Shown: in pieces, positions 1 to 64,000 of the stretch
Layout of the letters: every line of letters starts with the position of its first letter
Numbering within the stretch: the first letter of the stretch is position 1
Program-made: the position numbers and the translations under genes
Notes under the pieces: generated by a model
Database searches by the model: none
What the model was told of the DNA's origin: nothing
What the model saw: only the letters and a program-made list of their open reading frames with translations
Assembly: GCF_009649845.1 (NCBI RefSeq)
Contig: NZ_WJIE01000007.1
Location: forward strand, 434,001 to 498,000
Source: Polyangium spumosum
GTDB taxonomy: Bacteria > Myxococcota_A > Polyangia > Polyangiales > Polyangiaceae
DNA length: 64,000 nt
Direction of reading: 5' to 3'

Positions 1-355
1 CCTGCGGCAGATCCGCTTCCGGTTCGGGCAATCGAGCCTGTACCAGACGGTGGATCCGGTGAGCGACGAGCTCTTGCACGAGGTCCGCGACGCCATCCTC
101 GAGCACCCCGAGATCGAGCTCATCGAGATCCAGGGCCACGCCGACGCGATGGGCCCGGACGAGTACAACATGATCCTCTCGCAGAGCCGCGCCGACTCGG
201 TGCGCGCCTGGCTCATCAAGCGCGGCATCCCGCCCGAGAAGCTCGTGGCCAAGGGGTACGGCGCCTCGATGCCGCTCGGCTCGAACGAGTCGAAGGAGGG
301 CCGGCAGCAGAACCGCCGCGTGAACTTCGTCATCATCCGGAAAAAAGAGCCCTGA
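1..355 (+). CDS. OmpA-family C-terminal domain protein (5' end outside window)
   Basis: The reading frame is open from base 2, so only the last ~117 codons are present. The segment is an OmpA/MotB-type peptidoglycan-binding domain: an early 'IRF' strand, then IEIQGHADAMG, then SQSRADSVRAWLIKRGI, then a GYG motif and the closing NRRVNFVII strand. In this family the conserved Asp and Arg hold the diaminopimelate of peptidoglycan, so the protein probably tethers the outer membrane to the wall. The GTG at 50 is inside the domain and is not a real start. What lies N-terminal (barrel, lipobox or repeats) cannot be seen. Confidence 0.9.
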   Translation, partial: LRQIRFRFGQSSLYQTVDPVSDELLHEVRDAILEHPEIELIEIQGHADAMGPDEYNMILSQSRADSVRAWLIKRGIPPEKLVAKGYGASMPLGSNESKEGRQQNRRVNFVIIRKKEP

Positions 356-365
356 CACGGGAGCC

Positions 366-395
366 TTGAACCCGGCGCGAGGGCGGCCCTAGAAT
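366..395 (+). promoter_or_regulatory. Sigma-70-like promoter, leaderless arrangement
   Basis: TTGAAC (366-371), 18-base spacer, TAGAAT (390-395). The ATG of the next gene starts 6 bases after the -10 box, so the predicted transcript begins at or next to the start codon. No ribosome-binding site is visible. Confidence 0.6.
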
Positions 396-401
396 CGGCG
401 C

Positions 402-686
402 ATGCCTGCCCTCGCGCGTCTCTCGGTCGGATCCCTCGCGCTCTTCGTGCTGGTGGGCGTCGTCGGTTGTGACGCGGGCGGGCTCCTGGAGGTCGAGGAC
501 AAGCGGCCCGACCCGCCGGTCGTGGCGCAGGGTCATCCCGCGACGGAGATCGTCGCCGGCGGCACGAAGGTGAGCAACGGCAAGTACAAGCTCATCTACA
601 CGATGGGGCAACCGACGCCCCAGAGCGTGCAGAAGCAGCCGGAGGGCCGCCGGCTGAACGGCGGCATGCCCGGCGTGACGCAGTAG
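402..686 (+). CDS. Small lipoprotein, unknown function
   Basis: This is a 94-residue protein with a hydrophobic N-terminal segment ending in the lipobox VVGC (Cys at about residue 24), so it should be lipidated and sit in the cell envelope. The residue after Cys is Asp, the classic inner-membrane retention signal in enterobacteria; whether that rule holds here is unknown. The mature part is short and polar, with no domain I recognise. The start is fixed by the promoter at 366-395, whose -10 box ends 6 bases upstream of this ATG. It lies alone between the OmpA-domain gene and an oppositely oriented VanZ-like gene. Confidence 0.75.
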   Translation: MPALARLSVGSLALFVLVGVVGCDAGGLLEVEDKRPDPPVVAQGHPATEIVAGGTKVSNGKYKLIYTMGQPTPQSVQKQPEGRRLNGGMPGVTQ

Positions 687-689
687 CCT

Positions 690-1049
690 TCAGACCCGCG
701 GCCGCGCGAGCCAGCCGAAGACGATCACGCCGAGCAAGTTCGCCGCGAGGTCGCCGAGATCGAACGTCCGCGACGACACGAGCGCCTGCGTACACTCCTC
801 GATCGTCGCGGCGAGCCCCACCACGACCGGCCCGGTCGGGAGCCGCAGCCGCGTCACGCGTGCGTCGTTCGTGGCCCTGCGCGCGAGGAACGAGGCTCCG
901 CCGAGCAGCACGAAGTGCAGCACCTTGTCGAGGTACGGCGTGGTCAGGATCGAGAGCGGCAGCCCGCGTGCGTACGCCAGGCCCGAGATGATCCCGAGCA
1001 GGACCACGTACCCTGCGAGGGCGAGCCTCCATGCGCGGACCGAGCTCAT
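690..1049 (-). CDS. VanZ-like small membrane protein
   Basis: A protein of about 119 residues with about four hydrophobic segments. It carries VanZ-family features: a 'DKVLHF' motif at the start of the second helix, a conserved Glu-rich turn (IEECTQAL) and 'DLGDLAANLLGVIVF' before the last helix. In glycopeptide-resistance clusters VanZ lowers teicoplanin sensitivity, but stand-alone chromosomal members like this one usually have no known role. I chose the ATG at 1049, which follows an AGGA sequence; an upstream GTG at 1076 would add nine residues. It ends 3 bases from the stop of the convergent lipoprotein gene. Confidence 0.7.
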   Translation of the reverse strand: MSSVRAWRLALAGYVVLLGIISGLAYARGLPLSILTTPYLDKVLHFVLLGGASFLARRATNDARVTRLRLPTGPVVVGLAATIEECTQALVSSRTFDLGDLAANLLGVIVFGWLARPRV

Positions 1050-1078
1050 CGCGTCGCCATCCTGATCGAGGGCCACAA

Positions 1079-1120
1079 ACGACGAAGGGCGCCGCGTTGT
1101 GTGCGGCGCCCTCGTCGTCC
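1079..1120 (-). terminator. Hairpin terminator downstream of tRNA-Ala
   Basis: Bases 1086-1095 and 1103-1112 form a perfect 10-bp G/C stem around a 7-base loop, flanked by further pairing GACGA/TCGTC. It lies just beyond the 3' end of the tRNA on the minus strand. The following T-tract on that strand is weak (GTTTGT), so termination is likely but not certain. It overlaps the region upstream of the VanZ-like gene. Confidence 0.55.
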
Positions 1121-1130
1121 TTCGTGCCGG

Positions 1131-1203
1131 TGGAGCTGAGGGGAATCGAACCCCTGACCTCCTGACTGCCAGTCAGGCGCTCTCCCAACTGAGCTACAGC
1201 CCC
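1131..1203 (-). tRNA. tRNA-Ala (anticodon GGC)
   Basis: The reverse complement folds as a full cloverleaf. The 7-bp acceptor stem GGGGCTG/CAGCTCC has one G-U pair. The D-arm contains GCTCAGTTGGGAGAGC, the anticodon stem is CCTGA/TCAGG around the loop CTGGCAG, and the T-arm contains GGTTCGATTCC. The anticodon GGC reads GCC/GCU alanine codons. The discriminator is A and the next bases are CCG, so the CCA end is not encoded and must be added after transcription. Confidence 0.97.
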
Positions 1204-1315
1204 GTCGTCTTGGGAGGCGCAGTATCTACAGCGTCCCGCGCCGGTTGTCTCCCCTTTTTTTGGCGATCCCCCCCACAGCCATGCGCTTTTTTGGGGTGGG
1301 GGGGTCCGTCCCCGC

Positions 1316-2485
1316 TCAGAAGCCCATCAACTTCGCGATGTAGTACTTCATCGTCTCGGTCGTCCCGCCGCCGATGCGGAAGAGCCGCTGGTCGCGCCAG
1401 GCGCGGGCGATCTGGAAATCCTCGATGTAGCCCCAGCCGCCGTGGAATTGCAGGCAGGTGTCCATGATGTCGCTCACCACGTCGCCGACGAGCACCTTGG
1501 ACATCGAGATGTATTTCACCGTGTCGAAGCTGACCGGCCCCTTCTTCACGTATCGCTCCTCGTTGTAATGGTCGAGGCACTTGTAAACGAAGGCCTTCGC
1601 CGCCTCGGCGCGCGTGTAGAGGTCGACGAACTTGTGCTGCCAGACCTCGCGCTTGATGATCGGCTTGCCGAACGCCACGCGCTCGCGGCCATAGTTGATC
1701 GTGTGCTCCAGCATGTAGAACGCCCCGGCGAGCGCGCTGACCGAGCCGATCAGCCGCTCGCTCTGGAAGTTCTGCATGAGATACATGAAGCCCATGTTCT
1801 CCTCGCCGAGCAGGTAACGCTTCGGGATGCGCACCTCGTCGAGGAAGAGCTCCGCCGTATCCGAGGACTTGTTGCCGATCTTCTTCAGCTTCTTCGAGAC
1901 GGAGAACCCCTTCGCGCTCGTCGGGACCAGGAAAAACGAGCAGCCGTGCGCCCCTCGATCCGGCGTCGTCTTCGCGAGCAGCGTGATCCAATCGGCGCGC
2001 GTGCCGTTCGTGATGAACGTCTTTTGCCCGCTGATCACGTAGTCGTCGCCGTCCTTGCGCGCCGTCGTCAGGATGCCCGCCACGTCGCTGCCCGCCGCCG
2101 GCTCGCTCACGCCGAGCGAGATCACCTTCTCGCCCGCGAGCACGGGCTTCAGGACCTCCTCGATTTGCGCCGGCGTCCCGAGGTCGCTGATCACCGGCGT
2201 CGCCATGTCGCTCTGCACGAGCAGGCCCATCGTCACGCCGGCCAGGCGCGAGCGCGGCAGCTCCTCGGCCTTCACCGCGCTGAACCAGTAATCGAGGCCC
2301 ATCCCCCCGTGCTCCTCGGGAAAATGGGCGCCCAGGATGCCGAGCTCACCGGCGCGCTTGAACACCCAATTCGGGAAACACTCGTCCGTCTCCCATTCCT
2401 CCGCGTGCGGCGCGAGCTCCTTCTCGGCGAACGCGCGGACGGTCTTCCGGAACTGCTCGTGCTGCTCGGTGAAGGGCAACCACAT
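1316..2485 (-). CDS. Acyl-CoA dehydrogenase
   Basis: This 389-residue flavoprotein of the acyl-CoA dehydrogenase family catalyses alpha,beta-dehydrogenation of an acyl-CoA with electron transfer to ETF. All three fold regions are visible: the helical N-terminal part (AFAEKELAP...), the middle strands with GVSEPAAGSDVAG and the FITNG motif, and the C-terminal helices with QFHGGWGY and RDQRLFRIGGGTTE. Medium-chain enzymes have a catalytic Glu at the position here occupied by Gly (RIGGGTTE), a pattern known from long-chain/isovaleryl types whose base sits elsewhere, so the substrate is open. The ATG at 2485 follows a GGAGA/GAGG stretch and begins exactly at the family N-terminus; the frame stays open far upstream, but that part has no similarity to anything. 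Confidence 0.93.
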   Translation of the reverse strand: MWLPFTEQHEQFRKTVRAFAEKELAPHAEEWETDECFPNWVFKRAGELGILGAHFPEEHGGMGLDYWFSAVKAEELPRSRLAGVTMGLLVQSDMATPVISDLGTPAQIEEVLKPVLAGEKVISLGVSEPAAGSDVAGILTTARKDGDDYVISGQKTFITNGTRADWITLLAKTTPDRGAHGCSFFLVPTSAKGFSVSKKLKKIGNKSSDTAELFLDEVRIPKRYLLGEENMGFMYLMQNFQSERLIGSVSALAGAFYMLEHTINYGRERVAFGKPIIKREVWQHKFVDLYTRAEAAKAFVYKCLDHYNEERYVKKGPVSFDTVKYISMSKVLVGDVVSDIMDTCLQFHGGWGYIEDFQIARAWRDQRLFRIGGGTTETMKYYIAKLMGF

Positions 2486-2665
2486 GGCCTCGGTCTCCTC
2501 GGTATTCGGCGTCCTCGCCCGGGTTTTCCCGGGGTTTCGAGGATGATTCGTACACGAAACATTCGCGGGCGCAAGAGGAAGAAACGTGCGTCTGCTTGCC
2601 GCGCCAGCACGCCGAGGGAACCGCGCGCCCCCGCCCCCAAGCTCTGCTAGCCTCGGTCCCCCCGG

Positions 2666-3682
2666 ATGCGGTTCCTCCTCCTCTCGCGCAACGCCAATCT
2701 CTACTCGACCAGCCGGATCGTCCTGGCCGCCCGCGCGCGTGGCCACGAGATCACGGTCATCGACCCGCTCGACCTGCAGATCGTCGTCTCCAAGGGCCGG
2801 TCGAGCCTCCTGCACGACGGCAACCCCGTGCCGCGCTTCGACCTCGTGATCCCCCGCATCGGCGCGAGCATCACGAACTACGGCCTCGCCGTGGTGCGCC
2901 AGTTCGACCTCATGGGCGTGCCCGTGCTCAATAGCGCGGTCGCAATCGCCCGCAGCCGCGACAAGCTGCGCGCCCTCCAGCTCCTGAACCGCAAGAATAT
3001 CGACGTCCCCGCGACGATTTGCGCCCGCAGCCCGGCCGGCGTCGATTCGGCCCTCGCCCTCGTCGGTTGCCCCGCCATCGTCAAGCTCCAGCAGGGCACG
3101 CAGGGCATCGGCACCATGATCGCCGAGACCCCCCAGGCCGTTCACTCCCTCCTCGAGACGCTCTGGGCCATGGGCCAGGACATCGTCCTGCAGGAGTACG
3201 TCCGCGAGTCGAAGGGCCGCGACATCCGCATCATCGTGGTCGGCGGCAAGGTCGTCGCCGCGATGCGCCGGGTCGCCAAGAAGGGCGAGTTCCGCTCGAA
3301 CCTGCACCGCGGCGGCAAGGGCGACAAGGTCAAGCTCACGCCCGCCTACCGCAACGCCGCCATCCGCGCGGTCAAGGTGATGGGCCTCGAGGTCGCCGGC
3401 GTCGACATGCTCGAGTCCAAGAAGAAGCCGAAGATCCTCGAGATCAACAGCTCCCCCGGCCTCGAGGGGGTCGAGCGCGCGAGCGGGATCGACGTGGCCT
3501 CGGCCGTCATCGAGCACGCCGAGAAGTACGCCGCGACGCACGGGCGCATCTCGCAGCGCGAGGTCGACCTGCGTATCACGAGCGTCATCCACGACGAACG
3601 CACGCCGCCCCGGCGCATGCCGCCCATCCCCGCCCGCATGAACGGCCGCCTCAACGGGCGCGTCCGCGGAGCGCCGCCGTGA
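2666..3682 (+). CDS. rimK: RimK-type ATP-grasp ligase (ribosomal protein S6 glutamate ligase family)
   Basis: This 338-residue protein aligns along its length with E. coli RimK, which adds glutamates to the C-terminus of ribosomal protein S6. Visible signatures are the N-terminal LLSRNANLYST, VIPRIGASITNYG, ARSRDKLRALQLL, the ATP-grasp loop KLQQGTQGIG, FRSNLHRGG, and the metal/ATP site EINSSPGLEGVE. It is about 40 residues longer than the E. coli protein; the extra tail is basic and Arg/Pro-rich. Its stop codon overlaps the GTG start of the following enoyl-CoA hydratase gene, so the two are translationally coupled although no functional link is obvious. S6 modification is inferred from homology; related enzymes use other acceptors. 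Confidence 0.9.
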   Translation: MRFLLLSRNANLYSTSRIVLAARARGHEITVIDPLDLQIVVSKGRSSLLHDGNPVPRFDLVIPRIGASITNYGLAVVRQFDLMGVPVLNSAVAIARSRDKLRALQLLNRKNIDVPATICARSPAGVDSALALVGCPAIVKLQQGTQGIGTMIAETPQAVHSLLETLWAMGQDIVLQEYVRESKGRDIRIIVVGGKVVAAMRRVAKKGEFRSNLHRGGKGDKVKLTPAYRNAAIRAVKVMGLEVAGVDMLESKKKPKILEINSSPGLEGVERASGIDVASAVIEHAEKYAATHGRISQREVDLRITSVIHDERTPPRRMPPIPARMNGRLNGRVRGAPP

Positions 3683-4437
3683 GCCTGCGCATCGAGCCCA
3701 CGGGCGACGCGCTCGTCCTCTCGATCGACCGGCCGAAGACGCGTAACGCCCTCGACCGTGACCTCACGCGCCGCATCGCCGAGGCCGTCCGCGTCGCCGA
3801 GGCCGACCCCGCGGTCCGCGGCGTCGTGCTCACCGCGACGGGCGAGGAGACCTTCGTCTCGGGCGGGGACCTCCACGAGATCGGCCGCGCCGTGCGGGAG
3901 CAGGCGGGCCCCGCGGGGGTGCTCGACATGTACGAGGACCTCGCGGCGCTCGAGTCGAGCGAGCTGCCCGTGATCGCGGCCGTGCAAGGCGACGTCTACG
4001 GCGGCGGCTGCGAGCTCTTGCTCCTCTGCGACATGGTGATCGTCGAGGCCCACGTCTCGCTCGCGTTCCGGCACGCCCGCATGGGCCTGTCGCCGGCCTG
4101 GGGTGGGCTCACGCGGCTCGTCGAGCGCGTGGGGCCGATCGAGGCGCCGCGGCTCCTCTTCTCGGCCGAGAAGATCAGCGCCGAGGAGGCCGCGCGGATC
4201 GGGCTCGTGAACGAGGTCGTGCCCCGGGGACAGGCGCGCGAGCGGGCGCTCGGGCGTATCGGTCGTATCGCGGACGGCGCCCGCGCGGTGGTGGCGGCGC
4301 AGAAGCGCGCGCTCACGGCCGTACGCAAGGCCATGCGGGGCGACGCGATCGAGCGCGAGCGGGCGATCTTCGCCGAGGTCTGGGGCGGCCCGGCGCATCA
4401 GGCGGCGCTCGACGCCTTCTTCAAGCGGCGGGGCTGA
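3679..4437 (+). CDS. Enoyl-CoA hydratase/isomerase family protein
   Basis: 252 residues of the crotonase fold, which handles acyl-CoA thioesters. The N-terminal RPKTRNALD segment, the first oxyanion-hole region (VSGGDLHEIG) and the second (VYGGGCELLLLCDMVI) are present, followed by FRHARMGLSPAWGG. The start is a GTG (3679) overlapping the rimK stop; the open frame upstream is merely antisense-like and Arg/Pro-rich. The usual catalytic Glu of hydratases is not clear in the MGLSPAWGG stretch, so isomerase or another crotonase activity is possible. The gene ends 3 bases from a convergent lipoprotein gene. Confidence 0.88.
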   Translation: MSLRIEPTGDALVLSIDRPKTRNALDRDLTRRIAEAVRVAEADPAVRGVVLTATGEETFVSGGDLHEIGRAVREQAGPAGVLDMYEDLAALESSELPVIAAVQGDVYGGGCELLLLCDMVIVEAHVSLAFRHARMGLSPAWGGLTRLVERVGPIEAPRLLFSAEKISAEEAARIGLVNEVVPRGQARERALGRIGRIADGARAVVAAQKRALTAVRKAMRGDAIERERAIFAEVWGGPAHQAALDAFFKRRG

Positions 4438-4440
4438 TCT

Positions 4441-6231
4441 TCACGGGACGAACAACCAGGCCTGGTTCCCGCTCATCCGCACGCGCCAGCGCTTCGACGC
4501 GGGATCCCAGTCGAACGACGCCACCTGCCCGCTCGACCCGACCGAGCCCACCTTGCGCGCGCCGCGTGGGCTCGCCGTGATCTCGTAGACGTCGCCTCCG
4601 GGGTCGATGTACCCGTGCGTCGTCCCGTCCTTCTTCGCGTACTTCCCGCCGGCCTGCGCCGGCGTGTCGATCGGCGCCTCGAGCGCGCCGCCCGGCGGCA
4701 GATACACGAGCCGCAGCTTGCCGTCCTTCGAGGTCGTGATGCCGCGTGTCCCGTCGGCGAAGGGCAGGATCGAGCCCACGCCGTCGCCTTGCAGATCCCC
4801 GACGATCGACGTCTCCACGTCCGCCGCGGGCGCGCCGTGCTTCGCGCGATGGACCACGCACGCGCCGGCGTCACACGGCACGTACACCGTGTCCGCGTCG
4901 AGCGCGCTCGCCCCGAGCGTGGAGACCGCGGCGTAGTCGGTCGATCGGAGCGCCTCGCCCGTGCGCGGATCCCAGCGGAAGAGCGTGCGTTGCGGCGCGA
5001 TGACCACGTCGCCCGAGGGCAGGAGCGTGATGCGGATCTTGAACGAACCCACGCTGCCCACGAGCGGCCCGAACTCGGGCCCGAGCCGCCCGTCAAGCGC
5101 CACCGCGCGCACCCGCAGGTCGTCCACGGCCACGTACGCCGCCCGGTCCCCCGCGGTTTGTCCCGCGCAGCAGGCGATCTCCACGACGTTGCCGCCGAGC
5201 TCGATCGGCGCGCGGATCGTCGGCGATCCGCGCAGGTCGTCGACGCGCCAGAGCATGTTGTCGTCGCCGCCGCCGAGCAGCGTCTTCGTGAGGGGATCGT
5301 AGGCGACGGCCTGCTGATCACGCATCGCGAAGAACGACCGACCGCGGCGAAAGCCCTCGACGAGGGGCTCCGAGCTGAAGACCTTCCGGCCCTTCACCAC
5401 GTCGGCGATCGCGAACTCGTCGTCGTCGCCCGCGTACGCGATCTCGTCGGGCCGATCGGGCATGGAGAAGACGTCGTTCACGTCGTCGTCCGTGTCGAAC
5501 TCGGTCGCCTTGCCCGTGGCCACGTCGATCAGCGTCACGTCGTCGCTCTCCGAGCCGGACACCACGCGCTTGCCGTCCGCGGAGAACCGGATCCGCACGG
5601 GCACGTCAATCGTCGTCGCGGCGAGCTGCTTCAGGCTCGGGTACTCGACGACACGCACGTAGCCGCTGGAGAGCGCATACGCGAACCGCGACCCGTCCGG
5701 CGGCGCGGTGACGTCGATGACGGGCCCGGCGACGAGGCGCGAGCTCTTGGCGAGTGTCTTCGTGTCGTGCAGCCAGATCCCCGTCGCGCCGGCCACCACG
5801 AACGCGGAGCCGTCCCCGACCGCCGCGGCGGCCTCGGCCGTGTGTGGCACGAAGACCGTCTTGCCGAACCGCGTTTGCAGCGCGCCGCGGATCGGCAGCC
5901 GCGGGTCGAGCCTCAGGCTCGGCTTCGTCCCCGTCCCGTGGACGGGCGCGCGTTCGGCCTGCCCCTCCTCGGGCGTGAGTGGCCCGCTCGGCGCGGCCAC
6001 CCCTCCGCCCACCCCGAGCCCGCCGAACCCCCCGAACCCCGGCGGCCCGGGCGGCGGCGACGATCCGGGCCCTGGCAGGCTCTTCATCAGCGACGTGCAC
6101 AGGCCCATCGGGCAGCCGCAGCACCCCGACGCGCCGAGCACGAGGGGAAAGAGGCACGCGGCCGTGACACGCGCGAGGACACCAAAGGCAGAGGTACGCA
6201 CCGGCCCATGAAAGCGAAAGGCCGGGCGCAT
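4441..6231 (-). CDS. Beta-propeller (WD40/YVTN-like) lipoprotein
   Basis: A 596-residue protein with a signal sequence and lipobox GASGC near residue 36, followed by a Gly/Pro-rich linker. The remainder is built of repeating four-strand units of the beta-propeller type (for example IRFSADGKRVVSGSESDDV and IDVATGKATEF, and later LFRWDPRTGEALRS). No catalytic residues are visible; such proteins usually serve as envelope scaffolds. Poly-Asp patches such as DTDDDVND and AGDDDEF may bind calcium. It lies alone on the minus strand between convergent and divergent neighbours. Confidence 0.75.
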   Translation of the reverse strand: MRPAFRFHGPVRTSAFGVLARVTAACLFPLVLGASGCCGCPMGLCTSLMKSLPGPGSSPPPGPPGFGGFGGLGVGGGVAAPSGPLTPEEGQAERAPVHGTGTKPSLRLDPRLPIRGALQTRFGKTVFVPHTAEAAAAVGDGSAFVVAGATGIWLHDTKTLAKSSRLVAGPVIDVTAPPDGSRFAYALSSGYVRVVEYPSLKQLAATTIDVPVRIRFSADGKRVVSGSESDDVTLIDVATGKATEFDTDDDVNDVFSMPDRPDEIAYAGDDDEFAIADVVKGRKVFSSEPLVEGFRRGRSFFAMRDQQAVAYDPLTKTLLGGGDDNMLWRVDDLRGSPTIRAPIELGGNVVEIACCAGQTAGDRAAYVAVDDLRVRAVALDGRLGPEFGPLVGSVGSFKIRITLLPSGDVVIAPQRTLFRWDPRTGEALRSTDYAAVSTLGASALDADTVYVPCDAGACVVHRAKHGAPAADVETSIVGDLQGDGVGSILPFADGTRGITTSKDGKLRLVYLPPGGALEAPIDTPAQAGGKYAKKDGTTHGYIDPGGDVYEITASPRGARKVGSVGSSGQVASFDWDPASKRWRVRMSGNQAWLFVP

Positions 6232-6388
6232 GGGAAGGGGGCGCGACGCGAACCAGCGCGCCAGGTCACCGATCCTGCATCAAAATGACGACCGCCCTGT
6301 CAACGTGATGACGTCGCGAACAATTCAAATTGCAGGATTGCAATGTGGCGACATGCGGTGATACGCACGGAGGATGGTGGGAGGGGAC

Positions 6389-7525
6389 ATGCTCCAATCG
6401 TTTCTCGACGCGTGCCCGGGGATCTATTTCGTGACGAGCCCGGAGGGCGTCATCCGGAGGGCGAACAGGGAGGCAACCCGCGCCTTCGGTGATGCCTGCG
6501 CCGAGGGCCTTTCCCTCCTCTCGAACGTCCACCCCGACGATCGCGGGGAATTCGAGGCGCTCTGGGCGCGCCTGCCGGAGGACGGCGAGGCCGAACGCGT
6601 GGTCACCCGCCTGCGCGCCGCGGATGGGCAATACCAGGCCTATTCCTTCAGCGCGCGCCGCGTGAAGGAGGGCCCCGAGGTCCACGCCGTCCTCCTCCCC
6701 GCCCCGGCGGCCCCGCCTCCCCGCGAAAACGACCCGGAGAAGATGCTACGCGTGATCCTCGATCACCTCGAGCTCGCGCTCACCGTCGTGGATCGGGACG
6801 GCGTCGTCACCTTCAATGACGGCAAGGCCCTGATCACGAGTGGCCTCGGCCCGAACGTCAACCTCGGCAAGAACCTCGCCGAGACCTACGCGCACGATCC
6901 CGTGATCAAGGGGGGCACCCTCGGCGCCCTTCGCGGCGAGGACAAATATTACGTCGTCGAGGCGCACGGCATCCTCTGGGAAAACTGGTTTTGCCCGGCC
7001 AGGGACGAAAAAGGCGAGGTCATCGGCGCCATCTGCGTATCCCTCGACAAGAGCGCGGCGAAGCGGCAGATGCAGGAATTGCAACACAAGCTCGACCTCA
7101 TCGAGCGGCAGCAGGAGGTCATCCGTGACCTGGAGACGCCCATCATGGAGATCTGGGAGCGCGTGGTCACGCTCCCGATGGTGGGGGTCGTCGACAGCGA
7201 GCGCGCCGCGCGGGTGATGGACGACCTGCTCGGGGCGGTCTCGCGGCTCAACGCGCGTTATGCGATCATCGACCTCACGGGCGTCGATATGGTGGACTCG
7301 GCGACGGCGGCGCACCTGCTCTCCCTCGTGGCCGCCATCCGCCTTCTCGGCGCCGAGGGCATCATCACCGGCATTCGCCCCACCGTGGCGCAGACCGTCG
7401 TCAGCCTGGGCCTCGACCTATCGCAGATGATCACCTGCTCGAACCTGCGGGAGGGCCTGCGGCTGTGTATGCGGCGCATGAACGCCCAGGCGACGGCGGG
7501 CGCCCACGCCGGCGCGCGCCTCTAG
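6389..7525 (+). CDS. RsbR-like PAS-STAS regulator (both phospho-acceptor sites kept)
   Basis: A 378-residue cytoplasmic sensor with two PAS-like segments (about 5-110 and 118-225), a short coiled coil (about 225-255) and a C-terminal STAS domain. The STAS part closely follows RsbR of stressosomes: TLPMVGVVDSERA, then IIDLTGVDMVDS, then ITGIRPTVAQT and GLDLSQMIT. The Ser in 'VDS' (residue 304) and Thr in 'AQT' (residue 336) match the two residues phosphorylated by RsbT in Bacillus RsbR. I chose the ATG at 6389, preceded by GGAGGGG; the ATG at 6374 has its purine run directly abutting it. No RsbT/RsbS partner is in the window. A paralogue is at 25294. Confidence 0.85.
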   Translation: MLQSFLDACPGIYFVTSPEGVIRRANREATRAFGDACAEGLSLLSNVHPDDRGEFEALWARLPEDGEAERVVTRLRAADGQYQAYSFSARRVKEGPEVHAVLLPAPAAPPPRENDPEKMLRVILDHLELALTVVDRDGVVTFNDGKALITSGLGPNVNLGKNLAETYAHDPVIKGGTLGALRGEDKYYVVEAHGILWENWFCPARDEKGEVIGAICVSLDKSAAKRQMQELQHKLDLIERQQEVIRDLETPIMEIWERVVTLPMVGVVDSERAARVMDDLLGAVSRLNARYAIIDLTGVDMVDSATAAHLLSLVAAIRLLGAEGIITGIRPTVAQTVVSLGLDLSQMITCSNLREGLRLCMRRMNAQATAGAHAGARL

Positions 7526-7553
7526 GATTGCTCAGGGAACGAGCGTGATTCGC

Positions 7554-8792
7554 TCATTCGGCGTGCGGGCCGAGGACGTGGCGCGGCTCGTGTACGAGCT
7601 TGACATCCATCGCGCCGGAGCCGTCGTTGACGGGCGTCGGCAAACCGCCGCCGTCGCCGAGGTATCCGGAGATTCCGGCACACGCGATCGCGCCGCTCTC
7701 GAGCCGCGCGCACAGGCGCCCGCTGCCGCTCGCGATCTCGATCGGCTTGCCGGCGAACGACAGCGGCTCGCCGCCGAGCACATCACGGAACTTTCCCGCG
7801 CAAGTCACGCGGTCCGCGCCGTCGACCGCGCAGACGAATCCGTCTCCGATCGCGACGTCGCGCGCGCGCTCGAACGGCATCGTCACAGCACCATCGTCGA
7901 AACCGGCGCCCCAGCAATACGTGTCGCCCGCGCGCGTGATCGCGCACGCCGTCGCGCCGTTCGATTCGAGGTGGACGACGTCGTCGAAGGCCCCCACGCG
8001 GTGCAGAGCGCCGTCGTCCTGCTCCTTGCCGTGCGCCACGCCGAGCACGCCATGATAATTGGCGCCCCAGCACCACACCGCGCCTGCTGCATCGGTCGCG
8101 CACGAGAACCCGGCGCCGGCCGTCAGCAGCGTTGCTCCACGAATCGGCACCTTGCTCCGCGCGTATTCGCTGCCCGCACCCGCCGGCGCCCGCTTTGCCT
8201 CGCGACCGCCGACGTCCCCGAGCACCGGCGGCAGGCCGTGCAAAAACACGGGGGCCACGCAGACGACCTCACCACGAACGATGGCGCAGACGTGGTAGTC
8301 GCCGACCGCGATTCGTGAAGCGCCCGCGAGCGCCGCGACCTCTCCGCTCCCGCAGGGCTTCTCGCACAGCGCGGTGAAGATCCCTTCCGTGCAGCGGACG
8401 GTGCCTTGCGAGAGCGTGCACGTACCCTCCATCGAGGTCGCGACCTGGTCTCCGCGTTCGAACGGGAGCTCGACGGCCAGCGCCGCGTGCTTGCTCTCGC
8501 AGAGATTCATCCGACCGCGCTTCTCGTCGCGCCCCCAGCACGCCACGCGACCGCCGTCGAGGAGCGCGCACGTGTGGAGCTCGCTCGCGACGAGAGCCGT
8601 GGCCTTCGCCGACCGATCGGCGAGCGGCGCCGCGCAGCCGAGCGGCGGCACGCCGGTGAGCGCCGGAGGCGGCGGCAACGAGGGCGCAGGAGCCGCCGGA
8701 CGCTCGGACGCGCCCCCGCATCCGGCGAATGCCATGAGAACGAAGGCGACGGCCGAACCGGAGCGAGCGAACGGGACGGTGGCGGACGGCAT
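7554..8792 (-). CDS. RCC1-repeat-like lipoprotein
   Basis: 412 residues with signal peptide and lipobox FAGC (about residue 24). The mature protein consists of repeated RCC1/BLIP-II-type blades, recognisable by 'HTCALLDGGRVACWGRD', 'FSCATDAAGAVWCWGANY' and 'TACAITRAGDTYCWG'. Each carries paired Cys residues flanking a Trp-Gly, typical of myxobacterial secreted RCC1 proteins. A seven-bladed propeller on the cell surface is likely; the ligand is unknown. The start at 8792 gives a proper signal peptide and has a promoter 9 bases upstream; the frame continues upstream without signal-like sequence. Confidence 0.82.
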   Translation of the reverse strand: MPSATVPFARSGSAVAFVLMAFAGCGGASERPAAPAPSLPPPPALTGVPPLGCAAPLADRSAKATALVASELHTCALLDGGRVACWGRDEKRGRMNLCESKHAALAVELPFERGDQVATSMEGTCTLSQGTVRCTEGIFTALCEKPCGSGEVAALAGASRIAVGDYHVCAIVRGEVVCVAPVFLHGLPPVLGDVGGREAKRAPAGAGSEYARSKVPIRGATLLTAGAGFSCATDAAGAVWCWGANYHGVLGVAHGKEQDDGALHRVGAFDDVVHLESNGATACAITRAGDTYCWGAGFDDGAVTMPFERARDVAIGDGFVCAVDGADRVTCAGKFRDVLGGEPLSFAGKPIEIASGSGRLCARLESGAIACAGISGYLGDGGGLPTPVNDGSGAMDVKLVHEPRHVLGPHAE

Positions 8793-8801
8793 GGGCGCGG
8801 G

Positions 8802-8829
8802 AGGGTAGCGAGCAGGAAGAACGATGCAA
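8802..8829 (-). promoter_or_regulatory. Promoter of RCC1-like lipoprotein gene, near-leaderless
   Basis: On the minus strand: TTGCAT (8829-8824), 16-base spacer, TACCCT (8807-8802), then 9 bases to the ATG at 8792. No ribosome-binding site is visible between. Confidence 0.5.
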
Positions 8830-8850
8830 GGCCGCCCGCCGTCGAGCGCG

Positions 8851-9396
8851 TCAGTCCTCCTCGGTGAGCGCCTCCTCGGTCCAGGTGACGTCGATATCAA
8901 AATCGAAATAGCCGCGGGCCGTGGCGCGCAGCCTGCGATCCTCGCGGCTGTACTCCTGCACGAGCACCTCGCCGCCCGGGGTGAGGATGCCGCCGAACGT
9001 GAACAGCTCTTGCGGCTGGCTCTTCGCGTCGCGGATCGACACCGCGCCGATGAAATAGGGCGGCTCGATCCCCTCCGAGTTCACCTTCGTCTCGCTCGTG
9101 ATGTCGCTCTGCAGGACGAAATCGAGCGAGATCGTCCACCGCTCCACGCCCTCGAACAGGGCGCAGCCATTGACCTTGGCGCCGTACGTGGTCTGCGCGG
9201 CGAGCAGCCATTGCTCCGACGGCGGAGGCCCCTCCTTCATCATCACGTCGAGCTTGCCCTTCACGGGATGGTAATCCTGGTTCACTGCCACGTTCGAGCA
9301 GGCGAGCGAGCGCCGATCGAGCGGCTCCGTGCCGCACGCGCAGGCAAGGAGAGCGGCGAGCGCCGCGAGGCCATGAATCGAAGCCTTCGTCTTCAT
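8851..9396 (-). CDS. Lipoprotein, unknown function
   Basis: 181 residues with a signal peptide ending in a lipobox-like ACAC (Cys near 21). The mature part is predicted mostly beta (WTISLDFVLQSDITS, EVLVQEYSREDRRL, YFDFDIDVTW) and ends in an acidic tail. No family recognised. The start ATG overlaps the stop of the upstream 1148-residue surface-protein gene by 4 bases (ATGA), so the two are translationally coupled and probably act together at the cell surface. Confidence 0.7.
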   Translation of the reverse strand: MKTKASIHGLAALAALLACACGTEPLDRRSLACSNVAVNQDYHPVKGKLDVMMKEGPPPSEQWLLAAQTTYGAKVNGCALFEGVERWTISLDFVLQSDITSETKVNSEGIEPPYFIGAVSIRDAKSQPQELFTFGGILTPGGEVLVQEYSREDRRLRATARGYFDFDIDVTWTEEALTEED

Positions 9397-12300
9397 CGAA
9401 CGGACCTTTCATGCACAGGACGAGCGCGCCGCTTGCGCGCCCACGCCCCCGCGAGGGCGACGAGCCCGAGGAGCTGCGCGAATGAGCCCTCCGTCTCGGA
9501 GGACGCCACGCGGCAGCCGCACGACGACGCGTCCTCGTCGCCCTTCGAATCGGGCCAGGGGATCGGCGTGAGATCGGGATCTTTGCCTCCCACCCAGGGC
9601 GGGGGCGGCGTCATGCCGAGATACTCCCAATCGGAGAGCTCCCACTCCTTCCAGGGCACGACGGTCAAGGCCGTGAGGTTCTCCGCCAGGATCGTATCGA
9701 AGCCATGAAGCGCCTTCTCGTGGCGGCGCGGGTCGAGCTCCACGATACGCGCGTCCCATCGCCGCGGCGTGTACGACGGCCGGAGCCGCATCAATCGATC
9801 GTGATAAAATGCGCTCGCCGAGTCGTACCCGAGCCCCTCGGTCGCGTACAGCACGTGCCCCGACGGCGAGAGCGCCAGGTGCGCCCGCTTCACGTGTCCC
9901 TCCAGCACGATCGAGCCGACCTGCGACGCGAGCGTCCACAGGCTCAAGGGGTTCTCCAGAAGGACACGCTCCGTCAACGCCTCCACCTGGGCGCCCTCGC
10001 CGCCGCAGATCGCGTCGAGGGTCGCGACGTACGGCATGCCGTCGATGTCCACGTAATGGACGAGCCCGTCCTTGAAATCGGCGGCCACGATCTTGGTCGT
10101 CGACGCCTGCACGCTCCCGCCGCGGACGCAGGTGGTCTCGCCTTCGCGCCCCCAGGCGAGCCAGCCGCCGTCGATGGCGACGAAGCCCGAGGGATCGGGG
10201 ATCGAGAGCGCGTACGTCTCGCCGCCCGGGAGGCGCAGCTCGCTCGCCGCGCCCGATTGCGCGAGCACGGCGAGCCCGCCTGGTGCATACGCGCAGGCGC
10301 TCGCCGACGCTTGCGCCGTGAGCGTCAGGGCCGAAGGCGCCTCCGCCGTCTCGCCGTCGAGCGCGAGTTCGAAGAGGCGCGTCTTTTCGCTCGCGGGCCT
10401 CTCCACGATGCAGACGCGCCTTCCATCCTCGCGTGCGCCGAGCGCGACCACGGGCCCGAGCGGCTCGGCGGCGATCGAGCTCTCGCCGGCCGCGTCGAGC
10501 AACGATTCGAACCTCGGCCGGTCGATCCACCGATACGTGCCGCCCCTTCGTGTCTGCCGCCAGAGCGCCCAGTCGGCTTCGCTCTTGGTCACGAACGTCC
10601 CGCCCTCCACGTTGCGTAGGTTCGCGAAGAACAGCGCCTCGCCCGGCTCGAGCTTCTCCGGGACCGGCACCCATTCGTGGTAGACGTACACCTGCGACGT
10701 GTAATCGGGCATCGCCACCGGGCTATCGAAGCCACACAGGGTGAGATCACCGACCGAGACGCAGCCGCCGCTCTCGTCCCCCGTGTCGGGAGGCAACGTG
10801 TACCAGGCGTACGAGGTGACGTGCAGCATTCCATGGCGGAACCACGCGCCCGCATGCGGCGTCATGCTCTTTTGCCCGAACGGCTCGCCGATCGTGCGGA
10901 ACCCCGGGTCGAAATTGTAGAGGACCCCGTTTTCCCCATTGTCCTCGGCGAACATGCCGAGCGTCACCGCGCCGTCCGCGAGCGGCGCGAAATACGGCGA
11001 CCTGTCGTCGAACGTCTGCAGATGCGCCACGCGCTCGGCGCGCGTGTCATTGATGGCCACGAGCCAGACCCCGCGGGTGTGCGTGTGGAGCGCGAACAGG
11101 TTCGACTGGGTCGGCGCGTGGTAGCCGGCGAGCGAGACGTAGTGGATATCGAGCATCTCCTCGGCCGGGTCACTACAACGCGTGGCCTCCTCCTCGGCCG
11201 ATCCCAGGATCGGGCAGCCCGTGCGATCGAGGTCGATCACGGCAAACGCCCCGCCGTCGCGATATCGCATCACGCGCCGGTCGTCGTCGACGCGCTGGTA
11301 GGTCGTCGCGCCGAAGCCCGGGTCGTGGGCGGTGTCGGGCTTGCCCGCGGTCACCGTCTCCGCGCCCGTCGCGACGTCGACGACCCTGTTGCCGAGTAGC
11401 GCGTAACCCAGCCCGGCGTTGAAGTCCGGCGACGTCCCGTAATCGAAGTTCGTGCTCCTGACCGGCGCGCCGTCACCTTTCAGGCAACGAAAGCCGCTCA
11501 TGTTCTCGACCCGATGACAGACGGCGCCGGGCCACACCCCCCGGATGTGCAGCCCGTGGACCTCGATCATGCGATCACGGAAGAGCGTCCAGTCGTGCAT
11601 ACGCATCGACGGCGCGAGCTTCGGCGCGGAGGACACGCGCGGCGGGCCGCTCGCCGGGTCGCTCGGATCGGTCGCGAAGAGGCGCACCTCGGTGCCATCG
11701 TGCACCCCGTCGTCGTCGCCGTCGGGGTCGAGATCCGAGAGGCCGAGGCTGATCTCCCGGGCGAGGGGCAGGCCGTCGCGGTCGGCGTCGAGGCGGGCCG
11801 GGTCGAAGAGCAGCGGGCGCAGCGCGAAATCGACGTCCATCTGGACGAAGGGCTCGCCGGTCGTCGGCACCAGATTGCCGATCGAGACCTCCATCGTGCT
11901 CCGCGCGAGCCAGGGTGGATGCGGCGCTCGCAGGGCGGCGCCGTCGGAATCGACGACGCAGAGCCGCGACCCGCAATCGAGCAACGTCGCCCCGAGCGTC
12001 GGGCTCCAGGCGATCGGCGCGGGCTTCACGCCGGCCGCGCGCGTGACGGCCGGCTCGGCGATCACGTGCACCACCTTGTCCGGATCGACGCGAACGAGCC
12101 ACGTGGCCGTCTCGCCGTCGATCGGCTGCGCCACGACCACGAGCAGGCGCCCCGCGCCGTCGACCGTCGCGCTCGCGAGGTAAAAGGGCTCGACCACGGG
12201 CGCGTCGGTCCACGGGTACGGGTCCGGGAACGCCGCAAACGCGGCCTGGATCGCCGCGCGCGTGGCGAGCGGCGTGGGGGGCGCCGGCGCGTCGAGGGAC

Positions 12301-12839
12301 AGGGTGTAAAAACCGTCCTGGGTCGGCAGATACACCGTGCCGTCCGGCGCCGCGGGCACCCCACCTGCGAACGTCTTGTCGAGCGCGGGCGGCATGCCCG
12401 CGGCGCCCGGCGGCAAGGCGAGCACTTGCTCGGAGTTCACGCCGCAGACGGCGCGATACACCGCGAAGCCCTCGGGGCTCTCGCCGCCCTGGCTGCCGGG
12501 GAGGGCGTCGTAGCCCCAGGCGAACGCGTAGAAGTGCTCGTCGCCGGCGCGGGCGGTGCCTTGCAAGCCGTGCCCGCCGTAGGTGGGATCGTTGAGGCTC
12601 CCCGGCGTGAGCACGTCGGGGCCGCCGCAATCGAGCTGGTTCCAGAGGCGCTGCAACCACTGCTTCTTCTCCGGATGGACGAAGAGCACCCCCGCGGACG
12701 CGCCGGGCAACGCCTCCCCGAGGGAATACCCATCGGGCCCCTTCACCTCGGCGCGCGCCGCGGGCGCGAGGCTGAGCAGGGCCCCGCAGGTCAACACGAG
12801 CAGGGGGAGAGGGGTGCTGGGACGGGGGCGCAGGGCCAT
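9393..12839 (-). CDS. Large secreted surface protein with calcium-type repeats and MYXO-CTERM-like anchor
   Basis: 1148 residues. An N-terminal signal peptide (LLVLTCGALLSLAPAARA) directs export. A region near residues 345-395 has thrombospondin-type-3-like Asp repeats (DADRDGLPLAREI, DLDPDGDDDGVHDGTE), expected to bind calcium. Most of the rest looks like beta-rich repeats of a propeller or reporter-like domain. The C-terminus has SSCGCRVAS, a hydrophobic segment (LLGLVALAGAW) and a basic end (RKRRARP), the layout of the myxobacterial MYXO-CTERM sorting signal; processing at the Cys would leave it lipid-anchored at the surface. A downstream lipoprotein gene overlaps its stop. Confidence 0.8.
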   Translation of the reverse strand: MALRPRPSTPLPLLVLTCGALLSLAPAARAEVKGPDGYSLGEALPGASAGVLFVHPEKKQWLQRLWNQLDCGGPDVLTPGSLNDPTYGGHGLQGTARAGDEHFYAFAWGYDALPGSQGGESPEGFAVYRAVCGVNSEQVLALPPGAAGMPPALDKTFAGGVPAAPDGTVYLPTQDGFYTLSLDAPAPPTPLATRAAIQAAFAAFPDPYPWTDAPVVEPFYLASATVDGAGRLLVVVAQPIDGETATWLVRVDPDKVVHVIAEPAVTRAAGVKPAPIAWSPTLGATLLDCGSRLCVVDSDGAALRAPHPPWLARSTMEVSIGNLVPTTGEPFVQMDVDFALRPLLFDPARLDADRDGLPLAREISLGLSDLDPDGDDDGVHDGTEVRLFATDPSDPASGPPRVSSAPKLAPSMRMHDWTLFRDRMIEVHGLHIRGVWPGAVCHRVENMSGFRCLKGDGAPVRSTNFDYGTSPDFNAGLGYALLGNRVVDVATGAETVTAGKPDTAHDPGFGATTYQRVDDDRRVMRYRDGGAFAVIDLDRTGCPILGSAEEEATRCSDPAEEMLDIHYVSLAGYHAPTQSNLFALHTHTRGVWLVAINDTRAERVAHLQTFDDRSPYFAPLADGAVTLGMFAEDNGENGVLYNFDPGFRTIGEPFGQKSMTPHAGAWFRHGMLHVTSYAWYTLPPDTGDESGGCVSVGDLTLCGFDSPVAMPDYTSQVYVYHEWVPVPEKLEPGEALFFANLRNVEGGTFVTKSEADWALWRQTRRGGTYRWIDRPRFESLLDAAGESSIAAEPLGPVVALGAREDGRRVCIVERPASEKTRLFELALDGETAEAPSALTLTAQASASACAYAPGGLAVLAQSGAASELRLPGGETYALSIPDPSGFVAIDGGWLAWGREGETTCVRGGSVQASTTKIVAADFKDGLVHYVDIDGMPYVATLDAICGGEGAQVEALTERVLLENPLSLWTLASQVGSIVLEGHVKRAHLALSPSGHVLYATEGLGYDSASAFYHDRLMRLRPSYTPRRWDARIVELDPRRHEKALHGFDTILAENLTALTVVPWKEWELSDWEYLGMTPPPPWVGGKDPDLTPIPWPDSKGDEDASSCGCRVASSETEGSFAQLLGLVALAGAWARKRRARPVHERSVR

Positions 12840-12846
12840 GGAAACC

Positions 12847-12876
12847 AGGGTCGCTCCGTGCGCGCCGGGGCGTCAA
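12847..12876 (-). promoter_or_regulatory. Possible promoter of large surface-protein gene
   Basis: On the minus strand: TTGACG (12876-12871), 18-base spacer, GACCCT (12852-12847), then 7 bases to the ATG. The -35 box is good and the -10 box is one base from the TANNNT pattern seen at other genes here. Confidence 0.35.
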
Positions 12877-12904
12877 GGCCCTCCGAAACGGCCGGGCAGA
12901 CGCG

Positions 12905-13212
12905 CCGGAGCGAAGCGCAGATCCGCACGAACGAACGGCGAACCTGCAGGAGCAAACCGCTCGGACCCGGGGAGCGAACCACGAACCTGCAGGAGCGGAC
13001 CGCTCGCCCGCAGGAGCGAACCGCTCGGACCACGGGAGCGAATCACGAACCCGCAGGAGAAAAAGGCTCGTCCGCGGGAGCGAACCGCAAACCCGCAGGA
13101 GCAAAAGGCTCGCCCGCGGGAGCAAACCGCTCGGACCACCGGAGCGAACCGCAACCCCGCAGGAACGATCCGCAAACCCGTAGGAACGATCCGCAAACCC
13201 GTAGGAGGGCAG
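12905..13212. repeat. Degenerate ~19-24-bp tandem repeat array filling an intergenic gap
   Basis: About fifteen imperfect copies of a unit resembling CCCGCAGGAGCGAACCGC, often followed by TCGGA, run head-to-tail. The last copies (GTAGGAACGATCCGCAAACC) are nearly identical to one another while the first are worn. The array fills most of the 426-base gap between the surface-protein gene (start 12839) and the SDR gene (stop 13266). All six frames are Arg/Ser/Gly/Pro-rich and none looks like a protein. Confidence 0.85.
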
Positions 13213-13265
13213 GCGTGTGATGTGGCTCTCTTTACTCGGGTCGTGCGCCGAAGGTGCCCCGCCAC

Positions 13266-14330
13266 CTAAACCGGCGGCTCCTCATTGTTCTCCCGCGCCG
13301 CCCGGTCCCCGAGCCCGAGCAGGAACGAGCCTGGCAACGTCGAGTTGATCTCCCGCCCCTTCCAGCGCTCGGGGCTGTGCCCCGGCGGCGGGAGCAGGCG
13401 CGCCATCGCCGTCGTGACCATCCCGAAGAGCCGCGGCGCCAGGCCGTGCAGGACCGGCAAGAGACGCCCCACGAGGCCGAGGTGCACCTCCCGCCGACCC
13501 TCCCGCGCCGCCCGGATGATCCGCCGCGCCGCGACCTCGGCGTCGATCGAGAGGAGCGGCAAGGACGAGAGCACGCTGAACCAGGCGAACTCCTCCCGCT
13601 GCCGGCCGAGGAACTCCGCATTGTAGAACGAGCCCGTCCGCATCGGCCCCGGCACCACCGTGGTGACCTTCGTTCCCCGCGCGCGGAGCTCGGCCGCGAG
13701 CCCCTCGGACAGGCCCACCATCGCGAACTTCGAGGCCGTGTAGCCGAGCATGTGCGGCAGCGGCACGCGCCCGCCGACCGAGGTCACGTTCACGATGCGC
13801 GCGTCCGCGCCGAGGTGCGGCAGCGCCGCGAACGTCGTATTCGCCGCGCTCCAGAAGTTCGAGCGCATCGCCTCGTCGAGCTTCGCCACGTCGAGCATGT
13901 CGAGCGGCGCCACCTGGATCACGCCCGCGTTGTTCACGAGCAGGTCGATCCGCCCGAAACGCGCGACGACGCTCTCGATGAAGGCCCTCGCCTCTTCCTC
14001 CTTGCCGAGGTCGCGCGCCTCGCCGAGCACGTCCGCGCCGTGACGGCTGAGCAGGAGGTGCATCGCCCGGCTCACCGCGCCCGCGTCCCGCCCACAGATG
14101 GCCACGTGGGCCCCCTGCCGGACGAGCTCCTCGGCCATGAGCAAGCCGAGCCCGCGGGATCCGCCGGTCACGACCGCGACCTTGCCCCGAAGGCTGATGG
14201 CGCGCGCCCGACGAGCGAGCCAGCCGAGCGACAATCCCAGCAATAAAAGACCGGCCAGCGCGGAGACCCGCGAAGAACGCCCGTGTAGAAATCGCGCCAC
14301 GGCTCCCTCCCTTGGCTTTCGCAGGGGCAA
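13266..14330 (-). CDS. Membrane-anchored short-chain dehydrogenase/reductase
   Basis: 354 residues. A hydrophobic segment (about 22-38) precedes a classical SDR domain: cofactor loop TGGSRGLG (55-62), NNAG (133-136), catalytic Ser 184, and YTASK with Tyr197 and Lys201. The basic residue after the first Gly and R81 after the second strand suggest NADP(H) preference. About 75 residues after the SDR core include PLPxLHGLAPRLFG and a PPPGHSPERWKG segment, found in SDRs annotated near lipid or quinone metabolism; the substrate is unknown. The N-terminal anchor would hold the enzyme at the inner membrane facing the cytoplasm. Confidence 0.88.
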   Translation of the reverse strand: MPLRKPREGAVARFLHGRSSRVSALAGLLLLGLSLGWLARRARAISLRGKVAVVTGGSRGLGLLMAEELVRQGAHVAICGRDAGAVSRAMHLLLSRHGADVLGEARDLGKEEEARAFIESVVARFGRIDLLVNNAGVIQVAPLDMLDVAKLDEAMRSNFWSAANTTFAALPHLGADARIVNVTSVGGRVPLPHMLGYTASKFAMVGLSEGLAAELRARGTKVTTVVPGPMRTGSFYNAEFLGRQREEFAWFSVLSSLPLLSIDAEVAARRIIRAAREGRREVHLGLVGRLLPVLHGLAPRLFGMVTTAMARLLPPPGHSPERWKGREINSTLPGSFLLGLGDRAARENNEEPPV

Positions 14331-14378
14331 ACCGCATACCGCGGCGAACGGGCGCGCGGGCGCGAGCGTGAAGGGGGA

Positions 14379-15908
14379 TCAGAGCTGGAAGAATTGCCGG
14401 ATCTTGACGAGCAGCGCCGAGCTCTGCGCGTCGGCCTCGGCGCGCGTGCTGCGGGACATGGCGCGCGCGCTGAGGTTCTCCTCCAGGGCGAGCTGGCGAT
14501 CGACGAGGGCGCGCGTGATCTGCTCGACGAGGCGCGGATCGCCGGCGAGCACCTCCTGGAAGGCGTCCTTGCCGACCACGACGAGCTCGCAGTCCGTGGT
14601 CGCTTTCACGGTGGCCGCGCGCCTCTCGCCGGTCATCAGGGACATTTCCCCGAAAAACTGCCCGGGGCCGAGCCGCGCGACCTCGGCGACGCTGCCGCCC
14701 TCGCCGCGGCCCACGAGCACCCCGAGATCACCTCGTTGCACGATGTAGAGCTCGCTGCCCGGATCCCCCTGACGGATGACGGCCTCGCCGGGCATGAAAT
14801 GGCAGGTGCGCGAGAGCGAGGCGAGCCGCTCGAGCGAAGGCTCGGGCAGGGGCGCGAGGAAATCGACGGTCCGGAGCGCCGCTTTGCGGTGCGTGGCCTC
14901 CCGCCGCGCCTGCTCCGCGCGCGACTCCGCGGTCACCGCGTGCATTTCGACCGCGCGGCGCGGGACCGCAAGGGAGATGCCCGCGCGCTGGAGCGCGTAC
15001 CAGACCCGGTGGCGGACGGTGGAGTCGATGCGGTCGCGCAGGGAGAAATCCTCGATGAAGTAGCCGACCTGATACTCGATGCCGCTCTCGTTGAAGCCGC
15101 GGGTCTGCGCGTTCGGCGCGGGCTGCGCGAGGATGCCGGGCACGTCGTGCACCGCCTCGAGCAGGGCCTCCTCGACGCGGCGCGGGGAGACGTCGTGGGG
15201 CGCCTGGACGATCACCAGGCGCCGCGCGATGTTCGTGGGCTTCGTGAAATTGCGGATCGTCGTCTTGGCGAGCACGCCGTTCGGGATGATGAGCTCGACC
15301 TGATCGAGCGTGAGCACGGTCGTCGCGCGCCAGTTGATCTCGACCACGCGGCCGATGAGCCGCGGATCGGGGTCGAGGCCGATCCAGTCGCCGACCTCGA
15401 ACGGCCGCTGCGCCTGGATGGCGAGGCCGGCGAAGAGGTTGCCGAGCGTCTCCTGGAGCGAGAGGCCGATCACGGCCGTGAGCAGCGCGCTCGTCGTGAG
15501 CAAGGAGCCGGGCTCGACGCCGACCTCGCGCAGCACGATCGCGGCCGCGCCGAGGTAGACGAGCCCCTGGACGATGTCGCGGATGATCCGCGGCATCGGC
15601 TGCGCGAGGCGCGCGCCGATGAGCACGTCGACGACGAGCACGAAGATCGCGCGGGCCAGCGCGAAGAGCAGGAAAAACAGGCCGAGGACCTCGACCCCGC
15701 GGTCGATCTTGCCCTCGGGCAGCGGCAGCCGGACGAGCACGGTGAGGACGTGCAAGCCGAGGAGGACGATCGACGTCTTCAGCGTGCCCCGGCGCTCCGC
15801 TCTGGGCAGGGCGAGCGCGCAGAGGAGCAGCACCGCCGCGCCGACGCCGATACCGATCGCGCTTTGCCCGAGCTCCTGAAGCATGTCCTGTGGAGGTTCG
15901 GTGTTCAT
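14379..15908 (-). CDS. MscS-family channel with C-terminal cyclic-nucleotide-binding domain
   Basis: 509 residues. Four to five transmembrane helices occupy the first ~150 residues, then the MscS pore/beta region with GLSLQETLGNLFAGLAI, QRPFEVGDWI and the strand VVEINWRATTV. The cytoplasmic C-terminal third carries a complete cNMP-binding domain: RQGDPGSELYIVQRG and the phosphate-binding cassette FGEMSLMTGERRAATV with the conserved Glu and Arg. Such fusions are thought to couple osmotic channel gating to cAMP or cGMP. I took the ATG at 15908 (NTEPPQ...); ATGs at 15950 and further in are possible. No cyclase gene is nearby. Confidence 0.9.
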   Translation of the reverse strand: MNTEPPQDMLQELGQSAIGIGVGAAVLLLCALALPRAERRGTLKTSIVLLGLHVLTVLVRLPLPEGKIDRGVEVLGLFFLLFALARAIFVLVVDVLIGARLAQPMPRIIRDIVQGLVYLGAAAIVLREVGVEPGSLLTTSALLTAVIGLSLQETLGNLFAGLAIQAQRPFEVGDWIGLDPDPRLIGRVVEINWRATTVLTLDQVELIIPNGVLAKTTIRNFTKPTNIARRLVIVQAPHDVSPRRVEEALLEAVHDVPGILAQPAPNAQTRGFNESGIEYQVGYFIEDFSLRDRIDSTVRHRVWYALQRAGISLAVPRRAVEMHAVTAESRAEQARREATHRKAALRTVDFLAPLPEPSLERLASLSRTCHFMPGEAVIRQGDPGSELYIVQRGDLGVLVGRGEGGSVAEVARLGPGQFFGEMSLMTGERRAATVKATTDCELVVVGKDAFQEVLAGDPRLVEQITRALVDRQLALEENLSARAMSRSTRAEADAQSSALLVKIRQFFQL

Positions 15909-15940
15909 GTTGGCGAGGAATACCCGGTTCGGCGGCGCGC

Positions 15941-16492
15941 TCAGGGGCAACCCTGGCCCTGGCCGTCACAATCGTTGTAACAGGATTTGCAGACGAGGCA
16001 GATCGCGGTCTCGTTGTAGAGCTCGATCCCCTGCGGGAACGTCTGCAAGCACTTGTCGAAGCAGAGCTGATCCTGGCAGTTCGGGAGGCACTTCATGAGC
16101 CCGTCGCAATGCGGGCTCGCGACGCATTCGTTCCAGAGCGCGCTGCAATCCGCGTTGATCGAGCAGTCGATACAACCCCCGCAATCCCCCTGGCCGTCGC
16201 AGGCCATGGGGCCGGTCGAGACGCTGCTCACGACGCTCGGGCCGGGGCTCGGGCCCACCGAGACGCTGGGCTCGGGGCCGGGGCTCGGGCCCACCGAGAC
16301 GCTGGGCTCGGGGCCGGGGCCCACGCTCGACACGCTGGGCCCGGGGCCCACGCTGGAGAGGGTCGTGCTCGATGGGCCCGTCCCTCCGGCGCCGCCCATC
16401 CCCTCGCCCGGGGTGTCCACGACGACCTTGGCGCCGCAGCCCGCGGTGAACACGAGCCCGAGGGCGGCCGAAAAAACGACGGCTGGCTTCAT
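15941..16492 (-). CDS. Cys-rich lipoprotein with Gly/Pro/Ser/Val repeat linker
   Basis: 183 residues: signal peptide with lipobox FTAGC (Cys 19), a low-complexity linker built on repeated 'PGPEPSVSVGPS' units (the coding DNA has a ~33-bp direct repeat near 16240-16320), and a C-terminal region with about sixteen Cys in a CxxC-like spacing (DCGGCIDCSINADC, CLPNCQDQLCFDKC). Many disulfides or a metal site are implied. This type is frequent in Polyangiales surface proteins; no function is known. It is divergent from the DnaJ-like gene at 16565. Confidence 0.8.
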   Translation of the reverse strand: MKPAVVFSAALGLVFTAGCGAKVVVDTPGEGMGGAGGTGPSSTTLSSVGPGPSVSSVGPGPEPSVSVGPSPGPEPSVSVGPSPGPSVVSSVSTGPMACDGQGDCGGCIDCSINADCSALWNECVASPHCDGLMKCLPNCQDQLCFDKCLQTFPQGIELYNETAICLVCKSCYNDCDGQGQGCP

Positions 16493-16564
16493 CGCGCGCA
16501 GCATACATCGGCGGGGCGCGGGCCCGCATCGATCTTTCGCTTCCCCCGAAGGCCACGTCGAGGC

Positions 16565-17086
16565 ATGAATGGGGCGATGGGCGAGGCCCTCTCCCGTGTC
16601 CTGGACCCGACCGCGCTCGACGCCTGCGACAAGCCCCGCGGGCGGCTCGTGATCGAGGTCCCGCGCGGCTGGGCCGGCGCCGTGATCGAGGTCGTGATCC
16701 CGAAACGCGTCACGTGCGCGCGCTGCGACGGCGGCGGATGCGACGGATGCGGGCGCCGCGGAGGCCATCGTGTCCCGGGAGAAGACGAAGAGCGCCTCGT
16801 GCGTGTGCGGCTGCCCGCGGCGTTCGAGGGCGGCGTGGTGCTCCGGATCCTGCGGCCCTTCGGCGAGGACGGCGCGGGGATCGCGCAGCTCTTGATCGAG
16901 GCGCGCGCGGGCGAGGCCGCGAGCGTGGGCGTCACGTGGTGCGAGCCCGCCGCGCCCGAGGCGCCGAGCCGGGAGCCCGAGGCGCCTCGCGCCGCCGCTC
17001 TCTCGTTCGGCGCCGGAAGGGCCGCGACGGTCGTGACGATCGCGCTCGCGCTCGCCGCCCTCGTCGCGTTTGCCGTCGGGCGCTGA
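16565..17086 (+). CDS. DnaJ zinc-finger/C-domain-like protein with C-terminal membrane anchor
   Basis: 173 residues with no J-domain. Residues 28-47 resemble a DnaJ substrate-binding strand. Then comes one Zn-finger half: Cys51, 54, 59 and 62 in CARC-x4-CDGC spacing with the usual Gly residues. A beta segment (VRVRLPAAFEGGVVLRI) matches the DnaJ C-terminal domain after the finger. A Pro-rich linker leads to a single transmembrane helix near the C-terminus (about 150-170). It may be a degenerate membrane-tethered client-binding module. The start at 16565 gives the shortest sensible protein; upstream sequence in frame is antisense to a lipoprotein gene. The -35 box of the next gene's promoter overlaps its stop codon. 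Confidence 0.6.
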   Translation: MNGAMGEALSRVLDPTALDACDKPRGRLVIEVPRGWAGAVIEVVIPKRVTCARCDGGGCDGCGRRGGHRVPGEDEERLVRVRLPAAFEGGVVLRILRPFGEDGAGIAQLLIEARAGEAASVGVTWCEPAAPEAPSREPEAPRAAALSFGAGRAATVVTIALALAALVAFAVGR

Positions 17087-17112
17087 CAGCCGCGCGGGGC
17101 GGCGTGTAGCAT
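17083..17112 (+). promoter_or_regulatory. Promoter of ankyrin lipoprotein gene, leaderless arrangement
   Basis: CTGACA (17083-17088), 18-base spacer, TAGCAT (17107-17112), then 6 bases to the ATG at 17119. The -35 box overlaps the stop codon of the preceding gene. No ribosome-binding site is present. Confidence 0.55.
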
Positions 17113-17118
17113 GGCGCC

Positions 17119-19470
17119 ATGTCGCTCTTCGGCCGCGTCGCCGCATGGGCCCTCGTGGTGGGGCTGGCCTCGGCTTGTAACAAACCGGATCCCGAACCCG
17201 CGCCCGCCGCATCCGCGACCGCATCCGCGACGGCTTCCGCGCCCGCCTCCGTCGCCGCTTCCGCGGGCGAGGCGCCGCCCCGCCCTGCCCCGCCTCCCCC
17301 ACCCCCGCCGAAACAGCACGAGGATCCGCGGCAGGTCCTCGCGCACATCCAGGGGAACCTCGAGCGCCTGGCCGCCGGGGAAAAGGTCGCGAAATGGCCC
17401 GCCGGCGGGGAGCCGCATCCATTCGAAGGGCTGGTCGAGGCGTACCAGGCCGTCCTCGCGGGGGAGACGAGCGCGGCGGACAAGCTCGCCGCGGTCGCGA
17501 AGGAAGCACGATCGCAGCTCGAGGGACGGCTGCGCGCCGCGGAGCTCAGCCTCGACAAACCAAAACCGGGCGACGCCGCCGATTACGCGCGCAAGGTCTC
17601 GGCGATCGCCGCGGCGAAGGCCGAGGGGCCCGAGGGGACGATGATCCGGCTCGTGGCCACGATGCGGCTCGTCGACGCCGCGCTCGTCCTCGCGAGCGCG
17701 GAGGACTACAGGAACGCGGAATACGATCTGTTCAAGCGCTCGGACGCGTATACCCGCACGGAGCGCGAGCGGTTCCGCGAGGGCGACTGGCTGCGCCTGC
17801 CTTGCCGCACGTTGCTCGGGCGGCGCAGCCTCGTCGAGGCGGCCGCAAAGCGCCTCGACAAGGCCGCGGGCCCGCTGCTCTCCTGCCCGACGCCGAGGGG
17901 AAAGGAGCGTGATTTCGACTTGATGGAGCGCTTCGTGAAGGACCCGGGCGCGGTCGTGGCGGAGGTGCTGCCCGAGGCGACCGAAGCGCCGAAGAAGGAA
18001 GAACCCGCCGCGCCCGAGCCGACGGCGCCTCCCGAGCCCTGGGATCTCCGCGCCGCCATCCTCTTCATGGGCGAAAAACCCGACGCCGCCTCGAAACCGC
18101 TCGAAGCGGCGGCCAAGAAGAGCACGGTGGGGAAACTCGATCACGCGTTGTTCCTGCACGCGCTCCGGCCCCAATCGGCGGCGCGCGACGAGAACATCAA
18201 GAAGCTGCTCGGCGAGGTCGAGAAGGCCAGCGTGGCCGCGGCGAAAAAAAACGACGACACGTTCCTCCTGGAGGACGCGTCGATCGATCGGCGCGTGTAC
18301 GACGGCACGGACGAGAGCCTGCTCGGGATCGTCCGGGTCGCCTCCGCGAGCGGCGCCGCGAACACGGCGTCGGCCTTTTATGCGATCCCCTGCGCCGTGC
18401 TGCTCGCCCGGCCGAAGCTGCTCGAATCGACGACGCCGCTCTTCGGCGGAAACCGCGACAATTTTCTCCCGCGCTCGGGGTGCGCCTGGGGCCGCGGCTT
18501 CGTGCGGGGTTTTCCCGATCGAGAGCTCGAGGCGTACACGCAGGCGAGCGAGGAGGCCGACGGCCATTTTTACGTGAACCACGGCGGCTCGCTCCGCTTC
18601 GGCCTCGCCGCCGCGCTGAAGGCGAAGGAGGAGGCTATGCGGATCGATCCGAAGAGCCTGCTGCGTATCCCCACGCCGCCCACGACCTGGCCCTACGAGA
18701 CCTGGTCGTACATGACGCCCGAGAGCCGCGCCATGTACGGCCGGCTGAAGAGGCTCGCCGAGGACCTCAGGACCAAGCTCGTGGCCCACGACAAGACCCG
18801 CGGCCTCGACGAGAAGCAGGCGAACGAAGCCGCCCACGTGGGCCTGTTCCAGGTCGTCTGGGGCGCCGCGTGTGGCGACGCGGCGCCGCCCCGCTCCTTG
18901 CGCAAGCTCGTCGTCGACGGGGCGAAGCCGGAAGAGATACGAGCGTTCCTTCAGGCCAGCGAACACGAAAAGGCGGTTCTCGAGCCGTTCCGCGCCTGCG
19001 CGAAGCACACGGGCATGGATCCGCTCGTGCACATGGCGGTGCTGAACGCCGCGGCGCTGCCGATCCTCTGGGAGATGAAGGTGGATCCGGCCAGGGCCGA
19101 GGAGCTCGACCTCGTGGTCGATCCGAACGCGCCGAACCATTTCGGAAAAACCCCGCTCATGGCGGCCGCGCAGCACGACCGCCTGGACGCCGCGCGCCGC
19201 CTCCTGAAGCGCGGCGCGGTCGTGCAACGGGCGACGTTCCAGCCGTACGAGCCGAAGCTCGCGCACGACGCGCGCACGCCGCTCATGTACGCAGCCGCGC
19301 GCGGGTCGCTGCCGATGATCCGGCTGCTGCTCGACGCGGGCGGGGACAAGTACGCGGCCGATACGAAGGGACGGATCCCCCTGCATTACCTGCTCGGCCA
19401 CGGGCCGGTGCGGCCGAACCCGAACCTATCGCCGGCGGACCTCGCGGAGGCGGCGAAGCTCCTCTTCTGA
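17119..19470 (+). CDS. Lipoprotein with C-terminal ankyrin repeats
   Basis: 783 residues. The signal peptide ends in the lipobox LASAC (Cys 20), followed by an Ala/Ser- and Pro-rich linker to about residue 65. The central ~550 residues are largely helical with no family I recognise. The last ~140 residues contain two to three ankyrin units (GKTPLMAAAQHDRLDAARRLL, ARTPLMYAAARGSLPMIRLLL, GRIPLHYLLGHG), which mediate protein contacts. Export of an ankyrin protein as a lipoprotein is uncommon but recurs in myxobacteria. The 3' end overlaps the convergent helicase gene by 45 bases. Confidence 0.75.
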   Translation: MSLFGRVAAWALVVGLASACNKPDPEPAPAASATASATASAPASVAASAGEAPPRPAPPPPPPPKQHEDPRQVLAHIQGNLERLAAGEKVAKWPAGGEPHPFEGLVEAYQAVLAGETSAADKLAAVAKEARSQLEGRLRAAELSLDKPKPGDAADYARKVSAIAAAKAEGPEGTMIRLVATMRLVDAALVLASAEDYRNAEYDLFKRSDAYTRTERERFREGDWLRLPCRTLLGRRSLVEAAAKRLDKAAGPLLSCPTPRGKERDFDLMERFVKDPGAVVAEVLPEATEAPKKEEPAAPEPTAPPEPWDLRAAILFMGEKPDAASKPLEAAAKKSTVGKLDHALFLHALRPQSAARDENIKKLLGEVEKASVAAAKKNDDTFLLEDASIDRRVYDGTDESLLGIVRVASASGAANTASAFYAIPCAVLLARPKLLESTTPLFGGNRDNFLPRSGCAWGRGFVRGFPDRELEAYTQASEEADGHFYVNHGGSLRFGLAAALKAKEEAMRIDPKSLLRIPTPPTTWPYETWSYMTPESRAMYGRLKRLAEDLRTKLVAHDKTRGLDEKQANEAAHVGLFQVVWGAACGDAAPPRSLRKLVVDGAKPEEIRAFLQASEHEKAVLEPFRACAKHTGMDPLVHMAVLNAAALPILWEMKVDPARAEELDLVVDPNAPNHFGKTPLMAAAQHDRLDAARRLLKRGAVVQRATFQPYEPKLAHDARTPLMYAAARGSLPMIRLLLDAGGDKYAADTKGRIPLHYLLGHGPVRPNPNLSPADLAEAAKLLF

Positions 19471-21705
19471 AGGCAGGATCGGCGAAGGCTCCCCCGGCGA
19501 CACGATCCACACCCGCCGCATCGCGCGCGTCACGGCCACGTGGAGCGCACGCCGATGTTCGGGTCCGTCGGGCCAAACGACTCCGTTCGCGTCCGGGATG
19601 ATCACGTAATCGAACTCGAGCCCCTTCACCTCGGACACCTCGGTCACCTCGATCCCCGGCCCGAACGAAAAATCCCCGTCCTGCACCAGGCGGCACGGCA
19701 TGCCGCGGGAGACGGCCTCGTGCACGGCCCGCGCCGAATGCTCGTCGCGCGTGATGATGGCCACGGAGGCATACGGATCATCGGCGCGCAATCGCCGCAG
19801 ACCCTCGCATAACACCGCCGCCGCGTGCCCCTCGCCCGGCACGACCGTGCAGAGGACGGGCGCGCCCTCGCGTGGCGCGCGCGGCACCTCGGCGGGCGCG
19901 TCCGCGCCGAGAATGGCGTGGGCAAACTCCACGATGGGCCGCGGCGATCGGTAGGACGTCTCCAGGAACGCCGGCTCGCTTTTCACGGAGAGCGCCTCCA
20001 TCACGGCCTCCCACGAGCGGAAATGGCCCGAGCGATCGATCCGCTGCGCCGCGTCCCCGGCCACGGTCACGCTGCCCTCCGGATCGAGCGCGCGCCCGAT
20101 CACGCGGAGCTCGATCGGCGCGAGCTCCTGCGCCTCGTCGAGCACGATGTGCGCGTAACGAGACAGCGCCCCGGCCTTGGTCGCGCTCGCCCCCGTCCGG
20201 CGAAAGAGCCATTCGAACAGGATCGCATAATCCTCCACGTCCACCGTGCCCGCCGCCTCCTCGGGCGTGCCGGCGTCGAGCGTCTTCCCGTCGAGCGTGG
20301 CGAGGCGGCCCGCGTCCACGTGCGCATGCGCCTCCTCGCTCGTCATCGCGAGCTGCTGCTTCGTGTGCGCCGCGACTTGCTCCGCGATCCCGGCGGGAAG
20401 ATCCCCCTCCGCGGCCTCGACCACGCGCGCGAGCAGCGCCCGATCCCCCACGAGCCTCCGGTGGCCCGCGCGCACGCGCGGCAGTTTGTCCTGCTCCTCC
20501 TTCAGCGCCTCGCGCAAGAGCCGCCCCTTCTCGCCGGGTGTTTCTTGCGCCAAACCCGCCTCGAGGGCCCGCAGCCGGTCCCGGAGGATCGGCTCCGCCC
20601 GCGCTTCGAGCGCCCTCCGCAGCGCGCCGCGAAAACCGAGCAGGCGGTCGAGCTTCCGCGCGACGGCGCTCGTGTCCTCGTCGAGGAGCCTGTCCATCGC
20701 CGCGAAGAGCGCCGGGTGGCGCTTCAGGCGGCTCGCCGCGAAGGGCGGATCCGGCGGCTCGTTCCGGGGCAACCACGAGAACACGCGGCGCGCCTCGGCG
20801 CGGATCCAGTCCTCGAACGTGCTCACCACGACGCCCTCCACGGCGAGGCCTTCGAGGATCCGCTCGGACAAACGGCGGAGCCCCGGCTCGGGGACGAGCA
20901 CGAGCGTCCGTTTGGCGGGAAAGACCTGCGGAGAACGCCGCACGAGCGCCGCCACGCGATGGAGCGCCACCGTGGTCTTCCCCGATCCCGCCGAGCCGAG
21001 CACGAGCAGCGGCGCGCGTGGCTCCCGATCGACGAGGGCCCGCTGCTCGGCGTCGAGCGTGATGAACGGATTCCGCGTCTCCGGCGTTCGCCGCGGGGAC
21101 GTGGGATCCACGAGCGTGGGGGCGAGGGCGCGTGATTCGAAGCGCCACGTGTCCCCCTCGCGGAGGAGCACGCCGCCCGGGACGGTGATACTCGCGAGCG
21201 CGCCGCCCTCGAACGAGAGGAGCCGCCGCTCCTCGACGACGCCCTCGATCGTCCGACCGTCCACCTCGATCTCGTATTCCTCGCCCTCCTCGCACGCGAA
21301 AAACACCTCCGCGATCGGGGCTCTTCGCCACTCCACGACCGTCACGCCGCGCTTCGCGTCGAGCATTGGCGCCGGGCCGAGCAGCACGTCGCGGGAGCGG
21401 CCCGCGACGCGGACGCGCAGATGCGCGAAATAAGGCGCCGCCGGATCCGGGAGCCGGCCTTCACGCGCCCGCTCCATCCGCGCGCGCACCTCGTGCATTT
21501 GCGCGAGCAGCGCGGGCCTGTCCTCCTCGCCGGCCGCGCGCCATTCGTCCCGGAGCGCGCGCAGCTCCTCGCCGTCCGGCTTCGCGCCGCGGCGAAGGCC
21601 TCTTGCCTCCGCGAGGGCCTCGCGCGTCCGCGCGAGGAGCGCGAGCTCCTCGGCGACGACGGAAGCGGGTTCGCTGGAAATGGACCGATTGCCCGTACCT
21701 TCCAT
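19426..21705 (-). CDS. HelD-like superfamily 1 helicase
   Basis: 759 residues. A charged helical N-terminal arm (about 15-85) is followed by a beta insertion (95-195), then the SF1 motor: Walker A GSAGSGKTT (237-245), motif II-like LDEAQELAP, motif III VAGDAAQRID, motif IV ETSYRSPRPIV and late motifs KGLEFDYVIIP and HVAVTRAMRRV. This layout matches HelD/helicase IV-type proteins, which in Gram-positives remove RNA polymerase from DNA; the role in myxobacteria is inferred. The start at 21705 is the first ATG of the frame and the arm begins right after. It is convergent with, and overlaps, the ankyrin lipoprotein gene. Confidence 0.85.
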   Translation of the reverse strand: MEGTGNRSISSEPASVVAEELALLARTREALAEARGLRRGAKPDGEELRALRDEWRAAGEEDRPALLAQMHEVRARMERAREGRLPDPAAPYFAHLRVRVAGRSRDVLLGPAPMLDAKRGVTVVEWRRAPIAEVFFACEEGEEYEIEVDGRTIEGVVEERRLLSFEGGALASITVPGGVLLREGDTWRFESRALAPTLVDPTSPRRTPETRNPFITLDAEQRALVDREPRAPLLVLGSAGSGKTTVALHRVAALVRRSPQVFPAKRTLVLVPEPGLRRLSERILEGLAVEGVVVSTFEDWIRAEARRVFSWLPRNEPPDPPFAASRLKRHPALFAAMDRLLDEDTSAVARKLDRLLGFRGALRRALEARAEPILRDRLRALEAGLAQETPGEKGRLLREALKEEQDKLPRVRAGHRRLVGDRALLARVVEAAEGDLPAGIAEQVAAHTKQQLAMTSEEAHAHVDAGRLATLDGKTLDAGTPEEAAGTVDVEDYAILFEWLFRRTGASATKAGALSRYAHIVLDEAQELAPIELRVIGRALDPEGSVTVAGDAAQRIDRSGHFRSWEAVMEALSVKSEPAFLETSYRSPRPIVEFAHAILGADAPAEVPRAPREGAPVLCTVVPGEGHAAAVLCEGLRRLRADDPYASVAIITRDEHSARAVHEAVSRGMPCRLVQDGDFSFGPGIEVTEVSEVKGLEFDYVIIPDANGVVWPDGPEHRRALHVAVTRAMRRVWIVSPGEPSPILPSEEELRRLREVRRR

Positions 21706-21835
21706 GCTCCCTCCCGCCGCGTGACAAAAGGGTCACGGGCGAGGCGGAAACTACGGGCTGGGCCCCTTTCCAGCAAGACTTGAAAGGGAGAATGTTTTTG
21801 CTAAGATGTATGGCGTTGGTGAGGGGGACGATTCA

Positions 21836-23143
21836 TCACTCGCTGACGTAGACGGTGCCGAGGCACATCTCGTCGTTCGTCCCCTCGCCCCAGTTGATGT
21901 CGTACATCTCGGGGTTGTCCCAGCTACACTTCAGATGCATCTGGTCGCCCGGCTCGAAGCGGGTGGGCGTCTTCAGCCGGTACGAGCCTTGCCAGTGGAA
22001 ATCCCAGGCCGGGATGTCGACGAGGCACTGCTCGGCGGCGTCACGCACGATACGCAGAGACCCGCTCTTGCCGCGCGTATGCATGTGCAACCCGCCGAGG
22101 TAGATGTCGACGGGCGCATTCGACGGAAGGGCGCCGCCCGTGGCCATGTTCAAGAACGGCGTCGGATCCGCCTGGACCTCGTGGACGACGTCGCTCGTGT
22201 GCGCCGGGATCGTCATCGTCTGCTGCGTCACCCACGACAGCTTCGTGAACGGCATGATCGCGGCCTTCTTCGCGACCGTCTTGTCCGTGCGCACGAGGAG
22301 CTTCGTCTGGTCGGGGACCGCCGCCGCCGTCGACGTGTTGTAATGCATCTGCACGATGAGCTTCGACCCCGGGGGAATCTCGATCCCCGTGCCCTCCGGA
22401 TAATCGCTGCCCACGCTGCCGGGCACCCACGCGCCGACCCAGCCCGCGGCCGAAGGCCCGCCGCCGGGGCCGCCGTAACACGTCCAGCCGACGCCCGGCT
22501 CGGCGTCGTCGAGCGCCTGGAACTCGGCGACCTTGTCGGGCTTGGCGACGAACGCGATCACGTGATGCACGATCGGCACGTGCCCCGGCTCGACGCCCAG
22601 GCCGGTGATGTATTGCGTCTCCTGCGCGGGCCAGTCGATGAAGAAGCAATGGTAATCGTCGGGCGAGACCTTCGGCGTGTACGCCTCGGGGATGGGCAAC
22701 TCGAGATCGACGCGCGAGAGGCTCAGCGAGGTGTCCTCCACGGCCACGGGCGCGTCCGCCGGGTTGCCCTCCGGCGCGCCGTCGGCGACCCAGCGCGAGA
22801 TCAGGTCGATCTGCTCGTCCGTGAGGGATCGATCCCCGAGGTAATCGTTGCAATCGCTGTCCGCTGGCCAGGGCGGCATCGTCTTCGCCACGACCGCGGC
22901 CTCCACGGCCCCTCGCGCGGCGGCCACCTCTTCGTAGGTCGTGAGCGCGAAGGGCCCGATGCCCCCCTCGACGTGGCAGTTGCCGCATTTCGTATCGACG
23001 AGCGGCTTCACGTCGCGGTAATACGTCGGCGCCTCCGCCGCGGGCGTGCCCGGCCCGCCGCTGCTCCCGCCATTCGTGCAACCCGCGGTCGCCCCGAGCA
23101 AGACGAGCACGCACGTGATCCGGACGCCGTCGAAAGCAAGCAT
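21836..23143 (-). CDS. Heme-binding lipoprotein with copper type II monooxygenase-like domains
   Basis: 435 residues, lipobox ATAGC (Cys 22). Near the N-terminus CGNCH (53-57) is a c-type heme motif in a cytochrome-like context. The rest resembles peptidylglycine hydroxylating monooxygenase: His193-His194 and His267 for one copper site, His353-x-His355 and Met426 (NDEMC) for the other. All ligands are in the family order. An oxidative function in the envelope is likely; the substrate is unknown. The start has a strong AGAGGAGGAG 4 bases upstream. It is 11 bases downstream of the tetR-like gene, so both form an operon. A paralogue lacking the heme part is at 52152. Confidence 0.82.
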   Translation of the reverse strand: MLAFDGVRITCVLVLLGATAGCTNGGSSGGPGTPAAEAPTYYRDVKPLVDTKCGNCHVEGGIGPFALTTYEEVAAARGAVEAAVVAKTMPPWPADSDCNDYLGDRSLTDEQIDLISRWVADGAPEGNPADAPVAVEDTSLSLSRVDLELPIPEAYTPKVSPDDYHCFFIDWPAQETQYITGLGVEPGHVPIVHHVIAFVAKPDKVAEFQALDDAEPGVGWTCYGGPGGGPSAAGWVGAWVPGSVGSDYPEGTGIEIPPGSKLIVQMHYNTSTAAAVPDQTKLLVRTDKTVAKKAAIMPFTKLSWVTQQTMTIPAHTSDVVHEVQADPTPFLNMATGGALPSNAPVDIYLGGLHMHTRGKSGSLRIVRDAAEQCLVDIPAWDFHWQGSYRLKTPTRFEPGDQMHLKCSWDNPEMYDINWGEGTNDEMCLGTVYVSE

Positions 23144-23154
23144 GGTCTCCTCCT

Positions 23155-23787
23155 CTATCGATTCTCGTGATCCCGCGCCGCGCGGGCGAGCATCCCTTCG
23201 AGCTCGAGCCGCACGGCGCCGGTCGCCTCGTCCACCGAGAGCTCCTGGTTCCTCCGGAGCTCCTCCCACATCGCAAAACTCGCCGCCGCCGCGAGGCCCC
23301 CGAGCAACGTGGCCCGCGCCTCCTCCGGCGCCGCCTCGATCTCGCGCCGGAAGACCGCGCCGATCGCCGCCCTGTGCAGCCGCGTAGCCTCGCGGAGCTG
23401 GCCCGCGACGAACGCCGAGTCGTGCGCGAAATGCAGGCCGGCGCGGCGCACGGGCGCGATCTGCTCGTGAAACCGTCCCAGCCCCTCGGCCACGCTCCGC
23501 GCCCGCTCCGCCGCCGTCCCCTCCTCGGAGAGCTTCGGCCAGATCGCCATGACCGTCTCCATGCGGCGCCGAACCGCGCACGAGAGCAGGTCGTCGAGGT
23601 CCGCGAAATGGTTGAAGAGCGCCCGCCGCGAGACCCCCGCGCGCTCGGCGATCTGCTCGGCCGAGGGCCGCAAGACGCCCTCCGAGAGCAGCCCGAGCAG
23701 CGCCTCCACGATCGCCTCCCGCGTACGCTCGGCGCGCGCGTGACGCCCATCGGTCTGCGTCTGCGGAAGTGCGGCCGCGCGTCTCAC
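23155..23787 (-). CDS. TetR-family transcriptional regulator
   Basis: 210 residues. The N-terminal helix-turn-helix is typical: TREAIVEALLGLLSEGVLRPSAEQIAERAGVSRRALFNHF. The C-terminal ligand domain is helical and unassigned. No ATG exists in the region; I chose GTG at 23787, which leaves both palindromic operators (23807-23846) upstream of the gene. It is divergent from an enoyl-CoA hydratase gene and followed by the heme/copper monooxygenase-like gene after 11 bases. Context suggests a repressor of itself, its downstream gene and the hydratase, perhaps responding to an acyl-CoA or other acid thioester. Confidence 0.88.
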   Translation of the reverse strand: MRRAAALPQTQTDGRHARAERTREAIVEALLGLLSEGVLRPSAEQIAERAGVSRRALFNHFADLDDLLSCAVRRRMETVMAIWPKLSEEGTAAERARSVAEGLGRFHEQIAPVRRAGLHFAHDSAFVAGQLREATRLHRAAIGAVFRREIEAAPEEARATLLGGLAAAASFAMWEELRRNQELSVDEATGAVRLELEGMLARAARDHENR

Positions 23788-23806
23788 GAGGGCGACTCTA
23801 CCTATC

Positions 23807-23846
23807 TGCACTCTGAGTGCAACATCTATTTTGCACGGCGAGTGCA
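23807..23846. promoter_or_regulatory. Two palindromic operators for the TetR-like regulator
   Basis: 23807-23821 is a perfect 15-bp palindrome, TGCACTCTGAGTGCA. 23832-23846 is a near-copy, TGCACGGCGAGTGCA. The centres are 25 bp apart, between the divergent tetR-like gene and the hydratase gene. Both keep the half-site TGCAC/GTGCA. The second lies where the -35 region of the hydratase promoter should be. Confidence 0.75.
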
Positions 23847-23871
23847 GATTGTCCCGTGTTAGAGGGCTCGC

Positions 23872-24651
23872 ATGCCCGACGTCCACCTCGAACGCGACGG
23901 CGCCGTCGCCACGCTCGTCCTCGACGATACGCGCCGAAAAAACGCCATGAGCCCCGAGCTCGGAGACGCCCTCGCCGCGCGGGTGCGGGAGGTCGCGCGA
24001 GACGCCTCGGTGCGCGCCGTCGTGCTCTCGGGCGCGGGGGACGCGTTCTCCGCGGGCGGCGACCTCGCCATGCTCGAGCGCCTGCGCGCCGCGAGCTTCG
24101 CGGAGGCGCGGGCCTTCATGCTCGGGTTTTACGCCCGGTATCTGTCGATCACGGAGCTCGACGTCCCCGTGGTCGCGGCCGTGCGGGGGCCGGCGATCGG
24201 CGCGGGGCTCTGCGTCGCGCTCGCCTGTGACCTCGTGATCGTCGACGAGGACAGCCGGCTCGCCCTGAATTTCGCCTCGCTCGGCCTGCACCCCGGCATG
24301 GGCGCGACGTACCTCGCGCCGCGACGCGCGGGCCCCGAGCGCGCCGCCGAGCTCCTCCTCACCGGACGCCGCTTCACGGGCCGCGACGCCGCCGCGTGGG
24401 GCATGGCCCTCGAAGCGGTCCCCGCCGAACACGTGCGCCCCCGCGCCGCGGAGCTCGCGGCCCAGATCGCCGGAAACGCCCCGCTCGTGGTCCGCGCGCT
24501 GAAAAAATCCCTCGGCCTCGACCGCGCCGCGCTCGCCGCTGCCCTCGACCGCGAGGCCTACGAGCAGGCCGTGAGTTATGCGAGCGAGGACCTCGGCGAG
24601 GGGTTACGCGCCGCGAGCGAGAAACGAAGACCCGCCTTTTCGGGCCGCTGA
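23872..24651 (+). CDS. Enoyl-CoA hydratase/isomerase family protein
   Basis: 259-residue crotonase-fold protein. Oxyanion-hole segments SAGGDLAML and VRGPAIGAGLCVALACD are present, and the third region reads FASLGLHPGMGATYL. The position of the first catalytic Glu of true hydratases is not conserved, so isomerase or hydrolase activity is possible. A -10-like TAGAGG ends 6 bases before the ATG, and the TetR operators lie immediately upstream, so expression is probably repressed by the divergent regulator. It is a paralogue of the gene at 3679. Confidence 0.88.
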   Translation: MPDVHLERDGAVATLVLDDTRRKNAMSPELGDALAARVREVARDASVRAVVLSGAGDAFSAGGDLAMLERLRAASFAEARAFMLGFYARYLSITELDVPVVAAVRGPAIGAGLCVALACDLVIVDEDSRLALNFASLGLHPGMGATYLAPRRAGPERAAELLLTGRRFTGRDAAAWGMALEAVPAEHVRPRAAELAAQIAGNAPLVVRALKKSLGLDRAALAAALDREAYEQAVSYASEDLGEGLRAASEKRRPAFSGR

Positions 24652-24774
24652 TTCCGGCTTCTCCACGCGATTCGCCCCCGCACCGCAGGGACGGCCGCGG
24701 TCTTGCATGGCCCTTTGGCAATGCCACCGGACGGAACAGCGGTTCCGCTCCATTCGACAAGGGGGGACGATATC

Positions 24775-25284
24775 ATGAAACGTACGCTGGGAGCGGCCCT
24801 CGCCGCGCTCGCGGGCGCCGTCATCGCGCTCGGCTCGGGCGAGGCGGCAGCCATGAACCTCTCCATCGACGACGCGACGATCGACGAGGTCGGCGACCTT
24901 TCGCTCGACATCTCCGAGATCTTCATGCCCCCGCGCACCGAGGTCCGGTACATCGGATATGCCCGCGCCGTGGCCACGTTCGTGTGCGTCAATCAGCGAG
25001 GCCGGCCCCTCGGAGGCCTCCACAACGAGCGCCGGGTGATCATGCCCATCGACGACGAGCTGCTCGCCCGCGCCGATTTTCGCGGCAATGTGCGCGCGAC
25101 GCTCACGCTGAGCATCCAGGACCACATCCCCGAAATCAACTGCCCGGCCCGCACCTACGCGCAGCTCGCCCGCATCGTGTACACGAACATCCTCGTCCAG
25201 CGCCCGGGCGTGTTCACCACGGGGCGCGACGTCGCGCGGGAGTTCATTCCCACCGTGCGGCTCCGCCTCGACCGCGGGCGCTGA
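24775..25284 (+). CDS. Secreted protein, unknown function
   Basis: 169 residues. A signal peptide (KRTLGAALAALAGAVIALGSGEAAA) is followed by a compact, probably all-beta mature domain of ~145 residues with two Cys (VCVNQRG, EINCPA). The ATG at 24775 is preceded by a GGGGGGA stretch with good spacing; an in-frame ATG at 24703 would destroy the signal peptide. No family recognised. It stands alone between the hydratase gene and a convergent PAS-STAS gene. Confidence 0.72.
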   Translation: MKRTLGAALAALAGAVIALGSGEAAAMNLSIDDATIDEVGDLSLDISEIFMPPRTEVRYIGYARAVATFVCVNQRGRPLGGLHNERRVIMPIDDELLARADFRGNVRATLTLSIQDHIPEINCPARTYAQLARIVYTNILVQRPGVFTTGRDVAREFIPTVRLRLDRGR

Positions 25285-25293
25285 CGATCCTCT

Positions 25294-26484
25294 TCAACGT
25301 GGCCGCGCGCCCGGGCGGGCGGCGGGCACGCGCATGCTGGCCCGCAGCGCGGCCCGCAGGTCCGGCCACGTGCGCGCGCCCCCGAGGTCGGCCGAGAGCG
25401 CGACGAGGATCTGCGCCACCCTCGGCTGCATCCCGGAGAGCGCGCCGTGCGCGCCGAGCAACTGCACCGCGCGCAGGATCCGCACGAGGTGCTCGGCCGC
25501 GGCGGCGTCCACCTCCTCCACGGCCGTGAGGTCGATGATCACGTGCTGGCTCTGCGTCCGCACCACGGCCTCGAGCAACCCTTGCATGATCCGCTCGGCG
25601 CGCTGATCGTCGAGCACGCCCACCACGGGCAGCGTCAAGACGCCGTCCCAGACCTCGATGATCGGGAGCGAGAGGTGCTGAATTTGCTCCTTTTGCTCCT
25701 CGATCACGCGCAGCTTCTCCTCGAGCTCCTGGACCGCCACCATCCGCGCGGTCACGTCGGTGACGAACCCCTCGAGCGCGACGATGGCCCCCGACGCGTC
25801 GTACACGCCGCGGCCGTGCTCCTCCATCCACCGCACCTCGCCCGATTTCTGGATGAAGCGATACTTGAGCTTGTAAGGCGCGCGCGCGTCGAGCGCGGCC
25901 TCCATCTCGGACCACACGCGCGCGCTGTCCTCCGCGTGCACGAGATCGGCGACGGAGACCGCGTTCTCGGCGAGCATCTCGTCGACCGTGTACCCGGTGA
26001 TGAGCTCGCAGCCCGCGCTCGTGAACTCCATGGTCCACCGCGCGTCGTTGCGGCACCGATACACCATGCCCGGCAGGTTACCGAGCAACGTGCCGAGGAA
26101 CCGCTCCCGCTCCCGCGCCTCCGCCTCGGCGCGCCAGAGCGCCGTCACGTCGTGCGCGACCACCCGGAACAGCCGCTCCTCGGGGAACGAGACGCCGCGC
26201 CATTCGAGCCAGCGTAGCTCCCCCTCGGGGCGCGTGATCGGCAGCGCGAAGGAGAGCACGTCCTCCGTCGCCCCGCGGGCGAGCGCGGCCAGGGCCTCCG
26301 CGCGGGCCTCGGGCGCGAAGAGCACCGCGAGCCCCGCGGCCCGGAGCTCGTCCTCGCCGCGCCCGACGGCCTGGCAAAACGCCCCGTTGGCGGAGAGGAT
26401 CGCGCCGTCGAAATCAACGTCGAGGCACGGAGCGGACTGGAACCGAAAAAAACGGTCGGCGAGCGGATCTCGATTCGTCGTCAT
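25294..26484 (-). CDS. RsbR-like PAS-PAS-STAS protein lacking both phospho-acceptor residues
   Basis: 396 residues: PAS domain (about 15-115), second PAS with PAC-type end (about 130-248, 'YRFIQKSGEVRWMEEHG', 'GFVTDVTAR'), a coiled coil (250-272) and a STAS domain (275-385). The STAS region is clearly RsbR-like (TLPVVGVLDDQRA, IIDLTAVEEVD, LLGAHGALSGMQP). The two positions phosphorylated in Bacillus RsbR are Ala327 ('VDA') and Ile359 ('AQI') here, so the switch cannot work in the usual way. It is a paralogue of the gene at 6389, which keeps Ser and Thr. It could be a constitutive scaffold subunit of a mixed stressosome. Confidence 0.85.
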   Translation of the reverse strand: MTTNRDPLADRFFRFQSAPCLDVDFDGAILSANGAFCQAVGRGEDELRAAGLAVLFAPEARAEALAALARGATEDVLSFALPITRPEGELRWLEWRGVSFPEERLFRVVAHDVTALWRAEAEARERERFLGTLLGNLPGMVYRCRNDARWTMEFTSAGCELITGYTVDEMLAENAVSVADLVHAEDSARVWSEMEAALDARAPYKLKYRFIQKSGEVRWMEEHGRGVYDASGAIVALEGFVTDVTARMVAVQELEEKLRVIEEQKEQIQHLSLPIIEVWDGVLTLPVVGVLDDQRAERIMQGLLEAVVRTQSQHVIIDLTAVEEVDAAAAEHLVRILRAVQLLGAHGALSGMQPRVAQILVALSADLGGARTWPDLRAALRASMRVPAARPGARPR

Positions 26485-26574
26485 GGAAAACGCTGGTGGC
26501 TCCGACGGTCATCGAACCGCGCTGGTGACGTAAGGTCAAGAGCGACGATACAAAATGCGACGGCCCCAAAAGCG

Positions 26575-28314
26575 TCAACCGCGTAACGCTGCCATTGCGA
26601 CGCCCGGGAGACGGCCCCACCCGGGTCTCGCGTAATACCGCAGGAGCCGCTCCGCCGTGACGGCCATGTTGCGGTGGTCGTAGAAGTACGGCGGCCGCGG
26701 GAACGTCGTCAGCGGGCCGCGGAGCACGGCCTTCTCGATGCGGCCGAGCATCACCGTGTTGTGGACGAAGCCCATGCCGCTCTTCACGTCGGCGAGGGTC
26801 ACGCTCGGGTGCCCGCCCCAGGGCGCGGTGACCGTCCCGTAGACCAGGGCGGGCCAGTGATTCACCGCGACCGCCCCATAACGGAGCTCGTCGATGGCGC
26901 GCTCGAGGGCGGCGCCCACGGCGGGGTCGTCCTCGAGAATACTCGGACAAACGATCGACGCCGAGAGCGTGCCCCAGAGCGTGTCGTTGCAGAAGCGCGT
27001 CGCCGCGGCGAGGAACTCGGCCGGATCGTCCGAGCCGACCGACACCTCGCTCACGATGCCGCAGAAGGGCTCGGTGGAGAAGAGCGGCTCGTCCACGTTT
27101 GCGGCGTCGAGCCCGGTGATCAGCGTCCAGGGCAGGGCACCTTCGCCCGTCTCGCCCACGAACCGCACGAGATCGTGCCCCTTCACGAGCGCGGCGTGCC
27201 GCTCCTCGGCGCCCGGGTAATACGCCTTCCGCGGGCGCGCCTCGCCGAGGGCCCGCTGCAATTTGTCGAGGAACAGGTCCCGCTGCGCCCAGCCGCGGGC
27301 GAGCACCAGCATCTTGGCCGCGTTGCAGTTGAACGAGGCGTTGTTGACGATCTGCGTGGCCACGCTGCGCGCCTGGAACCAGAGCTCGTCCTCGGCGTAG
27401 AGGTAAGGCACGACGAGGACGGGGCTCACGTTGCCGAGCTCCGAGGTGATGGGCTTCTTCAGGACGGGATCGTTCGCGGCGCGCCGGGTCTCCTGCTCCG
27501 CCCCCGGCTTGCCCCACACGATGACGTCGTGCGTCCGCTGCGAGCCCGTCACGTGCACGTGCGAGACCATCCGATGCGCGGCGAGGTAGCTGCCGACCTC
27601 CGGCCCGCCGTGCACGATCCGGACGAAGCCCCGCGAGACGAGCGGCGCGAGCATGTCCTCCAGGATCGGACCGAGGTAGGCGTTCACCGGGCTCGTCTTC
27701 AGGATCACGACGCGCCCCTCGTTGAAGAGCGTGTGCAGGGTATCCATCGGCCCGATGCTCGCGACGTTGCCGGCGCCGAGCACGAGCGAGACGCCACCCT
27801 CGGGGTCGGCTTGCCGGTAAAACGTGGCCTGTTCGGCGCGGACGTCGCGGGGACGAACGCCACGCTCGAGGTGGACGTCGCAGGTGAAGCCCGAGAGAAG
27901 CGCGCCGTCCGAGCCTCGCATGGGGAAGACGCGGACCTTGGCGCGGCCGTCCTCGCGCTCGCGGACGGCGCGGAAGGGCAGCCTGGGCGCGCCGCGCGCA
28001 GCGATCTGGTCGAGGGCGTCGGCGAGGGCGGCGACGTTACTCGCGATGGTGCAGGGGCCGGCGAGCCACTCCTCGCCGGCGAGGGGGGCGGCGGGGTCGA
28101 TGCCTTTTTCGAGGCAGCTCGCCTGGACCATTCGCAGGGCGGCGGCCTCGACGCGCGGCAGGACCTCTTCGCGGAGGATGCGGGCCTTGTCGCGCGGGGG
28201 CATCCGGGCGAAGGGGCGGGCGTTATCGCCGAGCTCGGCGAGGGCGCGGTCGAGATCGTTGTGGCTGGGCTCCACGCGGGGCGGAGGGAGGTCTTCGGCG
28301 ACGCTGACGCTCAT
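26575..28314 (-). CDS. Aldehyde dehydrogenase family protein
   Basis: 579 residues, longer than the usual ~480-500. The ALDH core is clear: [15 protein letters not shown] and VILKTSPVN of the cofactor site, [10 protein letters not shown], catalytic Glu292 in SELGNVSP and nucleophile Cys330 in NNASFNCNA. The NAD-site Glu/Lys pattern (KTSP rather than KPSE) is unusual, and the N-terminal ~90 residues are an extension. An acyl-CoA-forming or long-chain aldehyde enzyme is possible. Start chosen at 28314; a promoter-like TCGAAT/TACCCT pair lies 11 bases upstream. Confidence 0.86.
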
Positions 28315-28325
28315 GGGGGGTCGGG

Positions 28326-28354
28326 AGGGTAGCCCAGGCGGCGCCGGGATTCGA
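28326..28354 (-). promoter_or_regulatory. Likely promoter of aldehyde dehydrogenase gene
   Basis: Minus strand: TCGAAT (28354-28349), 17-base spacer, TACCCT (28331-28326), then 11 bases to the ATG at 28314, with no purine-rich ribosome-binding site. Confidence 0.42.
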
Positions 28355-28421
28355 CCCGAACATGCCTGAGCGCGCTCGTCCCCGTGGCGCGCGGGGCTTT
28401 GCTCCGGTACATTCGCGGACG

Positions 28422-29561
28422 ATGGCACGTCGTACTTCGCCCTGGATCTTGCTTGCCACGTTCGCCACGGCGCTCAGCGTGACCGAGACCGCGCCCGCGC
28501 AGCAGCCTGCGCCTCCCGCGACGGCGGCGCCCACCGCGGCCCCGCCCGCGCCGCCGCCGCCGCAGGCGCAGCCGCCGCAGCCGGGACAACCGCCGCCGCA
28601 GGCGCAGCCGCCGCAGGGCACGCCGCCGCAGCAGCCCGCGTATCCCCCGCAGCAGCCGGGGTATCCGCAGCAGCAACCGGGATATCCGCAGCAATACCCG
28701 CAGGGGTATCCGCAGCAACAGCCGGGTTACCCGCAGCAGCAACCTGGATATCCGCAACAATATCCGCAGGGGTATCCGCAGCAACAGCCGGGCTACCCGC
28801 AGCAGCAACCGGGCTACCCGGAGCAGCAGCCGGGTTACCCGCAGCAGCAGCCGGGTTACCCGCAGCAGCAGCCGGGGTATCCGCAGCAGCAGCCGGGGTA
28901 TCCGCAACAATATCCGCAGGGGTACCCGCAGGGATATCCGCAGGGGTACCCGCAGGGGTATCCGCCGCCGCCCGGGTATCCTGCGGTCGCGGGCGCGGGC
29001 ACGGGTCCGACGCCGCCGCCGCCGCCGCCGCCTCCGAAATGCTGCCGCTGGTCGGCCCGGGTGAACCCGTTCGACCTTCTCTTCCGGCGCCTGAGCTTCG
29101 AGGCGGAGGTGGCCGTGTGGGGCCCGATCGCGCTGCAGATCTCTCCGACGTGGATCTGGGGTTCACCGACGGAGAACCTCGACGCGAGCGGCTGGGCGCT
29201 GGCGGGCAACGTGGGCGTCTACTTCGAGGGCAAAGCGCTACGTGGCTTCTGGCTGAAGGGCCACGTGGGTTACGAGAGCTTCGACGCGACGGTGACGCAC
29301 CCGCAGCTCTCGAACGTGACCGCGACGCAAAACGTGAGCTCGATGATCCTGGGCGCGATGATCGGCAATACGACGATCTTCACGCGCGACGGCGGCTTCT
29401 CGCTCTCCGGCGGCATCGGCATCGGCGTGGCCTTGGCCGACCCGGTGACGATCATCGCCGAATCGAAGGACCCACGGTTCCAGAGCGTCGGGGTGACGTT
29501 TTACGATAAAGAAGGGGCGATCCAGATTTTGGGGACGTTTGGGCTCGGGGTGACGTTCTGA
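28422..29561 (+). CDS. Outer-membrane protein with Pro/Gln/Gly/Tyr repeat linker
   Basis: 379 residues. A signal peptide ends near residue 26 (TAPAQQ). Residues ~30-200 are low-complexity, dominated by repeats of GYPQQQP and GYPQG with Pro-rich flanks. After a poly-Pro run and a CC pair, the last ~165 residues alternate hydrophobic and polar positions and end in Phe (FGLGVTF), as outer-membrane barrels do. The repeat resembles sticky, disordered GYPQ-type segments that phase-separate or bind surfaces; that role is inference. A TACATT box lies 8 bases before the ATG. Confidence 0.75.
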
Positions 29562-30266
29562 TCAGGGTGGGGTGAAGTCGGGCATGTTCGAGACTTTGCT
29601 CGGCTCCATCCCGTAGGCTCGACCCACCTTGTACGGGAGAAATTCGAGGCCCCAGAGCTCGTGCGACGCTGGGGCTTTCCAGCCTTCTGGGATCATGGTC
29701 TCGTAGGTCGCGCGTGCCATCGCGAGGCCGTCGAGGAGCGCCTCGATGAAATCCTCCCCGACGCCATGACGAACGGGCTCGTTTTCGGCTGAGTCGAACG
29801 CGAAAGCGCATCTCCACGTCCCGTCATCCGCGCGGACGGGCTCATACACGGTGAGGACGAGCTCGCGCACGCCGTCGGTCTCATCGGGTTGGCCGAGGGT
29901 TCGGGTCGCGAGGACCAAAAGGTCGCCGGGATTCGGCTCGACCGGAGGGAGAGCGGGAGGCTGGTACGACGCCGGCTTCTCGACGAATTGTGGCAAACCG
30001 GCGTGGCTCATCCCGCGCCAGCTCGACCGGTCCTCCGTGGGATGCTCGATGTAGCTGCGAGCGACCGTGAGGCAAGCGAGGAGCGCCTGGATGGAATCGA
30101 CGCCCCGCGCGTGGAGGGTCTTCTGGTTGGGGGGCGGGCTGAATTGAAAGGCGCACTCCCAGTCATCCTGGTCGGTCTTGCGTGGGGCGAAGACGGTCAG
30201 GGAGACGTCCTTCACGACGCCGCTGTCGTCGCGGTACTGGAGGATGCGGGTGGCCAGGACGTCCAT
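29562..30266 (-). CDS. Protein made of two copies of one ~95-residue domain (possibly DUF6968-like)
   Basis: 234 residues with an internal duplication. 'LATRILQYRDDSG..V.LTVFAP' through 'DSIQALLACLTVARSYIE' (about 4-74) aligns with 'LATRTLGQPDETDG..LTVYEP' through 'DFIEALLDGLAMARATYE' (about 118-190). Each copy is a beta sheet followed by a helix and contains a W-C-A-F motif. No signal peptide, so probably cytoplasmic. The pattern recalls DUF6968, a family of unknown function, but I cannot confirm the match. The stop codon directly abuts that of the convergent outer-membrane gene. Confidence 0.65.
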   Translation of the reverse strand: MDVLATRILQYRDDSGVVKDVSLTVFAPRKTDQDDWECAFQFSPPPNQKTLHARGVDSIQALLACLTVARSYIEHPTEDRSSWRGMSHAGLPQFVEKPASYQPPALPPVEPNPGDLLVLATRTLGQPDETDGVRELVLTVYEPVRADDGTWRCAFAFDSAENEPVRHGVGEDFIEALLDGLAMARATYETMIPEGWKAPASHELWGLEFLPYKVGRAYGMEPSKVSNMPDFTPP

Positions 30267-30273
30267 TCGGACC

Positions 30274-30591
30274 TCACTCCGCGTACGGAATCTTCTTCAT
30301 GCAATCGGCGAGCTTCCTGCTGCACTCCGCGTAGCAGCGAGCGCCGAGCTTCCCCCTCGTGCACCAATCACGACATGCCTCGAACAACGTCTCGCACTCC
30401 TGCACGCGACGCTCGCGCTCCTCCTCGCTGATTCTGTTCGTCTGGATGGTGTCGCTCCCGCAGAGCCCAGGCTCATTCGTCCCGGCATCGGTCGTCGTCA
30501 AGGACGCCTGCTGGACGTCGATCGTCGACGAGGCGATGCCGAGCGAGCTGTACAGAAAAAGCGCACCGAGCCCCAAGATCAGCTTGGCCAT
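30274..30591 (-). CDS. Small secreted Cys-rich protein
   Basis: 105 residues: signal peptide (KLILGLGALFLYSSLGIASS) and a mature, mostly helical part with Cys spaced as CETLFEACRDWC and CYAECSRKLADC, suggesting a disulfide-linked helical hairpin. The ATG at 30591 is preceded by GAGGGAG at good spacing. The gene ends 7 bases before the start of the two-domain gene, so the two may be co-transcribed. The sequence is visibly less GC-biased than that of most neighbours. Confidence 0.65.
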   Translation of the reverse strand: MAKLILGLGALFLYSSLGIASSTIDVQQASLTTTDAGTNEPGLCGSDTIQTNRISEEERERRVQECETLFEACRDWCTRGKLGARCYAECSRKLADCMKKIPYAE

Positions 30592-30727
30592 GATCTCCCT
30601 CGCTGCTGCGCTCTCCGGTGCGCAGCGGTGGCACGCTAAAGGGAGGGATGGCCGAAGTCTAGAAAGTAACACGCTGTCGTCGTTCGACAGGTAGACGCGC
30701 GGTTCCGGCGTTGAGACTCGTGACGGC

Positions 30728-32053
30728 CTACTTCTTCCTGTCCCGAGCTTTACCGTTGACGCTTGCATCCATCTCGATTTCGCCCTCACCAAGCCGGATC
30801 TTGTTTACGCGGGTCAAGAAAGTCGCAAAGTCATCGACAGGATGTTTGACGGAGTCCCCCGATTGGAGGTCGAACAGATTCTTCGTCATGACCTGAATTA
30901 CCGCATCGGGAACCGTCCCCTGCTTCTCATCCTGGTACTCGAATAACATCTCTGCGAACCAACTTGCGCGAGCCATGTCGAACTGGAGCACTTGATTTCG
31001 CGTCTCCAGATCGGCGTGTCGAGCCAGCCATGCGTTCGAGAAGCGCATGAAGTACAGCGCATTGAGCGCAAAAATCAGTATGCCGCTGGAGAACGGCGCA
31101 AGCGCCAGGAACCCGAGCTCTCCGTGCTTGAGCATCAGATAAACACCGAAGCCCGCGAGAGATGCCCCAAAGAGCGCAACGACGCCGCAGACAATGCGAA
31201 TCGGCCAGATCTTGCCACTCGTCTCCCTCGAAAGCTCCACTTTCTTTTGCTCGCCGAGCGCCTTCTTGAGCTCCTGAAAGATCTCTCTACGAACGTGTGT
31301 ACTGCGACGGTCGTCGAGTTTTTTCTTCTCCGCCTCGAACGCGGCACGCTCGTCTTGCAGCTTCGTTCGTTCGGTGTCGATCTCGGCGTGAGCCTTAGCT
31401 CGTTCCTCGTGTATCTCTGCGTGCAGCCTTGTCCGCTCCGACGCGATCTCTTCGCGCAGCTTCGCATGCTCGGCATGAACCTTCTCGGTGACTTGCTTGT
31501 CGATGGCCGCAACACTGGCGAGGAAGTGCTCGAGTCCCTCCTTCGTCGCGGCCCGGAGATCGATTGCCGAGTCGGTAAGGCGCCGTGTCACTTCCGACAA
31601 GAGTTCATGCGGAGCTGCCTGCCGGATTGCCACATCCGTCTGGAGCCGCTTTGCTGATGGAACAGCTTGATAGTGGGTCCCCACATTGTCAATCATGGCC
31701 ATCATCTGCGTTATATCGCGAACTTGACCATGCAATGTCACCTTATCGTACAACGCCTCCCGCGCCAGAGTAAACACCAATTCGTTGTGACTAGATGCCA
31801 GGTAAATGACAGTGGTCTTCAGTTCACCGAGAGAAGACGTTTGCAACCACCCCAGTTGCACACGCAACCTTTCGAGCCCCAAGACAGCCTTTACATCATT
31901 CGGCTTGACGTTCTGTACGGGAACTTCAGCAACGCCTGCCGATGTGGTGATCGAAATCCGACTGATCCCATGCACGTGTGGGAGTCCGAGCGCAACACGA
32001 ATCGCTTTCTCGATAGCCTCGCTGGCGGATTGTTTTTCTATGTAGAGTTCCAC
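30728..32053 (-). CDS. Coiled-coil protein with two transmembrane helices, A/T-richer than neighbours
   Basis: 441 residues, no family recognised. Residues 1-~130 look like a mixed alpha/beta cytoplasmic domain. Residues ~155-265 form a long coiled coil rich in Glu/Arg/Lys/His (HAEIHEERAKAHAEIDTER). Two adjacent transmembrane helices follow (about 287-312 and 318-337). A C-terminal cytoplasmic part of ~100 residues ends in a basic tail. Base composition is strikingly different from the flanks (27 G/C of 60 in 31681-31740), and rare A/T-ending codons are frequent, so recent acquisition is likely. Signal transduction or envelope sensing is conceivable but not shown. Confidence 0.7.
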   Translation of the reverse strand: MELYIEKQSASEAIEKAIRVALGLPHVHGISRISITTSAGVAEVPVQNVKPNDVKAVLGLERLRVQLGWLQTSSLGELKTTVIYLASSHNELVFTLAREALYDKVTLHGQVRDITQMMAMIDNVGTHYQAVPSAKRLQTDVAIRQAAPHELLSEVTRRLTDSAIDLRAATKEGLEHFLASVAAIDKQVTEKVHAEHAKLREEIASERTRLHAEIHEERAKAHAEIDTERTKLQDERAAFEAEKKKLDDRRSTHVRREIFQELKKALGEQKKVELSRETSGKIWPIRIVCGVVALFGASLAGFGVYLMLKHGELGFLALAPFSSGILIFALNALYFMRFSNAWLARHADLETRNQVLQFDMARASWFAEMLFEYQDEKQGTVPDAVIQVMTKNLFDLQSGDSVKHPVDDFATFLTRVNKIRLGEGEIEMDASVNGKARDRKK

Positions 32054-32247
32054 GGTTCAACGCCCCTTCGCCCCAACGGCGGCCTTCTACCCCACGGATA
32101 CACGCAGCCGCACGGTTTGCCAAGTTCAGTCGGGACCGGGGGCCCGACGATGAACTTCCCGTCCCCCTCCGGCTCGACCACCTCATCGCCAAGGCTCCCC
32201 CATCTTCCCCCTTCCCCCCGCCCGCCCCCTGTGTTAAGCGCCCCCAC

Positions 32248-33018
32248 ATGTCCCCCTCCCCCCTCGACCCCGCCATTTACGCCCGCGCCCCGGTCATGAC
32301 CGTGGAAGGTGCGATCACCTTGTCCCGCGTCGTCGCGGACGCCTGTCCCAAGACCATGTCTTCCTCCGTGAAGAAGGGCGCCAAGCGCCTCGTCGATACC
32401 GCCGAGGCTGCGCAGGTCGCATATACGGCGCGCAAGAAGGCGCTCACCCGGGGAAGCGACGAGGATTCGCGGCCCGTCGACCGAGCCGGGGACAATTCAT
32501 GGAGCGCGCTGCGCGCTCGCATCCAGGCGTATACGCTGCTCCCCGAGGCCACCTATCCCGACGCGCGGCGCGCGGCCGATATCCTCGCCGAGCTCTTCGG
32601 CGAGGCCGGGCTCTCGTTCTTGACCGAGTCCTATCCCGAGCAATATGCCATCGCCGAGTCCGTCCTCCGGCGCATCGACGGCGAGGGGTTCGCGACCGAT
32701 ATCGAGCGGATCGCGGGCAAGGAGTTCCTCGACAACGTGCGCACGCAGCACGTCGCTTATGGCAAGATGGTCGCGAGCATGCTCCAGCGCGAGGCCGCGC
32801 TCGCCGAGGACCTCGGCGCGCACGTGCGGGCCATGGGCGAGGCGCTCGTCGATTACGCGACGAGGGTGCTCGCCACGGTGGAGCGAGATGAACCGGAGAC
32901 GATCACGCGGGCCCGCAAGGCGCTACGCCCGATCGACGCGTTCCGGGAGGCCACGCAGAAGCGACCTTCGGGTGGAAACGCGATCGAACAGGCCGAAGGG
33001 TCTCCCGAGAACGGCTGA
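32248..33018 (+). CDS. Helical protein, unknown function
   Basis: 256 residues, no signal peptide, predicted almost entirely alpha-helical. An Ala/Lys-rich N-terminal half (KKGAKRLVDTAEAAQVAYTARKKAL) is followed by a second helical bundle and a hydrophilic tail. I do not recognise a family. The codon usage is typical for this chromosome. The DNA immediately downstream, and probably the last codons, belong to a degenerate repeat array. Confidence 0.6.
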   Translation: MSPSPLDPAIYARAPVMTVEGAITLSRVVADACPKTMSSSVKKGAKRLVDTAEAAQVAYTARKKALTRGSDEDSRPVDRAGDNSWSALRARIQAYTLLPEATYPDARRAADILAELFGEAGLSFLTESYPEQYAIAESVLRRIDGEGFATDIERIAGKEFLDNVRTQHVAYGKMVASMLQREAALAEDLGAHVRAMGEALVDYATRVLATVERDEPETITRARKALRPIDAFREATQKRPSGGNAIEQAEGSPENG

Positions 33019-33028
33019 AACCGGGTTC

Positions 33029-33320
33029 GCGGAGGCCGATCGGCCTGTCCGAAGGCCCTTGCGAGGCGCGCGAAGAGGCCGGGAGGCCTTCGAAACAGCG
33101 GTTCAACGGCGTTTTCGGAGGCCGGGAGGTCTCGACGGCGCGGGTTCGAGGGCCTCTCAGGAAGCCTCCCGGCCTAGAAAGCACGGCTTCGAAGGCGTCG
33201 CGGAAGGCCAGGAGGGCTCCGGAACGAGGTTGGAAGGGGACACGAAGAGGCCGATCGGTCTGTTTCGAGGTGGTTTCAACCTGATCCGGGAGGTCGTTGG
33301 GCTTTCCGGATCACACTTTC
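33029..33320. repeat. Degenerate ~40-45-bp tandem repeats between two genes
   Basis: The gap holds about seven worn units, each beginning with a GGAGGCCGGGAGG- or GAGGCCGATCGG-like core and containing a GGTTC/GCTTC element. One unit carries the core inverted (GGAAGCCTCCCGGCCT, near 33163), which can pair with the upstream copies. No open frame here looks like a gene. Its sequence is unrelated to the array at 12905-13212. Confidence 0.6.
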
Positions 33321-33332
33321 AGGGGGGTACTC

Positions 33333-34175
33333 ATGACCCATCACGACCCGACATCGCCACCGACAGACCTCCTCTGGCTTCGCCGCCTCTTCACGGCCTT
33401 CGCCCTGCTCGGCCTCTACCTCGCCGTCCGCGCCTTCCGATCCCCTGACCAATGGCCCGCGGGCCCGCACTTCGACATGCTGTACACCCTCGTGCTCCTG
33501 CCGCTCGTCGGGGGTGCGTGCGTGGCGGCGTATCGAGGTCACTTCCGCACGTTCATCCTGCTCGCCCTCGCAGATCGAGCGATCAGCGCCTTCGGCGCGC
33601 TCTTGTATTTCCTCAGAATGGCCCTGCCCAGCTCGATGTTCCATTCGAGCAAGCACCCCGATTACCTCGCCTGGAACCTCCTCGGCGCCTCCCTCTCGGC
33701 GGCCCTCCTCGTCTACCTGTCCCGCAAATACCCGCCGGACGTCCAGGCCCTCTCGACCCGAGCCCGCGTGCCCGGCGCCCTCCGCCTGCTCCAAGGGGGA
33801 TTCCTCCTCGGGGCCGCGGCCATCACGATCGATATCGCGCCCGACCTCGGGAGGCACGTGACCGAGGAGAGTCCGCACGGGCATTCATGTCACTGGTTCT
33901 TCGCCCAGGCGCTGGTGATGGCTCTGCTGGCCTCTGCCTTCGTGGCGGGCATGCGGAGAAAGTGGGCGACCTTCGTCTCGCTCGGCTTCGTCGGCTCGAC
34001 GCTCACGGCCTTCTACAACATCACCCACCTGATCATGGACAGCTTCCAGGACGAGATGCTGGGCACGGCGTACGACCCGGTCTACCTCTCCCGCAACCTG
34101 CCCGTCTTCGCCTTCGCGCTCTTCTCCGTCGTCTACCTCGCCCGCCGCTTCCCGCCCCGCCTGCCCTCGGCCTGA
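33333..34175 (+). CDS. Polytopic membrane protein, unknown function
   Basis: 280 residues with seven to eight hydrophobic segments (for example TAFALLGLYLAVRAF, TLVLLPLVGGACVAAY, LGFVGSTLTAFYNITHLIM). Short loops contain His (HSCHWFF, FHSSKHPDY) that could bind metal. The ATG at 33333 has AGGGGGG 5 bases upstream, deciding the start. No known family is evident. Confidence 0.7.
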   Translation: MTHHDPTSPPTDLLWLRRLFTAFALLGLYLAVRAFRSPDQWPAGPHFDMLYTLVLLPLVGGACVAAYRGHFRTFILLALADRAISAFGALLYFLRMALPSSMFHSSKHPDYLAWNLLGASLSAALLVYLSRKYPPDVQALSTRARVPGALRLLQGGFLLGAAAITIDIAPDLGRHVTEESPHGHSCHWFFAQALVMALLASAFVAGMRRKWATFVSLGFVGSTLTAFYNITHLIMDSFQDEMLGTAYDPVYLSRNLPVFAFALFSVVYLARRFPPRLPSA

Positions 34176-34179
34176 CCTC

Positions 34180-35001
34180 TCAAAACAGAATCCGCCCCCC
34201 CGAAATCCGCACCCCCGTCGATTTCGGCGTCGCTTGCACCAGCTTGATCTCCGTCTTGTTCAGCAGCACGAGCGTGATCCCCGTCGCCACCAGCGCCGCG
34301 CCCACGCCGAGCGTGACGAATCCGCCTGTCGTGAGGGACTTGTTTTCCCCCTGCGTCACCTTTCCCTCCCCCGATAACGTCGCGCCGTCGGCACCGTAGC
34401 CGATGCCCAGCATGATCGCCCCGCCGATCATCGCCGCGCCGCCGAAGCCGCCGAACAAGAAGCCGAGCTGCCGGCCCAGGAAGCTCCCGCCGTCCACGTG
34501 CGCCACCACGTCGCCGCCCACGTCCGACAGGAAGAAGCTCCGCGACGGCACCATTCCGTCGCCGCCAAAGAAAAAGACCCGCTTCTGACGGCCGTCCACG
34601 ATTTGATCACAAGGCGCCTCGCACGCCGTCCGCACGAGGATCCCCTCGCCCTCCCGGTCCGAGACCACCCCGTCGATCCGTAACAGCTTCACCCCCGGCC
34701 GGTCGGCCTCGATGTGTATCCGCGGCGTGCCTTTGCCGGGCGCCTCCACGGCCGGCTCTTTCGCCGGCTCCGCGGCCGGCGGCGTCCCCTCGGGTTTGGC
34801 GATGGCCGACGGCGGCGCCGTGGGCTCGGCGGCCTCGGGCACCTGCGGGTCCGGCGGCGCTTCTTGCCCCGGCACGGGTGGCGTGGGCGGCGCGCCCGGC
34901 GGCTGGGTCGGGCCGTCCTGCGGGCCCGGGATGGCCTGGGCAAACGCCGGCGCCACGAACGCATGAACGACGAGGACCGAGACGAGGCAGAACGAACGCA
35001 T
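34180..35001 (-). CDS. Secreted Pro-rich protein with C-terminal membrane segments
   Basis: 273 residues: signal peptide (LVSVLVVHAFVAPAFAQ), a disordered Pro/Ala/Glu linker to about residue 92, then a beta-type domain (PRIHIEADRPGVKLLRI, ACEAPCDQIVDG) similar in feel to PEGA-type surface domains of myxobacteria. Two Gly/Ala-rich hydrophobic segments follow (FGGAAMIGGAIMLGIG and VTLGVGAALVATGITLVLL). It is probably envelope-located; function unknown. TTGCGG and TATCGG, 17 bases apart, lie just upstream, with TATCGG 8 bases before the ATG. Confidence 0.7.
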   Translation of the reverse strand: MRSFCLVSVLVVHAFVAPAFAQAIPGPQDGPTQPPGAPPTPPVPGQEAPPDPQVPEAAEPTAPPSAIAKPEGTPPAAEPAKEPAVEAPGKGTPRIHIEADRPGVKLLRIDGVVSDREGEGILVRTACEAPCDQIVDGRQKRVFFFGGDGMVPSRSFFLSDVGGDVVAHVDGGSFLGRQLGFLFGGFGGAAMIGGAIMLGIGYGADGATLSGEGKVTQGENKSLTTGGFVTLGVGAALVATGITLVLLNKTEIKLVQATPKSTGVRISGGRILF

Positions 35002-35053
35002 GGGGCTCTCCGATACCGGCGAAGGCCGCCCCCCGCAAGAGGAAATATGCGCC

Positions 35054-35812
35054 CTACCGCCGCCACTTCCGGCCGAACAGGAATCGTATCGCGCCGGGCG
35101 CCCGGCGCCGCCAGCTCTTTTCGTCGTGGGCGCCTCGCTTTGCTGCGACGAACTTCAGCGAAGACGCGTCATAACCACGCCGGGCGAATGTCTCCGCCAG
35201 CCGCTCGGCCGCTCGGAGCAGGCCACCGCCCGCCTCCTGCGCGCCCGCGTCGAGGTAGATGCGCGAGGCGCGCGGCCGCGGGTGCCCGTCGAGCCAGCCG
35301 AAAAGCGCACCTTGCCCGATCTGCAACGACGGCGACATGCTCATCACCAGGCCGAATCGATCGGGCGCGCGGTGGTGCACGTAAAGCGCCGCGAGCCCGC
35401 CCATCGAGCTGCCGCCCACGCCCGTGTCGAGAGGATCCGTCGAGACGCCGAAGTGGTGCTCGATATGCGGGCCGAGCCCGCCCCGCATCCAGTCGAGCAA
35501 GAGCTCGAGCCGCCCCGCCCCGCCGTGCGTCGGGAAGGGCGAGAGCTCGTCGATGCGCTCGTGCCCGCCATGATCGATGCCCACGATCACCGGCACCCGC
35601 TCGCCCCGCGCCGCGAGCCGCCCCGCCACCTCGTGCAGGTGCCAGCCGCCGGCGAACGAAGGTTCGTCGTGGAAGAGGTTCTGCCCGTCGAAGAGGTAAA
35701 ACACGGGCGGCTTCGCCGTCCCCCGTCGCGGCGGGACGTATACGCGCACATGACGCGCCGAGAGGCCGGGGACGTGGAACGGACCGAGCAGATGCACGAC
35801 GGGTTCGGACAT
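35054..35812 (-). CDS. Alpha/beta-hydrolase esterase (Fes/IroE-like)
   Basis: 252 residues of the putative-esterase family. An early FYLFDGQNLFHDE motif, the nucleophile elbow GGSSMGG (Ser136) and a late 'AHDEKSW' providing the catalytic His are all visible. Related enzymes hydrolyse enterobactin-type ester siderophores or simple esters; there is no siderophore gene nearby, so the substrate is open. No signal peptide. Start at 35812. It is divergent from the NOS-fusion gene with only ~60 bases between. Confidence 0.82.
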   Translation of the reverse strand: MSEPVVHLLGPFHVPGLSARHVRVYVPPRRGTAKPPVFYLFDGQNLFHDEPSFAGGWHLHEVAGRLAARGERVPVIVGIDHGGHERIDELSPFPTHGGAGRLELLLDWMRGGLGPHIEHHFGVSTDPLDTGVGGSSMGGLAALYVHHRAPDRFGLVMSMSPSLQIGQGALFGWLDGHPRPRASRIYLDAGAQEAGGGLLRAAERLAETFARRGYDASSLKFVAAKRGAHDEKSWRRRAPGAIRFLFGRKWRR

Positions 35813-35871
35813 GGGGGAGGTCGCGCGTGTTGTCCCACATTTCTGGCGGTCTTGCGAGGTCATACGCATGC

Positions 35872-38800
35872 ATGGTAAAACCCGCAATGATGACCCACGA
35901 GATCGAGAGCTTGATTCGCGAGGCCGGGCTGCTGGAGGGCCTCGGGCAGGACGCGGCGGACGCCCTGCTCGAGCGGACCGTCGTCCAGCGCTACGAATCG
36001 GGCGCGCAGATCGTGCGGGAGGGCGAGATCGGGGACGCGGCGTTCGTCCTCGTGGAGGGTATTTGCCAGGTCTTCGGCGCGAGGCCGGGCGGGGGCGTCA
36101 TCCGCCTGGCGCGCCTCGAGCCGGGGGCGCTCTTCGGCGAGCAGGCCCTGCTCGGCCGGGCGGGCGGGCGCAGGGCGGCCACCGTACGCGCGACGGGACC
36201 CGTCGCGGTGGCGCGTATCGCCGCCCAGGATTTCCGTAATGCCCTGCCGCCCGACCACCCCCGCCGCGAGGCCCTCGTGCGCCTCGGCGAGGAGCAGCTC
36301 CGCGATCGGCTCGTGCAGCAATCGAGCCTCTTCCGCACATTACGCGCCCTCGGCGGCGAACACGGCGGCCTCGACGCCGAGCTCGTCACCTACGAGCGCG
36401 GCGAGGCGCTCTTTTATCAGGGCGAGCCCGCCGACGCCGTGTACGTCGTCGTCTCCGGCGCCGTCGGCGTGTATGTCGACAAGGACGGGCGCCCGCAGCT
36501 CCTCACCCGCGTCGAGGCCGGCCATTGTGTCGGCGAGCGAGGCCTCCTGCGCCGCGAGTCCCGCGCGGCCACCGCCGTCGTCGAGGATCCGGTCACGGCC
36601 TTTCGAATCCCGGGGGATCGATTCCTCGCCCTCCTCGAGCGGTCGCCCGAGCTCCGCGAATACCTCGACAGCCTGGAGAGCGTCTACGAGCTGCCCCACC
36701 GCGGCTTCGTCACCATCTTCGCGGGCAGGTTCCTCGGCAAACCCTGCATCACCTCCCTCTACCACCTGCCCCGCGGCCGCCACGCCCTCGCCTCCCACGT
36801 CCCCGGCGAGGAGCTGCACCACCTCACCGTCAGCGAGCCGGGGCTCGAAGGCCCGCACGACGAGCGCGGCAAACACAGGTTCGTCGACGCGCGCCGCGGG
36901 CTCGAGCGCGAGATCGTGGTCACGCCCGACGACGGCCGCATCCTCTCGTTCACCGCCCGCGGCGACTGGGTCGATCTCCCGAAGCTTTATGCCCTCGCCC
37001 TCGAAGGTGGCTCCCTCTCGCCCTGGCAATGCGCCGCGTTCTCCGAGACGGGCTCCATCGACCTCGAATCACCGCCCTCGCTCGTGCCCGACGACGAGAT
37101 CGTCTGCACCTGCCTGCGCGTGCGCAGGCGCGACCTGCGCCGCGCCATCCTCGCCGGCTGCAATACACCCGAGGCGATCCGCGACAAGACCCGCGCCGGC
37201 AGCGCGTGCGGCGCGTGCCTTCCCCGCATCGCCGACATGCTCGGCAAGAGCGCCTGGACCGCGGCCGAGATCGTCTCCACCGTCGACGTTTGCCCCGGCG
37301 TACGCGCCTTCCGCCTCGTCCCCCGGGGCGGCGCGCCGATCCCCGCCGAGCCCGGCCAGCACATCGTCATCCAGGCCGAGATCGACGGGCGCTTCATCGA
37401 GCGACCCTATACCCTCTCGGCGCCCACCACGAGCGGCCATTACGAGATCACCGTCAAGCGCCTCCAGGGCGGCGTGTTCACGACCTGGCTCTTCGAGCGC
37501 CGCCCCGAGGACGCCCTCATCCGCGTCTCCGCGCCCGGGGGCCATTTCACCCTGCCGCGGAACGATCGCCCCGTCGTCTACCTCGTCGCCGGCATCGGCG
37601 TCACGCCCGCGATCGCCGCGGTCCGGGCGATCCGCGAGGAGGGCGCGAGCCGCCGCGTCCACGTCGATTATTCGGCCCACAGCCCCGCGTCGGCTCCTTA
37701 TGCCGACGAGCTCCACGCGCTCGCCGCCGCTTGCCCGAACGTCACGGCGCGTATTCGTTTCACCGAGGTCTGGGGCCGGCTCGGAAAGGACGAGCTCGCC
37801 TCGCTCGTCGAGGCCCACCCCGACGCCGAGTGGTTCCTCTGCGGCCCGATCCCTTATCTGCGCGCGATGAGCCAGCTCCTGCTCGAGCAAGGCGTGCTCG
37901 ACACGCACCTGCACATCGAGGAGTTCATCGCGGGCAGCGTCGTCGTCGCCCAGCCCGGCCGCAGGCCCTCGTTGCTCGCGCCTCCGATGAGCGCTCCGCC
38001 CGTCCCCCTCTCACCCTCGTTCCCCACGAGCCTACTCCCGAAGGCCCCGCCGCCCGTCGCCATCACGTATGCCCCGAGCTCGCCCGCGCGCCCGGCCGCG
38101 CCCGCCGCCGCGGAGAAGCCACGCGCCGAGGGGGGTTGTCCCTTCGCGCACGGCACGCACCGCGAGGATGGCCTCGGCGTCATTCCGCCGATCGTCGCCG
38201 GGCAGGACAGCAGCGTCGCCGAGGAGGCGCGCGCCTACCTCGCCCAGTTTTACCGGGAAAAGGGGGCGCCTCGGGCCTTCGCGGTGCGGTGGGTCGAGGT
38301 CGCGGCCGAGCTCGAGCGCACGGGCACCTACGTCCAGACCTACGACGAGCTCTCCTTCGGCGCCAAGCTCGCCTGGCGCAACTCCACCCGCTGCGTCGGC
38401 CGCCTCTTCTGGTCCGGCCTCGAGGTGCGCGACATGCGCCACCTGAAGGACGAAGACGAGATCCTCTCGGCCCTGGTCGAGCACATCGAGCTCGCCACGC
38501 ACGGGGGAAACCTGCGCGCCATGATGACCGTGCTCGCCCCCGCGGACCGCGCCGGCGAGGGGCCACGCGTGTGGAATGGCCAGCTCCTGCGATATGCGGG
38601 CTACCCGAACCCCGACGGCACCGTGACGGGGGATCCGATGAACGTCGAGCTCACCAGGAAGGCGCTCGAGCTCGGCTGGAAAGGCGGACCACGCACGCGC
38701 TTCGACCTCCTGCCGCTGATCGTAAAACTCCCCGGGCGGGCGCCTCGGTGGAAGGAGATCCCGCGGCGTGTCGTGCGGGAGGTGCCGCTCGTGCACCCCG

Positions 38801-39309
38801 ACCTCCCCTGGTTCGCCTCCCTCGGCTTGAAATGGTACGCGCTGCCGGCCGTCGCCGAGCTCCTGCTCGACCTCGGCGGCGTGAAGTACACGGCCGCGCC
38901 TTTCAACGGCTGGTACATGGCGACCGAGATCGGCGCCCGCAACTTCAGCGATCCGCATCGGTACAACATGCTGCCGGTGATCGCCGACAGGCTCGGCCTC
39001 GACACCCAGCGCGCCTCTTCCTTGTGGCGGGATCGGGCGCAGGTCGAGCTCACGCGCGCCGTCGTGCACTCGTTCGAACGCGCGGGCGTCAAGATCGTCG
39101 ACCACCACACGGCCTCGGAGGACTTCCTGCAGTTCGCGCAGGCCGAAGAGGGCGTGGGGCGCTGCGTGCACATGCGCTGGAGCTGGATCGTCCCGCCCAT
39201 CGGCAGCAGCGCGACGTCCGTCTTCCACATGGACGAGGACCACCACCCCGACATCTCGCTCAAGCCGAACCTCTTCTATCAGCCGAAGCCGTGGGCGACG
39301 CCGGCCTGA
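35872..39309 (+). CDS. nos: Nitric oxide synthase fusion: two cNMP domains - [2Fe-2S] - FAD/NAD reductase - NOS oxygenase
   Basis: 1145 residues. 10-135 and 150-275: cyclic-nucleotide-binding domains, each with a phosphate cassette (FGEQALLGRAGGRRAATV; VGERGLLRRESRAATAV). 280-405: unassigned domain. 409-455: BFD-type iron-sulphur domain with Cys412, 414, 446 and 449 (C-x-C-x31-C-x2-C). 461-690: ferredoxin-NADP reductase-type module with RPYTLS (FAD), AGIGVTP and LCGPIPY (nucleotide). 695-765: Pro-rich linker. 770-1145: NOS oxygenase with heme ligand Cys841 in AWRNSTRCVGR, arginine-binding Glu1019 in WYMATEIG, and WIVPPIGSS near the end. It should make NO from arginine without a separate reductase. 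Related self-sufficient NOS is known from Sorangium cellulosum. The start is uncertain: ATGs at 35872, 35887 and 35890 all lack a clear ribosome-binding site. Confidence 0.95.
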   Translation: MVKPAMMTHEIESLIREAGLLEGLGQDAADALLERTVVQRYESGAQIVREGEIGDAAFVLVEGICQVFGARPGGGVIRLARLEPGALFGEQALLGRAGGRRAATVRATGPVAVARIAAQDFRNALPPDHPRREALVRLGEEQLRDRLVQQSSLFRTLRALGGEHGGLDAELVTYERGEALFYQGEPADAVYVVVSGAVGVYVDKDGRPQLLTRVEAGHCVGERGLLRRESRAATAVVEDPVTAFRIPGDRFLALLERSPELREYLDSLESVYELPHRGFVTIFAGRFLGKPCITSLYHLPRGRHALASHVPGEELHHLTVSEPGLEGPHDERGKHRFVDARRGLEREIVVTPDDGRILSFTARGDWVDLPKLYALALEGGSLSPWQCAAFSETGSIDLESPPSLVPDDEIVCTCLRVRRRDLRRAILAGCNTPEAIRDKTRAGSACGACLPRIADMLGKSAWTAAEIVSTVDVCPGVRAFRLVPRGGAPIPAEPGQHIVIQAEIDGRFIERPYTLSAPTTSGHYEITVKRLQGGVFTTWLFERRPEDALIRVSAPGGHFTLPRNDRPVVYLVAGIGVTPAIAAVRAIREEGASRRVHVDYSAHSPASAPYADELHALAAACPNVTARIRFTEVWGRLGKDELASLVEAHPDAEWFLCGPIPYLRAMSQLLLEQGVLDTHLHIEEFIAGSVVVAQPGRRPSLLAPPMSAPPVPLSPSFPTSLLPKAPPPVAITYAPSSPARPAAPAAAEKPRAEGGCPFAHGTHREDGLGVIPPIVAGQDSSVAEEARAYLAQFYREKGAPRAFAVRWVEVAAELERTGTYVQTYDELSFGAKLAWRNSTRCVGRLFWSGLEVRDMRHLKDEDEILSALVEHIELATHGGNLRAMMTVLAPADRAGEGPRVWNGQLLRYAGYPNPDGTVTGDPMNVELTRKALELGWKGGPRTRFDLLPLIVKLPGRAPRWKEIPRRVVREVPLVHPDLPWFASLGLKWYALPAVAELLLDLGGVKYTAAPFNGWYMATEIGARNFSDPHRYNMLPVIADRLGLDTQRASSLWRDRAQVELTRAVVHSFERAGVKIVDHHTASEDFLQFAQAEEGVGRCVHMRWSWIVPPIGSSATSVFHMDEDHHPDISLKPNLFYQPKPWATPA

Positions 39310-39452
39310 TCCTCCGCCCTCGCGTAGGCACGATTCCCACGCGGACACGTGTCATCTCGCTGGCGGCGCATACAAACCGGCAAGGTTTTGACGCGGATGC
39401 GGGCAGCCCTACGAAAATGCCAATGCCATGGCTCCGTTTTTCCGTCGGATTG

Positions 39453-39482
39453 TTGCTTTCGCGTGTCGAGACACACTATGCA
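39453..39482 (+). promoter_or_regulatory. Promoter with dyad spacer upstream of tandem-receiver gene
   Basis: TTGCTT (39453-39458), 18-base spacer, TATGCA (39477-39482), in the only A/T-rich stretch of the NOS-downstream gap. The spacer contains the inverted repeat GTGTC-GA-GACAC (39463-39474), a possible operator. The gene starts 58 bases on, behind a GGAGGT (39527-39532). It implies separate transcription from the NOS gene. Confidence 0.4.
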
Positions 39483-39540
39483 AAACATAAAAAATCGGTA
39501 GTCTGTCTGCTGAGTATCTGCACCGGGGAGGTCAGCGTCC

Positions 39541-40398
39541 ATGGCACCGCACGTCCTGCTCGTCGATGACAGCACCACGGTCCGCATGGTCATCGCCGCA
39601 GAGCTGCGCGAGGCCGGTTTTCGGGTCACGCCCGTGCCCACGCTGGACGCCGCGCGGCGCGCGTTCGCGCAGTACCGCGAGCGAGACCCTTTCCAGCTCG
39701 CCATCCTCGACGTGGTCCTGCCCGACGGCGACGGGATCGACCTGCTCCGCGAAATTCGCCAGGATCCGACGCTCGAGCGCCTGCCCGTCATGATCCTCTC
39801 GGGCGACGCGCGGTTCGGCTCCCGCCTGCGCGGGCTCGGCGTGGGCGCCGACGACTTCCTCGGCAAACCCCACTCGAAATCGTACCTCGTGAGCCGCGCC
39901 CACCTCCTCACCGGCAACACCCAGGCCCCGGCCGCCTCCCGCGCCTTTCGCGTGCTGCTCGTCGACGCCGACGCCGCCCTCCGCGAGGACCTCGCCAAGA
40001 TCCTCCGCATCGGCCACGGCTGCGACGTCATCTCGCTCGACAGCGTCGATCAGGCCGCCCAGCTCCTCGAGGTCGAGGGCGCCAGCGTCGACGGATCCGT
40101 CGTCGACCGCCGGTGTTTCCTCCGCGTCCTCGGCCTCCTGCGCGGCAAGCAGCCGAACGGCGTGCCCATGATCGTGCTCGACGATTCCCCCTCGGCCACC
40201 TGGCCCCCCGCGACCACGGCGAAGCGGAATTCGGCCGTCGCCTCGGCCCTGGTCATGCCCCGCACGATCGACCCGGCCACCGTGGCCGAGGTCATGGCGC
40301 GCAGGCTGGTCGAGGAGGCCCCTCCGTCCGTCTCGTCGAGCGGCAAGCTCCCGATCGACACCATTGACGCTGTGCGTCGGCTCGCGCGAGGGGCCTGA
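39541..40398 (+). CDS. Tandem receiver protein (REC - pseudo-REC)
   Basis: 285 residues. First receiver (1-125) is complete: acidic pair Asp9-Asp10, phospho-acceptor Asp57 in LAILDVVLP, Ser86 and Lys109 (LGKPH). A second receiver-like domain starts near 135 (FRVLLVDADAALRED) but its acidic pocket is altered and the Lys is replaced (MPRTID), so it probably cannot be phosphorylated. No output domain follows. GGAGGT 8 bases before the ATG fixes the start. It sits 231 bases downstream of the NOS fusion and may belong to the same pathway, but no kinase is nearby. Confidence 0.85.
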   Translation: MAPHVLLVDDSTTVRMVIAAELREAGFRVTPVPTLDAARRAFAQYRERDPFQLAILDVVLPDGDGIDLLREIRQDPTLERLPVMILSGDARFGSRLRGLGVGADDFLGKPHSKSYLVSRAHLLTGNTQAPAASRAFRVLLVDADAALREDLAKILRIGHGCDVISLDSVDQAAQLLEVEGASVDGSVVDRRCFLRVLGLLRGKQPNGVPMIVLDDSPSATWPPATTAKRNSAVASALVMPRTIDPATVAEVMARRLVEEAPPSVSSSGKLPIDTIDAVRRLARGA

Positions 40399-40464
40399 TC
40401 ACTCACATCAAAATGACAGAAAGCTGAAACTCCCGGGTGGAGCCCCCGGGTAGCCTTCGTTGCC

Positions 40465-41166
40465 TTGTCCAAGTCCACCCTCGATCCGACCGCGCTCGAC
40501 CTCGAGCTCGAAGTGGCGCCTTTCTCCTCGGTGCCCGCGCCCCCACGTCCGGCCCGGCCCGAGAACCTGTCGCGCAGCCTCTTCCACGTCGCCTCCGCGC
40601 TGCTCGCGCTCTTCATGCTCCGGATGGTCCCCAGCCGAGGGTGGCTGATCGCCGTGAGCGCCTCGCTCTGCGCGTGGGCCTGGTCCTGCGAGATCGCCCG
40701 GCGCCTGAGCCCGGCCGTCAACGAGTGGCTGATGCGGCTCTTCTCGAAGGTCGCCCACCCCCAGGAGCGACACCGGGTCAACTCGTCCACCTGGTACCTC
40801 ACGGCCCTGCTCGGCCTGTCGATCTTCGCGCCGCTCCAGGCGGCCGAGCTCGGCGTCGTGGTCCTCGGCCTCGCCGACCCGGCGGCCGGCTTCATCGGCC
40901 GGCGCATCGGCCGCACCAAGATCCTCGCCAACCGCTCGCTCGAGGGCACGCTCGGCTTCTTCGCCGTCGGCACGCTCGCCGCGGTCGCGACCCTCGCCGT
41001 CTTCCACGGCCTGCCCCTGCCCGCGATGTTGCTCATCGCCTCCGCGGGCGCGGCCGCGGGCGCCGTCGCCGAGCTCGTCTCTTCCCGCCTCGACGACAAC
41101 TTCACCATCCCGGTCACGGTCGCGGTCGCCGCCTCCATCGCGGGCGCGTTTGCCCCCGTGTCCTGA
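40465..41166 (+). CDS. Dolichol/phytol kinase-like membrane protein (CTP-dependent polyprenol kinase family)
   Basis: 233 residues with about six to seven transmembrane helices. The family signature is clear: VVVLGLADPAAGFIGRRIG followed by a Lys and LANRSLEGTLGFF, as in SEC59/VTE5-type kinases and the related CDP-diacylglycerol synthases. Such enzymes phosphorylate polyprenols or phytol with CTP. The first start available is TTG at 40465, and a TAGCCT box lies 8 bases before it. The substrate and lipid pathway cannot be told from context. Confidence 0.78.
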   Translation: MSKSTLDPTALDLELEVAPFSSVPAPPRPARPENLSRSLFHVASALLALFMLRMVPSRGWLIAVSASLCAWAWSCEIARRLSPAVNEWLMRLFSKVAHPQERHRVNSSTWYLTALLGLSIFAPLQAAELGVVVLGLADPAAGFIGRRIGRTKILANRSLEGTLGFFAVGTLAAVATLAVFHGLPLPAMLLIASAGAAAGAVAELVSSRLDDNFTIPVTVAVAASIAGAFAPVS

Positions 41167-41183
41167 TCTATCCTGGGCGCCTC

Positions 41184-42815
41184 ATGCGCCCGCCCCTCTG
41201 CCTGCTCGCCTTCCTCTCTTGCCTCGCCGCGTGTGGCGACGAGGCTCCCCGCGGCGCCCCGCCTCCCGCGCCCGACGCGGGCCCGGATGCCGGCGCCTCC
41301 ACGTGGCGCAGCGCGCTCTACCCCGAGGACTGGACGCCCTCCCTCACGGACCCCGAGGGCCACTTCCTCCACGACTTCTCCTACGCCGGCTACCACCACG
41401 GCGAAGCCCCGCCCGGCCCTCCCGCCGCCGCCCCGACCTTCGACGTCGTCACGCGTGGCGCCGACCCCAGCGGCCAGACCGACGCGACCTTGGCCGTACA
41501 AGCCACCATCGACGAGGCCGCGGCCGCGGGCGGCGGGATCGTCTCCTTCCCCGAGGGCCTCTATCGGATCGACGACAAGCTCGTGGTCTCCTCGTCCGGC
41601 GTGGTCCTGCGCGGCGCGGGCTCCACGAAGACGCGGCTCCATTTCACGCGGTCCGCGGGCATGAGCCACGACGCCCACCTCGCCTTCGTGGGCAAGGCCG
41701 AGCCGGACCTCGACCTCGCGCTCTCCGCGGATGTTCTGGCCCGCGCCGACGTCGTGGAGGTCGAGGACGCCGGCGACCTCGCGCCCGGCGACGACGTCCT
41801 GCTCGGCTGGGTGATCACGCCCGCCTTCATCGAGGAGCACAGCATGACGGGCACGTGGGAGGCCTTCAACGACACCTGGCAGCCCTTCTTTCGCAGGACC
41901 GTCCGCGCCGTCGACAAGGCCGCGGCCCCGCACCGGATCACGCTCGACGTCCCATTACGTTATCCCGCCAAACTCCGGGACCAGGCGAGCCTCCGCCGCG
42001 TCGCGGGCCTCTTGCGCGAGTGCGGCGTCGAATCTCTCGGCGTGTCGAACGCCGTCTCCTGGGCCGAGGCCTGGGCCGAGACGCAGGTGCACGCAATCGA
42101 CCTCCGCCGCGTCGTCGATTGCTGGATCGAGGACGTCGCCTCGTTCCCCTCGCCCGCCGCGCCCGCCGAGGGCCCGGGCGGCGGCGCGCACCTCGCCTCG
42201 GGCGGTATCCTCGTCGAGGAGGCTTCGCGCGTCACCGTGCGGGGCGTCTCGCTCGGCCTCGCGCAGAACCGCGGCGGCGGCGGCAATGGTTACCTCTTCG
42301 AGATCCGCCGCTCGAGCGAGATCCTCGTCGCGGACAGCGAAGGCGACGGCGGCCGGCACAACTTCATCCAGAACTGGGGCTTCGGCACGACCGGCTGCGT
42401 CTTTTTGCGTATCGTGAGCAAGAACGGCGAGTCGCTCACCGACATGAACGACGCCTCGGGCTTCACGGGTTTGTCCGAATTCCACCACTCGCTCGCGACG
42501 GCCAACCTCGTCGACGCCTCGACCTTCGACGACGGCTTCTCCATCGTGAACCGCAACCACGAGAGCACGGGCGCCGGTCACACGGGCACCGAGAACGTGC
42601 TCTGGAACAACCGCGGCAAGGGCGCGCTCCGATCGCTCCAGTTCGGCGCGGGTTACGTGATCGGGACCGAGGGGCTCTACGTGACCACCGAGTCGCCGCT
42701 GCCGATGGCCGCGGGCACGCAGCCCGTCGACCGGGTCGAGGGGCTGGACGAGGGCGACACGCTCGAGCCGCCCTCGCTTTATGAAGATCAGCTCTTCCGC
42801 CGCCGCGCGCCGTGA
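41184..42815 (+). CDS. Pectate-lyase/GH28-fold lipoprotein
   Basis: 543 residues. Lipobox LAAC (Cys 17), a short linker, then a right-handed beta-helix of the Pectate_lyase_3 type: FDVVTRGADPSGQTDATLAVQATIDEA at the start, GGGIVSFPEGLYRIDDKLVV, VVLRGAGSTKTRLHF and successive rungs with His/Asn. It probably acts on a polysaccharide at the cell surface; catalytic residues cannot be assigned. A TATCCT box ends 9 bases before the ATG. The end overlaps the convergent receiver gene by 28 bases. Confidence 0.84.
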   Translation: MRPPLCLLAFLSCLAACGDEAPRGAPPPAPDAGPDAGASTWRSALYPEDWTPSLTDPEGHFLHDFSYAGYHHGEAPPGPPAAAPTFDVVTRGADPSGQTDATLAVQATIDEAAAAGGGIVSFPEGLYRIDDKLVVSSSGVVLRGAGSTKTRLHFTRSAGMSHDAHLAFVGKAEPDLDLALSADVLARADVVEVEDAGDLAPGDDVLLGWVITPAFIEEHSMTGTWEAFNDTWQPFFRRTVRAVDKAAAPHRITLDVPLRYPAKLRDQASLRRVAGLLRECGVESLGVSNAVSWAEAWAETQVHAIDLRRVVDCWIEDVASFPSPAAPAEGPGGGAHLASGGILVEEASRVTVRGVSLGLAQNRGGGGNGYLFEIRRSSEILVADSEGDGGRHNFIQNWGFGTTGCVFLRIVSKNGESLTDMNDASGFTGLSEFHHSLATANLVDASTFDDGFSIVNRNHESTGAGHTGTENVLWNNRGKGALRSLQFGAGYVIGTEGLYVTTESPLPMAAGTQPVDRVEGLDEGDTLEPPSLYEDQLFRRRAP

Positions 42816-43183
42816 GGCTCGAGCAGCGCGCGCAGGCTCGAGACGAGCTCCGCGTCGAAGGCATTCTTGGCGAGCGCGCCGTGCGCGCCGGACGCCTCCG
42901 CGAGCCGCGCGAGCGGTCCTGGCTCCATGTTGCTGCAGAGGAGCACGCGGGTCCTGCCCATCCCGGCCGCGTCGCGGATCATGCGGAGGACGAGCGGCCC
43001 GTCGAGCTTCGGCATATTGACGTCCAGCACGACGACGTCGCATCGCATATCGCGAATGGCCTGAAGGCAACCGAAGGGCCCTCGGTGGAAGCGCACGGCG
43101 AAGCCGGCCTCCTCCAGCCGTCGAGCCGCGACCATCCCGAACGTTGTGTCGTCATCGATGACGAGGACTCGAACTCGCTCCAA
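42788..43183 (-). CDS. Single-domain response regulator
   Basis: 131 residues, a stand-alone CheY-like receiver: acidic cluster VIDDD (residues 6-10), phospho-acceptor Asp in VVVLDVNMP and Lys in ALAKNAF. No output domain. The start is TTG at 43183, decided by a perfect AGGAGG 7 bases upstream; the frame extends further without similarity. Its 3' end overlaps the beta-helix lipoprotein gene. Confidence 0.85.
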   Translation of the reverse strand: MERVRVLVIDDDTTFGMVAARRLEEAGFAVRFHRGPFGCLQAIRDMRCDVVVLDVNMPKLDGPLVLRMIRDAAGMGRTRVLLCSNMEPGPLARLAEASGAHGALAKNAFDAELVSSLRALLEPHGARRRKS

Positions 43184-43633
43184 GGCCTTTCCTCCTGATT
43201 CCCGTCGTGGTGCCGAAGCCCACAACGGCATCGTCGTACGCCTGCGCGTCCTGGCCGCGAAAGCAGAGCCGACCCGAATGGTCCACGTTACACGTTCGGC
43301 GTCGGATTGAAAGTGAGAACATCCCCGAACATCGTGTCGGGAGTGTGTCGAATCCCGCTCGTTTCATCGGGATTCCCGAGGGATCGACCATTACTCGAGC
43401 TCCCGGCCACACCGACTCGCAGCGACGGCAGATCGAACGTGTCGCCCGACAGAAATGGTCAGCGACGAAAAACCCTGCAACAGGTTCCTCGTTCTCCTCG
43501 TTCGGCGACCCTCCCAGCAGACCTCGCGACGCAAGGGTTGCACGCGCCACGCATGGCTTGCGCGAAGGGGCTCGACAAGCAGGACCGGGGACCTGTATAC
43601 GTCTTGGCAAAACTCTTGCCAGGCGCCGCAACC
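43184..43633. other. 450-base gap between divergent receiver and CBS genes
   Basis: No gene seen. It contains a perfect 8-bp inverted repeat, GAATCCCG (43350-43357) and CGGGATTC (43368-43375), and near the CBS gene the dyad TGGCAA-N5-TTGCCA (43605-43621). The latter also fits a sigma-54 -24/-12 element (TGGCA...TTGC, GG and GC ten bases apart). Confidence 0.5.
43605..43621 (+). promoter_or_regulatory. Dyad TGGCAA-N5-TTGCCA / possible sigma-54 promoter
   Basis: The element lies 12 bases before the CBS-gene ATG. As a sigma-54 promoter it would start transcription about 4 bases before the ATG. As a 17-bp palindrome it could equally be an operator. No activator gene is nearby. Confidence 0.35.
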
Positions 43634-44422
43634 ATGACCACGTCCCTCCTCGTCTCGACGCTGATGAAATCCCCCGTGCTGTCGGTCGCTCCCGACACGC
43701 TGGTCGATGAGGCCTACCTCTTGCTCGCGTCGCGACGCATCTCGTCGGCGCCCGTCGTCGACGCGGCGGGCAAGGCGCTCGGCGTGGTGTCGTTGACCGA
43801 TCTCCTGCGCATCGGGCGGCTGCAGCCGGCCTCGCTCGCCGGCATCCAGCCGATCGACCTGCCCACCGAGCCCGTCTCGGACCACATGCACAAGGGCGTG
43901 ATCACGGTCTCGCCGAACGCGCCCGTGACCGCGGCGGCGCGGGCGATGGCCGAGGAGCACGTGCATCGGGTCTACGTCGAGCAGGACGGCAAGCTCGTCG
44001 GCGTGTTCAGCATCGAGGAGGTGCTCTCCGCCGTGCGCGCGTTGCGCCTCGAAGGGCCGATCGGCGAGGTGATGACGAAGCCCGTGATCTCGCTCCCCGT
44101 CACGGCCACGATCGCCGACGCGACGTCGCGGCTCGACCGCGCCCAGGTGACGGGCCTCGTCATCCTCGACGAGTACAAGCACCCGGTCGGCGTCTTCACG
44201 CAGGTCGAGGCGCTCGCGGCGCGTAGCCTCGCGCCCGAGACGAAGGTCGAGGACGTGATGAACTACGCGATCCTGACCCAGCACGTGAAGACGCCGCTCT
44301 ACCGCGCGGCGGCGCACGCCTACGAGTCACGCGCCCGCCGCGTGCTCGTGCTGGAGAACGGTGACCTCGTCGGTCTGATCACCGGCCTCGATTTCGCGCG
44401 GGTGCTCGCCGCGACCGCCTGA
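43634..44422 (+). CDS. Four-CBS-domain protein
   Basis: 262 residues made of two Bateman modules (four CBS motifs): VSTLMKSPVLSVAPDTLVDEA, VSDHMHKGVITVSPNAPVTAA, IGEVMTKPVISLPVTATIADA and VEDVMNYAILTQHVKTPLYRA. Each has the usual G[VI]-x-[ST] strand end (GVVSLTDLL, GVFSIEEVL, GVFTQVEAL, GLITGLDFA). CBS pairs bind adenine nucleotides or their derivatives, so this is likely a soluble energy-state sensor; no effector domain is attached. The ATG at 43634 lacks a ribosome-binding site. It is convergent with the CAP lipoprotein gene. Confidence 0.87.
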   Translation: MTTSLLVSTLMKSPVLSVAPDTLVDEAYLLLASRRISSAPVVDAAGKALGVVSLTDLLRIGRLQPASLAGIQPIDLPTEPVSDHMHKGVITVSPNAPVTAAARAMAEEHVHRVYVEQDGKLVGVFSIEEVLSAVRALRLEGPIGEVMTKPVISLPVTATIADATSRLDRAQVTGLVILDEYKHPVGVFTQVEALAARSLAPETKVEDVMNYAILTQHVKTPLYRAAAHAYESRARRVLVLENGDLVGLITGLDFARVLAATA

Positions 44423-44423
44423 T

Positions 44424-44984
44424 TCAATAAGGCTTCTGCCCGACGTAGTTCCCCGGCGGGTCGTAGTTACAAACCCAGTACTCCCAGTCCCCGCCCCCGA
44501 ACGGCGAGCCCGTGCTGCATTTCGCCATCCCGCAGCCGAGCTTCGTCGTATTCGCCCACACGACCTGGGTGTAATGGCCACACACGGCCGAACACTCGTT
44601 CGACGCGTAAATGTAGTCCGCCTCCTCGGATACCCAGTTCGAGACCACCTGCGCCGCGGTCGAGCCGCCGGAGCTGGCATAGAGGTTCTCGCCGTACTCG
44701 TTATCGCTGTGCTCCCACACGCATTTTTCGGCGTAACCTTGGGCGACGGCCGCGATTTCGGGCGACCAGACGAGGGGCGGCAAAGGCTCGGGGGCGGGCG
44801 GATCGACGGCCGCGCGCGCCTCGTTGTGCGCCGCGGTGATGCCTTGCATGACGGCCGGCTCGCCCGCATTCGAGGCGCCCGCGCCGGCGCTGCCCCCGCC
44901 GCCCTCGTCGTCCGACGAGCAAGCCGCGGCGGCCACGAGGAATGGAACGAACACGAGCCCGTGGAAAGGTGAAAAGCGCTTCAT
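44424..44984 (-). CDS. CAP/SCP-domain lipoprotein
   Basis: 186 residues with lipobox AAAC, a Gly/Ser linker, and a CAP (PR-1/SCP) domain: ITAAHNEARAAV, LVWSPEIAAVAQGYAEKC, GENLYA, CGHYTQVVWANTTKLGCG and WVCNYDPPGNY. The His/Glu cavity residues of the fold are present (HNEAR, EHSDNEYGEN, GHYTQ). CAP proteins bind lipids or act as proteases in some lineages. The ATG overlaps the stop of the upstream radical SAM gene by 4 bases, so both are made together; a substrate relation is possible. Confidence 0.9.
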   Translation of the reverse strand: MKRFSPFHGLVFVPFLVAAAACSSDDEGGGGSAGAGASNAGEPAVMQGITAAHNEARAAVDPPAPEPLPPLVWSPEIAAVAQGYAEKCVWEHSDNEYGENLYASSGGSTAAQVVSNWVSEEADYIYASNECSAVCGHYTQVVWANTTKLGCGMAKCSTGSPFGGGDWEYWVCNYDPPGNYVGQKPY

Positions 44985-46690
44985 GAAGGGATCGTCGCAC
45001 GCCCCGCGGGCCGCGCGCAAGCCACCTCGGGGCAAGCAAGCCGCACGGGCTCCGGGACCCGGGAGAGCGCGGCGCGCCGCATCGCCTGCATCACCTCGCC
45101 GTTCCAGAGCGAGACGAGCGAATCCGACGCGAGCGAGCCGATCACCGGTGCCTCGTACGCGACGGGATGCACGCTGCCGTCCGGGTCGATACACGCCTGC
45201 TGCCATTCCATGCGGCAGGTGAGGAATCGCGTACGATTTGCGAAATCGTCGGCCGCGCGGAAGGCGCGGAGCGCGGGATCGTCGCCGGCGGCGCAGGGGC
45301 AGGCGCCGCGCGGATCGAGGTGATCGACGAGCACGACGCCCCGAGGCGCGAGGATCGCGCCGAGCTCACGGACGGCCGCGGTGGCCCGCCCGCCACGCGG
45401 CTCGATCCACTCGGCTTGCGCCCGCGTCGTACACGGAAAGACCTCCTCGACCTTGAGCCAATCCACCCCGAGGGAAGCCGCGAGCCTGCCGAGCTCGGGC
45501 AATTCGTCCACATTCGATGCGGTCACGACCGTCGAGATCCCGATCCGCACGTCGAGCCCGCGCGCCACGCGGCGCCGGACCAGGCCCTCGACGTTCTTCA
45601 CGATCGTCGCGAGACGCCCGCCGAGCCGGAGCCCGTCGTTCGTCCGCGGCGTCGCTCCGTCGAGGGAGATGGAGAGGCTCGTCAGTCCGAGATCACAGAG
45701 CGCCTCGAATCGCGCCTCGTCGAGCGCCATTCCATTCGACAGCAAATGCACGTCCGCCCGGCCCGGACGGCCTGCGCGGGCCCTCTGGATCGCGCCGAGC
45801 ACCTCCGGGAAGATGGGCGCGACGATCGCCTCGCCGCCGTGCACGAAGCCCACGTAATCGGCCGCCGCGAACGGCTCTCGCAGCGCGTCGAGCAGCCACG
45901 GCTGCATCGTACGAGCGCTCCCGCCTCGGGTCTTCTCCGGGGCGTCCGTGATGCAATGGGCGCAGCGCAGGTTGCAGCGCTCGGTCACGGTCACGTAAAG
46001 CCGCGCGGGCGACGGCGCGATCACCTTCCCCGCGTGAAATGCGTCGTCCGACGCTCCCGCGCCCGCGGGCCCCTCGATCGAAGGGGCCACCGCACGCTCG
46101 CGTGACCCCGCCGCTCGTGGCGCCGCCGGCCTCGCCGCCGAGAACCATTGCCCCGCGCCGCCCGCGCGCCCCACGAGCCGCCCCGATTCCAGCCGAAACA
46201 CGTAGGCGACCCGCCGCGCCGACGCGGGCAGCCGCGCCTCGAAGACGACGTGCTCGTCCTCCTCCGCCACGATATCCATCACCTGCTCGCGCGCCCCCGC
46301 GCCCTCGTCCCACCGAACGACGAGATACGCGCCGTGCCCGCGCCGCAGGGCCGCGCGAATTCGCAGCCGACCGTCGCTCTCCACCGCCACGAAGGGGCTC
46401 ACCGGCGCGTGCAGGATCGGCTCGTCCGCGCCGCCCACCACGAGCACGTTGTTCCGCAAGCCGCCGCGCGAGCGCGTCCGCGGGTTCTCCGGGTCGAGCT
46501 CCCAGCGCGCGCCCTCGACGAGCAGCTTGTACGCGTGGACGCCGATCCCGAGCTCGATCGTCGCCTCGAACGACCCGTCCTCCCGCCGCGCCATCGGCGT
46601 CCCGCGAAATGCGGACCATTCCCCGCAGAGCGAGGCGAACGCCGCGGGCTGCGCGGGCCGGTAGGAAAACGTCACGGGGACGGTCGCCAC
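44981..46690 (-). CDS. Radical SAM/SPASM enzyme with CBM48- and CBM34-like N-terminal domains
   Basis: 569 residues from the GTG at 46690. Residues 5-85 look like a CBM48 / isoamylase-N domain (FASLCGEWSAFRGTPM, GVHAYKLLVEGARWELDPEN). Residues 95-185 resemble CBM34 of GH13 enzymes (AYLVVRWDEG, RVAYVFRLESG). The radical SAM core begins near 228 with Cys239, 243 and 246 (CNLRCAHC), followed by GFVHGGEAIVAP and LSISLDGATPRTNDG. The C-terminal part has further Cys and DPDGSVHPV with SLWNGEVMQAMRR, typical of SPASM. Peptide modification is the usual SPASM activity; glycan binding is inferred from the N-terminal pair. The frame upstream of 46690 looks non-coding. The gene is coupled to a CAP lipoprotein gene. 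Confidence 0.85.
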   Translation of the reverse strand: MATVPVTFSYRPAQPAAFASLCGEWSAFRGTPMARREDGSFEATIELGIGVHAYKLLVEGARWELDPENPRTRSRGGLRNNVLVVGGADEPILHAPVSPFVAVESDGRLRIRAALRRGHGAYLVVRWDEGAGAREQVMDIVAEEDEHVVFEARLPASARRVAYVFRLESGRLVGRAGGAGQWFSAARPAAPRAAGSRERAVAPSIEGPAGAGASDDAFHAGKVIAPSPARLYVTVTERCNLRCAHCITDAPEKTRGGSARTMQPWLLDALREPFAAADYVGFVHGGEAIVAPIFPEVLGAIQRARAGRPGRADVHLLSNGMALDEARFEALCDLGLTSLSISLDGATPRTNDGLRLGGRLATIVKNVEGLVRRRVARGLDVRIGISTVVTASNVDELPELGRLAASLGVDWLKVEEVFPCTTRAQAEWIEPRGGRATAAVRELGAILAPRGVVLVDHLDPRGACPCAAGDDPALRAFRAADDFANRTRFLTCRMEWQQACIDPDGSVHPVAYEAPVIGSLASDSLVSLWNGEVMQAMRRAALSRVPEPVRLACPEVACARPAGRATIPS

Positions 46691-46846
46691 GCGCCCACGA
46701 TACGCGAATCCGGGCCGCGTGGGAGAGCGTCCGGTCACGCCCCACTTCTTCAGCCGCAGCGTATCGCTGCCCCGAGAACCTTGAAGAGCGGCCCCCTCTT
46801 GTCTCTTCCCTGCCACGCGGCTCCGCGGTACCCTTCGCCGGAGGCC

Positions 46847-48514
46847 ATGGACGAACGCTGTCCGCATCCTGGGCGATCCCGAGCGCGCTTGCTCGGGTTT
46901 TCAGCCGCAATCGCCGTCTTCGGCGCTTCGGTCACCGCATGCGTCGGCGTCATCGGCGACGCGGACGACGGCACCGGCGAGGCCGAATCCCTCGTCCTCG
47001 CCGCGCCCGCGCTGCCGCGGCTCACGGCCGAGCAGTACCGGAACACGCTCTTCGACCTCTTCGGCCCGAGCATGCCGAAGGCGCCGCTCGAGGACGACAC
47101 GAAGCCGTTCCTCTTCTACAACATCGGCGCTTCGAGCACGACGCTCTCGGAGTTCGGCGTCCAGCAGTACGAGGAGTCCGCCGACGCCATCACGCGGTAC
47201 GCGTTCGCCGATCCCGCCCGCCGCGCGGCCCTCGTCGGCTGCGAGCCCGCCGCGCCCGGCGACGCTTGTGTCGAGGGATTCCTGCGCCGCTTCGGCCGGC
47301 GCGTGTTGCGGCGCCCGCTCACGAGCGACGAGCTCGGCCGCTGGGTCACGGTCTCGCAGACGCTCGCGGATCCGAGCGCCTGGGAGGGCCTGCGCCTCGC
47401 CGTCTCCGGCCTGCTCCAATCCCCGTTTTTCCTTTATCGTGTCGAGGTCGGCGTGGCCGACGAGGCTTCGCCCGGGCGTCGCAAGCTCACGGGGTACGAA
47501 ATGGCGACGCGCCTCGCGTTTCTCCTGTGGAACCAGGCCCCGGACGACGCGCTGCTCGACGCCGCCGAGAAAGGCGAGCTCGACGAACCCGAGGGCGTGG
47601 CCGTGGCCGCCGAGCGCCTGCTCGACGATCCGAAGGCGCGCGCGGCCATGCAGACGTTTTTCCGGCAATACCTCGACCTCGGCCGCATCGACGGGATCCA
47701 GCGTGATCCGGCCGCGTATCCGTATTTCACGCCCACGATCGCCGACGCGATGCGCCGGGAGGTCGAGCTGCTCGTCGACGACGTCGTCTTCGAGAGCCGC
47801 GGCGACGCGCGCAGCATCTTCAGCACCCGGAAGACCTTCGTCAATGCGGACCTCGCGGCGCTTTATGGCGTCGACGCGCCCGGCGCGACCCCGAGCACGT
47901 TCGTCCCGGTGGAGCTGCCCGCGGACGGCCCGCGCGCCGGCCTGCTCACGCTCGGCGCGTTCCTGACGATGAACGCCCACGAGACGCGCACCTCGCCGAC
48001 GGCGCGCGGCAAATACGTCCGCGAGCGCGTGCTTTGCCTCGAGGTCCCCGCCCCGCCCCCGGGCGTCGACACGACGCTCGATCCGCCGATGGGGGATCCG
48101 AAGACCGTACGCGAGCAAATGGAGGCGCACCGCAACAACCCCGCCTGCGCCGCGTGCCACCAGTTCATGGACCCGCCCGGCTTCCTCTTCGAGCATTTCG
48201 ACTCGTCGGGGTACTACCGCACCGTCTTCGAGGGCGACCTGCCCATCGATTCGTCCGGGGATCTCGACGGCAAACCCCTCGCGAACGCGCGCGAGCTCGC
48301 CGCCGTCCTCGAGACCGAGCCCCGCGTCGGCCGTTGCATGGTGCAGCAGCTCTATCGCCACGCGCAGGGGCGCGTCGAGACGAAGGGCGAGAGGCTCGCG
48401 CTCGAGGACCTCGCGTCGCGCTTCGAAAGCGCCTCCTTCGATTTCCGTACCCTCCTGATCGAGCTCGTCACGCACGACGCCTTTCGTCACATCGGCGAAG
48501 AGGAGAGCCCGTGA
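46847..48514 (+). CDS. DUF1592/DUF1588/DUF1585-family lipoprotein (planctomycete cytochrome-like)
   Basis: 555 residues with a lipobox-like VTAC near residue 32. It follows the known order for this family: DUF1587-like N-terminus (RLTAEQYRNTLFDLFG), DUF1595, DUF1592 (GYEMATRLAFLLWNQAPDD), DUF1588 with the CxxCH-like CAACHQFMDPPGF, and DUF1585 (VQQLYRHAQGR). The motif suggests heme or metal. GGAGG is 2-3 bases from the ATG. It overlaps the next gene by 4 bases; in Planctomycetes and myxobacteria the same pair occurs widely, with no proven function. Confidence 0.88.
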   Translation: MDERCPHPGRSRARLLGFSAAIAVFGASVTACVGVIGDADDGTGEAESLVLAAPALPRLTAEQYRNTLFDLFGPSMPKAPLEDDTKPFLFYNIGASSTTLSEFGVQQYEESADAITRYAFADPARRAALVGCEPAAPGDACVEGFLRRFGRRVLRRPLTSDELGRWVTVSQTLADPSAWEGLRLAVSGLLQSPFFLYRVEVGVADEASPGRRKLTGYEMATRLAFLLWNQAPDDALLDAAEKGELDEPEGVAVAAERLLDDPKARAAMQTFFRQYLDLGRIDGIQRDPAAYPYFTPTIADAMRREVELLVDDVVFESRGDARSIFSTRKTFVNADLAALYGVDAPGATPSTFVPVELPADGPRAGLLTLGAFLTMNAHETRTSPTARGKYVRERVLCLEVPAPPPGVDTTLDPPMGDPKTVREQMEAHRNNPACAACHQFMDPPGFLFEHFDSSGYYRTVFEGDLPIDSSGDLDGKPLANARELAAVLETEPRVGRCMVQQLYRHAQGRVETKGERLALEDLASRFESASFDFRTLLIELVTHDAFRHIGEEESP

Positions 48515-49866
48515 AGACCACGCCCCTTTCCCGTCGAACCTTCCTCCGGGGCGCCGTCGGCGGCACCGCGGTCGCCCTCGCCTTGCCCACGCTCGAAGCG
48601 ATGCTCGGCGCGCGCGGCGCCGAGGCGGCGTCCACGGGGCCGATCTTCGGCGTCTTCTTCTGGGGCGGCGGTTTGCCCTGGCACGACGGGCACGGCGCGC
48701 CCCAGGCGGGCCACCCCGACCTCTGGACGCCGAGCACGACCGGCAAGGAGTATACGCCGAGCGAGCTGCTCACGCCGCTCGCGCCCTTCCAGCCGAGCGT
48801 GGTGACGGGCTTGACCCCGCACACGGAGGTGCCGGACCTGCCCCCGGGCCAGAGCGACGGCCACATGCGTGGCTTCATGGTCGCGATGACCGGCGATCGT
48901 ATTCGCCCCGAGGGGTTCGATCACCCCTCGCACACGCTCACCGCGCTCCGCCCGACGCTCGATCAGCACGTCGCGAAGCACTCGGCCTTTTATGGCCCCG
49001 AGGTCCCGCGCTTCCGCTCGCTCGTCCTCGGCGCGAGCAACGCGCGCTTCCACGATTACGGTCACTGGAACGCGATCTCGTACAATGGCCCCGACGACCT
49101 GAACCCGCCGATCATGAACCCCGGGCAGCTCTACGATCTCCTGTTCGGCGTGGCCGCCGACACGGCCGGATTGAAGCGCCGGGCGCTCTTGCTCGACGCG
49201 GTGATGGAGGACGCGAAGAGCCTCTCGGCGCGCGTCGGCGCCGCGGACAAACAGCGCATCGAGGCGCACCTCGACCACCTGAACCAGGTCAAGAACCGCC
49301 TCGATTTCTCGGGCGAGGCCTGCGCGCCCCCGGGCAAACCCGCGCCGAGCGAGGATCTCATCACGAAGACCGACATCATGGCCTCGCTGCTCGCCTCGGC
49401 GCTCGCCTGCAACATGACGCGGGTCTTCTCCTTCATGCTGAGCTCGCCCGCGACGACCCACGTCTTCTCGAACCTCGGCGTGCCCAACGATTTCCACGCC
49501 ACGGTCCACGAGGGCGCCTGGGAGCACACGCGGGCCGGCATTCTCTACCAGATGCAGGCGTTCGCGGCGTTCCTCGCGCGGCTCCAGGCCGTCGTCGAGC
49601 CCACGGGCGGCACGCTGCTCGATCGGGCGCTCGTGTTCGGCCTCTCCGAGTATGGCGAGGGGTATCAGCACAGCGTCGCCGAGATGCCCTGCGTCCTCGC
49701 GGGCGGCGCGAACGGCAAGATCCGCAGAAACGTCCACGTCCGCGACCCGGGCGGCAACTGGAGCAAGGCCCACGTGACCATGCTGCGCGGGATCGGCCTG
49801 GAGACGCCGAGCTTCGGCTGGAATGGCGGCCAGACGTCCGAGGCCTTCGGCGACATTCTCGTGTGA
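48511..49866 (+). CDS. DUF1552-family Tat-exported protein
   Basis: 451 residues. The N-terminus has a twin-arginine signal (SRRTFLRGAVGG). The body matches DUF1552: GVFFWGGGLPW, NPGQLYDLLFG, LDHLNQVKNRL, ACNMTRVFSFMLSS, and the closing LVFGLSEYGEG. Tat export implies a folded or cofactor-bearing protein. The start is GTG at 48511, overlapping the stop of the DUF1592-family gene; its own stop overlaps the GTG of the following gene. Confidence 0.88.
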   Translation: MKTTPLSRRTFLRGAVGGTAVALALPTLEAMLGARGAEAASTGPIFGVFFWGGGLPWHDGHGAPQAGHPDLWTPSTTGKEYTPSELLTPLAPFQPSVVTGLTPHTEVPDLPPGQSDGHMRGFMVAMTGDRIRPEGFDHPSHTLTALRPTLDQHVAKHSAFYGPEVPRFRSLVLGASNARFHDYGHWNAISYNGPDDLNPPIMNPGQLYDLLFGVAADTAGLKRRALLLDAVMEDAKSLSARVGAADKQRIEAHLDHLNQVKNRLDFSGEACAPPGKPAPSEDLITKTDIMASLLASALACNMTRVFSFMLSSPATTHVFSNLGVPNDFHATVHEGAWEHTRAGILYQMQAFAAFLARLQAVVEPTGGTLLDRALVFGLSEYGEGYQHSVAEMPCVLAGGANGKIRRNVHVRDPGGNWSKAHVTMLRGIGLETPSFGWNGGQTSEAFGDILV

Positions 49867-50888
49867 GGCGCGCGGCATTGCATTCCACGACAAGACCCCT
49901 CGGCGCCGCGGCGTCGCTCCTCGCCTGCTCGCTCGTCTTCCCGCGCGCCGCCTCCGCCGTCCAGCCCACGGGATACCTCGACGCCGCCGGATGTGACGTC
50001 ATCGCCGGCTGGGCCCAGGATCCCGACGTCCCGGACCAAAGCATCGACGTGCACGTCTATTATGGCGCCCCCGCCGGCACCCCCGGCACGCCCGCCGTCG
50101 CCGTGCACGCGAACGTCCACCGCGACGACCTCTGCGTCGCCATCGGCTCCTGCGCGCATGGCTTTTACGCCCCCTCGCCGCTCGCCCTGCACGACGGCAA
50201 TGCCCGCGATGTCTACGCGTATGGCATCGACACGGGCGGCGAGGGCAATCCGACGCTCGGGAGCAGCCCCCGCACGCTTCAATGCCCGCCCGCCGCGCAG
50301 TCCGGCGTGCGCCGCAAGGTCGACGGCGCCCCCACGTACGACGCCTGGCGATTCTCCTCCTTCTGGGACCTCTTGCCCCTGCCCGCGGCCGAGGCGGACC
50401 TGCTCCCCGACGGCCCGGATATCCCCGCCAAACCCGAGCTCGTCCAGGCCGACGACGGCACCGGACAAACCTGGCTCCTCGACGGCGGAGTGCGCCGGCT
50501 CGTCTCGCCGGGCGCCGCGGCGCCCTGGCGCCTCGACCTCGGAAAGGCCGCAATTCGCCCTGCGGCCGAGGTCTACGCCCTCACCGAGGGAACGCCGCTG
50601 CGCCCGCGCCCCGTCCTTTTTATTCGTGGCGCGCTGTACCTCGTCGACGACCCGCAACCCGTGGTCCCGGGCGGCGCGAGCTCGTCCTCCGGGGCGGGCG
50701 GCGCAGGCGGCGCAGGCGGCGCAGGCGGCGGCTGGGGTGAAGGCGGCGAGGGCGGCGAGGACACGGCGCCGGACGGACCTTCGGGCGGGACGTGCAAGAT
50801 GGGCCCGCCCGGCACGACGAATTCGTATTGGTTTTTCCTGCCAATCTTCGGCGTGATGGCGTCCGCGGCGCGGCGCAGGCGAAGGTAA
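49863..50888 (+). CDS. Secreted protein with MYXO-CTERM-like tail
   Basis: 341 residues. Signal peptide (LLACSLVFPRAASA), then a beta-rich domain (GYLDAAGCDVIAGWAQDPD) also found in other myxobacterial surface proteins. A Gly/Ser/Ala-rich linker (about 270-300) leads to a Cys, a hydrophobic segment (WFFLPIFGVMASA) and an all-Arg end, resembling a sorting tail. It is the third gene of a fully overlapping operon with the DUF1592 and DUF1552 genes, start GTG at 49863, so it is probably their surface partner. Confidence 0.75.
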   Translation: MRRAALHSTTRPLGAAASLLACSLVFPRAASAVQPTGYLDAAGCDVIAGWAQDPDVPDQSIDVHVYYGAPAGTPGTPAVAVHANVHRDDLCVAIGSCAHGFYAPSPLALHDGNARDVYAYGIDTGGEGNPTLGSSPRTLQCPPAAQSGVRRKVDGAPTYDAWRFSSFWDLLPLPAAEADLLPDGPDIPAKPELVQADDGTGQTWLLDGGVRRLVSPGAAAPWRLDLGKAAIRPAAEVYALTEGTPLRPRPVLFIRGALYLVDDPQPVVPGGASSSSGAGGAGGAGGAGGGWGEGGEGGEDTAPDGPSGGTCKMGPPGTTNSYWFFLPIFGVMASAARRRRR

Positions 50889-50937
50889 GCCTCGGCGGCA
50901 TCCGCTCGGCCACGCCCCGCCGGGGGGCGCGAAGAAA

Positions 50938-52008
50938 TCAGACCGCGAGCACGTCCCGCAGATCGAGCCCCGGGATCGAAGAAGCGTGCTCGCGCACGAG
51001 CTTTCGCACCCCCTCGGCCAGCACGTCCTCGATCTTGCGCCGCACGAGCCCAGGCACGAGCGTGGCCTCGGACGCCGGCCCCGCGGCGGCGAGCGCGAGC
51101 CCCGGGTCGAGCGGGACCTCCGAGCCCGCAAAACGCACCACCCCCGCGACCACGCGCACCAGCGATTCGAGCCCCGAGACCTCCTCCAGCGCCCCGCGCA
51201 GCCGCATCCGCGAAAGCGCCACGCCCCCGCCCCGATCGACGCGGATCTCGACGAGCTCCACGAGCGGGGCCCCGCCGTGCACGACCGTCACGGCCTCGCT
51301 CGTGATCGTGATCGATTGCAGGTTCGCGGCGCGGACGCGCGCCTCGTTCGAGGCCTCGGCCGCGATCGACGCGAGGTCTCCGCTCCCTTTGATTTCCACG
51401 TGGATCGATCCGCCGGCCTCCACCTCGAGGCCCGCGCCGCCCTGCTCGTGCACGAATCTCTCGCGCAGCGCGAGCGTCGCCTCGATCGCGGGATCCCCGA
51501 GATCCGCGGCGGAGACGTCCGAGGTGCCGGTCGAAGGTGTTTTGCGGAAATTGTCTGCGATCGCCTCCAGGGTCGCGAGCGCGGCTTCGTCCTGCATCGG
51601 ATCGTAGCCTGGTTGCGCCATCTTCGTGCCGCGGAGGCCCGCGGCGAGCAGCTCCACGATCTGCTTTTTGGCATCCGCCGTGAAATCCACGAGCCCCTCG
51701 CCCGGGCCGTCGATGGGGGAGACCCACGCCTCGATGCGCGCGTCTTCGAACCGGACGTCCGCGCCCCCGAACAGCATGTTCTTCGCGGGCCACAATGCAT
51801 CGATGACGATCGGCGGATCACAGCGCAGCGTGAGCGCTTCCTGCGTGATCCGGAGCCTCACGCGGCTCGCGAGCTCGGTGCGGAGCTCGCGGCTCCACGT
51901 GCGGCTCAGGTTCTTGCCGCGAGGCAGCGTGAAAGACAGCCCGATGTCGCGAAGCTCCACCACCGGGGGGAGCCTCCCGAGGAGCTCTTTCGTGGTCGCG
52001 TCCGCCAT
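50938..52008 (-). CDS. Hypothetical protein, beta-strand-rich
   Basis: 356 residues with no signal peptide. Strand-rich segments (ELRDIGLSFTLPRG, VRLRITQEALTLRCD) alternate with helical ones; a long N-terminal half of regular strands might form a lipid-transfer-type groove, but this is speculative. The ATG at 52008 has an AGGGGG ribosome-binding site; an in-frame TTG lies 21 bases upstream. No family recognised. Confidence 0.6.
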   Translation of the reverse strand: MADATTKELLGRLPPVVELRDIGLSFTLPRGKNLSRTWSRELRTELASRVRLRITQEALTLRCDPPIVIDALWPAKNMLFGGADVRFEDARIEAWVSPIDGPGEGLVDFTADAKKQIVELLAAGLRGTKMAQPGYDPMQDEAALATLEAIADNFRKTPSTGTSDVSAADLGDPAIEATLALRERFVHEQGGAGLEVEAGGSIHVEIKGSGDLASIAAEASNEARVRAANLQSITITSEAVTVVHGGAPLVELVEIRVDRGGGVALSRMRLRGALEEVSGLESLVRVVAGVVRFAGSEVPLDPGLALAAAGPASEATLVPGLVRRKIEDVLAEGVRKLVREHASSIPGLDLRDVLAV

Positions 52009-52114
52009 GTCCGCCCCCTGCTCGCGCAAAAATCGCGAAGCGGATGAACTTTCTACCGCTCGCGGGAACCAAACGCAAGCACACTCTCGGGCAGGATTTC
52101 TTCGGCGCCCGAGG

Positions 52115-52142
52115 TTGACATCCGACCACCTGTCACTAACAC
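52115..52142 (+). promoter_or_regulatory. Promoter of copper-monooxygenase-like lipoprotein gene, near-leaderless
   Basis: Consensus TTGACA (52115-52120), 16-base spacer, TAACAC (52137-52142), 9 bases to the ATG at 52152. No ribosome-binding site. Confidence 0.5.
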
Positions 52143-52151
52143 GACTGCGCC

Positions 52152-53384
52152 ATGAATCTTCGCCACTTCTTGATTAGGACCGCGATCCCTTCCCTCACCC
52201 TCGCCCTCCCGGCCCTCGTGGGCTGCGGCGGCACCGAGCCCGACGCGCCCGGAGCGCCCCAGGAAGAGCTCCTCGCCCCCCCGGAAGCGGGCAAAGGCGT
52301 GCAATTCAAGATGGTCACGAAGCTCGAGGCCGGCACCGAGGCCGAGCATTGTATGTTCGTGAAGGCGCCCGCCGAGGGCATGTACGTGCAGCGCGACGAG
52401 GTGCGTTACTCGAAGGGCAGCCACCACTTCCTGCTCTACCAGACGAGCTACGAAGAGATCCCGACCGCGAAGCAGGACGGGACGGCCGTCGACACGAGCG
52501 GCGTGTTCGACTGCTCCGACGGCGCCACGAATGGCTGGGCGGTGGAGAAGCTCGTCGCCGGCTCGCAGAACGCGGACGGCGCCTCGATGTTGAGCTTCCC
52601 CGAGGGCGTGGCCATGAAGGTGCGCCCCGGCGCGGTGCTCCTCATGAATGCGCATTACATCAATGCCTCGACGACCACCATCGAGCCCGAGGTCCGGGTG
52701 AACCTCTACACGGTCCCCGAGGCGGAGGTGCAGACGGAGGGCGACATCCTCTTCCTCTACAACCCCTTCATCCACGTCGGCCCGATGGGCCAGTCCCGCG
52801 CGCGCATGCGCTGCCCGGTGCACAAGGACATCACGATCTCGAACGTGCAATCCCACATGCACGCGCGCGGCGTCTCGTACGCCGCGTCGATCGTGGGGGA
52901 CGCGGAGCCGTTTTACACGAGCAACGAGTGGGAGGACGTACCCGTCAAGGACTTCGGCGCGGGGCTCCAGGTCAAGGCGGGCTCGTGGTTCGATTACCAG
53001 TGCGACTACACGAACACGGAGATGAAGGACGTCTACCAGGGCCCGCGCTCGACCGACGAGATGTGTATGCTCATCGGCTCGTATTATCCGGCCGATTTCG
53101 CGACGGCGAACTGCCTCACCGAGGTGGGTGACCCCAACGACCCGAGCAAGTTCGCCGCCGAGTGGGTCGGCAATGGCAAGGCCACCTGCGCCGAGTCGTT
53201 CGCGTGCGTGCAGGAGTCCCTCAACAAGGGCTTCAACGACATGATGCCCTGCGTGACGAACTCGGACGCCGCGATCTCGAGGGAGTTCTCCACCGCATTG
53301 CTCTGCTTCTTCCAGAACGCCGGCCCGGGCAAGGACCCCGCGATGGCCTGCCAGACCGAGTTCGCCGCCTGCCTCGCGAAGTGA
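52152..53384 (+). CDS. Copper type II ascorbate-dependent monooxygenase-like lipoprotein
   Basis: 410 residues, lipobox LVGC (Cys 25). It keeps the same ligand set as peptidylglycine hydroxylases: His91-His92, His168, His235-x-His237 and Met304 (TDEMC). Additional Cys residues (CPVH, YQCDY, and several in the last 80 residues: CAESFACVQESL, CFFQNAG, CQTEFAACL) suggest disulfides. The second lipoprotein of this type (21836) adds a heme motif. A real oxygenase is plausible but no substrate gene is nearby. Confidence 0.83.
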   Translation: MNLRHFLIRTAIPSLTLALPALVGCGGTEPDAPGAPQEELLAPPEAGKGVQFKMVTKLEAGTEAEHCMFVKAPAEGMYVQRDEVRYSKGSHHFLLYQTSYEEIPTAKQDGTAVDTSGVFDCSDGATNGWAVEKLVAGSQNADGASMLSFPEGVAMKVRPGAVLLMNAHYINASTTTIEPEVRVNLYTVPEAEVQTEGDILFLYNPFIHVGPMGQSRARMRCPVHKDITISNVQSHMHARGVSYAASIVGDAEPFYTSNEWEDVPVKDFGAGLQVKAGSWFDYQCDYTNTEMKDVYQGPRSTDEMCMLIGSYYPADFATANCLTEVGDPNDPSKFAAEWVGNGKATCAESFACVQESLNKGFNDMMPCVTNSDAAISREFSTALLCFFQNAGPGKDPAMACQTEFAACLAK

Positions 53385-53409
53385 CCCTCTCGCTCCCCCT
53401 CTCCCCCGC

Positions 53410-53958
53410 CTAATCGAGCGACAAGAGCCCCCGCCGCGCCGCGAGCAGGATCGCGCCCACGTGCACGCCGTGGATGATCTGCCCGCGCTCGATGGCGGGC
53501 ACGATTTCCTTCGGCTCCACCAGCGCCACGTGAATGTGCTCGGCCGGGTCCATCCGCTGCGCGGAGGCCAGGCGCGCGCCTCTCGCGAAGAAAAAATGGG
53601 CGCGGTTCGTGTGCCGGCTCGGCTCCGTGTTCGTCGTCAGGAGCGGCAGCCACGTCTCGGCGACGAAGCCCGTCTCCTCCTCGAGCTCGCGCCGCGCAGC
53701 TTGCTCAGCCGTCTCTCCCGCGTCGATCACCCCCGCCGGCAGCTCGCGGCTCACGCGCGCCGCCCCGTGCCGGTACTGATCCACGAAGACCACCTGCCCC
53801 GCCTCCGTCACCGCCAGCACCGAAGCCCAGTCCGGCGCCTCGATCACGTGAAACTCTTCGATCTCGCCGCCGTGCGGCAGGGCGATGCGCTGCTCGTGGA
53901 CCGTCAGCCATCGTCGAGCGACGATCGCGCGGCTCTGCGTCACGTTCCAGGGCTTCAT
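53410..53958 (-). CDS. Nudix hydrolase (ADP-ribose pyrophosphatase-like)
   Basis: 182 residues. The Nudix box is intact: Gly76, Glu82, Arg90-Glu91-Leu92 and the EEETG run. A preceding VFVDQYRHGAARVSRELPAG segment is typical of ADP-ribose/sugar-nucleotide hydrolases. The ATG at 53958 follows GAAGGG. Substrate not established. Its 3' end lies 25 bases past the end of the convergent lipoprotein gene. Confidence 0.88.
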   Translation of the reverse strand: MKPWNVTQSRAIVARRWLTVHEQRIALPHGGEIEEFHVIEAPDWASVLAVTEAGQVVFVDQYRHGAARVSRELPAGVIDAGETAEQAARRELEEETGFVAETWLPLLTTNTEPSRHTNRAHFFFARGARLASAQRMDPAEHIHVALVEPKEIVPAIERGQIIHGVHVGAILLAARRGLLSLD

Positions 53959-54240
53959 GCGCCCTTCCCTACCCCTCCTCCGTGACGCCTGCAAGCCCGC
54001 CCGCTCGCCTCCCCGACGTGGACCCGGGCACCTTCCTCTTCGTCCTCCGGGTTTTTCCTGAATATACACGATTCTAATGAAACCTTGGGGCTCCAAAGGA
54101 ATTTCGTTGGCATCGGCACCCTGAACGGTGAAATCGTGCGCTTGCATTGACGCGCGTGCTCGCATTCTGCTCTCTTGCGTCATCCACGATCAATGCCCCG
54201 GTGGCTCCGCCCTGGATGCGAGAGCCATGGAGGAAATGCG

Positions 54241-55482
54241 ATGAGCGCTTTTGGGTCGAAGAAAATCGGCTTTGCGGGCCGGTCCATGGTTGCATTCGTC
54301 CTCGTCTCCGGCGCGCTCGGCGCCGGCTGCGCCGGGGAGACGAGCGAGGAGATGATCGCCGATACGTACGCGAGCTTCGAGGAGTTCGAGGCGGCGACGT
54401 ACCGCGAGCCCGACACGGGCATCTACATCGTCGACGGCGACACCCCCGTCGACGACATCAAGAAGCTGCAAGAGTTTTACGAGACGCACGTTCGCCACGG
54501 CGCGCTCATCGTCCACCGCGCGGGCGGCCAGGACGCGAAGTGGGACGACGTGAAGAAGCTCGACCTCGAGTACTGCGTGAGCACGACCTTCGGGAACCGG
54601 TACAGCGCGGCCGTCCAGGCCATGCAGGCCGCGACGCTCGCCTGGGAGCAGGTCGCGAACGTCAAATTCAAGTACCTCTCCACCGAGGACGGGAACTGCA
54701 CCGCGTCGAACAACAACGTCCTCTTCGACGTGCGCCCCGTGAACTCGAACGGCCAGTACCTCGCGCGCGCGTTTTTCCCGGGCGACTCGCGCAGCAGCCG
54801 CAACGTGCTCATCGACAGCGGCGCGTTCCAGAACCAGGGACCGACGTCGCTCACCGGCATCCTGCGCCACGAGCTCGGCCACGTCCTCGGCTTCCGCCAC
54901 GAGCACACCCGCCCCGAGGCCGGGAAATGCTTCGAGGACAACCAGTGGCGCGAGCTCACCTCCTACGACGCGAAGTCGGTCATGCATTACCCGCAATGCA
55001 ATGGCACGGGCGACCAGACCCTGAGCCTGACCGAAAAGGACAAGCAGGGCGCCGTCCTGCTCTACGGCGCGCCCGGCGGCGCGCCCCCGGCCCCGGAGCC
55101 CGGTGATCCCGGCGGCGAGCCCGCTCCCGGTGATCCCGGCGGCGAGCCGGCCCCCGGCGATCCTCCGGCCCCCGGCGGCACGCCCTCCACGCAGACCTAC
55201 AGCGGCAACGTGAGCAAGAACCAGGTCGTGCAGATCGCGCCGCTCTCCGTGGCCGAAGGGACGACGTTCGAGGTCACGATGACCGGCAAGGGCGACCCCG
55301 ACCTCTACGTCCGCTTCGGCGCGCAGCCCTCGGCCAGCAAATGGGCATGCCGGCCCTACAAGACCGGCCCGAACGAGTCCTGCAGCTTGACCGTTCCGGC
55401 AGGACAAACGCAGGCGTTCATCGCCGTGCACGGCTACAGCTGGGGCCAGTACCAGCTCTCGGTGAATTACACGGCTCCCTGA
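54241..55482 (+). CDS. HEIGH-type zinc metalloprotease lipoprotein with pre-peptidase C-terminal domain
   Basis: 413 residues. The ATG at 54241 is fixed by GGAGGA 6 bases upstream. Lipobox LGAGC (Cys 30). The catalytic domain has the metzincin zinc motif HELGHVLGFRHE (210-221) and a Met-turn SVMHYP (Met 248), as in dual-action HEIGH peptidases (M57) of myxobacteria. A Pro/Gly linker made of duplicated 'PGDPGGEPA' units follows. The last ~95 residues (YSGNVSKNQVVQIA, GDPDLYVRFG, GYSWGQYQLSV) are a PPC domain, usually cut after secretion. Predatory or surface proteolysis is likely. Confidence 0.9.
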   Translation: MSAFGSKKIGFAGRSMVAFVLVSGALGAGCAGETSEEMIADTYASFEEFEAATYREPDTGIYIVDGDTPVDDIKKLQEFYETHVRHGALIVHRAGGQDAKWDDVKKLDLEYCVSTTFGNRYSAAVQAMQAATLAWEQVANVKFKYLSTEDGNCTASNNNVLFDVRPVNSNGQYLARAFFPGDSRSSRNVLIDSGAFQNQGPTSLTGILRHELGHVLGFRHEHTRPEAGKCFEDNQWRELTSYDAKSVMHYPQCNGTGDQTLSLTEKDKQGAVLLYGAPGGAPPAPEPGDPGGEPAPGDPGGEPAPGDPPAPGGTPSTQTYSGNVSKNQVVQIAPLSVAEGTTFEVTMTGKGDPDLYVRFGAQPSASKWACRPYKTGPNESCSLTVPAGQTQAFIAVHGYSWGQYQLSVNYTAP

Positions 55483-55588
55483 GCCTCACGCGACGAAGCC
55501 CGGCTCCGCTCCGCGCCCCCTCCCGCCGCGCGGAGCCGTCGCTTGTCCGGACGCGCCGGCCCGCCTCGCCGAAACGCGGACGAAGTCG

Positions 55589-55617
55589 TTGAACGGGACG
55601 GCGCGTTTCCGTACCAT
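55589..55617 (+). promoter_or_regulatory. Promoter of EGF/repeat lipoprotein gene
   Basis: TTGAAC (55589-55594), 17-base spacer, TACCAT (55612-55617). The predicted start gives a leader of about 35 bases before the ATG at 55659, which has GAGG at suitable distance. This gene is therefore not leaderless, unlike several neighbours. Confidence 0.5.
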
Positions 55618-55658
55618 CCCGCCCGCATCTCCCTCCCCTCCCTGTTCGAGGCGAATCG

Positions 55659-58600
55659 ATGAAACGCTCGGGATCCTTCTGGCCCCTCGTCGGGGTCTCT
55701 CTCCTCGTCACGTTCCAGGCCGGCTGCGGCGACGACAGCCCTCCGAACCCGCCGCCCACCGCGGACGCCGGGACCGACGCGGGCCCCGAATGCCCGCCCT
55801 CGCAGCAGCCGGACGGGCTCGGCGGTTGCGTCGACGATCCGACCGCCTGCACGCCCACCACCTGCGGCGGACATGGGACGTGCGACGATACGAGCGGCGC
55901 CCCGGTCTGCACCTGCGACCCCGGATACGCCGGTGAACATTGCGAGCCCTGCAGCCCCGGCACCCACGAGGAGAACGGGTCCTGCGTGCCCGACGCGACG
56001 TGTATGCCCACGACCTGCGGCGGACACGGCACGTGTATCGACACGGGCGGCGGCAACCTGAGCTGCACGTGTGATCCAGGCTGGGCTCCGCCGAACTGCG
56101 GGACGTGTGACGATACGATGGGGTATCACCCCGATGGCACGGGCGGCTGCACGCAGGATCCCTGCCTGCCGAACCCCTGCACCGACCCGAACAAGACCAC
56201 CTGCAGCGCGCCGAATGGAACGCCCGAGTGCGGCTGCGACGCCGGGTATCACGCGGAGGGAGACACCTGCGTCGTCGATCAGGTCTGCGTGGCCGATAGC
56301 TGCGGCGGGCACGGCGCCTGCTCGGACGCCGGCGGCATCGTCGTCTGCACCTGCGATCCGGGCCATACCGGCGCCACCTGCGCGGAGTGCGACGCGGGCG
56401 CGGGATATCACCCCGACGGCGCGGGCGGCTGCACGCAGGATCCCTGCTTGCCGAACCCGTGCGCCGAGCCCAACGAGACCATCTGCACGCCGAACGGCTC
56501 GCTCGCGGTCTGCAGCTGCGATCCCGGTTATCACGCCGACGGCCAGGGCGGCTGCACCGACGACCCCTGCAAGCCGAACCCCTGCATCGCCATGAACCAG
56601 GCGTGCAAGAACGAAGGCGGCGTGGCCGAATGTTACACGCCCGTCTGCGACGACGGAAACCCCTGCACGGACGATACGGTCGTCAATGGCGCGTGCACCT
56701 TCACGACGCTGCCGAACGGCGCGGCCTGCTCCACGACGCTTTGCTCGACCGGACAAACCTGCCAGGCAGGCGCCTGCACGGGCGGCGCGGCCGTGACGTG
56801 TGACGACGGAAACCCCTGCACCGTGGACAGTTGCAACGCGCTCGCGGGCTGCGCGAACACCGTCGACGACACCATCGTCCCGGATGACGGCGTCTTCTGC
56901 ACCACCGACGTCTGCCAGAACGGCGCGCCCAAACACACCACGACGAACGCGCTCTGCGACGACGACCTCTATTGCACGGGCGCCGAGAGCTGCGCGCCCT
57001 CGAACCCGAGCGCCGACGGCAACGGCTGCATCCACACGAACGTGCCTGCGCCGCCGCCCGCGCCCGGCCCCTGCGCCTCGTATGGCGCCTGCGACGAGGC
57101 CACGCAGAGCTTCCCGCTGGTCCCGAAGCCCGCGGGCAGCGCTTGCAACGACGGCATCGCCTGCACGCAGGGCGACACCTGCGACGCCGCCGGCCTCTGC
57201 AAGGGAACACCAAGCGCGAATTGCGGCGGCTCCCTCGATTGCTCGACGACCACGCCGATGCCCGATGGCATCGACGTCCCGATGGGCACCGTCTCCGGCG
57301 CCATCACGCTCGCGGGACAAGCGCTGCCCGCGAGCAGCTACTACGCCGGCGCCACGTTTTACCTGAAGGCCCGGGACACGGGCGCCCTCCACTCCGTGGC
57401 GTATTTCAACTACAGCGGCAGCGGCTACCAGCTCAATGGCCCCACCTGGACCGCGAGCTTCCTGCCCGGCGTCTACGACCTCTGGTACCGGAAAAACTAC
57501 GACAGCCAGTACAACACCGTCACCTCCACCAGCGTCGGCGATCCCAACCCGAACGGCATGCGGATCCTCCAGACGAACCTCCTCCTCGGCGCGGGCGCGA
57601 GCACGCTGAACATCGACGTCCCGATGGCCACGGTCTCCGGCGCGATCACGCTCGGGGGACAACCCTTGCCCGCGAGCAGCTATTATGCCGGCGCCTCGCT
57701 TTACCTCAAGGCCAAGGACACCGGCGCGCTCCACACCGTCGCCTCCTTCAACTACAGCGGCAGCGGCTACCAGCTCAATGGCCCCACCTGGACCGCGAGC
57801 CTCCTGCCCGGCGATTACGAGCTCTGGTACCGGAAAAACTACGACAGCCAGTACAACACCGTCACCGCCACCAGCAGCGGCGATCCCAACCCGAACGGCA
57901 TGCGCCGCCTGAGCTCGGCCGTCACGATCACGCCCGGCGCGAACACGTTGAACGTCGACATCCCCTTGGCCACGGTCTCCGGCACGATCACGCTCGGGGG
58001 ACAACCCTTGCCCGCGAGCAGTTATTATGCCGGCGCAGTGCTCGTCCTCAAAGCGAAGGACACCGGCGCCCTCCACACCGTCGCCTCCTTCAACTACAGC
58101 GGCAGCGGCTACCAGCTCAATGGCCCCACCTGGACCGCGAGCCTCCTGCCCGGCGATTACGAGCTCTGGTACCGCAAGAACTACGACAGCCAGTACAACA
58201 CCGTCACCGCCACCAGCAGCGGCGATCCCAACCCGAACGGCATGCGCCGCCTGAGCGCGAACGTCACCATCACGCCCGGCGCGAACACGCTGAACGTCGA
58301 CATCCCGGTGGCCACGGTCTCCGGTACGATCACCCTCGGGGGGCAGCCGCTGCCCGCGAGCAGTTATTACGCCGGCGCCGCGCTCGTCCTCAAGGCAAAA
58401 GACACCGGCGCCATCCATACCGTCGCCTCCTTCAATTACAGCGGCCGCGGCTACCAGCTCAATGGCCCCACCTGGACCGCGAGCCTCCTGCCCGGCGATT
58501 ACGAGCTCTGGTACCGCAAGAACTACGACAGCCAGTACAACACCGTCAACGCCACCAGCGTCGGCGATCCCAACCCGAACGGCATGCGCCGCCTGAGCTC

Positions 58601-59303
58601 GACCGTCACGATCACGCCCGGCGCGAACACGCTGAACGTCGACGTCCCCTTGGCCACGATCTCCGGCACGATCACGCTCGACGGACAGCCGCTGCCCGCG
58701 AGCAGCTATTATGCCGGCGCCGCGTTCGTCCTCAAGGCGAAGGACACCGGCGCCCTCCACACCGTCGCCTCCTTCAACTACAGCGGCAGCGGCTACCAGC
58801 TCAATGGCCCCACCTGGACCGCGAGCCTCCTGCCCGGCGATTACGAGCTCTGGTACCGCAAGAACTACGACAGCCAGTACAACACCGTCAACGCCACCAG
58901 CGTCGGCGATCCCAACCCGAACGGCATGCGGATCCTCGATCTCGACGTCACGATCACGCCCGGCAGCAACACGCTCGACATCGACGTGCCCATGACGAGC
59001 CTCTCGGCCCCGATCACGCTCGCAGGCGGACCGATCCCGCCGACGAGTTATTACGCCGGCGCCACGTTCATCCTGCGCGCGGTCGATACGGGCGCCCTGC
59101 ATTCCGTGGCCTACTTCAACTACAGCGGCAGCGGCTACCAGCTCAATGGCCCCACCTGGACCGCGAGCCTCCTTCCCGGCGTCTACGATCTCCTTTACCG
59201 AAAGAACTGGGACAGCCAGTACGACACGGTCAACGCCACCAGCGTCGGTGATCCCAACCCGAACGGCATGCGCAGGCTCGCGGCCTGTCTCGCCGTGCCT
59301 TGA
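55659..59303 (+). CDS. Large EGF-like lipoprotein with six 114-residue C-terminal repeats
   Basis: 1214 residues. Lipobox FQAGC (Cys 23). Residues ~45-320 hold EGF-like modules (CGGHGTCDDTSGAPVCTCDPGYAGEHC and similar), then Cys-rich 'CDDGNPCT' repeats to about 525. From about 539 six units of exactly 114 residues follow, each with TVSG.ITL.GQPLPASSYYAG, FNYSGSGYQLNGPTWTASLLPG and a YDSQYNTV...DPNPNGMR end. They resemble carboxypeptidase-regulatory/peptide-associated beta-sandwiches. Surface adhesion is inferred. DNA identity between units is very high, so the copy number is likely to vary between strains. Confidence 0.88.
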   Translation: MKRSGSFWPLVGVSLLVTFQAGCGDDSPPNPPPTADAGTDAGPECPPSQQPDGLGGCVDDPTACTPTTCGGHGTCDDTSGAPVCTCDPGYAGEHCEPCSPGTHEENGSCVPDATCMPTTCGGHGTCIDTGGGNLSCTCDPGWAPPNCGTCDDTMGYHPDGTGGCTQDPCLPNPCTDPNKTTCSAPNGTPECGCDAGYHAEGDTCVVDQVCVADSCGGHGACSDAGGIVVCTCDPGHTGATCAECDAGAGYHPDGAGGCTQDPCLPNPCAEPNETICTPNGSLAVCSCDPGYHADGQGGCTDDPCKPNPCIAMNQACKNEGGVAECYTPVCDDGNPCTDDTVVNGACTFTTLPNGAACSTTLCSTGQTCQAGACTGGAAVTCDDGNPCTVDSCNALAGCANTVDDTIVPDDGVFCTTDVCQNGAPKHTTTNALCDDDLYCTGAESCAPSNPSADGNGCIHTNVPAPPPAPGPCASYGACDEATQSFPLVPKPAGSACNDGIACTQGDTCDAAGLCKGTPSANCGGSLDCSTTTPMPDGIDVPMGTVSGAITLAGQALPASSYYAGATFYLKARDTGALHSVAYFNYSGSGYQLNGPTWTASFLPGVYDLWYRKNYDSQYNTVTSTSVGDPNPNGMRILQTNLLLGAGASTLNIDVPMATVSGAITLGGQPLPASSYYAGASLYLKAKDTGALHTVASFNYSGSGYQLNGPTWTASLLPGDYELWYRKNYDSQYNTVTATSSGDPNPNGMRRLSSAVTITPGANTLNVDIPLATVSGTITLGGQPLPASSYYAGAVLVLKAKDTGALHTVASFNYSGSGYQLNGPTWTASLLPGDYELWYRKNYDSQYNTVTATSSGDPNPNGMRRLSANVTITPGANTLNVDIPVATVSGTITLGGQPLPASSYYAGAALVLKAKDTGAIHTVASFNYSGRGYQLNGPTWTASLLPGDYELWYRKNYDSQYNTVNATSVGDPNPNGMRRLSSTVTITPGANTLNVDVPLATISGTITLDGQPLPASSYYAGAAFVLKAKDTGALHTVASFNYSGSGYQLNGPTWTASLLPGDYELWYRKNYDSQYNTVNATSVGDPNPNGMRILDLDVTITPGSNTLDIDVPMTSLSAPITLAGGPIPPTSYYAGATFILRAVDTGALHSVAYFNYSGSGYQLNGPTWTASLLPGVYDLLYRKNWDSQYDTVNATSVGDPNPNGMRRLAACLAVP
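57273..59300 (+). repeat. Six in-frame 342-bp tandem repeats
   Basis: The 'GAC' marking the ID/VD-P boundary recurs at 57273, 57615, 57957, 58299, 58641 and 58983, exactly 342 bases apart each time; the last unit is slightly shorter. Long stretches are identical between units, most strongly units 2-5, which suggests recent expansion or gene conversion. Confidence 0.95.
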
Positions 59304-59331
59304 AGCCACCTCGCCCCGTCCGTCCGCGCGG

Positions 59332-59360
59332 TTGACCGCGCCCCCGCCCTGGATTATCCC
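59332..59360 (+). promoter_or_regulatory. Promoter with 16-bp palindrome on the -35 box, leaderless arrangement
   Basis: TTGACC (59332-59337), 17-base spacer, TATCCC (59355-59360), then 6 bases to the ATG at 59367. The -35 box sits inside the perfect palindrome GCGCGGTTGACCGCGC (59326-59341), a possible operator or a terminator hairpin of the preceding gene. Confidence 0.45.
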
Positions 59361-59366
59361 CGCGCG

Positions 59367-60104
59367 ATGCGAACGCGCTCGGCCACGCTCCTCGCCCCCC
59401 TCTTTCTGCTCGTCGTCGCCTGCGGCGGCAGCCCCGCGCAAGATACGAAGACCGCCGCCGACGCGAACGGCAAGCCCCCGGAGTGCGAGGCGGTCGGCGC
59501 GCGGATGAAGGCCGTCGACGATCGACCGGCGGGCAAGGGCCCGGCCGAGGAAATGCGCTCGCTCGCGGGCGCCCTCGTCAAGCTCGCCGGCGAGCTGAAG
59601 AACGAGCCCATCGAGACGCCCGACCTCCGCACCGCCGTCGACGAGCTCGCCGCCGAGGCCGAGAGCTTCGGCGGCAAGGTGCAGGCGATGGGCGGGACGT
59701 TCGACGAGATGCAGCAGATCACCGTCGACCTCGGCGCCTGGGAGAAGAAGGTGACGGCCACGGCGAACGCCTTCGATCAGACCTGCGAGACCGGCCCGAA
59801 GGCCGAGTGCGAGACCATCGGCCGCGAGCTCCAGACGATCCCGCGCCTCGAAGGCGAGAAGTTCGCCGAGCACGCCGCGGCGCTCGAGACGTTCATCGCC
59901 GCGATGAAGAAGCTCCAGGTCAGGGACACGAAGGTCAAGTCGAGCCTCTCCGCCATGCTCGGCGCGCTCGAGGAGGGCGTGCCGTCGATGCGCAGGCTCT
60001 CGGCCCTGCTCGCCGAGCCGAAGAAGCTCGACCCCGCGGCCCAGGAGCTCAAGACGAAGGTGAACCGCGTCCGTACGATCTGCGGCTTGCCGCCGAAGGA
60101 GTGA
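59367..60104 (+). CDS. Helical lipoprotein
   Basis: 245 residues, lipobox LVVAC (Cys 19). The mature part is predicted as a long helical bundle with charged heptads (MRSLAGALVKLAGELKNEP, AAALETFIAAMKKLQVRD), few Cys (CETGPKAEC pair). No domain recognised. The start agrees with the leaderless promoter at 59332. Confidence 0.75.
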   Translation: MRTRSATLLAPLFLLVVACGGSPAQDTKTAADANGKPPECEAVGARMKAVDDRPAGKGPAEEMRSLAGALVKLAGELKNEPIETPDLRTAVDELAAEAESFGGKVQAMGGTFDEMQQITVDLGAWEKKVTATANAFDQTCETGPKAECETIGRELQTIPRLEGEKFAEHAAALETFIAAMKKLQVRDTKVKSSLSAMLGALEEGVPSMRRLSALLAEPKKLDPAAQELKTKVNRVRTICGLPPKE

Positions 60105-60132
60105 ACCTCCTCGATCCCTCGATCGGCCTTCG

Positions 60133-61347
60133 ATGTCCGCGCCCGCCCAAGCCCTCGGCGTGCCCGCGCCCGCGAAACCGTCCGGGCTCCGCGCCTTCTT
60201 CGCCCTCGATCTCCTCGACAACCGCTACCCGGCGCTCCACGGCCTGCGCGTCCTCGCGATCGTCAGCGTCGTGCAGTACCACGTCACCTGGATCTTCTGG
60301 GGTGAACAAGGCATCCCGCTCGATCGCTTCTTCGTCGATCGATCCCTCTCGATCTTCTTCGGGATGGATCTCTTCTTCCTGCTGAGCGGCTTCCTCATCG
60401 GCTCCATCCTGCTCCGCTCCTTGCAGAAGAGCGGCACCCAGGATCTGCGCCGCTTCTACCTGCGCCGCGTCCTGCGCACGTTCCCCTCGTACTACGTGGT
60501 GCTCACGATCCTCGCGCTCGCGCTCCCGCTCACGGCGACGCAACGCGCGCATCTGCCCTACGAATACGCCTACCTCACGAACTTCGTCTCGCTGCACCGG
60601 CCCGACATCATCATGTTCTGGGGCTGGTCGCTCTCGCTCGAGGAGCAGTTCTACCTCACGGTCCCGCTGCTCTTCTTCGTGCTCCACCGCCTCCGCGACG
60701 AGCGCGCGCGCTTCGGCCTGCTCGCCGCGTTGTTCTTCGTGGCGCTCGTGGTGCGCCTCGTCATCTTCTACCGCTACCGGCCGTGGAACGATTTCATCCT
60801 CTACGGCGCGCTCTACTTCCGCACGTACACGCGCTTCGACACGCTCGTCGCGGGCATCCTCCTCGCCTTCTTGCATCAGCGCCACGGCGAGGCCGTCGGC
60901 CGCTTCTTGTCGCGGCCTTTCCATCGCGCGCTGCTCGCGCTCCCGGCGCTCACGTGCCTCTGGTTGCTCCTGAACCCCGCGATGTTCGGCGAGGAGCACG
61001 TCCAGCTCGTGCACGTCTTCTGCTGGGGCACCGTGACGAGCCTCATGTACCTCTGCGCGCTGCCGCTCCTGCTCCACGGCGACGGATGGATCCACCGCGG
61101 CCTCTCGGCGCCCTTCTTCCGTCGCGCCGCGACGCTCGGTTACGGCGTCTACCTCGTGCACATCCCGATCATCGACCACGTCATCGTGCCCGCCGCGAAG
61201 GTCCTGCACGAGCGGCGCGTCCCGCACCTGCTCCTCTGGCCCGCGGCCCTCGTGGCCACGATGTTGCTCTCGTTTTTGATCGGCTACGTGATGCACGTGC
61301 TCATCGAGAAGCCTGCGCTCCGGCTCCGTGAGCGCTTCGCCGGCTAA
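60133..61347 (+). CDS. Acyltransferase 3 family membrane protein
   Basis: 404 residues with about ten transmembrane helices. Family features: early LHGLRVLAIVSVVQYH (His), RFYLRRVLRTFPSYYV, SLSLEEQFYL, and a late LGYGVYLVHIPIIDHVI. Members O-acylate sugars, peptidoglycan or antibiotics at the membrane (OatA, NodX, Mdm-type). The target is not indicated by the neighbours. The stop codon overlaps that of the convergent gene. Confidence 0.9.
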   Translation: MSAPAQALGVPAPAKPSGLRAFFALDLLDNRYPALHGLRVLAIVSVVQYHVTWIFWGEQGIPLDRFFVDRSLSIFFGMDLFFLLSGFLIGSILLRSLQKSGTQDLRRFYLRRVLRTFPSYYVVLTILALALPLTATQRAHLPYEYAYLTNFVSLHRPDIIMFWGWSLSLEEQFYLTVPLLFFVLHRLRDERARFGLLAALFFVALVVRLVIFYRYRPWNDFILYGALYFRTYTRFDTLVAGILLAFLHQRHGEAVGRFLSRPFHRALLALPALTCLWLLLNPAMFGEEHVQLVHVFCWGTVTSLMYLCALPLLLHGDGWIHRGLSAPFFRRAATLGYGVYLVHIPIIDHVIVPAAKVLHERRVPHLLLWPAALVATMLLSFLIGYVMHVLIEKPALRLRERFAG

Positions 61348-63161
61348 GGATCAAACGGCCTACCGAACCCCCGCGGCGGCAGCTCCGCGAACGAAAAACC
61401 CTTCCGACCCTCGGTGATCCAGGTGAGCGAGGGGGACTCGAGATCCCGGTCGAGCTCGAAGCGCGCCGCGCGCGGGCCGCGGGGGCCGACGTCGAGCACC
61501 GTGACGCGCACGCCCGGCACCGTGAAGACGTCTCCCGGGGCGATCGGCGCGTCGCTGCTGCGGAAGAGCGCGCCGGGGCCCATCGGGAAGAGGCTGTGCT
61601 CCGGAGGCACGCGGACGTCGAGCGTCCGCGCGTCGCGCCGGAGGACGAGCACGTGGCCCGTCTGCGAGAGGATCCGGAAACGCGCGGGCAAACGGCCGCG
61701 CTCGTCGAGGGCGAACGGCAGGAAAAACGCGCTCGCCATGCAGCGGATCACCACGACCTCGGCGTCCTCGGGCGCCTCGATCTTCCCGCGCAGCTCGGCC
61801 GCGTTCACGGTGAAAGCGTCCGCGGAGCGCTGCTGCCTCCGCCCGATGAGCCACGCGGTCCCGGGGCCGTGCACGAGGTGCGCGAAGCCGAGCGCGATCG
61901 CGGCGAGGGCCGTGAGCTGCGCCGACGCGCGGCGTGGTCCGCTCGCCTCGGCGTCGCTCGACGCGGAGAACCAGGCGTGATCGAGCAACATGCCGACCGC
62001 GGGCGCGACGCCGAGCAAGCTCGCGCCGAGCACGCGCGGCGAGGGCACGACGGGCAGCACCGGCACGAGCGCGAGCAAGGATCCGAGCAAGAGCCACGCG
62101 ATCCGCGGGCGACGCGTGTCGTCCTGCGCTTCGAACGCGCGCTTGAGCGGCACGAAGACCAGGGCCGCGGTGCCGAGCGCGAGCAGCACGGGCAGGGCGA
62201 TCGAGGTGTTACCCGGCAGGAGCGTCTCGTCGTCGAGCGCGAGCCACGCGTCCGCGAGGAGCGTGAAGAACCGGCGCGGAACGGCGTACAAAAACGCGGT
62301 CGTCTCGCGGAACGGGTCCGTGTAGAAGCCCGAGCCGAACGAGCCGTAGCCGCCCCGGTGCCGCAAGAAGAGGTAACCCGCCGCGGGCAAGACGAAGGTC
62401 GAGACGAACGCCGCGCGCCGGAGGAGGCTCTCGCGGCTGCCCACGATCTCGAGGGCGAGCACGTAGCCGCCGAAGCAGACCGCGTACTCCCCGGAGAAGA
62501 GCGAGAGCGTGAACAGCGAGGTCGCGAGCGCGGCGTCGCCGAGCCTCCGCCCCTCGCGCCATCGCACGTGCGCGGCGAGGCCCGCGATCCCGAACGTCAG
62601 CGAGAGCAGCACCTCGCGGTTGGCGAGCCAAGCCAGCGGGATCGCGTGGGCGGGCGCGAGCGCGAAGACCGCCGTGGCGATCGCGGCGGCCCTCGGCGCG
62701 AGCGCGCGCCGGAAGAGGGCACGCGCGCCGAGCACCATCGCCGCCCACCAGGCGAACGAGTGCAGGTGCATCAGGAGCGGGGCGCCGCCGAACGCTTTGT
62801 GCTCAAAATATCGGAGCGCGCTCGCGAGAGGGCGAAAGAAGCGGATCTCGAGCTCGGGGTGCGCCCACCAGGGGAGCATGCCGCGCTCGACGAGGCTCGA
62901 GCGATCCGCGTCGTTGATGAAGTCGTAGAGCTCGAACGGGCCACGCTCGCCGGGGAACGTGCCCTCGATCATCGACGCCTGGAGGTAATCGTCGAGCAGG
63001 TAGGGCGTACGAATCGCGGGCGCGTAGACGATGACGCCGAGCAGCAAAACGAGGGCGAGGCCGAGCCAGGCCGGGCGACGTTTCGTCACTTCTGACAACG
63101 CTGCAATTGTCGCACGGGGCTGCGGCGCGCGGGAAGGCCTGGGGGCCGCGTCGTTCGTCAT
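61344..63161 (-). CDS. GT-C-like polytopic membrane protein
   Basis: 605 residues with about eleven transmembrane helices. The first periplasmic loop has a DDY motif (LLDDYLQASMI) resembling the acidic motif of GT-C glycosyltransferases that use lipid-linked sugars; the rest shows repeated Trp/His-rich loops (WWAHPELEIRFFRPL). The last ~170 residues are a soluble beta-rich domain. A mannosyl- or arabinosyl-type transferase is a reasonable guess, not proof. It is convergent with the acyltransferase gene, the stop codons overlapping. Confidence 0.6.
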   Translation of the reverse strand: MTNDAAPRPSRAPQPRATIAALSEVTKRRPAWLGLALVLLLGVIVYAPAIRTPYLLDDYLQASMIEGTFPGERGPFELYDFINDADRSSLVERGMLPWWAHPELEIRFFRPLASALRYFEHKAFGGAPLLMHLHSFAWWAAMVLGARALFRRALAPRAAAIATAVFALAPAHAIPLAWLANREVLLSLTFGIAGLAAHVRWREGRRLGDAALATSLFTLSLFSGEYAVCFGGYVLALEIVGSRESLLRRAAFVSTFVLPAAGYLFLRHRGGYGSFGSGFYTDPFRETTAFLYAVPRRFFTLLADAWLALDDETLLPGNTSIALPVLLALGTAALVFVPLKRAFEAQDDTRRPRIAWLLLGSLLALVPVLPVVPSPRVLGASLLGVAPAVGMLLDHAWFSASSDAEASGPRRASAQLTALAAIALGFAHLVHGPGTAWLIGRRQQRSADAFTVNAAELRGKIEAPEDAEVVVIRCMASAFFLPFALDERGRLPARFRILSQTGHVLVLRRDARTLDVRVPPEHSLFPMGPGALFRSSDAPIAPGDVFTVPGVRVTVLDVGPRGPRAARFELDRDLESPSLTWITEGRKGFSFAELPPRGFGRPFDP

Positions 63162-63184
63162 TGTCGAGATCGGCGAAGAGGGAG

Positions 63185-63213
63185 TTGTGGACGGCCCGGC
63201 ATTCGGGTAACGT
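63185..63213 (+). promoter_or_regulatory. Likely promoter of small Gly/Ser-rich lipoprotein gene
   Basis: TTGTGG (63185-63190), 17-base spacer, TAACGT (63208-63213). The GTG start follows 14 bases downstream, leaving a predicted leader of about 8 bases. Confidence 0.4.
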
Positions 63214-63227
63214 CAGACCACAAACTC

Positions 63228-63635
63228 GTGAAATACGCTAGCGTCACCTGGTTGGTCCTTGGTCTCTTCGCCGCGAGCTTCACGGCCTGCGCGACGGCCG
63301 AGCGGCCGGAGTTCGGCAACCAGCCTTCCGGCGGCGACGGCGGCTTCGGCGGAGAAGGCGGCGGATGGGGCGAGGGCGGCGGCGGCGAAGGCGGCTTCGG
63401 CGGGGCGGGACCCGCCAGCAGCTCGTCGAGCAGCTCGTCGAGCAGCTCCTCCAGCGGCGGCGGGCCGATGTGCACCTCGCAGTGCACCGCGGACTTCGAC
63501 TGCCAGAACACCTGCCCCGCGGCCCCGCAAGGCGCCTCCAACTGCTGCGACGTCCCGACCGGAAGCTGTTACACGGTCGGCTCGTTGACCTGCCCGACGG
63601 GGACGGGCGGCAGCGGCGGCACGCCAATGTATTGA
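63228..63635 (+). CDS. Small lipoprotein with Gly-rich and poly-Ser linkers
   Basis: 135 residues from GTG 63228. Lipobox FTAC (Cys 21), then a Gly-rich stretch and 13 consecutive Ser encoded by repeated AGCTCGTCG units, then a Cys-rich end (CTSQCTADFDCQNTC, NCCDVPTGSCY). The build is the same as in other small surface lipoproteins here. Function unknown. Confidence 0.72.
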   Translation: MKYASVTWLVLGLFAASFTACATAERPEFGNQPSGGDGGFGGEGGGWGEGGGGEGGFGGAGPASSSSSSSSSSSSSGGGPMCTSQCTADFDCQNTCPAAPQGASNCCDVPTGSCYTVGSLTCPTGTGGSGGTPMY

Positions 63636-63648
63636 CGGTTCGGCGCCC

Positions 63649-64000
63649 TCAGAAGCGCCGATCCACCCGGACGGCGATCGTCGGCCCGAGGCCCCAGGCG
63701 GCCCCGCGGCACGGCTCGATGTCGCCGTACTGGCAAGGAAACCGATCCACCACCCACACGAGGCCCGTCGACGCTCCGATCGCGAGTGATCCCGGCCCGC
63801 CGTTCCCCACGATCCATTGCCGCACGCCGAGGGTCGCATAGGCCCAGAGGTCGACGCCATATCCGCCGTCCAGGGTGATCGCGAGTCGCCGCGTCACGGG
63901 CACGTCGACGCCGCCCGTCAGGTGCGAGAGCGCGAATTGCGCCTGCTGCGTGTAGTAATTGCGGATGTAGGAGTAACCCATCTCCAGCCGCAGGTTCGCG
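63649..64000 (-). CDS. Outer-membrane beta-barrel protein (5' end outside window)
   Basis: The frame stays open to the window edge (codons for LRLEMGYSYIRNYY...), so at least 117 residues of the C-terminal part are seen. Alternating strands end in 'AVRVDRRF' with a C-terminal Phe, as recognised by the BAM machinery. Strand patterns such as RLAITLDGGYGVDLWAYATLG support a barrel. The Met at 63981 is probably internal. Confidence 0.65.
   Translation of the reverse strand, partial: ANLRLEMGYSYIRNYYTQQAQFALSHLTGGVDVPVTRRLAITLDGGYGVDLWAYATLGVRQWIVGNGGPGSLAIGASTGLVWVVDRFPCQYGDIEPCRGAAWGLGPTIAVRVDRRF

Follow-up and report, generated by a model that had tools for sequence, protein, structure and literature searches.

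Animal nitric oxide synthases (NOS) are regulated by a second messenger, Ca2+/calmodulin. Among the bacterial enzymes, the NOS of Sorangium cellulosum (scNOS) was reportedly the subject of work by Agapie in 2009. A published description covers both scNOS and reversed NOS from the cyanobacteria Microcoleus and Crinalium (PMC3701330). The EF-hands of the Sorangium NOS are already in print: a figure legend in PMC7400543 mentions them. Literature searches returned no NOS carrying cNMP-binding domains, and what is new here is a cNMP version of the scNOS-type enzyme, a variant of that kind and not a copy.

The DNA analyzed (the window) is a 64,000-nt stretch from the soil bacterium Polyangium spumosum (NZ_WJIE01000007.1, 434,001-498,000, forward strand); coordinates below are window positions. 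A sequence-only reading had described 35872-39309 as a NOS fused to two cNMP domains and a BFD/FNR reductase, and Pfam matches, an intact ORF and its presence in 6/6 Polyangium genomes bear this out. The order from N- to C-terminus is cNMP, cNMP, X (~130 residues), BFD [2Fe-2S], FAD/NAD(P)H reductase, Pro-rich linker and NOS oxygenase (NOSox):

35054..35812, - strand: putative esterase, divergent; PF00756, E 4.7e-21; beside the NOS in 5/5 other Polyangium loci
35872..39309, + strand: whole NOS ORF, 1145 aa (1139 aa from its probable start at 35890)
35914..36291, + strand: cNMP-binding domain 1, about residues 15-140 (boundaries approximate), from Pfam and PKA-R/PKG matches
36133..36183, + strand: phosphate-binding cassette 1, FGEQALLGRAGGRRAAT, residues 88-104; core kept in 6/6 Polyangium
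36385..36642, + strand: cNMP-binding domain 2, Pfam stretch 172-257
36529..36573, + strand: phosphate-binding cassette 2, VGERGLLRRESRAAT, residues 220-234; R-A-A-T in 4/6 and R-S-A-T in 2/6 Polyangium
36694..37086, + strand: X domain, about residues 275-405; common to cNMP- and EF-type NOS (16-protein alignment)
37099..37242, + strand: BFD-like [2Fe-2S] domain; Pfam Fer2_BFD (PF04324) 410-457, E 2.5e-11; Cys412/414/446/449
37267..37548, + strand: FAD-binding half of the reductase; Pfam FAD_binding_6 466-559, E 5.6e-11; RPYTLS 511-516
37549..37941, + strand: NAD(P)H-binding reductase half, about residues 560-690, from flavohemoprotein alignment; GIGVTPA 574-580, CGP 657-659
37942..38196, + strand: Pro/Ala-rich linker, residues 691-775, by composition
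38209..39294, + strand: NOS oxygenase, residues 780-1141; heme Cys841 and Glu1019, with Val994 where the NO-release gate lies
39541..40398, + strand: response-regulator receiver protein, 231 bp downstream; PF00072, E 7.3e-23; present in 5/5 other Polyangium loci

The 1145-aa translation has its sole stop at the end, and the counted segments of the ORF sequence contain no N. Translation probably begins at the third Met (residue 7, position 35890), giving a protein of about 1139 aa, because the frame in the homologous locus L001 opens just five codons ahead of the equivalent Met. Sequencing error or misassembly had been raised as a concern, but a frameshift or misjoin of separate genes was rejected because the six Polyangium genomes carry the identical fusion, with domains in the same order and conserved neighbors. 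The same genomes dispose of the possibility that the cNMP pair is missing from all homologs. Chance occurrence of the key residues was also rejected, on the Pfam matches, the alignment to 2flq and 1m7v, and the motif positions.

The redox and catalytic parts are of the scNOS type, with an N-terminal [2Fe-2S] and FAD/NAD reductase fused to a C-terminal NOSox. The residues named beforehand, BFD Cys412/414/446/449, heme Cys841 and Glu1019, were all located at their motif positions in the translation, and the four cluster cysteines follow the C-x-C...C-x2-C pattern and are invariant in 16/16 aligned proteins. A flavohemoprotein aligns across both reductase halves, although the Pfam search of the protein returned no NAD-binding match despite the GIGVTPA and CGP motifs. 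The NO_synthase profile (PF02898) matches residues 780-1141 over positions 3-361 of 362 (E 1.3e-146); the proximal heme Cys841 lies within WRNSTRC and the substrate Glu1019 within EIGARN, both aligned to 2flq and 1m7v. By profile, heme Cys and substrate Glu the oxygenase is a member of the NOS family, and synthesis of NO and citrulline from arginine is predicted. Pfam found no flavodoxin in the whole protein and the ORF stops 4 residues past the NOSox match, so there is no C-terminal diflavin reductase. Domain order and cofactor motifs thus support the proposed self-sufficient NOS with an N-terminal electron chain.

Pfam cNMP_binding (PF00027) matches two stretches of the protein (E 1.2e-41). 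The phosphate-binding cassette motif is a G-E plus R-x-A core, and both cassettes keep G-E...R-[AS]-A-T in 6/6 Polyangium genomes. Purifying selection on the fusion is strongest in cNMP domain 1 (dN/dS 0.04-0.09, five comparisons), domain 2 is less constrained (0.16-0.25), and the linker is the least conserved segment (0.28-0.35). In sequence searches the pair is closest to PKA-R/PKG-type domains, with the heme regulator DNR also among the matches. Modeled structure was also compared with known cNMP proteins, as suggested in the earlier reading: the 50 Foldseek matches listed for the model of residues 7-276 were PKA regulatory subunits or PKG, a cAMP-independent trypanosome PKA-R among them, but the model is of low confidence and TM-scores were only 0.13-0.40, so Foldseek adds little beyond the sequence evidence. 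This model and one of residues 7-468 were built from four close sequences, with mean pLDDT of 52.0 and 44.7, respectively. One Foldseek match, named just as a sperm axoneme entry, is 9fqr, which the sequence search lists under PKA RI-alpha. The available part of PMC10127613 holds nothing usable on the cassette residues that fix the choice between cAMP and cGMP.

X of the window protein matched no Pfam or NCBIfam family, and across 16 members matches to these collections were sporadic and weak (best E 0.081). X together with BFD matches NirB in 16/16 proteins and X by itself matches no NirB model; hhalign of X against NirB gave a probability of 24% over 35 columns, and 2.6% using four Polyangium sequences alone. 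The NirB likeness therefore appears to be mostly due to the BFD part.

An X-BFD-FNR-NOSox core is found in 6/6 genomes from another genus in the family (g19, taken to be Sorangium) and in four further genomes. Ahead of X these proteins carry a segment without an assigned family, NmrA-like by eye in the g19 proteins, together with EF-hands. Whether the Sorangium-type enzyme shares the cNMP pair had been left open; it does not, as EF-hands are found there in all six g19 genomes, whereas the Polyangium NOS has no EF-hand and carries the cNMP pair instead. The NOSox domains are 57-59% identical to the g19 proteins over 358 columns, and judged by sequence the cores of the two types are of common ancestry. 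With Rhizobium and L046 left out, the NOSox tree gives a reversed-NOS clade of 16 rows (support 97/98) in which the cNMP and EF types are sisters. When every row is kept, the clade also takes in a stand-alone NOS from Rhizobium (17 rows, support 95/91), so its exclusivity is unsure; the sample is without the cyanobacterial reversed NOS. Ca2+ and cNMP sensors therefore share an N-terminal slot in sister clades, and the EF-hands make a regulatory role of that slot more likely.

How might such an enzyme work? We consider the chances evenly balanced that this is a self-sufficient, reversed-order NOS whose electron supply is gated by cyclic nucleotide. Electrons would pass from NAD(P)H through FAD and [2Fe-2S] to heme. 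The cNMP pair would bind cAMP, likelier than cGMP because of the R-[AS]-A cassette core, and the resulting change would be relayed through X, although X is without an assigned fold and the coupling route is therefore guesswork. Tethered by the Pro-rich linker, the [2Fe-2S]/FAD unit might then be freed or docked to reduce the oxygenase heme, functionally resembling the way Ca2+/calmodulin sets the FMN domain of animal NOS free; the model leaves the sign of the effect, activation or inhibition, unpredicted. In favor of gating are the domains themselves, the likeness of the pair to PKA-R/PKG-type domains in sequence and in the low-confidence model, the retention of both cassettes, the constraint on cNMP domain 1, the EF-hands in the same position on the homologous core, the fast-evolving tether between reductase and oxygenase, and 17 matches to class III cyclases (PF00211) in this genome. 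It is weakened by the absence of all 17 from the NOS contig, by the weaker constraint on domain 2 and by the poor structure models. Some CRP-fold domains, moreover, bind nothing or another ligand.

Nucleotide binding is absent in many CRP/FNR-fold domains, and the pair may instead be a structural or dimerization module or a decayed sensor, leaving a constitutive enzyme that answers to arginine, oxygen and NAD(P)H. The faster evolution of cNMP domain 2 would fit this, but 6/6 genomes retain the Glu and the Arg in each cassette and domain 1 is the most constrained segment, and we regard it as unlikely. Less probable still is a sensor of another ligand, either a nucleoside or heme/NO feedback, on the pattern of the trypanosome PKA-R or DNR found among the matches; against it, the Polyangium NOS has the cassette Arg-Ala, and the title of entry 6h4g (an E311A, T318R, V319A mutant of a cAMP-independent PKA-R) suggests that nucleotide choice is influenced by these positions. 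That the pair places the enzyme, for example at a cyclase or signaling complex, without gating catalysis is the account to which we give least credence: the conserved neighbors encode an esterase and a response regulator, not redox partners, as placement might have it, but the cNMP pair is attached to the electron-transfer half of the protein, and the same holds for the EF-hands in the sister enzymes.

Returning to gating, a broader picture is possible, though we lean slightly against it: a one-piece bacterial NOS family with the same electron-transfer engine and an N-terminal slot holding a receptor for Ca2+ (EF-hand, Sorangium-type) or cAMP/cGMP (Polyangium). NO output would be switched directly by cyclic nucleotide, opposite to the NO-to-cGMP direction of animals, possibly with a heme-NO-binding (HNOB) protein of the genome as receiver; the phrase "reverse of the animal order" fairly describes this hypothesis alone. 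If true, this would be natural, direct cyclic-nucleotide control of bacterial NO synthesis and a one-chain template for cAMP-switchable NO production. The sister clades would then form a matched pair, Ca2+ vs. cNMP on the same redox core, which would make second-messenger gating of NOS electron transfer without calmodulin directly testable and would bear on how NO signaling and second messengers came to be linked.

Stand-alone Bacillus/Geobacillus NOS share the NOSox with the Polyangium enzyme but are without reductase or sensor, and have Ile at the NO-release gate in place of Val994. Animal NOS share the NOSox fold, the catalytic residues and a reductase in one chain, yet theirs is a C-terminal FMN/FAD reductase, in contrast to the N-terminal [2Fe-2S]/FAD unit, and a calmodulin-binding helix stands against the fused cNMP domains. 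PKA regulatory subunits and PKG have tandem cNMP domains with similar cassettes, with a kinase as partner where Polyangium has NOS. A precedent for gating is Bd1971 of Bdellovibrio, described in PMC6717892 as a cAMP-activated EAL phosphodiesterase: it too is bacterial and joins a cNMP sensor at the N-terminus to an enzyme at the C-terminus, but has a single sensory domain, not a pair, and a different enzyme. Closest is scNOS, which shares the reversed order, the N-terminal [2Fe-2S]-FAD-NAD reductase, the X domain and the C-terminal NOSox, and has an unassigned segment, by eye NmrA-like, and an EF-hand pair where the Polyangium NOS has its cNMP pair.

The open reading frame at 35872-39309 (+) encodes 1145 amino acids and, as the sequence-only reading had proposed, fuses a nitric oxide synthase (NOS) to two cyclic-nucleotide-binding (cNMP) domains and a BFD/FNR reductase. 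Pfam matches within this one frame are:

Two stretches: cNMP_binding, Pfam E 1.2e-41
Residues 410-457: Fer2_BFD (Pfam)
Residues 466-559: FAD_binding_6 (Pfam)
Residues 780-1141: NO_synthase, the oxygenase domain (NOSox), Pfam E 1.3e-146

The heme Cys841, Glu1019 and BFD Cys412/414/446/449 named in that reading are all confirmed in the sequence, the reductase motifs RPYTLS, GIGVTPA and CGP are present, and a flavohemoprotein alignment covers the reductase (FNR) across its FAD and NAD portions. By domains and motifs, the electron path is complete within one chain. The true start is probably the third Met (window 35890), because the frame of the compared locus L001 opens just five codons before the equivalent Met.

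A search for related loci returned near-full-length homologues from three Polyangium genomes (best segment 86-87% identity), and among 59 relatives examined all six genomes of the genus, the window's own included, carry one NOS each. A misassembly or sequencing artefact joining separate genes is ruled out, since the fusion is co-linear in all six and its neighbours, a divergent esterase and a downstream response regulator, are matched at 5/5 other Polyangium loci. Pairwise dN/dS between the window protein and each of the five others was 0.04-0.09 for cNMP1, 0.16-0.25 for cNMP2, 0.08-0.18 for domain X (the ~130 residues between the cNMP pair and the [2Fe-2S] domain), 0.12-0.25 for BFD, 0.21-0.24 for FNR, 0.28-0.35 for the linker and 0.12-0.16 for NOSox. 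Constraint is strongest on cNMP1; in one of the five comparisons X equals it to two decimals. The fused cNMP-NOS is real and conserved, an enzyme of the Sorangium cellulosum NOS (scNOS) kind with a cNMP pair.

PF02898 was searched in overlapping genome sets and found in 7/59 relatives, 7/377 genomes drawn from the phylum, 11/107 of the family, 15/317 of the class, 1/52 and 2/71 of two other classes, and 6/6 of a second genus of the family, g19, taken to be Sorangium because its proteins match the published scNOS description. Together these sets give 20 NOS loci in 18 distinct genomes. Whether the cNMP pair is general among bacterial NOS had been left as a question; it is kept in all six Polyangium proteins, and these six are the cNMP-type loci of the survey. 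The Sorangium-type enzymes, about which the question was also raised, have none and carry EF-hands instead (6/6 g19 proteins). This EF type, with EF-hands in the same N-terminal slot, accounts for 11 of the 20 loci (g19 has six, G543 two, and G557, G360 and G239 a single one apiece). Among the EF-type proteins scanned with Pfam, EF-hand matches lie above cut-off in L014, L026, L028, L044 and L047, are all below threshold in L045 and are reduced to a single weak match in L017 (E 0.11); L027, L029 and L030 were called from two EF loops by pattern and L018 by eye. By pattern, two EF loops occur in 6/6 g19 proteins and L047, and one each in L017, L044 and L045.

The remaining loci include NOSox alone in G162 and a gene broken by a contig end in G556. 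L018 (G239:C668) has one in-frame TAG breaking the oxygenase frame, either a draft error or a pseudogene. Three NOS genes (L044, L045, L046) occur in G543, a genome of the same class: one of its two EF-type proteins ends in an FHA domain (E 4.4e-14), and L046 is NOSox-flavodoxin-FAD/NAD, its long N-terminus looking globin-like by eye and lacking a Pfam match. The ~190 residues ahead of the EF-hands in L014 and L026 look NmrA/SDR-like by eye; they have no Pfam match, and the PDB entry that comes nearest belongs to the NmrA family (E 0.49). On the Nostoc plasmid pC052_E, typed conjugative, a stand-alone NOSox gene (L020) is flanked by a pair of SDR oxidoreductase genes, beyond which come desaturase and aminotransferase genes, in what looks like a biosynthetic cluster.

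Both types share a reversed order, reductase N-terminal and NOSox C-terminal. The window protein is 57-59% identical to the g19 proteins over NOSox, with values of 38-41% for FNR, 41-45% for BFD and 21-27% for X. With two long rows (Rhizobium and L046) removed, 16 reversed proteins, L018 and the cut G556 gene being omitted, form one NOSox clade (97/98) containing Polyangium (100/100) and the EF type (98/95); in the all-row tree a stand-alone NOS from Rhizobium joins the clade on a long branch, and it may belong there. Polyangium and the EF type are likewise apart (100/100) in the reductase tree, which is unrooted and has long branches that meet. Although g19 and Polyangium belong to one family, the g19 enzyme groups with EF-type NOS of other families, which implies either that an early gene duplication was followed by differential loss or that the gene moved by horizontal transfer.

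Domain X is common to all 16 aligned reversed proteins, with ten invariant columns including W99, W118 and F123 (numbering of the first aligned sequence); that of the window protein has no match in Pfam or NCBIfam. X plus BFD matches NirB in 16/16, mostly through BFD. Profile comparison of X with the NirB segment ahead of BFD gives a probability of 24% over 35 columns, and 2.6% with Polyangium sequences alone. X may be a relic of a NirB-like reductase domain, a suggestive likeness only. L074, a locus elsewhere in the window's genome (G000:C8:102530-104266), and its five counterparts from Polyangium (L071-L073, L075, L076) encode only the FAD/NAD-plus-BFD half of a NirB-type protein, their NirB profile match running as far as position 467-472, approximately, of 794. 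Ahead of BFD they have a segment similar to the tail of X, and the full sequences of L074 and L071 end in a hydrophobic, membrane-like stretch.

The nearest sequences to the cNMP pair are PKG, PKA regulatory subunits and a Toxoplasma protein that has several cNMP-like stretches; CRP-type regulators score lower among the matches listed. Two AlphaFold models, each built on four closely related sequences, were of poor quality (mean pLDDT 44.7 and 52.0), and the best 50 Foldseek rows for the second, low-confidence model were PKA and PKG chains with low TM-scores. The phosphate-binding cassettes are:

Residues 88-104: cassette 1, FGEQALLGRAGGRRAAT
Residues 220-234: cassette 2, VGERGLLRRESRAAT

G-E and R-[AS]-A-T are retained in both cassettes in 6/6 Polyangium genomes, cassette 2 reading R-S-A-T in two of the six. 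In PKA and PKG cassettes the Glu holds the ribose and the Arg the phosphate, and an Ala following the Arg favours cAMP over cGMP. On that basis cAMP is the predicted ligand, as a first guess. A ligand source is likely, given 17 class III cyclase matches (PF00211) in the window's genome, all above cut-off, some partial and none on the NOS contig.

How might such a sensor act? The order is cNMP sensor, X, then [2Fe-2S], and a fast-evolving, Pro-rich tether separates reductase from oxygenase. Nucleotide binding would shift the cNMP pair and X, and this shift would allow or block docking of the [2Fe-2S]/FAD unit onto the oxygenase. We put the chance that a cyclic nucleotide gates the enzyme at about one half. 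That the N-terminal slot would be a regulatory input is argued most strongly, though indirectly, by the sister clade, which has EF-hands there. PMC6717892 describes a bacterial enzyme, Bd1971, switched by a fused cNMP domain.

As to output, Val994 (window 38851-38853) occupies the NO-release gate, at the position of mouse iNOS Val346. Val is found there in 16/16 reversed NOS and in the stand-alone archaeal NOS from Natribaculum, and Ile in Embleya, G162 and the diflavin L046; the gate pattern did not fit Nostoc, Rhizobium or Deinococcus NOS. Ile at this gate slows NO release in bacterial NOS, and because Val replaces it, NO release from the reversed clade may be as rapid as from animal NOS. 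The window's genome has one HNOB protein (290 aa; PF07700 E 1.3e-14; L079:4951-5823, +; G000:C3:298974-299444), a candidate NO receiver, in which a below-cut-off V4R match overlaps HNOB. The usual HNOB motif is YxSxR; this protein has YQSHL where it is expected.

PMC3701330 presents scNOS as the one bacterial NOS so far characterised that has a reductase attached; those of Microcoleus vaginatus and Crinalium epipsammum are named as similar. A figure legend (PMC7400543) gives the reversed order with EF-hand motifs for Microcoleus and Sorangium NOS, and BFD for the latter, so the EF type is already in print as annotation. PMC6104048 describes a globin-NOS whose reductase is C-terminal, and it calls bacterial NOS Ca2+-independent. 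No cNMP-fused NOS was found among the matches listed from open-licence PMC literature. The window oxygenase is nearest in the PDB to bacterial NOS (2flq, E 9.2e-118), with animal NOS next. At the gate, where it has Val994, Bacillus and Geobacillus NOS have Ile. With scNOS the window protein shares the reversed core, bearing a cNMP pair in Polyangium where the Sorangium-type enzyme has EF-hands.
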